Below are positions 1 through 41,820 of a stretch of 41,820 bases of DNA, piece by piece. The position numbers and the translations under genes are program-made. Position 1 is the first letter of the stretch; each line of letters begins with the position of its first letter. Under the pieces are notes generated by a model. That model was not told the DNA's origin, did no database searches, and worked only from the letters and a program-made list of their open reading frames with translations. This stretch comes from an uncultured cyanobacterium. GTDB taxonomy: Bacteria; Cyanobacteriota; Cyanobacteriia; PCC-6307; Cyanobiaceae. The stretch spans positions 1 to 41,820 of the forward strand of contig CAIZQU010000146.1 of NCBI GenBank assembly GCA_903935205.1, in the 5' to 3' direction.

Positions 1-57
1 CTCCAGGAACTGCGACAATGACATCCCAGGCTGGAACTGGATCCGGTTCATAGCCAT
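1..57 (-). CDS. IS1595-family transposase, N-terminal fragment
   Basis: Only 19 codons are present, starting at ATG 57. The sequence reads MAMNRIQFQPGMSLSQFLE. The motif NR(I/V)QFQ-G-SL--FLE is the usual opening of IS1595 (ISXO2-like) transposases, where it precedes a zinc-ribbon and the DDE-type catalytic domain. The second ATG at 51 is an equally good start. The gene runs off the window, so completeness cannot be judged. Confidence 0.65.
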   Translation of the reverse strand, partial: MAMNRIQFQPGMSLSQFLE

Positions 58-120
58 GGCATCTGGGCCAGTACACGCGTACCAGCTTAGCCTGGGAAAG
101 CTGGTCGCGGAGCTTGGTGC
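1..120 (-). mobile_element. End of an IS1595-family-like insertion sequence (partial, runs off the window)
   Basis: The minus strand carries the first codons of an IS1595/ISXO2-type transposase running off the left edge. Immediately upstream of it the hsdM reading frame loses its family-typical sequence. The junction therefore lies between about 60 and 125. I could not define the terminal inverted repeat or the target duplication because the other end lies outside the window. A deletion joining the element to hsdM, rather than a clean insertion, cannot be excluded. Confidence 0.55.
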
Positions 121-1100
121 CTAATCAAGTGCTCCATTGCCACTTCGCATTTCACCAGCAGGCCGCCCGAGCCGCAACACGGGTCGTAGATCTCCATCCC
201 CGGCTCCGGCTGCAGCACCAGGGACATGATTTCTCCAACCTCCGGTGGCGTGTAGAACTCGCCGGCGCTCTGGCCGCTGCCCTCGGCGAATTTGCGGATC
301 AGGTATTCGTAGCTCTTGCCGATGATGTCGGCTTCCACATCCCTGAGGCCCAGCCGCTTGTTGCTGTTCGCCTCGATCAGGTTCGAGAGGCGGTCATCGT
401 CCAGGTCGCGCTGGCCGTGGGTGGTGGCGTTGAAGTCCACCCGGTCGATGATGCCCCGCAGGCGTGGGTTCTCCCGCGCGATCGCCCGCAGCTGGCTCGT
501 CACCCCTTCGCCGATGCGATCGGCCAGCTGGCGGATCACGCTCCACACCGGCTGCTCCGGATCCTCCGGCCTCAGCGGCAGGTAGAAGCGCACCAGTTTG
601 TGGTCCAGCTGCACCAGCTGAAACGCCTTGGCGCGGCTGCCCACCTGCTCGGCGATGCGGTTGAGCTCGTCGTCGAACACATCGCAGAGCCGCTTGGTGA
701 TGATCAGCGGCAGGATGTAGTCCTTGTATTTGGCCGCATCCTTGGCGCCGCGGATCGAGCAGGCCGCATCCCAGATCCAGGCTTCCAGCGATTTGTCCTT
801 GGGCTCGGTTGCCGCGGCCTTGCCGTTGCGGCCGCCGGGACGGCCTCGGCCGTTGCCGGAGGGGCTCCCGCCGTTGGCGGCCTGAGCGGGCTGCTCCACG
901 GGCTCAGCGCCCACCAACGACACCGAATCGCTGCGCCCCCGGCCGCGCACCACGATCCGGCGCGCTACCAGCTCCGCCTTCGCCGCCTCATACGTGGCCT
1001 CATCCCATCCCAGCCGTTGCCGCAGCACCGGGTTCTTCACCGGGCTGCCGCTCTGCTCCAGGGCCTCCAGGAAGTCGTCGAGCAGCTCCTGGTCGGGCAT
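87..1100 (-). CDS. hsdM: Type I restriction-modification methyltransferase subunit HsdM, truncated
   Basis: HsdM is the N6-adenine methyltransferase subunit of type I restriction-modification systems and works with HsdS and HsdR. Residues 1-65 form a small winged-helix-like N-terminal domain, followed by a Gly/Arg-rich linker (about 70-100) and the HsdM helical N-domain (motif LEAWIWDAACSIRGAKDAAK). Then comes the start of the methylase fold, with GEFYTPPEVG and the SAM-binding motif I DPCCGSGG at about residue 306. The reading frame stops some 24 residues after motif I, after a tail unlike the family. The catalytic NPPY/F motif and the C-terminal third are missing (about 500 residues are usual). 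An IS1595-like end abuts the break, so the gene is probably inactivated by insertion or deletion. The first ATG at 1100 is preferred over the TTG just before it. No hsdS or hsdR lies inside the window. Confidence 0.85.
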   Translation of the reverse strand: MPDQELLDDFLEALEQSGSPVKNPVLRQRLGWDEATYEAAKAELVARRIVVRGRGRSDSVSLVGAEPVEQPAQAANGGSPSGNGRGRPGGRNGKAAATEPKDKSLEAWIWDAACSIRGAKDAAKYKDYILPLIITKRLCDVFDDELNRIAEQVGSRAKAFQLVQLDHKLVRFYLPLRPEDPEQPVWSVIRQLADRIGEGVTSQLRAIARENPRLRGIIDRVDFNATTHGQRDLDDDRLSNLIEANSNKRLGLRDVEADIIGKSYEYLIRKFAEGSGQSAGEFYTPPEVGEIMSLVLQPEPGMEIYDPCCGSGGLLVKCEVAMEHLIRHQAPRPAFPG

Positions 1101-1183
1101 CAAGGGGCTGGGGCGTCAGTCTTTCGGCCAGTCTGCCAGCCAAGAACCGCTGCGGGAATGGTCGACAACTTCCACCGTGAGTT

Positions 1184-1612
1184 TTATGCCGATCCTGCAT
1201 CAACGGGAGCCCGATGCTTTCTGTCTTTCACCCGCATCGCCACGCTCGTCGGCAGGTTCGGGCTTTCGGGGTTCACCTCCAGGCTCTGCAGCTGGGGCCG
1301 CAGCACCAGATCCATGTCCTCCATTGGGATGGCGCCGAGCAGCACCTCGGTGCCCAGCACCATGGCGCCGGTGAAGCAGCGGCGGTTGCCGAAGCGCACC
1401 TCCACCGGTCCCACGTAGGGCACAGTGCGGCGGCGGCCGTCGGCCAGCACCACCTCGCGCCGCTCCAACTCCGCCAGCTCCAGCTGGATCGCCAGGTGCT
1501 CCGGGATGCAGAGATGCACTGCGCCTGTGTCCGCCAGGGCCGACACCGGCAGGGGGACCAGCTCCGGCCGGGTGGGGTTGGCGAGGGTGACGCTGCCGCG
1601 GATCAAACCCAT
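1184..1612 (-). CDS. Clan AA (retropepsin-like) aspartic protease, single domain
   Basis: This is a 142-residue protein of the small bacterial clan AA aspartic-protease group. The active-site signature is ALADTGAVHLCIP, with Asp28-Thr-Gly, followed by a family-typical GTEVLLGAIPMEDMDL segment in the C-terminal half, which matches the hydrophobic-hydrophobic-Gly motif of retropepsins. One such domain is half of a pepsin-like active site, so the protein would act as a homodimer. No signal peptide is visible, so it is probably cytoplasmic. It lies upstream of hsdM on the same strand with an 83-nt gap and downstream of a small conserved gene, so the three may be co-transcribed. The substrate is unknown. 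ATG 1612 is the only good start. Confidence 0.8.
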   Translation of the reverse strand: MGLIRGSVTLANPTRPELVPLPVSALADTGAVHLCIPEHLAIQLELAELERREVVLADGRRRTVPYVGPVEVRFGNRRCFTGAMVLGTEVLLGAIPMEDMDLVLRPQLQSLEVNPESPNLPTSVAMRVKDRKHRAPVDAGSA

Positions 1613-1689
1613 TCTCCAGTTCCTGATTCACGCTAGCGAGAGTGTTCCCATCGGCTGTCGCCGTGGCCAGCGCCCCCGCCAGGCCCCGC

Positions 1690-1941
1690 TCAGCCCGCTA
1701 CGGGCTCCTGCGCGTGTTCCGTGCTCTCTACCACCCCCTGGGCCACCTGTAACCAGCAGCCCGGCAGGGCTTCGCCGGAGGGAAACCGCAACTCGGCCTT
1801 GGGCCAGTCCTGGGGTTCCTGCAGCTCCTCTCCGGCGTGGAGCCGGCCCAGCACCTTGGTTTCAAAGGGATCGAACAGCTGGGGCAGGTCGAGCACCTCC
1901 ACCAGGCTGCTGTCGTCGTCGTGCTGGATGCGCAGGAACAC
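1690..1941 (-). CDS. Small conserved picocyanobacterial protein of unknown function
   Basis: An 83-residue protein starting at GTG 1941. The core reads as short blocks: LVEVLDLPQLFDPFE, GRLHAGEELQ, KAELRFPSGEALPGCWL. This pattern (an acidic N-terminus, an AGEE/Q segment and a final FPSGE-LP-CW block) is one I associate with small conserved proteins of Synechococcus and Cyanobium, but I know no function. There is no signal peptide or membrane segment. The last 15 residues are probably variable. It precedes the aspartic-protease gene on the same strand by 77 nt. Confidence 0.65.
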   Translation of the reverse strand: MFLRIQHDDDSSLVEVLDLPQLFDPFETKVLGRLHAGEELQEPQDWPKAELRFPSGEALPGCWLQVAQGVVESTEHAQEPVAG

Positions 1942-2288
1942 CGGAGTTGGGCGGCTCCTGCCAGCCTGGGGTGGGTGCCGGCCGGCGGGGCTGACACCGC
2001 GCGGAGATGGGCCGCGGACGCCGCGCTGCAGCGGCGGCCTTGGTGGCGACCGCTGAGGCGGCCCGTCCAGGGAGCCTGGTCGGCCTGATCGGCTCTCCGG
2101 CGTGGCGGCCAGGCCCCTCAGGGTTGGCCCGGATCGCCAGGGCCCGGCTGGGCGCCGCAGCGGCCATCGCCGGGCGTGGCGGCGGCACCTGGGCGCTCAC
2201 CCCACACATTTCCCCCTCTTTGGGCTGACGGCACCCCTTGCCATGCCTAGACGGGTAGGAGCCTCTTCGCATCCCCCATCTCGCTGCC
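1942..2288. other. Intergenic region between divergent genes (347 nt)
   Basis: It separates the minus-strand small gene from sqr and must hold both promoters. No convincing -35/-10 pair stands out; a TAGACG/TAGGAG stretch near 2250-2262 is the least GC-rich part close to sqr. The frames open here are GC-driven and show no family features. Confidence 0.5.
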
Positions 2289-3536
2289 ATGGCCCAGCCC
2301 CGCATCCTGATCGTCGGCGGCGGCGCCGCGGGCCTCACCGCCGCCAGCCAGCTGCTGCGCGCCCGCACCGACCTGGCGATCACCATCCTTGAGCCGGCCG
2401 AGGACCATTACTACCAACCCGGCTGGACCCTGGTGGGGGCCGGGGTGTTCAGCCTTGAGCAGACCCGCCGCCGCGAGGCCGATCTGATCCCCGCCGGCGT
2501 CACCTGGATCCGGGAGGCCGCCGCTGGTTTCGATCCGGATGCCGCCACCGTCACCACCAGCTCCGGTCAGCGCCTCACCTACGACGCGCTGGTGGTGGCC
2601 ACCGGCCTGCGCCTGGCCTGGGAGGCGATCGAGGGACTGCCTGCCGCCCTCGGCAGCGGTGCTGTCTGCAGCAACTATTCCCGCGACCACGCCGCCTACA
2701 CCTGGGAGGCCATCCAGGCCTTCCGGGGCGGCAACGCCCTGTTCACCTGTCCCCCGATGCCGATCAAGTGTCCTGGGGCACCTCAGAAGATCGCCTATCT
2801 GGCCCACGACGTCTTCCAGCGCGACCCCGCCCTGGCTGCCAAGAGCCATGTGATCTACGCCACCGCCACCCCTGGCATCTTCGGGGTGCCCACCTTTGCC
2901 GCGCCGCTGCGGGAGGTGGTCAAGCGCAAGGGGATCGACGCCCGCTACAGCCATGTGCTCACGGCGATCCGGCCTGAAAGCAAGGAGGCGGTCTTCCGCG
3001 TTCAACCCGCCAGCCCCAACCACGGAGAGGGCGAGGAGCCGCGCCAGGAGGTGATCCCCTACGACCTCCTGCACGTCACACCGCCGATGGCCGCCCCCGA
3101 GGTGGTGGCCACCAGCCCCCTGGCCGCCGCCAGCGGTTTCGTGGAGGTGGATCAATACAGCCTCCAGCACAAGCGCTACGCCAACGTGTTCGCCATCGGC
3201 GATGTGGCCGGCATGCCCAACTCCAAGACCGCCGCCGCTGTGCGTGGCCAGGCGCCGGTGCTGGTGGCCAACCTGCTCGCCCAGCTTCAGGGTCGCCCGC
3301 TCGAAGCCCGCTACGACGGCTACAGCTGCTGTCCGCTGATCACCGGCTACGGCAAGGTGATCATGGCCGAGTTCAACTACGAACAACAGCCGGTGCCCTC
3401 GTTCCCGCTCGATCCCACCCAGGAGCGCTGGAGCATGTGGGTGGTCAAGAAGGATGTGCTGCCCTGGCTCTACTGGAACCGCATGCTCCGCGGCGCCCCC
3501 CACGAGCGCCGCTACATGCCGGGCGTGCAGGTCTGA
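2289..3536 (+). CDS. sqr: Type II (SQOR-like) sulfide:quinone oxidoreductase
   Basis: This flavoprotein is predicted to oxidise sulfide to a zero-valent sulfur species and to pass electrons to the quinone pool at the membrane surface. The N-terminal FAD motif is VGGGAAGL (Gly10-Gly15). A second FAD-contact motif, FAIGDVAGMPNSKTAAAVR, lies in the C-terminal half. The conserved CPGAPQK segment gives Cys161, and GYSCCPLITGYG gives Cys347/348; these match the two redox cysteines of the human SQOR / type II SQR group. An extra Cys154 lies seven residues before Cys161. At 415 residues it is full length. There is no signal peptide. The neighbours do not form a sulfur operon, although cysK lies 7 kb away. 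A detoxification role in an oxygenic phototroph is more likely than sulfide-driven photosynthesis (inference). Start ATG 2289. Confidence 0.9.
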   Translation: MAQPRILIVGGGAAGLTAASQLLRARTDLAITILEPAEDHYYQPGWTLVGAGVFSLEQTRRREADLIPAGVTWIREAAAGFDPDAATVTTSSGQRLTYDALVVATGLRLAWEAIEGLPAALGSGAVCSNYSRDHAAYTWEAIQAFRGGNALFTCPPMPIKCPGAPQKIAYLAHDVFQRDPALAAKSHVIYATATPGIFGVPTFAAPLREVVKRKGIDARYSHVLTAIRPESKEAVFRVQPASPNHGEGEEPRQEVIPYDLLHVTPPMAAPEVVATSPLAAASGFVEVDQYSLQHKRYANVFAIGDVAGMPNSKTAAAVRGQAPVLVANLLAQLQGRPLEARYDGYSCCPLITGYGKVIMAEFNYEQQPVPSFPLDPTQERWSMWVVKKDVLPWLYWNRMLRGAPHERRYMPGVQV

Positions 3537-3545
3537 GGCCAGTCC

Positions 3546-3776
3546 TCAGCCCTTGCCGGCCTTCGGTTCCTTACCCTCCAGCAGGGTGTCCTTGCTGGCT
3601 CGCAACGCTTTCCAGAGCTGGCGGATCTGGGCGTAGGCCTGCTCCTGGCTCAGCTTGCCGTTGCTCTGAAGCCCCACGATCAAACCCACCCGCTCAGCGA
3701 AGGTCTCCAGGTTCTGGTTGAACACCAGCCGCTGCGGTGTCCAGTCTTCGCCGCGGTAGCTGCCGTGGCTTTCCAT
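3546..3776 (-). CDS. Small conserved cyanobacterial protein (LVFNxNLxxFAxRV family)
   Basis: A 76-residue soluble protein with the pattern SYRGE---P--LVFNQNLETFAERV, then GLQSNGKLS-EQAY-QIR-LWK-LR-SK. This pattern recurs in small conserved proteins across cyanobacteria, and I know no function for it. ATG 3776 is chosen because the conserved block starts just after it (MESHGSYRGEDW). The longer frame reaching 3866 adds 30 low-complexity residues outside the family pattern. It is convergent with sqr, nine nucleotides from its stop. Confidence 0.75.
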   Translation of the reverse strand: MESHGSYRGEDWTPQRLVFNQNLETFAERVGLIVGLQSNGKLSQEQAYAQIRQLWKALRASKDTLLEGKEPKAGKG

Positions 3777-4156
3777 CGGTGATGCCACCTCGCCGGCAAC
3801 GTCCCGATCCCCAGCGGCTCCGGGGGGGCTCGGGCCCATCTCGCTCGACACCGGAGCTCCGTGCACATGACCCCATACCCTAGAGACTTCAAGCTCCTGC
3901 GGACCTGCGCGCTCCGTCGCCTCACTGCAGCGCCCGGACCCCTTTTTTCACCCCCGTAAGCTGGATCACGGCCGGGTCGTGTTCACCGCGACAGAGCCCC
4001 AGCCGCGCCATCGCTGAAATGGCAGGCCTATCGCCCTGACCCCATGGTCCGCGCCGTGCGCCGCTGGATCACCCCCGTCGGGACCTGTCTGCTGCTGCAG
4101 GGCTGCCTGCTCGGCGTCGGTGTCCTGATCGACCGCTGCATCGACCCCCCTTCCCC
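3777..4156. other. Intergenic region between a small minus-strand gene and corA (380 nt)
   Basis: The region has no recognisable domain. From ATG 4044 to 4184 on the plus strand, an open frame of 46 codons begins MVRAVRRWITPVG and continues with LLLQGC, which looks like a lipoprotein signal with a lipobox. It overlaps the start of the next gene in another frame. It is either a chance frame, a tiny lipoprotein, or the displaced original N-terminus of corA. A T6 run at 3942-3947 has no clear stem in front of it. Confidence 0.4.
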
Positions 4157-5257
4157 TTGCTGCGACTCACCCCTGGTGCTCTGACCTCCAGCCGGCTCGA
4201 GCAGCGCCCCGCCGCTCTGCCCCCCGATCTCTGTGTCCACGGTGGGGTGGCTCCTACTCACAGCGATGTGGTCGTGTTTCTGCGGGACGGACCCGAGCGG
4301 CGGGCCCATACCTCCCTGGAGTCCCTGCTCGCCCTGCGCCAGCTCAACCAGCCCCTCTGGCTGCGGATCCGCGGCCTTGCCGATCGGCAGGGGATCCGTG
4401 AACTGCTGCGGCAGCTCGATCTCCCCCCCCTGCTCACCGATCCGCTGCTCGACCCCCCCCAGCGTCCTCAGGTCGACTGCCTCGAGGAGGCGGTGATGGT
4501 GGTGCTGCACCGTCTGACGGTGGGCCAGGACCCTGCCGATCTGATCAGCGATCAGGTGGCTGTTCTGCTGGTGCCTGGTCTGCTGATCAGCATCGAGGAA
4601 TCCTCCGCCGGCGAGGCCTTCCCGGACCTCACCGCCTGGTTGCTGTCGCGTGCTGCCGTGATGGAGCACCGCGATCTCGATGCCATCCTCCATTTCCTGA
4701 TCGACGATCTGCTCGACGATCTCTTCCCGATCCTCGAGCGCATGGCCGCCAGCCTCGATCAGCTGGAGGAGGACGTGCTCGACAGCCCCAATCCCCAGCA
4801 TCTCAATCGGGCCTTCGACTTTCGCGGCAACCTGCGCACGATCCGCAGCCAGGTCTGGCCCCTGCGCCACCAGATCCGCATGCTGGTGCGCGAGCAGTTG
4901 CCCCTGCTCAGCACGGAAACCATGGGCGGCTTTCAGGAGATGGCCGAGCTGGTGGAACTGCTGCATGAAAATTGCGAGCTGTTGCGCAATCAGTGCGATG
5001 CGATCTCACAGGCCTATGCCGCCAGCGTGGCCAATCGTATGAACCAGGTGATGAAAACGCTGACCATTCTCACCAGCATTTTCGCGCCGCTCACCCTGAT
5101 CGCCGGCATCTACGGCATGAACTTCTCCCACATGCCTGAACTGCAGTTGCGCAACGGTTACTACATCGCCCTGCTCCTGATGGTGCTGGTTGCCGTGCTG
5201 CAAAGCCTCTGGCTCTGGCGACGGGGCTGGTTTCAGGACTGGACTGCCCGGCGCTGA
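4157..5257 (+). CDS. corA: CorA-family magnesium/divalent cation transporter
   Basis: CorA proteins are homopentameric inner-membrane channels for Mg2+ and related ions. The signature YGMN is present with Met321 (IYGMNFSHMPEL), flanked by two C-terminal membrane helices (about 300-320 and 335-357) and a basic tail. The long acidic and helical cytoplasmic part includes the family pattern HFLIDDLLDDLFPILERM and a coiled stretch running into SNRMNQVMKTLTIL-type sequence (here VANRMNQVMKTLTIL). The 366 residues are within the family range. The start is uncertain: TTG 4157 is the first usable codon in frame, and the N-terminal 40 residues are poorly conserved. A frameshift in the C-rich tract at 4145-4156 could have separated it from an upstream ATG at 4044. 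Confidence 0.9.
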   Translation: MLRLTPGALTSSRLEQRPAALPPDLCVHGGVAPTHSDVVVFLRDGPERRAHTSLESLLALRQLNQPLWLRIRGLADRQGIRELLRQLDLPPLLTDPLLDPPQRPQVDCLEEAVMVVLHRLTVGQDPADLISDQVAVLLVPGLLISIEESSAGEAFPDLTAWLLSRAAVMEHRDLDAILHFLIDDLLDDLFPILERMAASLDQLEEDVLDSPNPQHLNRAFDFRGNLRTIRSQVWPLRHQIRMLVREQLPLLSTETMGGFQEMAELVELLHENCELLRNQCDAISQAYAASVANRMNQVMKTLTILTSIFAPLTLIAGIYGMNFSHMPELQLRNGYYIALLLMVLVAVLQSLWLWRRGWFQDWTARR

Positions 5258-5380
5258 CGGCAGGCCGCAAGGCTGGTCTGGGTGGGGCCATGACCCAGCG
5301 GGGATCACCGCCTGCGGCTGGGCCCTGCCTCCCGATCTGGCCCCGCCCGGCCTGCGGCGCCAGCGGCGTCACTACCGGAT

Positions 5381-5436
5381 CTTCAACGGTTCTTAACCGC
5401 TCCCTAACGACTGGCGTCAGGGCTGGCGCCTATTCA
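5381..5436 (+). promoter_or_regulatory. Pho box and promoter of pstS
   Basis: Three 8-nt repeats spaced exactly 11 nt apart are visible: CTTCAACG at 5381, CTTAACCG at 5392 and CCTAACGA at 5403. This is the layout of the cyanobacterial Pho box (PyTTAAPyPy-type repeats with 3-nt spacers) bound by PhoB/SphR. A -10-like TATTCA follows at 5431-5436, 20 nt after the last repeat. An AGGA Shine-Dalgarno-like element lies just before ATG 5461. Confidence 0.8.
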
Positions 5437-5460
5437 AGGTCTGTCACCACAGGACGATCC

Positions 5461-6435
5461 ATGACCTTCGCGAAGAAGGCTCTCTCCCTCAGCATTCTTG
5501 CGGCCCTGGGCTCGGGTGTTGCCGTTTCGGCTTCCACCGCTCTCAATGGCGCCGGCGCCACCTTCCCGGCGCCCTTCTATCAGAGCGCTTTCGCCTCCCT
5601 GGCGTCCCAGGGCCAGAAGGTCAACTATCAGTCGGTCGGCTCCGGTGCTGGCGTCAAGCAGTTTGTCAAGGGCACGGTCGATTTCGGTGCCACCGATGAA
5701 CCGATCAAGCCAGAAGAAGCGGCCAAGGTGAAGCGCGGTGTGGTCCAGTTTCCCGTGGTGGGCGGCACGATTGCCGTGGCCTATAACAAGCCATCCTGCC
5801 CCAACCTGAAGCTGACCCAGAAGCAGGTCGTCGATATCTTCATGGGCCGTATCCGCACCTGGGAGGCTCTCAAGTGCGGCACTGGTCCGATCACCGTGGC
5901 CCATCGCTCCGACGGTTCCGGAACCACCTTCGCCTTCACCAACTCGCTGCAGAGTTTCTCCTCCTCCTGGACCCTCGGCGCTGCCAAGAGCGTCAACTGG
6001 CCCGTGGGTGTGGGCGGCAAGGGCAATGAGGGTGTGGCCGGTGTGATCAGCAACACCCCCGGCTCGATCGGCTACCTCAACCAGTCCTATGTCAAGGGTG
6101 TGATCAAGGCCGCCGCGTTGCAGAACCGCTCCGGTGCCTTCGTCAAGCCCGGGCTGGCCTCCGGCCGCGCCGCCCTGGCCGGCATTGCCCTCGACAGCCG
6201 ACTGGCGGGAGAAAACCCCAATCCCGCCGGCGCCGGCAGCTATCCGATCGCCACCCTCACCTGGGTTCTGGCCTACGAGAAGGGCTACGGCGCCAAGGCC
6301 GGAGCTGTCCGTACCGCCCTGCTGCACCTGCTCAGCCCCGCCGCCCAGAATCGCGCCGATGATCTGGGCTACGTGCCCCTGCAGAGCTCGATCCTGGCCA
6401 AGGCCCGCAAGGCCGTGGCCCGCATCGCACCCTGA
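5461..6435 (+). CDS. pstS: Phosphate ABC transporter substrate-binding protein PstS
   Basis: PstS is the periplasmic phosphate receptor of the high-affinity PstSCAB importer. The protein has a Sec signal peptide (MTFAKKALSLSILAALGSG then AVSA) followed by the family opening LNGAGATFPAPFY. Phosphate-contact segments are present: SVGSGAG and FGATDEP in the first lobe and RSDGSGTT in the middle, then NEGVAG and GSIGYLN. At 324 residues it is complete. ATG 5461 is chosen because it begins the signal peptide; the frame stays open further upstream but runs through the Pho box. pstC, pstA and pstB are not in the window. A strong terminator follows, so it is probably a single-gene transcript induced by phosphate starvation. 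Confidence 0.96.
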   Translation: MTFAKKALSLSILAALGSGVAVSASTALNGAGATFPAPFYQSAFASLASQGQKVNYQSVGSGAGVKQFVKGTVDFGATDEPIKPEEAAKVKRGVVQFPVVGGTIAVAYNKPSCPNLKLTQKQVVDIFMGRIRTWEALKCGTGPITVAHRSDGSGTTFAFTNSLQSFSSSWTLGAAKSVNWPVGVGGKGNEGVAGVISNTPGSIGYLNQSYVKGVIKAAALQNRSGAFVKPGLASGRAALAGIALDSRLAGENPNPAGAGSYPIATLTWVLAYEKGYGAKAGAVRTALLHLLSPAAQNRADDLGYVPLQSSILAKARKAVARIAP

Positions 6436-6475
6436 TCGCCCAGGCTGCAGCTTTTCAGCTTGCTTGCGACGACCT

Positions 6476-6505
6476 GACCCGCTGCGATTGGCAGCGGGTC
6501 TTTTT
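6476..6505 (+). terminator. Rho-independent terminator after pstS
   Basis: A perfect 10-bp stem (GACCCGCTGC / GCAGCGGGTC) with a 5-nt loop is followed by T5 and further T-rich sequence. It lies 40 nt after the pstS stop. Confidence 0.9.
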
Positions 6506-6551
6506 CTTGCCCGATCACCTTTGTCCAGGCCTGGCGAGATGACTCCAGCGC

Positions 6552-6581
6552 CTTAGTTCACTCTTAACCGGACCACTACCC
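6552..6581 (+). promoter_or_regulatory. Pho box upstream of ptrA
   Basis: The 8-nt repeats CTTAGTTC (6552), CTTAACCG (6563) and CACTACCC (6574) are again spaced 11 nt apart. The middle repeat is identical to the middle repeat of the pstS Pho box. The third repeat is weak. The site lies about 60 nt before the ptrA start and places ptrA under PhoB control (inference). Confidence 0.65.
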
Positions 6582-6643
6582 TCCCTTGGTCTGGAGGTCA
6601 GTGGCGCTCCATACAGTTAAAGGGTCATCGCCGGCACTTGGTC

Positions 6644-7276
6644 ATGGTATTCACGCCCTCTTGTGAAGCCGGAAGTCGTGATGCTTTCCGCCATCTGCTC
6701 GAATCAAGCTATCAACGCCGCAGCTTGATTCACCTCACCGCCGGTAGTCAGGTTCCCCTGCTCCGCAACAACGTCTGGCTGGTGGTGCGCGGCATGGTCA
6801 AGCTCGGGGCGGTCACGATCCATGGCGATGAGCTGCTGCTTGGCCTGGCCGGCGCCAACGAACCCTTCGGGGAACCGCTCAGTGGCGTCGAGGCCTTCGA
6901 AGCGCGCACCCTCTGCGACAGCGACCTGCTCTGCCTGACCCTCGCCGAGATTCAGGCCGATCCGGCCCTTGCGGTCGCCATGCTGCAGGCCATCAGCCAG
7001 CGCTATCGCCAGAGCCAGGCCCTCCTCGCCCTGATGGCCCTGCGCCGGGTGGAGGAGCGGGTGCGGGGCTTTTTGGAGCTGATCGCCAGCGACTACGGCC
7101 AGCCCTGTGAGCAGGGATTGCGCCTCAACCTTCGCCTCACTCACCAGGAGGTGGCCAGCGCCCTCTCCACCACCCGCGTCACCGTGACCCGCATCCTTGG
7201 CGGCCTGCGGGATGAGGGCTGGCTGCAACTCGATTCCCAGCGCCGTCTCGTGATCAGCCATCTGCCACGGCCTTGA
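6644..7276 (+). CDS. ptrA: Crp/Fnr-family regulator of the phosphate response (PtrA-like)
   Basis: A 210-residue Crp/Fnr-type transcription factor. Residues 1-120 form the cyclic-nucleotide-binding-like beta barrel, in which the canonical cNMP phosphate-binding motif is not evident. A dimerisation helix follows (about 110-150). The winged helix-turn-helix lies at about 165-205 (LTHQEVASALSTTRVTVTRIL). It sits between pstS and phoBR, the setting in which PtrA was described in marine Synechococcus as a second-tier regulator of phosphate-stress genes. The call therefore rests on family plus context. A Pho box upstream suggests PhoB switches it on. ATG 6644 is preferred over TTG 6638. It lies 44 nt before phoB, so co-transcription is likely. 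Confidence 0.85.
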   Translation: MVFTPSCEAGSRDAFRHLLESSYQRRSLIHLTAGSQVPLLRNNVWLVVRGMVKLGAVTIHGDELLLGLAGANEPFGEPLSGVEAFEARTLCDSDLLCLTLAEIQADPALAVAMLQAISQRYRQSQALLALMALRRVEERVRGFLELIASDYGQPCEQGLRLNLRLTHQEVASALSTTRVTVTRILGGLRDEGWLQLDSQRRLVISHLPRP

Positions 7277-7320
7277 TCACCGCGTTCTGGCAGCAGCCCA
7301 CCGGCCCCGAGAATGGGGTC

Positions 7321-8019
7321 ATGCCCACCTCCCTGCTCGTCGTCGAAGACGATGACACGATCCGCGAAACGATTCGCGATGCCCTCAGCCTGGAAGGCTT
7401 CACGGTCACGGCCTGCGCCAACGGTCGCGATGCCCTCGGCAACCTGCAGCGGGCCGCCGCCTCTGGTGATGGCCCCTTCGCCCTGGTGGTGCTCGACCTG
7501 ATGCTCCCCGGCCTGGGCGGCCTTGAACTGTGCCGCCAGATGCGCCAGGCCGGTGATCGCACGCCGATCCTGGTGGTCAGCGCCCGCGACAGCGAAGCCG
7601 ATCGGGTGCTGGGCCTGGAGGTCGGCGCCGACGACTATCTGATCAAGCCCTTCGGCATGCGCGAACTGGTGGCGCGCTGTCGGGCGCTGTTGCGGCGTAG
7701 CAGCAGCGCCGTCGAGGAATCCCGCCAGGTGGTGCACGGCAACCTCTGCCTCTTCCCCGAAGAGTGCCGGGTCACCCGCGATGGTCTTGATGTCAACCTC
7801 TCCCCGAAGGAATACCGCCTGCTGGAGCTGTTCATGCAGAATCCTCGCCGCGTCTGGAGCCGCGACAAGTTGCTGGAGCAGGTCTGGGGCCACGATTATT
7901 TCGGCGACAGCAAGACCGTCGATGTGCACATCCGCTGGCTGCGCGAGAAGCTGGAGACCAATCCTTCCGCCCCCGAGCACCTGGTCACCGTGCGCGGATT
8001 TGGCTATCGCTTCGGCTGA
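7321..8019 (+). CDS. phoB: Phosphate response regulator PhoB (SphR)
   Basis: An OmpR/PhoB-type response regulator of 232 residues. The receiver domain (1-120) has the acidic pocket ED at 9-11, the phospho-acceptor Asp59 in VVLDLMLPG and Lys109 in YLIKPFG. The DNA-binding winged helix (about 135-230) carries NLSPKEYRLLELF, the recognition region KTVDVHIRWLREKLE and the terminal VRGFGYRFG, all typical. The phosphate-specific call follows from the pairing with phoR, the neighbouring pstS and ptrA, and the Pho boxes. ATG 7321 starts the receiver domain directly; an upstream TTG at 7273 would overlap ptrA. The phoR start codon abuts its stop. Confidence 0.93.
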   Translation: MPTSLLVVEDDDTIRETIRDALSLEGFTVTACANGRDALGNLQRAAASGDGPFALVVLDLMLPGLGGLELCRQMRQAGDRTPILVVSARDSEADRVLGLEVGADDYLIKPFGMRELVARCRALLRRSSSAVEESRQVVHGNLCLFPEECRVTRDGLDVNLSPKEYRLLELFMQNPRRVWSRDKLLEQVWGHDYFGDSKTVDVHIRWLREKLETNPSAPEHLVTVRGFGYRFG

Positions 8020-9153
8020 GTGACAGCTCCGCTGCTGCTGTTCGCTGCTTTCGCCGGCCTGCTGGTTGGCCTGGTGGTCGGGCTGCTGCTGGGCCGCCGC
8101 AGTCCCGCCGCTCGACTGCGGCGCGAAGGCCTGGCCCGCTCCTCCCTGCTCGGCTGGCTCCATGCCGCCCCGGTGGGCTGGCTGATCATCGACCAGGGTT
8201 CGACCGTGCATCTGATCAACGCCCGCGCTGAGCAGCTGCTTGAGGTGCCTGGCGCCGCCCTGCCAAGCCTCCAGCCCCTGGCCTCCATCTGCGCTGCCCC
8301 GGAGCTGCTTGAGCTGGTGGCCAACACCCGCCAGCGCCATCGCATCCAACGCCTCTGCTGGCAACGCCACGGCCAGGAGATCGAGCTCTATGGCCTGCCC
8401 GGTCGCTCCGGTTGGTTGGCGGTGGTCCTGTTCAGCCGCCGCTCCCTGGAGGCCCAGCTGGAGCAGCAGGAGCGCTGGGTGAGCGACGTGGCCCATGAGC
8501 TGCGCACCCCCCTCACCGCCCTGCTGCTGGTGGGTGACAGCCTCGCCGCCCAGGTCAACAGCCGCAACGCCGTGCTCGTCGAACGGTTGCAGCGGGAGCT
8601 GTTGCGCCTCCAGGAGCTGGTCAACGACCTGCTGGAGCTCTCCCGCCTGGAGAACGCCCTGCCCTCCCCCGAAGCGCCCCGGCCCCTGCTCGATCTGGCG
8701 GTCCTGGTGGATCAGGCCTGGAGCGGCCTGCGACCCCTCGCCGATCCCCGTGGGGTGGTCCTTGAGCTGCGGCTTCAGCAGGAGGGGGAGCCGGCACCCC
8801 AGGTGCGGGCCGATCGCTCGCGGCTGCATCGGCTGATCTACAACCTGCTCGACAACGCCCTGCGTTACAGCCCCGACCAGAGCCCGATCAGCGTCACCCT
8901 GCGGAGCGGCGGTCGCTGGTGCGAACTGCGGGTGCGGGATCGGGGGCCGGGCCTGAGCGCCGAGGATCAGGAGCGGTTGTTCGAGCGCTTCTACCGCGGT
9001 GACCCCAGCCGCGCCCGCAGTCGTCGCGGCGGCAGTGGTCTGGGGCTGGCGATCGTGCGACAGATCGCTCTCACCCACGGGGGCCGCGTCCAGGCCGGCA
9101 ACCATCCGGAAGGGGGGGCTCAGCTGGAGCTGTTGCTGCCCCTGCCAGGCTGA
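8020..9153 (+). CDS. phoR: Phosphate sensor histidine kinase PhoR (SphS)
   Basis: A 377-residue membrane-anchored histidine kinase that phosphorylates PhoB when phosphate is low. One N-terminal membrane helix (about 4-24) is followed by a short PAS-like region (about 45-135). The H box SDVAHELRTPLTALL carries His159. The catalytic domain shows the N box NLLDNALRYS, the G1 box DRGPGLS, an F box (LFERFYRG) and the G2 box GGSGLGLAIV. It has no large periplasmic domain, as in PhoR proteins that sense through the Pst complex. The start is GTG 8020, immediately after the phoB stop with no gap, indicating translational coupling. Confidence 0.93.
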   Translation: MTAPLLLFAAFAGLLVGLVVGLLLGRRSPAARLRREGLARSSLLGWLHAAPVGWLIIDQGSTVHLINARAEQLLEVPGAALPSLQPLASICAAPELLELVANTRQRHRIQRLCWQRHGQEIELYGLPGRSGWLAVVLFSRRSLEAQLEQQERWVSDVAHELRTPLTALLLVGDSLAAQVNSRNAVLVERLQRELLRLQELVNDLLELSRLENALPSPEAPRPLLDLAVLVDQAWSGLRPLADPRGVVLELRLQQEGEPAPQVRADRSRLHRLIYNLLDNALRYSPDQSPISVTLRSGGRWCELRVRDRGPGLSAEDQERLFERFYRGDPSRARSRRGGSGLGLAIVRQIALTHGGRVQAGNHPEGGAQLELLLPLPG

Positions 9154-9157
9154 GGCC

Positions 9158-10417
9158 ATGGCTTCCCCCGACCGCCCCTCGCCCCCGCCATCGCCGGCCC
9201 GACGTCTGCAGGCTGTGCTGGAGCCGGTGATCCCCCGCATCGGCGCCCTGCAGCGCCAGCGGGCTGATGTGCTGTCCCTCGCCCAGGGGATGGTGAACTG
9301 GGGACCGCCAGCCGCGGCCCTGGCGGCGGCCCAGTTGGCGATCGGCGGTGAGCCCGCCGCCGGGCTGCCCTCCCCCTGGCCCGGCCGTCCGGCGGTGGCC
9401 GATCGGGACCGCTACGGCCCGATGGAGGGGGATCCCCAGCTGCTGGAGGCGATCCGCCGCGATCTGGTCGACCACCACGGCCTCGACCTCGACGGCACCG
9501 CCCTGCTCGCCACCGCCGGCAGCAACATGGCCTTTCACGCCATCGCCCAGGTGATCCTCGATCCCGGCGATGCGGTGCTGCTGCCGGTGCCCTGGTATTT
9601 CAACCACTGGATGGCGGTGCAGCTGGCCGGCGGCGAGCCTGTGGCGGTGGATGCCGGTTGGATTCCCGATCCGGATCGGCTGGAGGCGGCGATCACCCCC
9701 CGCACACGGGCGATTGTGACGATTTCCCCCGCCAATCCCAGCGGCGTGGTGATACCAGCCTCGGTGCTTGATGCCATCAACCGGCTCTGCGCCCGCCGCG
9801 GCCTGTTCCATATCAGTGATGAGGCCTATGCGGCCTTTGTGCATGGGTCGGTGCCCCATGCCAGCCCCGGCCGCTTGCCCGGCAGCGGCGCCCACACGGT
9901 GACCCTCCACTCCCTGTCGAAGGCCTACGGCATGGCCGGCTGGCGGTTGGGCCATGCTTCGGTGCCGCGCCAGCTGCTGCGCGGCCTGGCCCAGGTGCAG
10001 GACACGGTGTTGATCTGCCCGCCCCGGCTGCTCCAGCCCGCCGCTGCCGCCGCCCTGGCGGCAGGCCCGGCCTGGTGTGAGCCACGCATTGCCAGCCTCG
10101 CCCCCCGCCGCGCCCTGCTGCGCGATGCGGTGGCCGCCGCCGCCGCCGCCGGGCTGCCGGTGGCCCTGGCGGCACCGCTCGACGGCGCCTTCTATGGGCT
10201 GCTGGCCTGCACCACCAGGCTCGCCGAGGAGCCGTTGGTGGAACGGCTGATCCTGGAGCACGGGGTGGCGGTGTTGCCTGGTGGCGCCTTCGGGTTGGCG
10301 GATGGCGGCGCTCCCGGCCAGGTGCTGCTGCGGCTCAGCTACGGCATGCTCGCGGGTCCCGATCTGGAGCGCGCCCTGCAGCGCTTGTTTGCGGGGTTGA
10401 AGGCGCTGGCCGGCTGA
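9158..10417 (+). CDS. PLP-dependent class I/II aminotransferase
   Basis: A fold-type I aminotransferase of 419 residues. The PLP-binding Lys255 lies in LHSLSKAYGMAGWRLG. Asn193 (PANPSG) and Asp221 (HISDEAY) are the usual cofactor contacts. The substrate-arm motif YGPMEGDP near residue 87 and the C-terminal RLSYG (substrate carboxylate Arg) are present. The amino-acid specificity cannot be read from the sequence; aspartate/kynurenine-type aminotransferases are the nearest by pattern. ATG 9158 lies 4 nt after the phoR stop, so it belongs to the phoBR transcription unit by position, although a role in phosphate metabolism is not implied. Confidence 0.9.
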   Translation: MASPDRPSPPPSPARRLQAVLEPVIPRIGALQRQRADVLSLAQGMVNWGPPAAALAAAQLAIGGEPAAGLPSPWPGRPAVADRDRYGPMEGDPQLLEAIRRDLVDHHGLDLDGTALLATAGSNMAFHAIAQVILDPGDAVLLPVPWYFNHWMAVQLAGGEPVAVDAGWIPDPDRLEAAITPRTRAIVTISPANPSGVVIPASVLDAINRLCARRGLFHISDEAYAAFVHGSVPHASPGRLPGSGAHTVTLHSLSKAYGMAGWRLGHASVPRQLLRGLAQVQDTVLICPPRLLQPAAAAALAAGPAWCEPRIASLAPRRALLRDAVAAAAAAGLPVALAAPLDGAFYGLLACTTRLAEEPLVERLILEHGVAVLPGGAFGLADGGAPGQVLLRLSYGMLAGPDLERALQRLFAGLKALAG

Positions 10418-10508
10418 GCTCCCGGCGTTCGGTCCTGTCCCGTTGGCCTGATGGGGCAGGAACGGCAGGTCTGGTTAGGGTGCCTGCAGCCACGGATCCC
10501 CGCCGCGC

Positions 10509-11489
10509 ATGAGTCCCATCCATGCCGATAACAGCCTGAGCATCGGCCGTACGCCCCTGGTGCAGCTCAATCGCGTCACCCGTGGCTGCGGTGCCCGGGT
10601 GCTGGCCAAGATCGAGGGACGCAATCCCGCCTATTCGGTGAAGTGCCGCATCGGCGCCGCCATGATCTGGCAGGCGGAAAAGGATGGTCTGCTCGGGCCG
10701 GGCCGGGAACTGATCGAACCCACCAGCGGCAACACCGGCATCGCCCTGGCTTTTGTCACCGCCTCCCGCGGCATTCCGCTGACCCTGACGATGCCGGAGA
10801 CGATGAGCATGGAGCGGCGCAAGCTGCTCACCGCCTATGGCGCCCGCCTGGTGCTCACCGAGGGCCGTCTGGGCATGAGCGGGGCCATCGCCACCGCCCG
10901 CGAGATGGCCGCCAGCGATCCGGACCGCTATCTGATCCTGCAGCAGTTCAGCAATCCGGCCAATCCCCGCATCCATCACGACACCACCGGCCCGGAGATC
11001 TGGGATGACTGCGACGGTCAGGTCGATGCCCTGGTGGCCGGTGTTGGCACCGGTGGCACGATCACCGGGGTGAGCCGCTACTTCAAACAGACCCGCCAGC
11101 GCCCGATCGTGTCGGTGGCGGTGGAGCCGGCTAACAGCCCGGTGATCAGCCAGAGCCTGGCCGGCGAATCGCTGCGGCCCGGACCCCACAAGATCCAGGG
11201 CATCGGTGCGGGCTTCGTGCCCGACAACCTCGACCTCTCCCTGGTGGATCGGGTGGAGGCTGTGGGCGATGAGGAGGCGGTGGCGATGGCTCGCCGCCTG
11301 ATCAAGGAGGAGGGAATCCTGGCGGGGATCTCCTGCGGTGCCGCCACCGTGGCGGCCCTGCGACTCGCCCGGGAGGAGGCCTTCGCCGGCAAGACGATCG
11401 TGGTGGTGCTGCCCGATTCGGGTGAGCGCTACCTCTCCTCGGTGCTGTTTGAGGGTCTGTTCAACGAGAAGGGGCTGGCGGCGGTCTGA
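10509..11489 (+). CDS. cysK: Cysteine synthase A (O-acetylserine sulfhydrylase)
   Basis: It makes cysteine from O-acetylserine and sulfide using PLP, in the cytoplasm. The PLP lysine is Lys45 in [11 protein letters not shown]. The substrate loop PTSGNTG lies at 71-77, and the phosphate-binding loop [10 protein letters not shown] lies near 180. The ending [11 protein letters not shown] is typical of CysK. At 326 residues it is full length. ATG 10509 follows a 91-nt gap after the aminotransferase. It converges with the glutathione reductase gene, leaving 15 nt between the stop codons. Proximity to sulfide:quinone oxidoreductase is probably incidental. Confidence 0.95.
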
Positions 11490-11504
11490 ACGGAACCGGC
11501 CGGA

Positions 11505-12881
11505 TCAACCGGCCATGGTCACGAATTCCTCGGCCACCGAGGGGTGGAGCGCCATGGTGCGATCGAAGTCGGCTTTGGTGGCCCCCATCCCCACGGCAAT
11601 GGCGGCCATCTGGATGATCTCGGCGGCGTGGTCGCCGACCATGTGGCAGCCGAGCACCCGGCCGTCGGCGGCGGCCACCACCAGCTTGAGCAGCACCGCC
11701 GGCCCCCGTTTCGGCAGGGCCAGCTGCATCGGCCGAAAGCGGGCCCGGTGCACCGTGATGCCGTCCCGGCCGAACCGCTCGATCGCCGCCTCCTCGCTCA
11801 GCCCCACCGTGGCCAGCTCCGGTTGGCTGAACACGGCGCAGGGAACCAGGTCGTGGTCCACCCGCCGGGGCCGCTGGCCAAAGGTGCTGTCGGCGTAGGC
11901 GCGGCCCTCATCGATCGCCACCGGGGTGAGGTTGATCCGGTCGGTCACATCGCCCACGGCATGGATGTGGGGCACGTTGGTGGTCTGATCGCCATCCACC
12001 GGGATCCGCCCCCCTTCCACCACCACACCAGCGGCCTCCAGGTTGAGGCCCTCCAGGAACGGCCGGCGACCGGTGGCCAGGAGCACGCCACCGGCCTCCA
12101 GGACGGCGCCGCTGTCGGTGTGCAGGCGCAGGGCGCCGGGATCGCCTTCGATCGCGGTCGGACGTTCGCCGCAGCGCAGGGCGATGCCCCTGGCGGCCAT
12201 GGCCTCCTGCACGGTCAGGGCGGCTTCGCTGTCAAAGCCCCGCAGGATGCGGGGTCCACGCACCAGCTGTTGCACCGCCACCCCCAGGCCATGGAGGATG
12301 CCGGCGAATTCGCAGGCGATGAAGCCCCCCCCGACGACGACCATCGCTTCCGGCAGGGTGTTCAGGCGGAAGATGTCATCGCTGACCCAGGCCAGCTCCG
12401 ATCCGGGGATGGCCGGCCGGCTGGGCCGCCCGCCGACCGCGATCAACAGGCGCTCGGCTTCCAGCAGCCGCGGCGGCTGATCCCCCTGCTGCACGGCGAT
12501 CCGGTGGGGATCGAGGAAACGCCCCCAGCCTGGGACCAGCTCCACCCCAGCCTTGGCCAGGAAGCCGATGTGCAGCCCGTTGAGTCGGTCCACCTCGCCG
12601 CGCACCTGCTCCAACAACACGGCGGGATCACAGCGCAGGGGCGGATCCGCCTGGGGGATCCAGCCGTAGCTTGGGGCGTCTGCCAGCAGCTCCCGCCAGG
12701 CAGCGCCGTAGACCAGCAGCTTTTTGGGAACGCAGCCGCGGATCACGCAGGTGCCGCCCACCCGATCCCCCTCGACGATCGCCACCCGGGCCCCGTGGGC
12801 GGCGGCGCGCTTGGCGGCGGCGAGACCGCCGGAGCCGGCCCCGAGCACCACGAGATCGAAACGGTCGTTGGAGGGGGACAA
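11505..12881 (-). CDS. gor: Glutathione reductase
   Basis: An NADPH- and FAD-dependent disulfide reductase that regenerates glutathione. With the start at TTG 12881 (458 residues), the FAD motif GAGSGG lies at 14-19 and the redox disulfide GGTCVIRGCVPKK gives Cys45 and Cys50. The NADPH-binding motif VVGGGFIACEFA lies in the middle, followed by a second FAD contact (HAVGDVTDRINLTP). The C-terminal catalytic ALHPSVAEE supplies the active-site His-Glu pair. The frame is open to TTG 13028, but the extra 49 residues are low complexity, contain a perfect inverted repeat and begin only 13 nt beyond the glnB terminator. I therefore prefer 12881. No ATG start is available before the FAD motif, which is unusual. 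Confidence 0.9.
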   Translation of the reverse strand: MSPSNDRFDLVVLGAGSGGLAAAKRAAAHGARVAIVEGDRVGGTCVIRGCVPKKLLVYGAAWRELLADAPSYGWIPQADPPLRCDPAVLLEQVRGEVDRLNGLHIGFLAKAGVELVPGWGRFLDPHRIAVQQGDQPPRLLEAERLLIAVGGRPSRPAIPGSELAWVSDDIFRLNTLPEAMVVVGGGFIACEFAGILHGLGVAVQQLVRGPRILRGFDSEAALTVQEAMAARGIALRCGERPTAIEGDPGALRLHTDSGAVLEAGGVLLATGRRPFLEGLNLEAAGVVVEGGRIPVDGDQTTNVPHIHAVGDVTDRINLTPVAIDEGRAYADSTFGQRPRRVDHDLVPCAVFSQPELATVGLSEEAAIERFGRDGITVHRARFRPMQLALPKRGPAVLLKLVVAAADGRVLGCHMVGDHAAEIIQMAAIAVGMGATKADFDRTMALHPSVAEEFVTMAG

Positions 12882-12954
12882 CGGATCAGCCCAGGCTGTG
12901 GTTCCCAAGCCTGGCAGGTGCAGGGCCGTTGCCGGCGTCGGTCGGGGGCTCCCG

Positions 12955-12994
12955 TTGCCAGCGATGGCACCCAGCAATGACACATCGCTGGCAA
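12955..12994. repeat. Perfect 12-bp inverted repeat in the gor leader
   Basis: TTGCCAGCGATG at 12955-12966 is exactly mirrored by CATCGCTGGCAA at 12983-12994, with a 16-nt spacer. It lies between the glnB terminator and the likely gor start. It could be a dimer-binding operator or a leader hairpin. Confidence 0.6.
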
Positions 12995-13040
12995 GGATAG
13001 CGCGGGTCCGGCGTGCCGGAACGGACAACCCGGACCCAAC

Positions 13041-13076
13041 AAAAAAACCAGGATCCTGGAGATTCCAGGACCCTGG
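13041..13076 (-). terminator. Rho-independent terminator of the amt-glnB operon
   Basis: On the minus strand, a 13-bp stem (one G-U pair) with a 3-nt loop (13048-13076) is followed by T7 at 13047-13041. It lies 84 nt after the glnB stop and separates this operon from gor on the same strand. Confidence 0.92.
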
Positions 13077-13159
13077 CGATGGGACGAGGACGGTGGCCTC
13101 GGGAGGATCGCGGCCAACGCGACCGACCGGGGGTCGGCGGCCGCGCCGGGGGCGTTGGA

Positions 13160-14963
<1,804 letters not shown>

Positions 14964-15023
14964 GAAGGGGAAAAACCTCAGGGTTCACCCCGCTACCTTC
15001 CAATGGGGCCAGGGATGGGCCCG

Positions 15024-15037
15024 GTAGCGATGGTTAC
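15024..15037 (-). promoter_or_regulatory. NtcA-type binding site upstream of amt-glnB
   Basis: The palindrome GTA-N8-TAC is present as GTAGCGATGGTTAC, the consensus for the nitrogen regulator NtcA. It lies 61 nt before the amt start. The expected -10 hexamer about 22 nt downstream is only weakly seen (GGTAGC near 14996). Activation under nitrogen shortage is expected from the family. Confidence 0.75.
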
Positions 15038-15176
15038 CGATCAGCCAAGGCCTCGACTTGCGCTGACTGGCTGTTGTGATCGCCAGGGCCGATAGCGGCT
15101 GCCGCCATGCCCCGCTGCCCCATCCGCCGATGGGGGATCCAGCGTCCCTGGTTGGTCGCCCCAAGCCAAGTTCTGT

Positions 15177-16556
15177 GTGCAACATCCTGTGGCCGGCCCG
15201 GCGTTCGCATCACGGTTGCCCTGCGGGCTCGCCAGGATCGAGAGGTTGTCTCCGTTGCTTGCGTTGTTCGGTCTGCCCCTGGATCCGCCTGCCCCCAGGT
15301 CGAACGTGGACTCCCTCCCCGATGGCCGCCCGGCCAGCTGGGAGCAGCTTGAGTCCTGGGCTGCCCCGGAGGCCGACCGCATCGATGGCCCCGCCAACCC
15401 CCAGGCCCGGCTGCGCCTGTTCGGCCAGGAGGAGTCGGCGGTTCGGGTGACCCTGTACCGCGATCATCACGCCTGGTGCCCCTACTGCCAGAAGGTTTGG
15501 CTCTGGCTGGAGGAGCACCGCATCCCGTATCGGGTGCGCAAGGTGACGATGGTCTGCTATGGCGAGAAGGAGCCCTGGTTCCTGCGCCTGGTGCCCTCCG
15601 GCATGTTGCCGGCCCTGGAGCTGGACGGTCGTCTGATCACCGAGAGCGACCGGATCCTCGAGGCCCTGGAGCTGGCCTTCGGACCGCTGGGCCGTCCCCT
15701 GGCCGATCCCCAGGTGCTGGCCCTGCGCCAGCTGGAGCGGCTCCTCTTCCGTGCCTGGTGCCAGTGGCTGTGCGTGCCGGGGCTGGGGGAGCGGGGGGAG
15801 CGCCAGGCCGCTGAGGCCTTCGACCGGCTGGCCGCCACGATGGCCCAGGCCCTGGAGGCCGGGCCGGGCCACTTTTTCCTCGACGATCTGAGCAGCGCCG
15901 ATGTGGTGTTCGTGCCCTATGTGGAGCGGATGAACGCTTCGCTGGCCTACTACAAGGGTCACCTGCTCCGCCAGCGCCATGGCGCCATCGACCGCTGGTT
16001 CCGGGCCCTGGAAGAGCGCTCGACCTATCTGGGCAGCCAGAGCGACTTCCACACCCATGCCCACGACCTGCCACCGCAGATGGGGGGCTGCTACGCCAAT
16101 GGCAGCGACATTCAGCGGGGCCTGGCAGCCCGGATCGATCGCGGACCCTGGCCGATTCCCATGGCGGATGGTTCCGATCCCGAGACCAGCCAGATCGAAC
16201 CGGCCGACTCCGCCGCGGTTGCCCTCGCCCGGGTGTTGCGCCATCGCCGGCCGCTGCTCGATCGCTATGGCCAGGGTGAGGAGCGCTTTGCCACGGCCCT
16301 GCGGGCAGCCCTCACCACCCTGATCGAACGCCGCCCCATGGCCCCGCCGGCGGGCACCGCCATGGAGCTGCGCACCCTGGCCCAGCGGATCAGCGTGCCC
16401 CGGGACATGCCCCTCCATGCGGCGCGGCGTCTGCGGGAGGCTCTGGAGCAAACGGCGTCGCTGGATCCTCGCGATCCCGACGCCGTGCCACTGCCGACGC
16501 CGCTTCACCACCGCCGCGATCAGGATCCCAGGCCCTTCCTGCAGGGAATCCTCTGA
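15177..16556 (+). CDS. Glutathione S-transferase-like protein with long C-terminal extension
   Basis: The thioredoxin-like domain starts around residue 87 with VTLYRDHHAWCPYCQKVWLWLEE, a Cys-Pro-Tyr-Cys motif of glutaredoxin/GST type, followed by the GSH-site pattern VPSGMLPALELDG-LITESD. An all-helical GST C-domain follows (about 190-300). The last 150 residues (from about QSDFHTHAHDLPPQMGGCY) exceed a usual GST and include a PRDMPLHAARRLREALE stretch. I associate this architecture with cyanobacterial GST relatives of about 400 residues; the substrate is unknown. The start is uncertain: GTG 15177 is the longest choice, while TTG 15255 has a GAGAGG element 9 nt upstream. It diverges from amt. 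Confidence 0.85.
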   Translation: MQHPVAGPAFASRLPCGLARIERLSPLLALFGLPLDPPAPRSNVDSLPDGRPASWEQLESWAAPEADRIDGPANPQARLRLFGQEESAVRVTLYRDHHAWCPYCQKVWLWLEEHRIPYRVRKVTMVCYGEKEPWFLRLVPSGMLPALELDGRLITESDRILEALELAFGPLGRPLADPQVLALRQLERLLFRAWCQWLCVPGLGERGERQAAEAFDRLAATMAQALEAGPGHFFLDDLSSADVVFVPYVERMNASLAYYKGHLLRQRHGAIDRWFRALEERSTYLGSQSDFHTHAHDLPPQMGGCYANGSDIQRGLAARIDRGPWPIPMADGSDPETSQIEPADSAAVALARVLRHRRPLLDRYGQGEERFATALRAALTTLIERRPMAPPAGTAMELRTLAQRISVPRDMPLHAARRLREALEQTASLDPRDPDAVPLPTPLHHRRDQDPRPFLQGIL

Positions 16557-16569
16557 TCGGTTCAGCCGA

Positions 16570-16776
16570 TCAGCCAGCCGGGTGTCGCAGGGTCCGCCAG
16601 GAACCGCAGCTGGTGCTCACCTCCACGCCGATCTCCATCGGTTCGGCGCCACAGCGCTGCTCACCCCACCAGGCCTGGGCTTCGTTCCAGGCCGCCTCCA
16701 GGCTGTCGTAGAGGTCATCGAGCACGGGATGGGGATTGCCTTGGCGATCGACCAGGCGATACACCCGATCGAGCAT
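16570..16776 (-). CDS. Small conserved picocyanobacterial protein
   Basis: A 68-residue soluble protein starting MLDRVYRLVDRQGNPHPVLDDLY, with a Trp-rich middle (EAAWNEAQAWWGEQ) and an ending in IGVEVSTSCGSWRTLRHPAG. I associate the pattern with short hypothetical proteins of Synechococcus/Cyanobium; no function is known to me. ATG 16776 is chosen because the conserved part begins exactly there, while the longer frame to 16902 adds 42 residues of low complexity. It converges with the GST-like gene (13-nt gap). Confidence 0.7.
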   Translation of the reverse strand: MLDRVYRLVDRQGNPHPVLDDLYDSLEAAWNEAQAWWGEQRCGAEPMEIGVEVSTSCGSWRTLRHPAG

Positions 16777-17190
16777 GGCGGGAGCGGCAGTGGCGCCCGA
16801 ACGCCCCATGGCCGCCGCGACACGACCAGCTGGACCGGCGCTGCTGCGAAGGGGAGGGTTGGATAAGGACAAAGCGCAGCACCCTTCAGGATTCCTTTCC
16901 ATGCTGGCCGTTGTGCCAGCTGTCGACTGTCACCATCGCGACATCCACACCGGGACGGGTGGTGGTAAAGCGCTTCGCTTTGTTCTTCTCTTTCCCCTTC
17001 GCTTTCCTCGGGCCATGGCCTGGCCCCCACGGCCATCCGCGACCCGGATGCCGTGGCCCAGTTCCGTGGCCCAGTTCGGGGAGTCGCCAGGCCCGCTCGG
17101 TTGTGGCCAGCCCATCGCAGCCGCACCGCTGGGCCGGGGATGGGGATTGCTGGCCCGGCGCCCTCCCCATCGGCCTGGGTCAGGCCCTGT
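16777..17190. other. Intergenic region (414 nt), no gene seen
   Basis: It separates two minus-strand genes. A T/C-rich stretch near 16970-17010 (CTTCGCTTTGTTCTTC repeated loosely as CTTTCCCCTTCGC) is the only compositional feature. Any promoter for the 16776 gene would lie here. No terminator or RNA gene is recognised. Confidence 0.5.
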
Positions 17191-17631
17191 TCAGCGCAGG
17201 TACTGCCGGATCGCCGGACGACACCAATAGACCAGAACCGCTGCATTCGCCGCCCACAGCAACGGGCAGAGGAGCGCCAGCTGCAGCCGACCCTCCTCGA
17301 CCAGAACCAGCCGCACAATCCCGTAGGGCAGGGTCACCGCCAGGCTCAGGGAGAGGGCCACGATCGCCAGCACCTGGCCCCACAGCCGCCAGCGCAGCAG
17401 GGCCGCGCTGGCCACCACCCCCACCACCGCCGTGGGCAGCACCGCTGAAGCTCCAACGACAATGTTGGTGGTCCGCCAGATCGGATCGGCGCGGATCAGC
17501 AGCAGCGCCAACGGCACGGCAAGCACATTCAGCACCAGCCCCAGCCAGGCCAGCCGTCGATAGCCGAGGGGCGGATCGAGCAGCCGGGCGTCACTGAGTC
17601 TGGTGGGGCGGGGGCTGGGGGTCAGGGGCAT
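17191..17631 (-). CDS. Small four-helix membrane protein of unknown function
   Basis: A 146-residue protein with a cytoplasmic-like N-terminus (about 25 residues) and four predicted membrane helices (about 28-46, 58-80, 84-104 and 115-136). The second helix is rich in Val/Ala (VLPTAVVGVVASAALLRW). It ends in the basic CRPAIRQYLR. No family motif is recognised. It begins 3 nt after the stop of the upstream minus-strand gene, so the two are almost certainly co-transcribed. Confidence 0.65.
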   Translation of the reverse strand: MPLTPSPRPTRLSDARLLDPPLGYRRLAWLGLVLNVLAVPLALLLIRADPIWRTTNIVVGASAVLPTAVVGVVASAALLRWRLWGQVLAIVALSLSLAVTLPYGIVRLVLVEEGRLQLALLCPLLWAANAAVLVYWCRPAIRQYLR

Positions 17632-17634
17632 GGC

Positions 17635-18033
17635 TCAGGTGCCGGCGGAGATCGCCCCATCCAGGTCGGAGCGGAACATCGGGGTCAGGTGCGGCATGGT
17701 CTCCCCAGCCACGTCCACCAACCGCTGGAAGCGCTCACGGGTGACCGGTGCACCGCCCCCCATCGCTTCACGGCTCATCACCACCACCTCCAGCACCAGT
17801 CCCCCCAGCTTCGACTGCACATCGGCGAACAACTGGGTGCGCAGGTTGTCCGATCCCCCCAGCAGGGCGCTCAGATGGGCGGGGGTGCGGTGGTCCACAT
17901 CGGCCTGGAGCCGCTCGATCAGTGGGTCCAGGCTGGCGATCAGCCCCCGGGCCTCCAGGGGAGCGCTGGGCTTGAGCACCAGCACGAAACGGGCCATGGC
18001 CATGCACAAGCTCCCTCCATCCTGCTCTGTCAT
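17635..18033 (-). CDS. Conserved hypothetical protein
   Basis: A protein of about 130 residues. The core begins ARFVLVLKPSAPLEARGLIASLDPLIERLQADVD and includes VQSKLGGLVLEVVVMSRE, consistent with an alternating alpha/beta soluble domain. I do not recognise the family. Candidate starts are ATG 18033, 18003 and 17997; the conserved-looking part starts at the last. The long frame reaching 18174 would overlap the divergent radical SAM gene and is unlikely. It precedes the four-helix membrane protein with a 3-nt gap, so the two products may act together. Confidence 0.6.
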   Translation of the reverse strand: MTEQDGGSLCMAMARFVLVLKPSAPLEARGLIASLDPLIERLQADVDHRTPAHLSALLGGSDNLRTQLFADVQSKLGGLVLEVVVMSREAMGGGAPVTRERFQRLVDVAGETMPHLTPMFRSDLDGAISAGT

Positions 18034-18091
18034 CGCCCCCTGGTCCGGGGGGCGGGGCTCAGGTTCACTGGATGCGGTGCATCGGCGGTCG

Positions 18092-19039
18092 ATGGGTCTC
18101 AACAGCAGCATGGCGCTCTCCACGTTTCCAGACCTGAATCGCGATCGGTTGCGCACCCTGCAGGTGAACCTCACCTACCGCTGCAATCAGCGTTGTGGCC
18201 ATTGCCATGTCAACGCCGGCCCCAACCGCAGCGAGAGCATGGACAGCGCCACCGTGGCGTTGATTCCCAGGGTGCTGCAGGCTCGCGGCTTGATGACCCT
18301 CGACCTCACCGGTGGAGCGCCGGAACTCCACCCGGGCTTCCGCGATCTGGTGCAGGAGGTGCGGCGACTGGGGGTTGAGGTGATCGACCGCTGCAATCTC
18401 ACGATCCTCTCCGAGCCGGGTCAGGAGGATCTGGCCGCGTTCCTGGCGGATCAGGGGGTGCGGGTGGTGGCCTCCCTGCCCTGTTATCTGCCGTCCAACG
18501 TTGACCGCCAGCGGGGGGATGGGGTGTTCGCCCGCAGCATCGCCGGCCTCCAGGCGCTCAATCGCCTCGGCTACGGCCAACCGGGTTCTTCGCTGATTCT
18601 GGATCTGGTCTTCAATCCCTCCGGCCCGGTGCTGCCGCCACCCCAGGCCGCCCTGGAGGCCGACTACCGCCAGGTGCTGGAACGGGACCACGGGGTGGTG
18701 TTCCACCACCTGCTGGTGCTCACCAACATGCCGATTCAGCGTTTCGCCGCCAGCCTCCGGGCCAGCGGCGCCTACGAGCCCTATCTCGAGCAGCTGCGAC
18801 AGCAGCACGACGCCGGGAATCTCAGCCGGGTGATGTGCCGCAGCCTGATCAGCGTTGACTGGATGGGGCGTCTCCACGACTGCGACTTCAACCAGCAGCT
18901 CGGTCTTGGCCTGGAGCCCGCCCAACACCTGGCCGACCTGCTCGTCGGGGATCTCGAGGGTGCGCCGATCCGGGTGGGGGACCATTGTTTCGGCTGCACC
19001 GCCGGGGCTGGTTCCAGCTGCGGAGGGGCGCTGCGCTGA
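18092..19039 (+). CDS. arsS: Radical SAM protein of the ArsS (arsenosugar biosynthesis) family
   Basis: The radical SAM cluster motif is CNQRCGHC (Cys31, Cys35, Cys38), followed by HVNAGPNRSESM and the SAM-contact region LDLTGGAPELHPGF, as in ArsS-type enzymes. The C-terminal half carries extra cysteines (DCDFNQQLGL and HCFGCTAGAGSSCGG), a pattern typical of the family. ArsS proteins are linked to adenosylating dimethylarsenite on the way to arsenosugars, usually downstream of ArsM. No arsM or other ars gene is in the window, so the call rests on the sequence pattern. At 315 residues it is full length. ATG 18092 or 18110 are both possible starts. Its last 20 nt form the first copy of an imperfect tandem duplication. 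Confidence 0.85.
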   Translation: MGLNSSMALSTFPDLNRDRLRTLQVNLTYRCNQRCGHCHVNAGPNRSESMDSATVALIPRVLQARGLMTLDLTGGAPELHPGFRDLVQEVRRLGVEVIDRCNLTILSEPGQEDLAAFLADQGVRVVASLPCYLPSNVDRQRGDGVFARSIAGLQALNRLGYGQPGSSLILDLVFNPSGPVLPPPQAALEADYRQVLERDHGVVFHHLLVLTNMPIQRFAASLRASGAYEPYLEQLRQQHDAGNLSRVMCRSLISVDWMGRLHDCDFNQQLGLGLEPAQHLADLLVGDLEGAPIRVGDHCFGCTAGAGSSCGGALR

Positions 19040-19070
19040 CCAGCTGCGGGGGGGGGACGCTGCGCTGACC
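19016..19070 (+). repeat. Imperfect tandem duplication at the 3' end of arsS with a G9 tract
   Basis: Copy 1 (19016-19041, 26 nt) includes the arsS stop codon. Copy 2 (19042-19070, 29 nt) repeats AGCTGCGG...CGCTGCGCTGACC with a run of nine G (19048-19056) replacing AGGGG. The duplication lies mostly outside the gene and does not change the protein. Confidence 0.8.
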
Positions 19071-19242
19071 ATGGGCGGGGCCTTGATCCTGGGCGACGCG
19101 CTTGATCCGAGGGCAAGCCTCCCAGCCAGAACCCAGGACCCGCCCGTGGGGCCCTGGGCCGTTTCGGCACAGCAGGGCGCCCCTGCCCCCAGGCTGCCGG
19201 TCAGGGCGGGATCAGGCCGGGGCCTCGGCAGCCCTGGCCAGC

Positions 19243-19509
19243 TCAGCTGGCGGAACCCTCCGGCTGCAGGGTCTGGCCCGCGGAGCCGGCACCATCAGGG
19301 CGGGCACCCCTGCGGCGTTCGGGAGCTTCGGCGCCGAGCAGGCGACAGCCGATCTGGATGCTTCCCTCATCGAGCAGGCGGCCGATCTTCAGGGCCATGG
19401 CCTCTTCTTCCCGGCTGAACTGGGCCTGGCGGATCGTGAGCCAGTCGATCTCCTCCTGGGTGATGATTCCGGTGGCCATCGTTTCCAGGAACACCTCTCC
19501 CACAAGCAT
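19243..19509 (-). CDS. Small conserved cyanobacterial protein
   Basis: An 88-residue protein beginning MLVGEVFLETMATGIITQEE, then IDWLTIRQAQFSREEEAMALKIGRLLDEGSIQIGCRL. This first 57-residue block resembles a short helical protein conserved in Synechococcus/Cyanobium; the last 30 residues (Arg/Gly-rich) are probably lineage-specific. Function unknown. ATG 19509 starts the conserved block exactly; the longer frame to 19608 adds unrelated residues. It converges with arsS. Confidence 0.72.
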   Translation of the reverse strand: MLVGEVFLETMATGIITQEEIDWLTIRQAQFSREEEAMALKIGRLLDEGSIQIGCRLLGAEAPERRRGARPDGAGSAGQTLQPEGSAS

Positions 19510-20682
19510 GGCGCTGCAGCGCGAATTGGCGGGATCGTATGTCGGCCGGCCCAATCCGGGGAAAGGTGTAGTAACCGGCAGCAATCGGCTGTGGCCAGGG
19601 CCCTGCACGCCGGATCCCAGGGACCGCCTGGTGCCGCCCTGCTGCCGGCGATCCTGCCGGGCCGTCCGCCTCCGCTGCGACCAAGCCGGCGGGACCGTCT
19701 CGTTTCCCGGTCCGTCCTGCAGGGCCTATCCTGTCACCCCCTCCGCGCCCCTGGTCCCGGACCCCGCTCCGGCCGGAGGCCAGGCCAGGCCCAGAGCCCC
19801 TGACAACTTTCCCGATCGCCCCGGCCGGCGGGGCCCTTCCCCTGCCCCGTCACCTGAGCCCCCGGCACCACCCCTGGGGGCTGATGCTCGGGGTGGTTCG
19901 AGGACGGCGGTGTTGCGATCCGGGAGCCTGCCCGGTCGGAACCCATTCGGCATCCATTCGGAACCCATGAAGAAGCCCGACCCCCTTTGGGGATCGGGCT
20001 TTTGAAATGGATTTGTGGTCTGAAGCGTGGTCGTGAAACGGCTGCAGCACTGGCTGCAGCTGGTGATCGGTTGGTCTGTGATCGGAACCGGAGCTGAGGC
20101 GACGATGGGGCCTGTCAGGGCCGGTGATGGGTGATGGACCAGGCCTGGGGTCGAGGTACCCGACGGCCTGGCGCCATACGCTCGCCATCGATTAGTCGTC
20201 AGCGAATGGTGATCGACATTCGATCAGAAGGATGGGTTTGGGGTCGGAGCTGCGGAAGGCGGCACCTGGGGCCATGGCATCCATACGATCGGTTTCCGCT
20301 GACCCGGGGGCACCTGAAACGGTGCGTCGGGTGATCCGCTGAGGACCTGGAAACCGTAGATCGGATCAAGACTGTTGGAGCAGGGACCTGCGGTCAGCGC
20401 ACTCCTGGAACCTGATTGGGTGGCGTTTCTTCCATCGCTGGAGCCTCCTGGTTCGATGCCACCACTGTTGCCCCGCCGCCGGGCGATGGCCATAGGCATT
20501 CATGCCTGTTTTGTTGGCAGCCGCTGACCTGGGGCGGGATCGCCTGATCCCCAGAGGGCCGCCGGCCTGCGGGCGCTCGCGAACGGCGCTGCCCCGATTG
20601 GGAAACCTTGCGGCGATGGCCCCGCCACTCCCGCGATCCGCTGCCACCCTTACCCCAGCCCTCGCCTCGGTTCCGCGCCGCC
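19510..20682. other. 1.17-kb region without a convincing gene
   Basis: The frames that stay open here have no family features and continue straight through a terminator. Visible structure includes GC-rich hairpins at 19818-19834 (GCCCCG / CGGGGC) and 19857-19882 (AGCCCCC / GGGGGCT), then a loosely repeated CATTCGGNA motif at 19940-19967. A strong intrinsic terminator lies at 19973-20003. 20004-20682 is less GC-rich in places and must hold the xpk promoter, but no clear hexamers stand out. The region could contain a small RNA (19740-20003) or decayed genes. Confidence 0.55.
19973..20003 (+). terminator. Orphan Rho-independent terminator
   Basis: AAGCCCGA + CCCC, a short loop, then GGGG + TCGGGCTT give a stem of about 12 bp with one mismatch, followed by T4. 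No coding sequence ends shortly before it on the plus strand. The minus-strand reading lacks a T-run. Confidence 0.8.
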
Positions 20683-23121
20683 ATGACCACCCCCCACGTC
20701 GATCCCCTCGCCCATCTCTCCGAGCAGGAGGAGCTGGAGCGCATCGATGCCTGGTGGCGCGCCGCCAACTACCTGGCGGTGGGGATGATCTACCTGCGGG
20801 CCAATCCCCTGCTGGCCGAGCCGCTGCGCCACGAGCACATCAAGGCCCGCCTGCTGGGGCACTGGGGGTCAAGCCCGGGGCAGGCGTTCCTCTGGGCCCA
20901 CGCCAACCGGGTGATCCGCCGCCAGGGCGCGGCGATGATCTACCTCTCCGGTCCAGGCCATGGCGCCCCCGGCGTGTTGGCCCCCACCTACCTCGACGGC
21001 AGCTACAGCGAGGTCTATCCCGACAAGAGCGAAGACGCCGAGGGGATGGCGCGCTTCTTCCGCCAGTTCTCCTTCCCCGGCCAGATCGGCTCCCATTGCA
21101 CCCCCGAAACCCCGGGGTCGATCCATGAGGGCGGAGAACTCGGCTATGTGCTCTCCCACGCCTGCGGCGCGGTGTTCGACAACCCCGATCTGATCGCCCT
21201 GGCCTGCGTCGGCGATGGCGAGGCGGAGACCGGACCGCTGGCCACCTCCTGGCACATCAACAAGTTCATCAATCCGATCAGCGATGGCGCCGTGCTGCCG
21301 GTGCTTCACCTCAACGGCTACAAGATCGCCAATCCCACCCTGCTGGCGCGGATTCCCCGCCACGAACTGGAGAGCCTGCTGGTGGGCTACGGCTGGCAAC
21401 CCCTGTTCGTGGAGGGTCACGAGCCGATGGCGATGCACCGGACGATGGCCGCGGCGATGGATCAGGCCGTGGCGCGCATCCGGGAGATCCAGGCCGAGTG
21501 CCGCCGCAGCGGTGAGGCCGTGCGCCAGCCCTGGCCGATGATCGTGCTCCGCTCCCCCAAGGGCTGGACCGGTCCGGCCATGGTCCACGGCCGCCGCGTG
21601 GAGGGCTACTGGCGGGCCCACCAGGTGCCCCTGCCCTCCCCGAACAGCGACCCGGAACAGCTGGTCCTGCTGGAGCAATGGCTGCGCAGCTACCGACCCC
21701 AGGAGCTGTTCGACGCCCACGGCTCCCTGGTGGCTGAGCTGCGGGCCCTGGCGCCCCAGGGGGCGCTGCGGATGGGCTCCAGCCCCCATGCCAACGGCGG
21801 CCTGCTGCGGCGGCGGCTGCGCTTCCCGGCGATCGAGTCCTACGCCGTGGCCCTGGAGGGACCGGGTCAGCAGGAGGCGGAGAACACGGCGCCGCTCGGG
21901 CAGCTGCTGCGCGATCTGATCGCTGCCAATCCCGATGCGGTGCGGGTGTTCGGGCCCGATGAGACCGCCTCGAACCGCCTGCAGGCGATCTATGAGCAAT
22001 CGCCGAAGGTGTGGATGGCCGAGATGCTGCCGGAGGACGCCGACGGCGGCCACCTGGGGCGCAGCGGGCGGGTGGTGGAAATGCTGAGCGAACACACCCT
22101 GGTGGGGATGATGGAGGGGTATCTGCTCACTGGCCGCTACGGCTTCTTCCACACCTACGAAGCCTTCGCCCATGTGATTGCTTCGATGTTCAATCAGCAC
22201 GCCAAATGGCTGGAGAGCTGCCTGCAGCACGCCCCCTGGCGCGCTCCGATCGGGGCCTGGAACTGCCTGATCTCCTCCACGGTGTGGCGGCAGGATCACA
22301 ATGGTTTCACCCATCAGGATCCCGGCTTCATCGACCTGGCGGGCAATAAGAGCGGCGACGTGGTGCGGGTCTATCTGCCGGCCGATGCCAACTGCCTGCT
22401 GGCGGTGGCGGAGACGGCCCTGCAGGAGACGAATGTCTGCAACATCATCGTCTCCGACAAGCAGAAGCACCTCCAATACCTCAGCCTGCAGCAGGCCCGC
22501 CAGCATGTGGCCAAAGGGATCGGCCTCTGGAGCTGGGCCAGCAATGACGATCAGGGCACCGAACCGGATGAGCCGGATGTGGTGATGGCCTGCGCCGGTG
22601 ACATCCCCACCAAGGAGACCCTGGCGGCGGTGGAGATCCTGCGCCGTGAGATCCCGAGCCTGCGGGTGAGGGTGCTGAATGTGGTCAAGTTGTTTGCCCT
22701 GACCACCCCCGAGGAGCATCCCCATGGCCTGAGCGACCGTGATTTCGATGCTCTGTTCACCACGGATCGGCCGGTGATCTTCAACTTCCATGGCTATCCC
22801 TGGCTGATCCACCGGCTCACCTATCGCCGCACCAACCACGGCAACCTGCATGTGCGCGGCTACAAGGAGCGCGGCAACATCAACACACCGCTGGAGCTGG
22901 CGATGAACAACCAGATCGATCGCTTCAATCTGGTGATCGATGTGATCGACCGCGTGCCCCGCCTCGGCTCCCGCGCCGTCCACGTCAAGGAGCGGATGAA
23001 GGAGGCGATCCTCGGCCATCGCCACTACGCCCACGACCATGGCACCGATGCGCCGGAGATCACCGCCTGGCGCTGGACGCCGCCCCAGTCCCATCAGCCC
23101 CAGCCCCAGCCCCAGCCGTGA
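20683..23121 (+). CDS. xpk: Phosphoketolase (xylulose-5-phosphate / fructose-6-phosphate)
   Basis: Phosphoketolase cleaves xylulose-5-P or fructose-6-P with phosphate to acetyl-phosphate plus glyceraldehyde-3-P or erythrose-4-P, using thiamine diphosphate. The 812-residue protein carries the family opening [15 protein letters not shown] and SGPGHGAPG. The ThDP-binding GDGEAETG lies at 177-184, and the central segment includes [23 protein letters not shown] and the C-terminal [14 protein letters not shown] and ERGNINTP are also present, so all three domains are complete. A short (Gln-Pro)n tail encoded by a CAGCCC repeat ends the protein. ATG 20683 is chosen by the family start. Its stop overlaps the acetate kinase start (GTGA), so the two are translationally coupled and convert sugar phosphate to acetate and ATP. 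Confidence 0.96.
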
Positions 23122-24413
23122 GCGCGGCCCCGGCTGAACCCGGCGCCAACGCCGGCTCCTCCCTGGTGCTGGTGCTCAATGCCGGCAGCACCGGTCTCAA
23201 GGCCTCCCTCCACGGCCCGGGCGGGGCCTGCCTCTGGCGCGGTCAGCGGCGCTGGCAGGAGCTGGCGATCGATCAGGGGCAGGGGCCCGCGCCGGCGGCC
23301 GGACCTGGGAGCGGGCCCCAGGCCAGTCCGGCTCCTGCGGAGCGGAGCCCTGCGGCAGACCCCGCCGGGCTGGCGGTTGATCTGGCGCCCGGGACCCCGG
23401 CGGGGGAGGCCCTGGCGGCCTGGTTGGAGCAGTCCCTGGCGGGGCTGGCAAGGCTGACGGGGCCGGCGGTGCCGGCGGGGCTGGCGGGGTTGACCGGCGC
23501 GGCCGAGGCGCCCCCCCGACCGGCCATGGTGGCCCATCGGGTGGTGCACGGCGGCGAGCGCTTCACCGCCCCGACGCCCCTGGATCCCACCGTGCTGGAG
23601 GCCCTGGAGGCCCTCACGCCCCTGGCGCCGCTGCACAACGGGCCCGCCCTGGCCCTGGTGCGCTGGGCCGGCCGGCGCTGGCCGGATCTGCCCCACTGGG
23701 CCTGCTTCGATACCGCCTTCCACGCCGATCTGCCCCCCGAGGCCCGCACCTACGCCATCCCCGCCGCCTGGCGTCAGCAGGGCCTGCGCCGCTACGGCTT
23801 CCATGGCCTCAACCACCAGCATGTGGCCGAGGTCGTGTTGGAGCGCTGCGGCCGTCTGGGCCGGGCTGGAGCGTTGCGGCTGATCAGTTGTCATCTCGGT
23901 GGCGGCTGCTCCCTCTGTGCCATCCGCGACGGCCGCAGCCTGGCCACCACCATGGGCTTCACGCCCCTGGAGGGCCTGGTGATGGCCAGCCGCAGCGGTT
24001 CGGTCGATCCGGGGCTGCTGCTGCATCAGCTCCGGCGGGGCCTGGGCCTGGAGGAGCTGGAGCGGGCCCTGCAGCGGCAGGGCGGCCTGCTGGGACTCTC
24101 CGAGCTGAGCGCCAGCATGGAGGTGCTGCGGGCTGCGGCGGCGCCACCGCCCCAGGGCCAGGGCCACCCGGGGGCCTCCCTGGCGATCGCCGTGTTCCGG
24201 CGTCGGCTGCTGGAGGGAATCGGCGCCATGGCCGCCTGCCTGGAGGGGGTCGATGTGATCGCCCTCAGCGGCGGCATCGGTGAGCACGACCAGGCGCTGC
24301 GGGCCGAGCTGCAGGCATCCCTGGGCTGGCTCGGGCCCCTGGAGCTGCTGGTGGTGCCGGCCGATGAGGAAGGGGTGATCGCCCGCAGCTGCCTGGCGGC
24401 CGCAGCGATCTGA
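23118..24413 (+). CDS. ackA: Acetate kinase, with an Ala/Pro-rich insertion
   Basis: It interconverts acetyl-phosphate + ADP with acetate + ATP. Active-site elements are Asn21 in LNAGSTGLK, Arg141 in [10 protein letters not shown], Asp198 in [16 protein letters not shown] (about 214-222), the GGGCS nucleotide loop and LSGGIGEHD near the C-terminus. At 431 residues it is longer than usual (about 400). The excess lies between residues 55 and 130, an Ala/Pro/Gly-rich stretch between the first strand and the Arg motif, which looks like a tolerated surface insertion. The start is GTG 23118, overlapping the xpk stop by 4 nt. The xpk-ackA pairing marks the phosphoketolase pathway. Confidence 0.95.
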
Positions 24414-24769
24414 GCGGGGCGATCCCGGGTTCGGCCAAGCTGGTCACCCCGCAGGCTCCGCAGGGAACGTCGGGCGATCGCTGGCCCCCTCTCCACCGAT
24501 CTGGCGGCCGCCCAGCCGGCGACCTGCGAGGTTCATCCGGGAGGGATCCGGGCAGTCAGCTTCAGCCATGGCGCCAACCCACTGATCGTTCCAGGCCTCC
24601 GGCCCAGGCACCCGACCCAGGCACCCGACCCAGGCCTCCAGCCCAGGCCTCTGGCCCAGGCCTCCAGCCCAGGCCTCCAGCCCAGGCCTCCGACAGGCTT
24701 CCCGATCGCCGGTCGCGATTCTGCCGTTGCCCGGCGCGCCGTTGCCCGGTGCTCAGCTGCCGCGGCCCC
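24414..24769. other. Intergenic region between convergent ackA and glnT-like gene (356 nt)
   Basis: It contains the 13-bp tandem repeat described separately and, after it, a twice-repeated GCCGTTGCCCGG at about 24723-24755. No clear terminator with a T-run serves either gene. Confidence 0.6.
24591..24694. repeat. Tandem repeat, eight 13-bp units
   Basis: Eight consecutive 13-nt units follow the consensus CCAGGCCTCCAGC with variants (CCAGGCACCCGAC twice, CCAGGCCTCTGGC once). Because 13 is not a multiple of three, the array is not a coding repeat. It lies between two convergent genes. Confidence 0.93.
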
Positions 24770-26026
24770 TCATCCATCGCGACCGGGATAACGGGCCAGC
24801 AGCTCCCGGTAGGCGCTGCAGAACTCTTCCCCAAGCGCAGAGTTGAGGCGGCTATCGGCGCTGAAGGCCGCCAGGGCCTCGTCGAGGCTGGCGGGCAGGG
24901 CCCTGGCGCTGCCGGGGGGCGGCGGCTCGGCGTGGAGGTTGCGGTCGCTGCGGGGGCCGGGGTCGAGCTGGCGCTCGATGCCATCGAGCACCGCCGCCAG
25001 CACCGCCGCCTGCAGCAGGTAGGGGTTGGCGGCACCATCGGCCAGGCGCAGCTCCAGCCGCTGGCCGTCGGGGATGCGCACCAGGTGGGTGCGGTTGTTG
25101 CCGCCGTAGCTGACCCAGCCCGGCGACCAGCTGGCGCCGGAGCTGGTGCTGGCGGCCCCGAGGCGGCGGTAGCTGGCGGGTACCGGGTTGGTCAGGGCGC
25201 AGAGGGCCGGGGCATGCTCCAGCAGGCCGCCCAGGGCGTGGTACGCGATGGTCGAGAGGCCCAGCTCGCCGTTGGGGTCGTGGAACAGGTTGCGCTCCCC
25301 CCGCCAGAGTGAAAGGTGCAGGTGGGCGCCGTTGCCGGTGAGGCCGGCGATCGGCTTGGGATCGAAGCTCACGGCACAGCCATGGCGTTCGGCCAGCGCC
25401 GCTGCCATCACCCGGAAGAAGGCGTGGCGGTCGGCGGTGATCAGGGCATCGGCGAAGGTCCAGTTGAGCTCGAACTGGCCGTTGGCATCCTCGTGATCGG
25501 CCTGGTACGGACCCCACCCCAGGCTCTCCATCGCCTCGATCAGCTCGCGGATCAGGGGGAAGCGGCGCATCAGCGCCAGCTGGTCGTAGCAGGGCTTGGT
25601 CTGGCTGTCGAGCCGATCGGCGATGCCGCCATCGAGGGGATCGAGCAGGAAGAACTCCGCTTCCACGCCGGTGCGAAAGCGCAGGTCCAGCGCTTCGGCC
25701 CGGGCCAGCTGGCGCTGCAACACCCGCCGCGGCGCCTGCTCCAGGGGCCGGCCCCCCATCTCCAGATCGGTGGCCACCCACCCCACCTGGGGCTCCCAGG
25801 GCAGCACCATCAGGCTGGTCGGATCGGGCCGGGCCAACACATCCGGATCGGCCGGGGTGAGCCGCAGCCAGGCGGCGAAGCCCGCGAAGCCGGCGCCGTT
25901 GGCCGCCAGTTCCGCCACGGCGGAAAGGGGCACGAGCTTGGCCCGCTGCACGCCGAACAGATCACTGAAGGAGAAGAGGAGATGGCGCAGGCCGCGCTGG
26001 GCGGCGACGTGGGCCAGGTCGGACAT
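24770..26026 (-). CDS. glnT: Type III glutamine synthetase-like ligase (GlnT / gamma-glutamylmethylamide synthetase family)
   Basis: A 418-residue ATP-grasping glutamine-synthetase-fold enzyme. The N-terminal beta-grasp domain includes FSFSDLFGVQRAKLVP. The catalytic domain has EAEFFLLDP (metal-binding Glu), DHEDANGQFELNW, GNGAHLHLSLW (ATP/metal His), NPVPASYRRLG and the C-terminal RLELRLADGAANPYL. This motif set matches the GlnT/GMAS branch rather than the GlnA or GlnN enzymes for ammonia assimilation. Possible substrates are glutamate with ammonia, methylamine or another amine, and sequence alone does not decide. It is monocistronic by position. Confidence 0.85.
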   Translation of the reverse strand: MSDLAHVAAQRGLRHLLFSFSDLFGVQRAKLVPLSAVAELAANGAGFAGFAAWLRLTPADPDVLARPDPTSLMVLPWEPQVGWVATDLEMGGRPLEQAPRRVLQRQLARAEALDLRFRTGVEAEFFLLDPLDGGIADRLDSQTKPCYDQLALMRRFPLIRELIEAMESLGWGPYQADHEDANGQFELNWTFADALITADRHAFFRVMAAALAERHGCAVSFDPKPIAGLTGNGAHLHLSLWRGERNLFHDPNGELGLSTIAYHALGGLLEHAPALCALTNPVPASYRRLGAASTSSGASWSPGWVSYGGNNRTHLVRIPDGQRLELRLADGAANPYLLQAAVLAAVLDGIERQLDPGPRSDRNLHAEPPPPGSARALPASLDEALAAFSADSRLNSALGEEFCSAYRELLARYPGRDG

Positions 26027-26602
26027 CGGGGGGCCGCAGGGCTGGGGGTGTTCCTAAGGCCGTGGCGCCGAACGGCTGGTTCAAGGTGGGCGGAATCGGG
26101 GCGGTGGCCCGGAGCGTGTGGCCCCCGGGACAATCGCCGCAGGGGGAGCAGGCGCCGGTGGTGCTTCAGCGCGATGGCGCGAAGGGCTGCGATGGCTGAG
26201 ACAGGCCCCTGGCGAAAGTCGCTGGCATGCACCTGCGGCAGGAGGCTCTTGAGCGGAGGGTGCCGCAGAACGGTTCCCAGCCAGCCAGCCAGCCAGCCAG
26301 CCACTCACCAGCCACTCACGGACTGGCATCGGCTTGAGCGCCATGGCTCAGCCGGGAATCGCCGATCGTGCTGCGTCGCCTGGCCATGCCACGGGCTCGC
26401 AGGGGAGGGGGGCAGGGGCCGCAGGCAGCAGGGCGGCTGTGGTGGGTTGAGTGGAATGGTGCCCCGGCCCGGCGCGGGGGACACCGCAGCGGAGCGCGAG
26501 TGGAGCGCGAGTGGAGCGAGGCAGGGGGGCGTCCATGGCGGCAGGCAGATCGTCGGGCTCCGGCCGCTGCGGGGGCGTCTCGCTGTCCGGTGTGCGTCCG
26601 TC
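26027..26602. other. Intergenic region (576 nt), no gene seen
   Basis: It lies between two minus-strand genes. It contains a CCAG microsatellite (26277-26300) and short repeats such as GAGCGCGAGTG at about 26503-26517. It must hold the glnT promoter. Frames open here are GC-driven. Confidence 0.5.
26277..26318. repeat. CCAG microsatellite plus 11-bp direct repeat
   Basis: Six CCAG units at 26277-26300 run into two copies of CCAGCCACTCA (26297-26307 and 26308-26318). It lies in non-coding sequence. Confidence 0.85.
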
Positions 26603-27640
26603 TCAGCGCTGCAGCAGGCCTTCCAGTTCCTGCCGCAGCTGGGCCTGCAGCGCCGGCGCCCGGGCGGGATTGCCGGCCCGATGGCCCAGGTCGGAGTCGA
26701 GCAGCACGAATCTCGCCCCTGGAATCAGGGCCGCCTCGGCGGCGCAGTCCGCCGGGGGGAAATAGAGGTCGTGGCGTCCGGCCACGATGGTGGTGGCCGC
26801 CTCGATCCGACCCAGGGCCGCCGCCAGATCGGCCTCCGGGTTGTCGCCCTGGTGGCCGGCGGCGGCGGCCACGTCGTTGGCCAGCCAGACATCGAGCATG
26901 GCGATCAGATCGCGGGGATCGTGGCGCTGATAGGCCGGCAGCCAATGCCGCTCCACGTAGGTCTCCACCGCCATGGCGCCCCGCTCCAGGTGGCCGCCGC
27001 GGCGGTAGAAGGGCTGGCTGGCGGCCCAGCTGGCGTAGATCAGGGCGAAGTGGCGCAGCCCCCGCTCCGGCACCGCCGTGAAGCCGGAGCCGGTCCAGCT
27101 GGGGTCGTTGGTGAGGGCCTGGCGCAGGCTGAGCAGGAACAGGCGGTTATGGGGGGTGGTGCGGGCCGTGCCGCAGACGCAGCAGAGGCGTCGCGGCCGC
27201 TGGGGTTCCAGCACCGCCCAGTGATAGGCCTGCTGCGCTCCCATCGACCAGCCGTAGATCAGGGCCGGCCGCTCCACCCCGAACAGCTCCTCCAGCAGCC
27301 GCACCTGGGCTCGGACGTTGTCGCGATGGTCGAGGGGCCATCCCGACGCCGCCAGGGGCGGCCCGCCGTTGCTGGGGCTGGTGGAGCGGCCGTTGCCGAA
27401 CTGGCTGACCAGCACGATGCAGTGGCGGTTGGGGTCGAACAGGGGACCCACCGCCCAGGCGATGTCCTCGGGCCAGGCGCCGTAGGAGCTGGGATGGAGG
27501 ACCAGGTTGGAGCGCTCGGCGTTGAGGGCGCCGTAGACCCGATAGTCGAGCCAGGCCTCGGCCAGGGTGTCGCCGCAGGCCAGGGGAAAGGGGCCCAGGG
27601 GGAAGCGGCCGCCGCCGTCGCTGGGGGGCGCTGGCCTCAT
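26603..27640 (-). CDS. MetX-like alpha/beta hydrolase fold protein
   Basis: A 345-residue alpha/beta-hydrolase of the homoserine O-acetyltransferase-like group. The nucleophile elbow is YGWSMGAQQAYHWA with Ser132; the acid is the Asp in VAGRHDLYFPP and the base the His in DLGHRAGNP near the C-terminus. NVRAQVRLLEELFGVERPALIYG before the elbow is typical of MetX relatives. True MetX has GGSMGG at the elbow, so this protein more likely belongs to the broad MetX-like hydrolase/acyltransferase group than to methionine synthesis. It lies 49 nt downstream of a fatty-acid desaturase on the same strand, suggesting a shared lipid-related transcript (inference). Confidence 0.85.
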   Translation of the reverse strand: MRPAPPSDGGGRFPLGPFPLACGDTLAEAWLDYRVYGALNAERSNLVLHPSSYGAWPEDIAWAVGPLFDPNRHCIVLVSQFGNGRSTSPSNGGPPLAASGWPLDHRDNVRAQVRLLEELFGVERPALIYGWSMGAQQAYHWAVLEPQRPRRLCCVCGTARTTPHNRLFLLSLRQALTNDPSWTGSGFTAVPERGLRHFALIYASWAASQPFYRRGGHLERGAMAVETYVERHWLPAYQRHDPRDLIAMLDVWLANDVAAAAGHQGDNPEADLAAALGRIEAATTIVAGRHDLYFPPADCAAEAALIPGARFVLLDSDLGHRAGNPARAPALQAQLRQELEGLLQR

Positions 27641-27689
27641 CCGCCGCTGGCCGGCGGCGCCATCGAGGGGCGAGGGGCGTGGGGCGGCA

Positions 27690-28685
27690 TCAGGGCAGCG
27701 GGGCCGGGGCGGGCAGGGCCAGGGTCCGCAGATCGTCGAGGAATCGGCGGTGAATCGCCAGATAGCCGGGGCTCAGCTCGGCCAGGGAGGGGGCCAGCAG
27801 CCGGTGGGCGCGGCCCAGGGCGTGGAAGGGGAGGGAGGGGTAGAGGTGGTGCTCGGCATGGAACGGCATGTTCCACATCAGCCGGCGCAGGGGAGCCAAT
27901 GTGAGGGTGGTGCGGGTGTTGCGCAGGCCATCGGCCACGAAGGGGCAGCCGCCGTGCTCGGCCAGCAGCACGAAGCGCAGCAGGGGTTGCCCCACCGCCA
28001 GGGGCAGCAGCCAGTACCAGAGGAGGAAGCCGTTGGCTCCGGGCAGGGAGAGCAGGGCCAGCGCGCCGTAGACGAGGGCCTGAAGCCGGAGGGAGCGGCG
28101 CACGGCCGGGGCGGCATCGGCGGGGATGTAGGGCCGGCCGGCGAAGTCGCCGCGCAGGCCTGCCAGGTGGCCGCGCACTTTGCCGAGCCACCAGCCGAGG
28201 CCGCTGAGTTCGAGCAGGTAGGCCGCGGTGGTGGTCGGGGGAGCGTCCTCCAGCTCAGGATCGAGGCCCGGCAGGTGGGTGTAGCGGTGGTGCCACTGGT
28301 GGTAGCGGCGGTAGAAGTCGGCGTTGTAGAAGCTGAGCACTCCGGCCCACCAGGCCACGGCGTCGTTGAGAGGGCGGCTGGCGAAGGCGGTGCGGTGGCC
28401 GCATTCGTGCATGGCGCAGAAGGCGAAGGCCAGGCCGCAGCCCAGCAGGGCCAGCCCCAGCAGGGCGAGGGGCCAACGGAGGGGGGAGGGGAGCGCCTGG
28501 GCCCAGGGGCTGGCCGGAGCGACCCCCAGGGACCAGAGGCTCGCCGCGAGGACCAGCAGGGCGAGATGCAGGCCGAGCTGGCGGAGTCCGGCGGCGTTGC
28601 TGCGTTGGTTGAGGGCGGCGAGCTGGGCGCCGGCGAGAGTGCCGGGGGGCGGCTCGGGGCTGCCCGGCGTGGTGACGCTCCCCAT
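27690..28685 (-). CDS. Membrane fatty acid desaturase
   Basis: A 331-residue di-iron membrane desaturase. The three histidine boxes are HECGH (93-97), HQWHH (129-133) and HAEHH (276-280), with two pairs of membrane helices (about 40-90 and 200-245). Such enzymes put double bonds into acyl chains, or hydroxylate or ketolate related lipids, using ferredoxin. The exact class (acyl-lipid desaturase versus carotenoid ketolase/hydroxylase-like) cannot be settled by eye; the third box, HAEHHLYPSLPFHAL, fits desaturases. ATG 28685 is chosen because the frame upstream of it is low complexity. Confidence 0.88.
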   Translation of the reverse strand: MGSVTTPGSPEPPPGTLAGAQLAALNQRSNAAGLRQLGLHLALLVLAASLWSLGVAPASPWAQALPSPLRWPLALLGLALLGCGLAFAFCAMHECGHRTAFASRPLNDAVAWWAGVLSFYNADFYRRYHQWHHRYTHLPGLDPELEDAPPTTTAAYLLELSGLGWWLGKVRGHLAGLRGDFAGRPYIPADAAPAVRRSLRLQALVYGALALLSLPGANGFLLWYWLLPLAVGQPLLRFVLLAEHGGCPFVADGLRNTRTTLTLAPLRRLMWNMPFHAEHHLYPSLPFHALGRAHRLLAPSLAELSPGYLAIHRRFLDDLRTLALPAPAPLP

Positions 28686-29095
28686 CGGTCCTGGACCAGC
28701 TCGGCTGGGGCGATTGTGATGCCGTTGGGCGGTCCGGCCTGTTTGCCCTGAACCGAGCTGGCGCAGCCGCTGCTGGCGTGGCGCGGGGACGGGGGCGCCG
28801 CTGGCCTGCGGGTGCAGAGCTGGGATCCCTGACGGATGGCCGCCATCCCCCCTGGCGCCGTCCTGGCGGCACGGCATCATGGGGTGCAGAGGACCGACCC
28901 GGTGCTTCCTCCTGGCCCTCCCGCCCCCGTCACAGCAGAACCGCAGCGTTTGGACCTGCGCCTGCAGCCCATGGGAGAACCATCTGCTTCACACAACTCA
29001 GCAAAACCGTTGCCAAGGTTCATGGAGAACCCTTCACGGCTCCTGCTGATTCTCTTAAGCTTTGATCAGTCCGACCCACCCCGTTCGAGACCCGC
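28686..29095. other. Intergenic region between divergent genes (410 nt)
   Basis: It holds the promoters of the desaturase (minus) and the small plus-strand gene. The part at 28975-29065 is relatively AT-rich and contains GGTTC-ATGGA-GAACC (29019-29033), a short palindrome that could be a regulator site, and a TTCTCTTAAGC stretch. No clear hexamer pair. Confidence 0.5.
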
Positions 29096-29254
29096 ATGGA
29101 TAAGAGCCACCCCGTTCGCGCTTCGATGGAGCTGCGGCTGGACGACCTTCGCGAGCGCTATCGCCAGCAGCCCAATGAGCACACCCGCTACGAGCTGGTG
29201 CGGTGGGAGCAGCTGATCGCCCAGTGGGCCCCCTCGGTTCTGGCTTCGCCCTGA
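29096..29254 (+). CDS. Very small conserved protein (52 residues)
   Basis: The frame from ATG 29096 encodes MDKSHPVRASMELRLDDLRE, then RYRQQPNEHTRYELVRWEQLIAQW and a short tail to TGA 29254. The charged, helical middle (an amphipathic helix followed by NEHTRYELVRWEQLI) and strongly C/G-ending codons argue for a real gene. I associate the pattern with short hypothetical proteins of picocyanobacteria. Function unknown. An internal ATG at 29126 is an alternative start. A likely terminator lies at 29425-29451. Confidence 0.7.
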   Translation: MDKSHPVRASMELRLDDLRERYRQQPNEHTRYELVRWEQLIAQWAPSVLASP

Positions 29255-29424
29255 GTCCCTCCTGCCCGACCCCCAGGCAGGGATCGGCCCCCTTGCGGCG
29301 GTTCTGTTGCGTTTCCTGGCCCCGCTGGATCTCACCCGGGCAGGGGCCGTAAAACGGAAGAACCGACGCCCGAGCCCCAACCGCCGTCGGCCAGAGCGCC
29401 ATCCCTTGCCCGGCAGCTCCAGTG

Positions 29425-29458
29425 GACCCCTCGACCGATCGTCGGGGGGTCTTCTGTT
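29425..29458 (+). terminator. Probable intrinsic terminator of the small plus-strand gene
   Basis: An 11-bp stem (GACCCCTCGAC / GTCGGGGGGTC, one T-G pair) with a 5-nt loop is followed by TTCTGTT. It lies 170 nt after the stop of the 52-residue gene. Confidence 0.6.
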
Positions 29459-29554
29459 GGTGGGATCTGTCCCCCCGCTCCTTGGGCTGGGCTGCTGGGC
29501 CCGTGCCCCGACGGCGGTGCTGGGATGGCCCGCGCCGGCGCTCCCGATCGACAC

Positions 29555-29577
29555 GGCCCCCCATCGATCGGGGGGCC
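29555..29577 (-). terminator. Hairpin after the retropepsin-like gene, possible terminator
   Basis: A perfect 8-bp GC stem (GGCCCCCC / GGGGGGCC) with a 7-nt loop lies 27 nt past the stop on the minus strand. It lacks a T-run, so the assignment is weak. Confidence 0.35.
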
Positions 29578-29604
29578 CCGGCCCCGATCGAGGCGACCCC
29601 ACGG

Positions 29605-30888
29605 TCAGGGGAGCAGCAGCAGCTGGGGCGGCTCCAGATCGAGGCGCCAGAGCTGGCGGTGATGGCGCAGCCACTCCTGCCCGGCGATCGCTTCCACTCC
29701 CAGGGCCGCGAAGACCGGGTTATCGGTGACGATCCCCTCGACTGTCCCCGTCACCCCCGTCCCGGTCCCGGGTTCTGTCGCCGTCATCGCTGGCGTTGTC
29801 GTCCCAGTTCCAGTTCCAGTTCCAGTCCCAGTTCCAGTCCAACCGGCCGGCCCGGTCGCCGGGCGGAGGGCCGCCCCGCCCGGCAGCACCAACCCCCGGA
29901 AGCGGCGGCGCTCCACCCGCTGCTCGCCGCAGACCCCCACCAGCCGCAGCGCTTCGGCCGGCCCCACCGCCTGCAGCCGCGCCGCCAGGGCGGGACTGAG
30001 GAACAGCCCCTCGGCGCCGCTGTCCGCCAGGGCCTTGATCGGCGCCCCGTCACGATGCAGCTCGACCAGCGGCACCCCCTGACGCCAGCGCAGCGGCACC
30101 GTCCGCGCTTCGGTTCGATCGGGGTGGGGGGAGCCGTTGGCAGCCGGTTGCCGGCCGGTGCTGAATGGCGCGGCGGCGGCGGTGCCGAGCACCAGCCGCC
30201 CGGCGATCGGGTCGATCAGGATCGGCAGCTGTCGCAGGGTCGGGGCCCCCAACACCCCATCCAGCCCCGGAGGCAGGGCGGCCACCGGCAGCACCAGGGC
30301 CTCCACCCCCTGCAGCCGCAGCCGGTTGCTGCCGCCTCTGCCGAGCACCAGCTCCGGCAGGCGGGTGCGTTGCGGCCGCAGGCCGGCACAGCCGGAACCG
30401 CCGCCCGCCAGGGCGATGGACTCTGACGCCAGCGGAGTGGTGGCCAGCCCCAGCCGCCGCGCCAGCTCCGGGGTGACCATGGTCGAGGCTGCGCCGGTGT
30501 CGAGCAGCAGCCGCACGGCCCTGGCTGCGGCCGGGCCGCCGGCGGTTGGGTTCGCCTCAAAGGGCAGCACGGGGGTGTCGCCGGCGGCGGCCCGCTCCAG
30601 GGGCAGCACCGCGCTTCCATCGGCGCGGCCGCCGGCCAGGGTCCGGCCCTCCCGCAGGATCAGGGCTCGGCCCTGGCGGGCCTCGGCGCCGACCCCGGCG
30701 GCGGTGAAGGCGCTGGACGGCGTTTCCGCTCGGGCGGGACTGGCCGATGGGTGGCCGAAGGCCCGTGCCCTGGTCGTGCTCCCAGGCCAGGCCCCTGCCG
30801 CTGAACGAGGTGCCATCAGCCAGGCCAGGGCGATGGAGCCGCCAACCATCCCGGCGGCCAGGCAGCGGATCGAGGCGCGGCGGGACAT
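29605..30888 (-). CDS. Secreted/anchored two-domain retropepsin-like aspartic protease
   Basis: A 427-residue protein. The N-terminus (MSRRASIRCLAAGMVGGSIA, membrane segment about 9-26) looks like a signal peptide or anchor. Two retropepsin-type domains follow: the first with LLLDTGAASTMV (Asp130-Thr-Gly) and GVLGAPTLRQLPI as its second motif, the second with ALADSGAEGLFLSP (Asp289-Ser-Gly) and GQEWLRHHRQLWRLDL as its end. Two fused half-sites could form a pepsin-like active site within one chain. Between residues 350 and 382 lies a Gly-Thr repeat (TGTGTGTGTGTG, later GTGTG) encoded by a hexanucleotide tract. ATG 30888 is chosen because it starts the signal segment. The substrate is unknown; the family is sparse in bacteria. 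Confidence 0.8.
   Translation of the reverse strand: MSRRASIRCLAAGMVGGSIALAWLMAPRSAAGAWPGSTTRARAFGHPSASPARAETPSSAFTAAGVGAEARQGRALILREGRTLAGGRADGSAVLPLERAAAGDTPVLPFEANPTAGGPAAARAVRLLLDTGAASTMVTPELARRLGLATTPLASESIALAGGGSGCAGLRPQRTRLPELVLGRGGSNRLRLQGVEALVLPVAALPPGLDGVLGAPTLRQLPILIDPIAGRLVLGTAAAAPFSTGRQPAANGSPHPDRTEARTVPLRWRQGVPLVELHRDGAPIKALADSGAEGLFLSPALAARLQAVGPAEALRLVGVCGEQRVERRRFRGLVLPGGAALRPATGPAGWTGTGTGTGTGTGTTTPAMTATEPGTGTGVTGTVEGIVTDNPVFAALGVEAIAGQEWLRHHRQLWRLDLEPPQLLLLP
29804..29839. repeat. In-frame hexanucleotide repeat in the retropepsin gene
   Basis: Six CAGTTC/CAGTCC units on the plus strand encode alternating Gly-Thr on the minus strand. The period is a multiple of three, so copy-number change would lengthen or shorten the linker without a frameshift. 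Confidence 0.9.
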
Positions 30889-31058
30889 GGGGGCCGGGGA
30901 GGGGCCGACCATCCTCGCCGCCGGGGCCTGGCCGGGGCCGTGCTTCAGCGGCCGACGCTCGATCCCGTTGTCAGGCTGCGGCCCATCGGCCTGGGTGCGG
31001 CCTGGGTTCGGTACGGGAGGACGGGCGCGATGGTGGCGGCCCCCGGCTGGCGAGGGTT

Positions 31059-32069
31059 TCAGGTGACTCCTGGCTGAGCCAGCAGCCACCACCAGGCGGG
31101 CACGGTCGCCAGGGCCAGGCCGGTGCTCCAGAGCACCAGCAGGGCGGTCCGGTCCTGGTCATGGCCGGCCGCTTCCGCCAGCAGCAGGGCCGAGATGGCC
31201 GTCGGGGCGGCCGCCTGCAGCACCACCGCCTCGCGGATCGGGGCGGGCAGGCCCAGCAGGGCCGCCACCACCAGGGCCACCAGGGGCAGGGCCAGCAGCT
31301 TGAAACCCAGGGCCGCTGCCAGGGCCTGGCCCCCCGCCGCAACAGCCGCGGCTCCGCTCATCGCACCCTGGCTTCCGCCCTGCTCCCTTGGCTCAGCTCC
31401 GGTCCCGCCGCTGCCCTGTTGCCGCAGCATCGCCCCCAGTCGCAGACCCACCACGACCAGGGCCAGCAGCAATACCCCCCTGGCGGGCAGCCAGAGGAAC
31501 TCGGCCAAGGTTGCCCGCCAGGGGGTGGCCTGGATCAGCAGGGCCAGGGCGATCCCCCGCACCGCCGGGCTGGCGGCGAGCAGGGCCAGCAGGCGCCGCG
31601 GTTCCGGGGCCTGACCCGCCAGCAGGGGCGGGCCAACGCTCCAGGTGATCAGGGTGCCGACCAGGTCGTAGGTGATGCTGTGGCCGAGGGCTGCGGGCGG
31701 CAGCAGGGCCAGGGCCACCGGGATGCCGAAATAGCCGGTGTTGCCCACCACCGCCCCCAGCCGCAGGGCCGCCTGGGGCACGGCGGCCCGCAGGGGCGGC
31801 AGCAGGGCGATCGCCAGGAAGGCGATGGCATTGATCAGCGCCGCCGTCAGAGCGGTGATCAGCAACGCGCTGCCGAGGCCGGAACGGAGCAGCAATCCCA
31901 TCAGCGAGAACGGGATCCCCCAGCGCACCAGCCAGGCGGCCAGCGGTGCCGGCAGTCCTGGGGCCTGCCAGCCCAGGAGCAGCCCCAGCAGCAGGGGGGG
32001 CACCAGATCGAGGGCGAACCGCAGCATCGGCCGGTGGCGGGCAGCCCCTTGGCTTCTCCAGCGTCCCAT
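31059..32069 (-). CDS. AEC-family (auxin efflux carrier-like) transporter
   Basis: A 336-residue membrane protein with about ten predicted helices in two halves of five, as in the AEC family. Markers are LGAVVGNTGYFGIPVALAL in the first half and VLQAAAPTAISALLLAE in the second; both Pro/Asn-containing helix breaks are characteristic. Between the halves lies a soluble Gly/Ala/Gln-rich loop (about 215-250). Bacterial AEC members export or exchange small organic acids; the substrate here is unknown. Starts at ATG 32069 or ATG 32027 are possible; the second begins the first helix directly. It diverges from the next gene, 27 nt away. Confidence 0.85.
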   Translation of the reverse strand: MGRWRSQGAARHRPMLRFALDLVPPLLLGLLLGWQAPGLPAPLAAWLVRWGIPFSLMGLLLRSGLGSALLITALTAALINAIAFLAIALLPPLRAAVPQAALRLGAVVGNTGYFGIPVALALLPPAALGHSITYDLVGTLITWSVGPPLLAGQAPEPRRLLALLAASPAVRGIALALLIQATPWRATLAEFLWLPARGVLLLALVVVGLRLGAMLRQQGSGGTGAEPREQGGSQGAMSGAAAVAAGGQALAAALGFKLLALPLVALVVAALLGLPAPIREAVVLQAAAPTAISALLLAEAAGHDQDRTALLVLWSTGLALATVPAWWWLLAQPGVT

Positions 32070-32096
32070 GCTGGAACGGCCGATCCCTTCAGCGCC

Positions 32097-32582
32097 GTGT
32101 CATCCCCAGCCCACAGGGCCCGGTGGCCGTTTCTGGCCCTGGGCGGATCGGCCGCCCTGGTTCTGGGGGTGACCCTGCTGTTGCGGCCCGATTCCCGCAG
32201 CGCCTGGGAGCAGGCCTCCCTCACCCGGGGCCTGCCCGAGGAGCGGGATCCGCTGCAGCTGACCGCCTGGGGGGAGGCGTTCCAGGAGCTGCTGCACCAG
32301 GCCGATGGCCTCGGACCGCGGCCGGCGCAGCCGGAGCGGCTGCAGCCCTGGCTGACGGCCCAGTGCCAGGTGAATCAGCGGCTTCAGGCCCTGCAGCGGC
32401 AGCGGCGCCGGCCGATGGAGGGGGCGCGGGCGATGGGCCGGCCGGAGGCGTGTGAGGAGCTGCTCCAGCGGGGGCTGGCGGTGCCGCTGCCAGGGGATCG
32501 GCCTGGGGCGGAGTCCGGCGCGGCGATGGCTCCCGGGCCTCTGGCTCCCGGGGTGGGGGATCCTTGGGGTGGATCTCCCTGA
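32097..32582 (+). CDS. Hypothetical membrane-anchored protein
   Basis: A 161-residue protein from GTG 32097: a short basic start, a single membrane helix (about 11-29, FLALGGSAALVLGVTLLL) and then a soluble helical region rich in Gln, Leu and Arg (about 35-120). A Pro/Gly-rich tail follows. I recognise no family. The helical part includes a possible coiled-coil stretch (CQVNQRLQALQRQRRRP). The longer frame upstream is antisense to the AEC gene and is not used. Confidence 0.55.
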   Translation: MSSPAHRARWPFLALGGSAALVLGVTLLLRPDSRSAWEQASLTRGLPEERDPLQLTAWGEAFQELLHQADGLGPRPAQPERLQPWLTAQCQVNQRLQALQRQRRRPMEGARAMGRPEACEELLQRGLAVPLPGDRPGAESGAAMAPGPLAPGVGDPWGGSP

Positions 32583-32802
32583 GGTGGCGGCTGGCCTGGT
32601 GGCGGTGCGGGCGGCGGCGGTTGTGGGGATGGGCGGCAGCCGCTGCTGGTCTGGTCCGCGATGGGTTCAGGGGATCGCCGCGGCGGGGAGTGTCGGCGGC
32701 GGCGGGCTGGCCGTGGCATGGGGGGCCTGGGGTGGTGGACGGGGGCCAGCGGGCCAGCGTGCTGGTCGGTCCCGATGGTGCCGGGGTCGCCTGGGGCTGC
32801 TG

Positions 32803-33651
32803 TCAGTCGGTGTAGAGCCTGCGGGCCTGGGTCAGGGTTCCGAGCAGATCGGCGTCGCTGAGATCGAGGGCCTCCGGCCAGAGGGGCCCCAGCCACCGGC
32901 GCACCAGTTGCGGGTCGGGTTCCGTCGGCATCGGCCCGCCGGGCGGCCCCCCTGGCTGGAAGGTGGTGAAGAACTCCTCCTGGGCGGCCAGGACCCGGAA
33001 CTTGAGGAACTCGAGCAACCGGGCCCGCAGTCGGGCCGGGTGGATCAGCCGGCAGCGCTGTGGGTCCACCCCGAGCTCCAGCGCCGGTTCGCTGCCCAGT
33101 TCCCCCAGCCAGGGGGCAAGCACCTCGAGGCAGCCCTGGGGTTGGTGATGGGCCTGTTTGGTTTCGGGGTGGGGGTGGTAGATCAGGGCATCGACCTGCC
33201 AGGGCAGCCCGGCCGCAGCAGGATCGGACGGGGGCGAACCGGTCGCGGCCAGGTCAGGATCGCCGCCGGTCCCTGGCGGGGTGGGAGGGTGCGCCGCCGG
33301 GATCGGGCCGCGCAGGCGGCAGCGCCAGAAGGAGAAGGTCTCCGGCGGATGGTGCTCCGTCCAGCGCAGGGCCTCGACCTGGGCATCGGGCTGTTGCAGC
33401 CGCCAGGCGCCGCCGGGCACCTCCAGGTTGAGGGTGCCGGGGAAAAAGGGGGAAAGATCGATCCCCCGCTCCAGGAAGAAGGGGGTCTGCAGGGCGATGG
33501 TGCCGGCCGGGTAGGGGCTGTGGGGGTTGCGGCCCGATGCCACCCCATGGCCGGCCCTCAGGCGGCAGGGCACCCAGGCGAGTCCGGCTTCCCCCTGCTC
33601 CGGTGCCGGTGGGGGTGGAGTTTCCGCTGGGCTGGCGGCGCTATGCGCCAT
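32803..33651 (-). CDS. Conserved cyanobacterial protein with a riboflavin-kinase-like (DUF120-type) N-terminal domain
   Basis: A 282-residue protein. Residues 30-185 contain GHGVASGRNPHSPYPAGTI, then FFPGTLNLEV, later HPPETFSFWRCRL and VDALIYHPHPETKQAHHQP and LEVLAPWL. The FFPGTLNLEV and Leu-Glu-Val-x-x-Pro elements resemble the CTP-dependent riboflavin kinase fold of archaea (DUF120/RibK), but I cannot confirm activity. Cyanobacterial hypotheticals share this pattern. The last 90 residues add a helical part (EFLKFRVLAAQEEFFTTF). It overlaps the VOC gene upstream by 11 nt, so they form an operon. Confidence 0.68.
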   Translation of the reverse strand: MAHSAASPAETPPPPAPEQGEAGLAWVPCRLRAGHGVASGRNPHSPYPAGTIALQTPFFLERGIDLSPFFPGTLNLEVPGGAWRLQQPDAQVEALRWTEHHPPETFSFWRCRLRGPIPAAHPPTPPGTGGDPDLAATGSPPSDPAAAGLPWQVDALIYHPHPETKQAHHQPQGCLEVLAPWLGELGSEPALELGVDPQRCRLIHPARLRARLLEFLKFRVLAAQEEFFTTFQPGGPPGGPMPTEPDPQLVRRWLGPLWPEALDLSDADLLGTLTQARRLYTD

Positions 33652-34087
33652 GGCGCGGATCCCCCACCGCGGACTGATCCCGGCAGCCCAGCACCGCTTC
33701 GGGATGGCTGTAGTGCTTGAACTCCAGCCAGTTGCCGGCCGGATCGATCAGAAAGAAGGTGTGGTGCTCCAGGATCTCGCCGGCGAAGCGGCACCTCGGT
33801 TGAACGCCGAAGCGCAGGTCGGCGGCGCGGGCCCGCTGCTGAAGCTGGTGCCAGGCCTCCAGCTCGGCGAGCACCAGGCCGAAATGGCGCGGATAGATGC
33901 CGGCTTGTTCGGCTCCGAGGGCGGCGGCGCTGCTGCGCTGGGCCACCAGCTGGTGGCCGCCGAGGTCGAGGATCAGGGCGTCGGCGCTGCGGCGGCCGGG
34001 ATGGCAGCCCAGTCCCTCGACGTACCAGCGGTAGGTGGCGTCGAGGTCGAGGGCGGGAATCGAGAGATGGAACTGCTGCAGGCCCAT
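33641..34087 (-). CDS. VOC-superfamily (glyoxalase/bleomycin-resistance-like) protein
   Basis: A 148-residue metal-dependent vicinal-oxygen-chelate protein. The first beta-alpha-beta module starts LQQFHLSIPALDLDATYRWYVEGLGC; the second ends HHTFFLIDPAGNWLEFKHY, the hallmark of the family, with His (about 7) and Glu (about 122) as likely metal ligands. The reaction cannot be named. It overlaps by 11 nt with the DUF120-like gene that follows on the same strand, indicating co-translation. Confidence 0.88.
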   Translation of the reverse strand: MGLQQFHLSIPALDLDATYRWYVEGLGCHPGRRSADALILDLGGHQLVAQRSSAAALGAEQAGIYPRHFGLVLAELEAWHQLQQRARAADLRFGVQPRCRFAGEILEHHTFFLIDPAGNWLEFKHYSHPEAVLGCRDQSAVGDPRHGA

Positions 34088-34734
34088 GGCCCGCAGGCTA
34101 GGGGTTGGGGGTGGAGCATCGAAGCGGGTCCGAGGCGATGGCGGCCTTCATCCGTACGCCTGGCTCTGCCCGCCGCCGTCGGGGGGCAGGCCGGGACCGG
34201 CAGCGCTTCGATGATCGCCGCCGGATCGCGATCGGATCACGGCGGGAACACGGCGGGATCAAGGTCGGATCAAGGTCGGATCAAGGTCTGAGCACGGCGG
34301 CAACTCGATCGGAATCCAGGCGTGTCGCGACCGGGCAGGGCCCAGGGGGAAGGGCAACGAAAAACGAGGAAATGCTGAATCAATGCCAAACAAAAGCTGA
34401 ACAGACTGTCAGCAGCTGCCGATCGACGGCAGATCCGCTGTTGTCCGCTGTCTGCTGCTGGGGCAGGGGCTCAGGGGCAAGCTGGGCCCAGCCTGATGCT
34501 GGGCAGTGCCTTAGCCGGGTTGCGGGGGATTGGCTTGGATTCGTTGTGGTTTGCTGATCCGCCGCCGGCCCTGTCAGCGGAACGAAGGGATGGGCAAAGC
34601 AAGCGGCTCGGTTTGGTAGCAAAGGCAGCCATCACACGCTCCGATTCTCTGACAATGGGGCCGAAATGGTGTGTGTCGCCACCGTCTGATTGCGGCAGTG
34701 GCATGAACCTGCCGCCATTCGATTGATCCGCTTC
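34088..34734. other. Intergenic region between divergent genes (647 nt)
   Basis: It contains the 11-bp triple repeat (34256-34288), an AT-richer stretch (34355-34400), and two neat hairpins: CTGCCG-ATCGA-CGGCAG (about 34415-34432) and GCCCAGC-CTGAT-GCTGGGC (34486-34504). The hairpins lack a T-run. No gene recognised. Promoters of the VOC and 34735 genes must lie here. Confidence 0.5.
34256..34288. repeat. Three direct 11-bp repeats
   Basis: GGATCAAGGTC occurs three times in perfect tandem (34256, 34267, 34278). Degenerate GGATC-containing copies precede it from 34222. The 11-bp period is one turn of the helix. Confidence 0.9.
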
Positions 34735-35052
34735 ATGCTCACTCCCAAAACCAGACTTCGTTTGCAGGAGATCATCCGCCGCATTGCCCTCTCCGAGAGC
34801 GTCAGCCTTGAGGAGCGGATCTATGTGCAGAAGTTCGCCGATCGCGATCCCACCGTCTGGAGCTGGCTGCGCCGCGCTCGCCGCGCCCAGCAGGCCGGTG
34901 ATCTGCAGGCCGGTGCGCCGCAGCAGGGTCTGGATCGCTTCCTGGCGGAGATGGACCTGGGCGAGGTGGAGCCGAAGGGCAGCTTCGATCCCCGTCGCGA
35001 TGATCTGGGCGAGTGGTTTTCCGGCGCCCCCGGCTGGTTGCGGCGCAGCTAG
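34735..35052 (+). CDS. Small conserved cyanobacterial protein
   Basis: A 105-residue soluble protein beginning MLTPKTRLRLQEIIRRIA, then SLEERIYVQKFADRDPTVWSW, LRRARRAQQ and, at the end, FDPRRDDLGEWFSGAPGWLRRS. The patterns SLEERIY-QKFADRD and DDLG-WF-GAP-WL-RS are ones I associate with widely conserved picocyanobacterial hypotheticals. Function unknown. ATG 34735 is the family start; the upstream in-frame ATG at 34690 adds an unrelated stretch. It converges with the lipase-like gene (8-nt gap). Confidence 0.78.
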   Translation: MLTPKTRLRLQEIIRRIALSESVSLEERIYVQKFADRDPTVWSWLRRARRAQQAGDLQAGAPQQGLDRFLAEMDLGEVEPKGSFDPRRDDLGEWFSGAPGWLRRS

Positions 35053-35060
35053 GCCAGCCC

Positions 35061-35813
35061 TCAGCTCAGGGAGCTCCACCAGCGCTCCACCACCGCGGCG
35101 CTGCCGTACCACTGGGGTCCGAAAGCACCGCCGTGGGCCACGCCCTCCAGCACCACGGGCTCGGCGCCCTCCAGCAGCGCCGAGCCCACCGGCACCAGGC
35201 CATCGCCCCGGTCGTTGGCATCACCCGTGCTGTTGCGGTAGGCCGTGGGCGCCAGGCGGCGGGCCGTGGCGCTGGCCTGGCCGGCGGCAGCCTCCAGCTC
35301 GATCACGCCGGCCACCGCCGCATAGCGCACCGGATGCTGGCGATCGTGGCCGAAGAAGGCGCCGGGAAGCTCCCGGGCCACCCGGCTGCGCATCGCCGTG
35401 GCCTTGAGAGCGGTGTGGGGGCTGCCCAGGGTGATCAGGGTGTCGGCGAAGCGGCGGCCGCCGTAGCGGCGGCCCTCGAACGGCCCGTCGGCCAGAAACA
35501 GCCGCAGCAGGATGCCGCCGGAGCTGTGGCCGATCAGGGTGATCCGACCGCTGGCGGAGGTGGCGGCCAGCTCGGCGGCGGCGCTGGCCACCCGATCCAG
35601 CAGCCGCGCCCAGCCCAGGGGCAGCACGGTGAGCAGCCACTCCAACCGCGACACCGGCAGCAGCACCACCCGCTGGCCACTGAGCTGCTCCAGGCGCTCC
35701 ACCATCGGGGCATAGGCCTCGGCACCGATCAGGAAGCCGCCCAGCACCAGGATCGGCTGGGTCGGCAGCGGCCGGGATGGTGTGGCGGCGGTGGTGGAAT
35801 CCAGCGGGGGCAC
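35061..35813 (-). CDS. Lipase/esterase-like alpha/beta hydrolase
   Basis: A 250-residue alpha/beta hydrolase. Strand 3 and the oxyanion region read ILVLGGFLIGAEAY; the nucleophile elbow LIGHSSGG gives Ser97. The acid and base are likely the Asp in GDGLVPVGSALL and the His in GVAHGGAFG near the C-terminus. It resembles the PGAP1/triacylglycerol-lipase-like cyanobacterial hydrolases; substrate unknown. No signal peptide. The start is GTG 35813. It lies 27 nt downstream of the next gene on the same strand, so co-transcription is likely. Confidence 0.85.
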   Translation of the reverse strand: MPPLDSTTAATPSRPLPTQPILVLGGFLIGAEAYAPMVERLEQLSGQRVVLLPVSRLEWLLTVLPLGWARLLDRVASAAAELAATSASGRITLIGHSSGGILLRLFLADGPFEGRRYGGRRFADTLITLGSPHTALKATAMRSRVARELPGAFFGHDRQHPVRYAAVAGVIELEAAAGQASATARRLAPTAYRNSTGDANDRGDGLVPVGSALLEGAEPVVLEGVAHGGAFGPQWYGSAAVVERWWSSLS

Positions 35814-35840
35814 GCTCGGGCCGTGGCGATCGCCATGCTC

Positions 35841-36332
35841 TCAGGCCACTGGCTGGCGCCACCAGGCCCAGGCCTCGCGGTTGATCACCAATCCGATCAG
35901 CAGCAGCACCGCCATCAACGCCACCTGGTCGCCACGGGAATCGGGCACGAGGATGTCGGCGATCAGGTGGGGGATGTTGGTGAGCGTGTAGACCACACTG
36001 ATCCAGAAGTGCAGCCGGCGCCAGCCGCGCCAGCCGCCGCGCCGCAGGGGCTGGCTGGCGGCCCAGCTGATCCGCAGCAGCGAGGCAAGGGGGATCAGGA
36101 AGTAGATCAGCATCGCCCAGAACAGCCAGGGCAGCTGTTCCGGCGGCACCTGGCTCTCGATCTCCGCCGAGAAGCCATGGAACAGGGGCATCAGGCCCAG
36201 ATCCACATGGAAGAGCATCGCCAGCAGGTAGGCGAGCCAGAGGCTGCGCAGGCGCAGGGGGCGATCGATCGGGGCAGCAGGCAGTGCCGGGGTCTGGGGT
36301 GGGAAGCCGCGGGTTCCAGTGGGGGAGGGCAT
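35841..36332 (-). CDS. Small multi-helix membrane protein of unknown function
   Basis: A 163-residue protein from ATG 36332 with four predicted membrane helices (about 30-50, 66-87, 103-124 and 135-155). Distinct blocks are WLAYLLAMLFHVDLGLMPLFHG and WVFW-like PWLFWAMLIYFLIPLAS. Conserved His residues (FHVDLG and NIPHLIADI) sit inside helices, which is unusual for an inert membrane anchor and could bind a cofactor; this is speculation. Similar proteins occur in cyanobacteria without a known role. It precedes the lipase-like gene. Confidence 0.65.
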   Translation of the reverse strand: MPSPTGTRGFPPQTPALPAAPIDRPLRLRSLWLAYLLAMLFHVDLGLMPLFHGFSAEIESQVPPEQLPWLFWAMLIYFLIPLASLLRISWAASQPLRRGGWRGWRRLHFWISVVYTLTNIPHLIADILVPDSRGDQVALMAVLLLIGLVINREAWAWWRQPVA

Positions 36333-36712
36333 GAAACCAGTGTGGAGACCCTGCGTTGTGCCGATGGCGATGGCAGCCCGTCTGCCGCCAGCGGCGCCCG
36401 GGCCCCGGCGGATCCGCGGCGGCGATGGCGTCCGCTGGGGCCGATCCGGGACCCGGGGGGATCCGGTGCGGCCCCGGGGTGGTGATGGTTTCCGCTGGTG
36501 GCCGCTGCTGTCGGCCTTCTGATCGCCACGAAGAAGGGCCCTGGCTGCAGGCGGACAGCGGCGGCGCACCAGCGCAGCCCAGGCGATCGAGACGCCGCGA
36601 TGGCCCGATGGCCTGGGCCGGGTTAGGCGGCCGCGCTCGGCGGCTCGGATCGCCGCCGGCCATCAGCGGGCCCGGATCCGCGCCAGGCTCATCCTTGCCC
36701 CGCTTGGTCCCC
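36333..36712. other. Intergenic region between divergent genes (380 nt)
   Basis: GC-rich, without a recognisable gene, hairpin with T-run or promoter hexamers. The frames that stay open are extensions of neighbouring genes. Confidence 0.5.
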
Positions 36713-37303
36713 GTGATCGCCCGCTCCAGCGCCCCCCAATCCCCCGCTGAATCCGCCAGCGCTGCCGTGGAGGCTGCGGCCGGCGCCGACGATCTGCCCA
36801 GCGGCGCCGCGCTGCTCGCCCTGGAGCAGGCGGCACGACGCGGCGGCACGGGGTTGGAGGCGGAGCAGCTGGAGGGGCTGTGGATGCTGGAGCGGATCTG
36901 GCCCCGGGGGCAGACCCGCAGCGCTGCCCTGGCCGGTGGTCTGCTGCGCAGCCTGGGGGCCTCGCTGCGGATGGAGCGGCGGCTGGGGGTGAAGGGGACT
37001 GGAGCGGAAGTCGCCCCAGCGCCCCTGTGGCTGACCAACAGCGTGCGGCTGGGTTGGTTGGAGCTGCGCTTTCAGGGACCGGGCTGGTTGCGGGGCCGGC
37101 GACCATTGCTGTGGTTCCAGTTCGAGCGGCTGGAGATCCGGGCCGGCGAGCGGACGCTGCTGCAGCGGACGCTGCCGGCGCCGGAACCGCGGCGCCAGCC
37201 CTTTTTCGCCCTGATTGCCACCGGAGCCGATCGCCGCTGGCTGGCTGCCCGCGGCCGTTCCGGTGGCCTGGCGGTGTGGCGCCTCAGCCCACCGACACGT
37301 TGA
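36713..37303 (+). CDS. Conserved cyanobacterial protein, PAP/fibrillin-like
   Basis: A 196-residue protein from GTG 36713. After an Ala-rich start, a helical part (LEAEQLEGLWMLERIWPRG) is followed by a beta-rich domain with LTNSVRLGWLELRFQGPGWLRGRRPLLWFQFERLEI and the ending FFALIATGADRRWLAARGRSGGLAVWRL. The closing ARGR-GGLAVW block and the beta pattern recall cyanobacterial proteins related to plastid lipid-associated proteins (fibrillins), but the match is by eye only. It converges with the linker gene and the two coding ends overlap by 20 nt. Confidence 0.6.
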   Translation: MIARSSAPQSPAESASAAVEAAAGADDLPSGAALLALEQAARRGGTGLEAEQLEGLWMLERIWPRGQTRSAALAGGLLRSLGASLRMERRLGVKGTGAEVAPAPLWLTNSVRLGWLELRFQGPGWLRGRRPLLWFQFERLEIRAGERTLLQRTLPAPEPRRQPFFALIATGADRRWLAARGRSGGLAVWRLSPPTR

Positions 37304-38210
37304 TGACGCGACCGCCGAGGCGATTGAGCCGCCGCAGGGCCTGGTTGAGGCTGCTGACGGGCACGCGCACGGTGTAGGCGCCGCTGCGGGAGACGGCGTT
37401 GTTGACGACACCGGTGGCGGTGATGGTGGCGATGCCGCCCTCCCGGCTGCCGGAGGAGCCGAGCAGGGCCTCCTGGCGATGGGCGCCGGAGGGGGAACGG
37501 CGCAGCCGGTTGGGGTCGTAGTCGGCGGCGAGGCCGCTGTCGCTGCTGATCTGGGCGCGGAAGGGGCCGTCGGTGGAGACGATCACCACCCGGCCTGCGG
37601 AGCCGGCCACCACCGCGGGGCGGTTCTGGTGGATGGTGCGGTTGTTGCGGAACAGGTTGCCGGAGGCGTCGCCCTTGGCGGAGGCAGCAACGCCGCGGGC
37701 CAGTTGGGTCATCCAGGAGAACTGGCGACCCTGGTGGCCGACCGAATAGCCCCAGCCGTGCAGATAGGGGACGGTGTCCTGGCCGAAGCGCTGCTGGTAT
37801 TCGGCGCTATCGAGATAGGAATCGATCTCGGCATCATAGCCCTGCTCTTGCAGGATCGTGAAGTGATGGAGCATCTCCTCGCGGTTCTGGGGGGCGCGGC
37901 CGAGCAGGTGCTTGTGGTTGAGTTCGATGAAGCGATAGGGATTGCTGCTCTCAAAGAAGCGCTTGCGGTAGAGACCGCTCTTGGCCACGGTGCGCACCAA
38001 TTCACGAACGCTGAGATAGCCATCGCGGAACAGCGATTCGGCACCGCTCAGCCGCTCGCTGGCCATCAGATGCTGCTGGCCGAGCACCTGTTGATAGACG
38101 GCACGGAGGATAATATTCTTATCAGCATCGGAGGCATTACTGCGGAGTTCTTTGTTGGCGTCGTTGGCAAAGCGGGCGATGCCAAGTTCAGGGGCGCGAA
38201 CCAGAGACAT
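37284..38210 (-). CDS. Phycobilisome rod linker polypeptide
   Basis: A 308-residue linker that assembles phycobiliprotein hexamers into rods on the thylakoid surface. Residues 18-165 are the PBS-linker domain: ELRSNASDADKNIILRAVY, QVLGQQHLMASERL, then LYRKRFFESSNPYRFIELN, HKHLLGRAPQNREEM and GYDAEIDSYLDSAEYQ. The last 55 residues are a CpcD-like domain (from about YTVRVPVSSLNQALRRLNRLGGRVINV). This order (linker then CpcD) matches the CpcC/CpeC/CpeD type of rod linker; I cannot tell phycocyanin from phycoerythrin linkers. ATG 38210 starts just before the family region. No phycobiliprotein genes are adjacent. The 900-nt upstream gap suggests a long leader. Confidence 0.93.
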   Translation of the reverse strand: MSLVRAPELGIARFANDANKELRSNASDADKNIILRAVYQQVLGQQHLMASERLSGAESLFRDGYLSVRELVRTVAKSGLYRKRFFESSNPYRFIELNHKHLLGRAPQNREEMLHHFTILQEQGYDAEIDSYLDSAEYQQRFGQDTVPYLHGWGYSVGHQGRQFSWMTQLARGVAASAKGDASGNLFRNNRTIHQNRPAVVAGSAGRVVIVSTDGPFRAQISSDSGLAADYDPNRLRRSPSGAHRQEALLGSSGSREGGIATITATGVVNNAVSRSGAYTVRVPVSSLNQALRRLNRLGGRVINVSVG

Positions 38211-38454
38211 GGGCGAGGGAGGAGGGAAGGGATCGGGGAAGGCAGGATGTTCGGCCGGTGCGGCTGGAGGCCCCAGCGGCACTGGCGTGGAGCCGGGCCG
38301 GTCATGGGGAGCGTGGAGGGCGGAACGGTTCTGGATGGCAGGGCCGGGTCCATTGGAGGATCAGCGGGCAGCCAGACGGCCCTTTCACCCAGGCAGCATC
38401 GCCGCACGAAGGCTGTGACGCTGCAGCGGATTGGAGGCCGGGATGCTCCGCGTG

Positions 38455-38485
38455 ATCGCGATAGATTGAGAAAAGTAAAAGTAAG
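38455..38485 (-). promoter_or_regulatory. Possible promoter of the phycobilisome linker gene
   Basis: This is the only AT-rich stretch upstream of the linker. The minus strand reads TTACTTTTACTTTTCTCAAT followed by CTATCG. The -10 is imperfect and no clear -35 is seen. Confidence 0.25.
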
Positions 38486-39044
38486 ACTGGGACCGGAACT
38501 GGTGGCCGGAACCATCCAGGATCTGAATGTATGGGCAGTTGGCAGGTGTTACATCGGCCTGGGCGGATTCCTTGCAAAACGTTGTGCAACCTTCTCCGTT
38601 CCCGGCGGCGGCGGAGCGAAGGGCCCTCAGGGCTGCTGCCAGCGGGCGGCCCGACGGGGGTGCCGCCCGCTGAAAAAACCAGTTCTGGGCCGGATCGAGC
38701 CTGCTCGCGAACGTCAGCAGGCCTGTCGGATCCTTGGCGGCTGCGGCGGAACCGCTGCCAACCCTGCGGTGCCAGGGCGTAGTCAGCAGCGCCCTGACGG
38801 CTGAAGACCCCCAGACCTGCCGTTGGTCCCTCCCGCCCGAGGCCCGGCCTGGGAGCCTGCTGCGCGTAGGTCGACAGGCCAGGCCCTGAACAATGACGGA
38901 CCCGAAGCGGCGCATTTCGCAGCCTCATCCTGAGACAAAGGGCATCCAGGACATCTCAGCACCGTCATCGCAAGATCTGCTGCCGTGCCATCCATCTGCC
39001 CTTTGGCGCGGCGCCGCACTCGCAATGCGGATGAGATCCAGGGG

Positions 39045-39095
39045 AGATCCATGGGAGATCCTGTTCCGTTGTGTCGCGGGATCTCCCCATGGATT
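39045..39095 (-). repeat. Long imperfect inverted repeat after the GTPase gene
   Basis: AGATCCATGGGAGATCC (39045-39061) and its near-complement (39079-39095) form a stem of about 16 bp with one bulge and a 17-nt loop, 32 nt past the stop of the GTPase gene. There is no T-run. It may act as an mRNA end or processing site. Confidence 0.6.
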
Positions 39096-39126
39096 TGCAG
39101 CCAATGCGGCTACGCGCAACAGGCTC

Positions 39127-40278
39127 CTAAACCCGCTCGGGCAGCTCGCTGCCGTGCACGATGTCGTTGAGGATTTCAGCGGCCAGGCTCTCGGCCTCGT
39201 CGACCAGCTGTTCGCCGAGCATGAAGGTGGACTGCCAGCCGATGCCGGCGGCGATCAGGGGGCCGGCCATGGGGATCCAGCGGGTCGACTGGCGGCTCAC
39301 CTCCCGGCTGGCGAGGCGCTTGAGCAACCCCACCAATCCTTCACGGGCCAGATAGCGGGTGCCGAACTGGGCGACCTTGGCGAGCAGGGAGGGCAGGGCC
39401 CTGGGGCCGAGCAGGCGTTTGATGTAGTCGAACTGGCTGCTGGTCAGCCCGTAGATCGAGGCGATCTCCTCACCCAGCTTGAGCAGCAACGACACATCAG
39501 CGGCAAGATCGAGACCGGGCACGGGATTGAGGCTGCCGTTGGCGGCGGCCAGGCCGGCATAGGGGGGGATGCGCTCCTGGGCCACCTTGCGCTTGCGCTG
39601 CAGGGCATCCTGGCCGTAGGCGGCCATGTCGGCCACGAAGCGCGATTGCTTCAGGCCCGCCAATGCGGAGCCGATGTCCACGAGCAGGTCCTGCAGGTCG
39701 TGCAGCGAGGGCTGGCGGGCGGAGGTGAGGTAGACGCGCTCCGGCGGATCGGGGAGCAGTTCCTCACGGATATCCTGCTCGATGATGCGCCGCGTTTCGG
39801 CTTCATCGTGCCCGTGGTCATGGCGGCCGTCTTCGATGGCCCGATCGATCATGTTGCGCACCACAAAGCAGGGTTTGCCGAGGGTGCGCAGCTGCTGAAA
39901 CAGGAAGACGTCGTTTTCGTAGAAGCGCTGGGCGGTGACCAGCAGAAAGCAGTCATAGCTGGCCAGATTGAGGCGTTCCACATAGGTTTCCTTCGGCCAG
40001 CGGCGGGTGCCGCAGCCGGGCAGATCGACGAAGGTGATGCCGCGGTGGCTGAGTTCGAGTGGATCGTTGGTGGTTTCCACCACCCCCACCTGGGCGATAC
40101 GTTCACCGGCGATGGCATTGATCAGCGACGACTTGCCGCTACCCGATGGTCCGATCAAGCCGCAGCGCACCTGGGTCTTCTCGAATTCCTCGATCTTCTC
40201 GCGGCAGCGGGAGGCGAAGTCGCGGATCAGGGTGGTCTGGTCGTCGGCCAAGGGGCTCATCAGCAGTGATGCAGGCAT
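39127..40278 (-). CDS. IRG-like (interferon-inducible/immunity-related GTPase family) GTPase
   Basis: A 383-residue GTPase. The P-loop GPSGSGKSS lies at 43-51 with Lys49, and G3 is DLPGCGT at 85-91. The IRG-typical run after G3 is present: YVERLNLASYDCFLLVTAQRF (98-119), ENDVFLFQQL and FVVRNMIDRAIED (138-150), the latter standing where TKxD is usual. VYLTSARQPSLHDLQDL follows, the counterpart of the IRG 'SN' region. Residues 230-360 form a helical domain with membrane-seeking stretches (ADVSLLLKLGEEIASIYGL; WIPMAGPLIAAGIGW). IRG proteins in animals act at pathogen vacuole membranes; bacterial and cyanobacterial relatives are mostly uncharacterised. ATG 40278 or 40260 start it. An alternative label would be a dynamin-like or Era-like GTPase, but the order of motifs favours IRG. 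Confidence 0.78.
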   Translation of the reverse strand: MPASLLMSPLADDQTTLIRDFASRCREKIEEFEKTQVRCGLIGPSGSGKSSLINAIAGERIAQVGVVETTNDPLELSHRGITFVDLPGCGTRRWPKETYVERLNLASYDCFLLVTAQRFYENDVFLFQQLRTLGKPCFVVRNMIDRAIEDGRHDHGHDEAETRRIIEQDIREELLPDPPERVYLTSARQPSLHDLQDLLVDIGSALAGLKQSRFVADMAAYGQDALQRKRKVAQERIPPYAGLAAANGSLNPVPGLDLAADVSLLLKLGEEIASIYGLTSSQFDYIKRLLGPRALPSLLAKVAQFGTRYLAREGLVGLLKRLASREVSRQSTRWIPMAGPLIAAGIGWQSTFMLGEQLVDEAESLAAEILNDIVHGSELPERV

Positions 40279-40400
40279 CCTCAGCCCGGATCGGCCGCGG
40301 CGCCGCCGGCTGAGGCTGACGGTTTACACGCTGGTGGCGACGGTTGGTCCCCCTTGGCTGGATCCAGATCCTGGATTTCCCGCTCTGAAGTCGGTCGCCG

Positions 40401-40640
40401 ATGCTCTGGAGCGGCTTGGGCTGGCTGGAGGTGCGGCCTGGGCTGAATACTCCCGAGGCCGCACCGCTGATGCGCCCGTTGGCATCGCTGGAGCCGATGC
40501 AGCGCTGCCGGCCGGCCGGCTACGCCGAGATCTGCAGCCGCGGGGCCGGCAGCCAGCAGAACGCCCAGATCATCGCTGCCAGCGCCGCTGGTGTGTTGGC
40601 ATGGGTTCACGACCCTGGCGACTCTGACCAGCGACACTGA
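40401..40640 (+). CDS. Possible small hypothetical protein
   Basis: A 79-codon frame from ATG 40401 with strongly C/G-ending codons (as in neighbouring genes) and a plausible soluble sequence: GLGWLEVRPGLNTPEAAPLMR, MQRCRPAGYAEICSRGAG and QNAQIIAASAAGVLAWVHD. I do not recognise a family. Its stop codon lies in the first unit of the 13-bp tandem repeat. It diverges from the IRG-like GTPase (122 nt between starts). Codon bias supports it; absence of a clear ribosome site and homology argue for caution. Confidence 0.45.
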   Translation: MLWSGLGWLEVRPGLNTPEAAPLMRPLASLEPMQRCRPAGYAEICSRGAGSQQNAQIIAASAAGVLAWVHDPGDSDQRH

Positions 40641-40720
40641 TTGGTGACACTGATTGGTGACACTGATTGGTGACACTGATTGGTGATTATGGTTGGTGGT
40701 TCTGATTGGCGATACTGACA
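40633..40720. repeat. Tandem repeat with 13-bp period upstream of the DUF2887 gene
   Basis: Four perfect GACACTGATTGGT units (40633-40684) are followed by degenerate units GATTATGGTTGGT, GGTTCTGATTGGC and a partial GATACTGACA. A diverged unit (GACTCTGACCAGC) precedes them at 40620-40632. The decay at both edges is the pattern of an array that expanded in its centre. Confidence 0.93.
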
Positions 40721-40825
40721 AGAGATCCAAGCCATGGCATCGCCAGACCGGCAGCCATGCAGAGACTGAGGCCCCGCCCTGATGGTGAAACGTCCAGCAA
40801 TGGCGGCCTGAACCCACAGCCACAG

Positions 40826-41779
40826 ATGACCGCCAGCGACAAGCTCTTCTACTGGCTGTTCCAGAGCCAGCCCGATCGCATCCTGCAGCTGCTGCCTGAT
40901 CTGGCGGCTGCTGCGGCTCAGGTTGGTGGCGGCTATCGGTTTGTGGCGCCGGTGTTCAAGGCGCGGGAATACCGGCCTGATGGGGTGTTTCTGGCGGTGG
41001 AGCAGGACCGCGAGCTGCCGGCGCTGGTGCTGGAGGCGCAGATGCGCTCGGATCCACAGTTTCTGCTGCGGCTCTATGCCGAATCAGGCCGGCTGCTGCA
41101 GCAACAGGATCGACAAGGTTGCCCGATCCGCCAGTGGCAGGTGGTGGTGATCTGCCCGCTGCGCACCCTGGCCTTTGGCGATCCGGAGCCGGTGGCTGAG
41201 TTTCTGGAGCGAAGGGTGCGCTGGTTGGAGCTGCTGCCCGCCCTGGCTGATCCCAATGCCCCGCCGCTGCTGCGCACCCTGGCGCTGCTGCTGGAGAAGG
41301 AGGAGCGCCTGCCGGCTACCACTGCGCAGATCCGAGAAGCGGTGGCTGGCAGTGAGCTGGAATCCCAGATCGCCGATGCCACCGCCGCTATCCTGTTGGC
41401 ACGGTTCACGACTCGCCCTATCCCGGAGATCTGCGCCATGGCCGGCATCACCCTTGAGGATTTCAGCCAGAGCGTGGCCTACAGGGAGATCTTTGGGCTT
41501 GGTGAACAGCGGGGCTTGGAGCAGGGTCTGGAGAAGGGTCTGGAGCAGGGTCTGGAGCAGGGGCGCGTGCAGGGGCTTGAGAAGGGCCTGGAGCAAGGAC
41601 TCAAAACCGGCGAACTCGAGATCACCTTGCGCCAGTTACGGCGCCGCTGCGGTGCTCTCACCGCCACCCAGGAGGCCCTGATCCGCGCTCTGCCGTTGCC
41701 GCGGCTGGAGATGCTGGCGGAGGCACTGCTCGATTTTCAGGGTTCGGATGATCTCGACACTTGGTTGTCAGGGAATTGA
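40826..41779 (+). CDS. DUF2887/Rpn-type PD-(D/E)XK protein with DUF4351-like C-terminus
   Basis: A 317-residue protein of the cyanobacterial DUF2887 group (annotated as Rpn-type recombination-promoting nuclease or putative transposase). The start MTASDKLFYWLFQSQPDRI is typical. The nuclease-like core shows RPDGVFL (Asp52) and LPALVLEAQM (Glu70, Gln72), a D...ExQ form of the PD-(D/E)XK site. Residues 230-261 are a tandem GLEQ/GLEK repeat, followed by a DUF4351-like end (LRQLRRRCGALTATQEALIRALPLPRLEMLAEALLDF). These proteins are mobile-element-associated and present in many copies in cyanobacteria. ATG 40826 is the family start; ATG 40757 or 40733 would add low-complexity residues. Confidence 0.87.
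   Translation: MTASDKLFYWLFQSQPDRILQLLPDLAAAAAQVGGGYRFVAPVFKAREYRPDGVFLAVEQDRELPALVLEAQMRSDPQFLLRLYAESGRLLQQQDRQGCPIRQWQVVVICPLRTLAFGDPEPVAEFLERRVRWLELLPALADPNAPPLLRTLALLLEKEERLPATTAQIREAVAGSELESQIADATAAILLARFTTRPIPEICAMAGITLEDFSQSVAYREIFGLGEQRGLEQGLEKGLEQGLEQGRVQGLEKGLEQGLKTGELEITLRQLRRRCGALTATQEALIRALPLPRLEMLAEALLDFQGSDDLDTWLSGN
41513..41608 (+). repeat. In-frame 12-nt repeat inside the DUF2887 gene
   Basis: Eight 12-nt units encode GLEQ, GLEK, GLEQ, GLEQ, GRVQ, GLEK, GLEQ and GLKT. The consensus is GGTCTGGAGCAG. Copy-number change keeps the frame. Confidence 0.92.
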
Positions 41780-41820
41780 GTTGGTGTGGCTTCCACCACA
41801 GACGGACCCACTAACCGGCC

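Follow-up and report, generated by a model that had tools for sequence, protein, structure and literature searches.

For several branches of innate immunity in animals, bacteria have counterparts that act against phages. The vertebrate IRG (p47) protein Irga6 (IIGP1) is reported to assemble on the parasite vacuole (PMC4774019), and the bacterial dynamin-like protein DynA is described as delaying lysis after phage infection (PMC8844932). IRG-like features in bacterial GTPases, most striking in the Cyanobacteria, were noted by Bekpen et al. in 2005, who saw no clear link by phylogeny beyond the G domain and asked for structural evidence (PMC1297648), for want of which the IRG likeness of the cyanobacterial GTPases was left open. 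The protein described here resembles those GTPases, with which it was compared by their description and not by accession, in being bacterial and having an IRG-like sequence.

The window, by which we mean the whole 41,820-nt stretch of DNA analysed, derives from an uncultured cyanobacterium and carries the gene and neighbouring features listed in Table 1. We report that the encoded GTPase has an IRG-type G domain, that its family is patchily distributed and under purifying selection, and that several of its relatives lie in defence and phage cargo loci. New here are how strong the link through the G domain is, that the C-terminus is DUF697-like, and that relatives occur in defence and phage settings; for the last we found no earlier report among the matches listed in the literature searched, which lay mostly outside subscription journals, and no paper on anti-phage activity of bacterial IRG-type GTPases was among the same matches.

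Table 1. Features of the window in and around the IRG-type GTPase gene.
Feature	Coordinates	Strand	Remarks
IRG-type GTPase gene	39127..40278	-	383 aa, stop within coordinates; open reading frame, PF05049 at 107.4 bits, best PDB match a mouse IRG
G1/P-loop GPSGSGKSS	40126..40152	-	
G3 DLPGCGT	40006..40026	-	
G4 RNMID	39844..39858	-	
C-terminal helical domain, residues 205-383	39130..39666	-	DUF697-like, under the Pfam cut-off; helical in the model
Weakly hydrophobic conserved hairpin AAANGSLNPVPGLD, residues 244-257	39508..39549	-	
Weakly hydrophobic conserved hairpin WIPMAGPLIAAGIG, residues 334-347	39238..39279	-	
79-aa frame, once proposed as partner	40401..40640	+	not supported as a gene
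13-bp tandem repeat, intergenic	40616..40719		6 copies in register, each 64-85% similar to the reference
DUF2887 + DUF4351 gene, divergent neighbour	40706..41779	+	

The GTPase gene is real, although its true start may be at codon 7 or later because DNA similarity to relatives stops at 40253. The order of motifs given in the preliminary description (GPSGSGKSS, DLPGCGT, DCFLLVTAQRF, TSARQ, the last being G5) is borne out in the 383-aa reading frame. The G3 motif is of the DLPG-x-G type and lacks the catalytic Gln of Ras, the Cys of DLPGCGT sitting at what we take to be the position of Ras Gln61. The feature at this position is discussed for the IRGs in PMC1297648, where a G3 of this type is called "far from diagnostic" for them. 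The Lys of the G4 motif (N/T-K-x-D) is replaced by Met in all five of the intact genus members compared, whereas G4 is RNKFD in relatives from three other genomes (L003, L069, and L004); nucleotide specificity or affinity may be changed in the genus members. We note also a 458-aa open frame on the + strand (38893-40269), antisense to the GTPase gene, which we take to be a by-product of high G+C content.

The similarity of the window protein to IRG proteins is, by sequence, far beyond chance, and its nucleotide-binding half is nearest to the interferon-induced immunity GTPases of mice. Its top Pfam family is IIGP (PF05049; 107.4 bits against a cut-off of 24, E 1.2e-30, residues 20-268), followed by general GTPase families, and PF05049 is likewise the top family in all seven relatives scanned whole (L003, L004, L012, L013, L015, L016, and L069); passing the cut-off alone is a weak criterion, as a DUF697 GTPase (L011) also does so with 33.8 bits. 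The closest solved relatives are mouse IRG proteins (2e-21, residues 25-281), with FeoB next at 4.8e-6; mouse IRGs are also the best PDB matches for L004, L013, and L015. With the G domain alone the IRGs again come first in the PDB sequence search (3.1e-18, against 1.6e-6 for FeoB), and a profile built from seven family members scores 4.8e-37 for IRGs against 2.4e-14 for the class that follows. The margin is narrower for L015, a phage member (2.1e-15 against 4.3e-10). The window protein shares with the vertebrate IRGs the DLPG-x-G motif and the series P-x-x-TY-[VL]-E ... YD-x-F ... RF-x-x-ND, with a likeness that runs to about residue 280, and the printed alignment with Irga6 spans the G domain and the first helices beyond it. 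It differs from them in being bacterial, in the Met of G4, and in a helical domain that alone finds no IRG match. Irga6 has a myristoylation Gly2, a signal not common to all IRGs; the window protein begins MPASLLM without a Gly2, and the N-terminal signal of the Irga6 type is thus absent.

These scores also bear on the idea that the likeness to IRGs is confined to the G motifs and that the protein is a P-loop GTPase associated with DNA or ribosomes, of the Era/EngB kind. The G domains of EngB, Era, Der, and FeoB do match, at lower score, and the narrower gap for L015 would agree with such an assignment; but the distance between the IRG and FeoB matches of the window protein, with or without the helical half, argues against it, as does the Pfam listing, whose 20 families include none that binds RNA, and we think it highly improbable. 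The 25 of 75 NCBIfam families listed are all below their own cut-offs. Since IRG structures rank higher both by sequence and in a Foldseek search with the full-length model, the G domain is of the IRG type and not of the Era/TrmE/YihA type.

The helical half approaches DUF697 (PF05128) without reaching it, the whole protein scoring 22.7 bits (residues 221-285) and the C-terminus alone 24.5 against a cut-off of 27.7. For an AlphaFold2 model of the full-length protein made from a 7-row alignment (mean pLDDT 73.3, pTM 0.52), IRG chains fill the top 38 rows of the Foldseek listing, with E values from 6.4e-13 (1tq6) to 5.3e-9 and rmsd values of 17-21 Å, and IniA is next at 1.3e-6. In VIA-align 17 IRG entries lead (4lv5_B: Z 21.6, rmsd 16.9, 303 aligned) and are followed by mitofusins (6jfm_B: Z 17.2, rmsd 6.6, 283 aligned), with rmsd values of 15.6-17.4 for the IRGs against 5.8-6.9 for the mitofusins. 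The large rmsd of the IRG rows indicates that the model differs from them in how its two domains are arranged, and the full-length match hence leans on the G domain; the overall shape of the model is fitted more closely by the mitofusin rows than by the IRG rows. When the helical part is modelled alone (residues 196-383, mean pLDDT 69.8), no IRG is among the 50 fold matches listed against the PDB, the best Foldseek E being 0.19, and a sequence search with this part gives no IRG match. Likeness to the MxB stalk was considered and rejected, the best VIA row (Z 10.1, rmsd 4.8, 166 aligned) being within the range that helical bundles may reach by chance. Because the helical part alone matches no IRG and resembles DUF697 below the cut-off, we describe the protein as a G domain of the IRG type with a DUF697-like helical domain behind it. 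Its preliminary designation as an IRG-like GTPase holds for the G domain, by sequence, and may or may not extend to the helical half, which alone is without an IRG match by sequence or fold.

DUF697 GTPases, two of which are encoded in the same genome (L007 and L008), likewise have a DUF697 or DUF697-like domain after the G domain, and differ in that the window domain remains under the DUF697 cut-off and its G domain is of the IRG type. The dynamin-like proteins (LeoA/LeoBC, IniA, BDLP, and DynA) and the mitofusins share with the window protein an architecture of GTPase and membrane-acting helical parts. However, IniA and BDLP lie far below the IRGs in Foldseek, and the match to LeoA (Eleos) is confined to residues 14-184 of the 383 in the window protein and to positions 34-212 of the 559 in the LeoA model; a long stalk like that of LeoA has no room in a protein of this length. 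No model in PADLOC-DB 2.0.0 matches the window protein over its full length, and eight match in part, in the P-loop or G domain. We also observed two short proteins (L014:2887-3429 and L055:4980-5468) that consist of a DUF697-like helical domain only, with no G domain; the first is in a record labelled as a Staphylococcus phage, yet its neighbouring genes, which we take to be ptsH and ptsI, look like those of a bacterial chromosome.

Two hydrophobic patches had been pointed out in the helical domain, and both are recognisable as hairpins in all 12 sequences compared; but they are weak, the best 19-residue Kyte-Doolittle mean being 1.05 in the window protein (1.13-1.68 in seven relatives), under the value of about 1.6 that is the usual mark for a transmembrane helix. 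This weak hydropathy makes peripheral membrane contact likelier than insertion.

The family is rare and patchily distributed. Within the genus the gene is present in 6 of 42 genomes, counting the window's own and one carrier with the gene in two pieces; weaker matches there, at about 1e-11, cover the G domain only, and some of the 36 genomes lacking the gene are incomplete. A sample of 386 genomes from the cyanobacterial phylum, with the best five candidates per genome scored, yielded the window's own genome alone when queried with the protein at 1e-15, and PF05049 at 1e-8 found three in the same sample, these being the same gene and two G-domain-only matches, one with DUF697. Elsewhere the counts are 1 of 194 genomes in the phylum around L004 (the L004 genome itself), 2 of 63 in the order of L003 (the genomes of L003 and L069), and 2 of 72,556 plasmid records at 1e-10, with two full-length records in each search. 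Seven matches were obtained in viral contigs, of which L015 and L016 alone are relatives over most of the length. Reading extended to L018, L053 (which lies on the contig of L017), and L020, rejected as phage members because they hold other GTPase or ABC genes; L019 (the same as L054) and L021 make up the seven. With the window protein as sole query there was no match in the viral contigs. The GTPase is under purifying selection. Across five close pairs dN/dS is 0.06-0.10: the window gives 0.10 with each of its nearest relatives, L001 and L002, two other pairs give 0.08, and L003 gives 0.06 with L069. The window paired with L050 has a higher value, 0.37. In one cyanobacterial assembly the IRG-type gene is split into two frames (L005/L051:4438-5477), by either decay or assembly error.

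The Pfam-named neighbours of the gene within the genus are ordinary genes. It is flanked in the window by the DUF2887 gene and a phycobilisome linker, and has an arginase upstream in L001. In both L049 and L050 a Crp-type regulator lies nearby together with an acyltransferase, and L050 has also a fatty-acid desaturase and a phycobilisome linker; a DUF4079 protein and a DSHCT-type helicase are near the split gene of L051. None of the eight neighbour proteins scanned in the genus (the L051 helicase being left out) matches PADLOC at 1e-5. The flank is syntenic in the window, L001, and L002. A fixed hot spot in the genus was considered and rejected: of the stretches read from seven of the 36 genus genomes that lack the GTPase, all contain the flank at about 35085-36212 and five the piece near 37019-37282, which has other genes beside it where it occurs.

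Outside the genus seven loci could be read (L003, L004, L012, L013, L015, L016, and L069), and five of them have defence, phage, or integrative-element surroundings; these make up four separate settings because L015 and L016 share flanking tail genes, and the figure is a count and not a test against a background rate. In Deinococcus (L013) the GTPase gene lies inside a BREX locus, on the strand opposite to the BREX operon, with brxL and pglZ on one side and DarT-family, methylase, brxC, and brxB genes on the other. A 515-aa protein encoded before it has no Pfam or PADLOC match, and directly after it is a second GTPase of 234 aa (L013:9049-9753). On the short contig of L004 a 933-aa DpdE-like helicase (1.2e-172, nearly full length) is on one side of the GTPase and an AbiEi-like protein (1e-11) on the other. 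In L069 it shares a stretch with a tyrosine integrase, a primase/helicase-like protein, and an ApeA protein (ApeA_NTD1+HEPN at 3.3e-37; PADLOC candidate PDC-S58 at 3.7e-70). L015 and L016 are related phage contigs in which the gene is inverted between those for a tail assembly chaperone and a tail protein, and L015 has an antitoxin gene beyond the chaperone, about 0.8 kb from the GTPase. In the other two loci no defence gene is seen: on an Azospirillum plasmid (L012) the GTPase is surrounded by ABC transporters and phospholipid genes with none annotated for defence, and two neighbour proteins have no PADLOC match at 1e-5, and on the 3.6-kb contig of Nodosilinea (L003), which carries an LRAT-domain gene, the two proteins scanned gave no PADLOC match. 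The LRAT-domain protein near the L003 GTPase gene (L003:2096-2833) has in addition a sub-threshold PspA/IM30 match.

An all-against-all comparison of reading frames in 13 loci identifies the GTPase as the sole gene common to all lineages, so that no conserved partner is found family-wide, an outcome that the preliminary description had named as speaking against its interpretation. Such sharing as exists is local: L015 and L016 have tail and other phage genes in common; the ABC ATPases of L049, L050, and L012 are generic and 42% identical; and the second GTPase of L013 matches the family GTPases themselves. L003 and L069, whose GTPases are 87% identical, share an HTH gene (53% identity) and a gene of 83-84 aa (61%) at L003:1458-2070 and L069:7126-7752, and L003 may belong to an element like that of L069 because these two small genes are common to both. 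The pair could be a local partner or part of a shared element. The accessory defence role proposed at the outset thus draws support from the loci of relatives elsewhere but not from the neighbourhood in the window and its genus.

We consider the chances about even that the GTPase is a membrane-acting, self-assembling protein carried as defence or superinfection cargo. In favour are the IRG-type G domain, the defence and phage settings outside the genus, the patchy distribution, the purifying selection, and the DynA precedent. Against it stand the genus neighbours scanned and the loci of L012 and L003, which show no defence gene, the PADLOC models that match the protein only in part, the weak hydropathy, the helical domain that alone matches no IRG, the lower rmsd of the mitofusins, the dN/dS of 0.37 with L050, and the negative result for a family-wide partner. 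It would be soluble and membrane-peripheral, the DUF697-like helical domain with its two hairpins being attached to a G domain of the IRG type. GTP binding would be expected, from the family, to pair the G domains, and the paired protein could assemble on the inner membrane through the hairpins, in the way that Irga6 is reported to do on the parasite vacuole. Once assembled it might shore up the membrane and so delay lysis, as DynA does in Bacillus, or alternatively break the membrane and abort the infection. The carrier would be the host, or a resident prophage or element, for which the protein may serve as a stand-alone anti-phage or superinfection-exclusion factor, and in the genus of the window it would have settled as an accessory chromosomal gene.

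The neighbourhoods within the genus agree with another reading, that of a housekeeping membrane-stress GTPase which would help to maintain or remodel the plasma or thylakoid membranes, a task also ascribed to the dynamin-like proteins of cyanobacteria, with the defence neighbours elsewhere being incidental. Several genus neighbours are metabolic and partly lipid-related (the acyltransferase, the desaturase, and the phycobilisome linker), the flank is retained in three genomes, the gene is under purifying selection, and the DUF697 GTPases of the same genome have the same general architecture. A gene not found in 36 of 42 genus genomes, even if some are incomplete, is nonetheless unlike a housekeeping gene, and such a role would not account for relatives on two phage contigs and one integrative element; we regard it as somewhat unlikely. 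These same three mobile relatives could instead suggest an offensive or counter-defence protein of phages or elements that acts in host takeover and has been domesticated in the cyanobacteria. This seems quite improbable, given that in the BREX locus of L013 no phage gene is named in the 45 kb listed, that L004 places the GTPase between two defence-type genes on its short contig, and that both phages carry the gene inverted amid their tail genes, a position that one would expect of cargo expressed on its own. A role as defence or superinfection cargo in conflict with viruses is a testable candidate, for which L004, L013, L015, L069, and the window provide concrete genes.

Phylogenetic comparison places the window protein close to the animal IRGs, of which two sequences were included. 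In a 12-row tree without an outgroup, four distant bacterial rows split off with 100/100 support and leave the window clade with the animal proteins; with outgroups, the window clade and the animals group at 96/97 in one tree and 71/92 in another, L008, L010, and the second GTPase of L013 having been dropped from the second tree. Because of these splits the window clade is the nearest bacterial branch to the animal IRGs among those sampled, in trees with flagged long branches and a rooting that is not fixed; alternatives with all bacterial rows in one clade (AU p 0.277) or with the animals joined to the distant rows (AU p 0.252) are not rejected. A nesting of the animal proteins inside the bacterial family was considered and set aside, as the 100/100 split is unrooted, these other rootings are unrejected, and branches are long. 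A wider proposal, which we rate as unlikely, is that IRG immunity in animals has its origin in, or has its immune role in common with, an anti-phage GTPase family of bacteria that persists in cyanobacteria, in BREX and ApeA loci, and in prophages; the protein of the window would then be in the bacterial branch nearest the animal proteins. If the family does defend against phages, bacteria could serve for studying how IRG proteins arose and how they work.

The 79-aa frame had been put forward in the preliminary description as a possible partner of the GTPase, and the 122-nt spacing given for it is correct, but we find nothing to recommend it as a gene and reject its product as a partner. Pfam, NCBIfam, and PADLOC give no match for it up to an E of 1, and tblastn at 1e-3 gives none in seven distinct related loci (10 records, among which three pairs are the same contig); DNA similarity with relatives ends before it; and its coding-like GC3 pattern is unspecific, being common to 6 of the 101 reading frames of 60-110 aa in the window, itself included. 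The 13-bp repeat and the DUF2887 gene noted in the same region are both present as described, the latter scoring 91.8 bits in Pfam against a cut-off of 24.1. The genome of the window has two DUF2887 matches including this one, which has only a weak PADLOC match (0.036), and its protein contains a run of EQGLEKGLEQG repeats that is probably the cause of its FliH matches.
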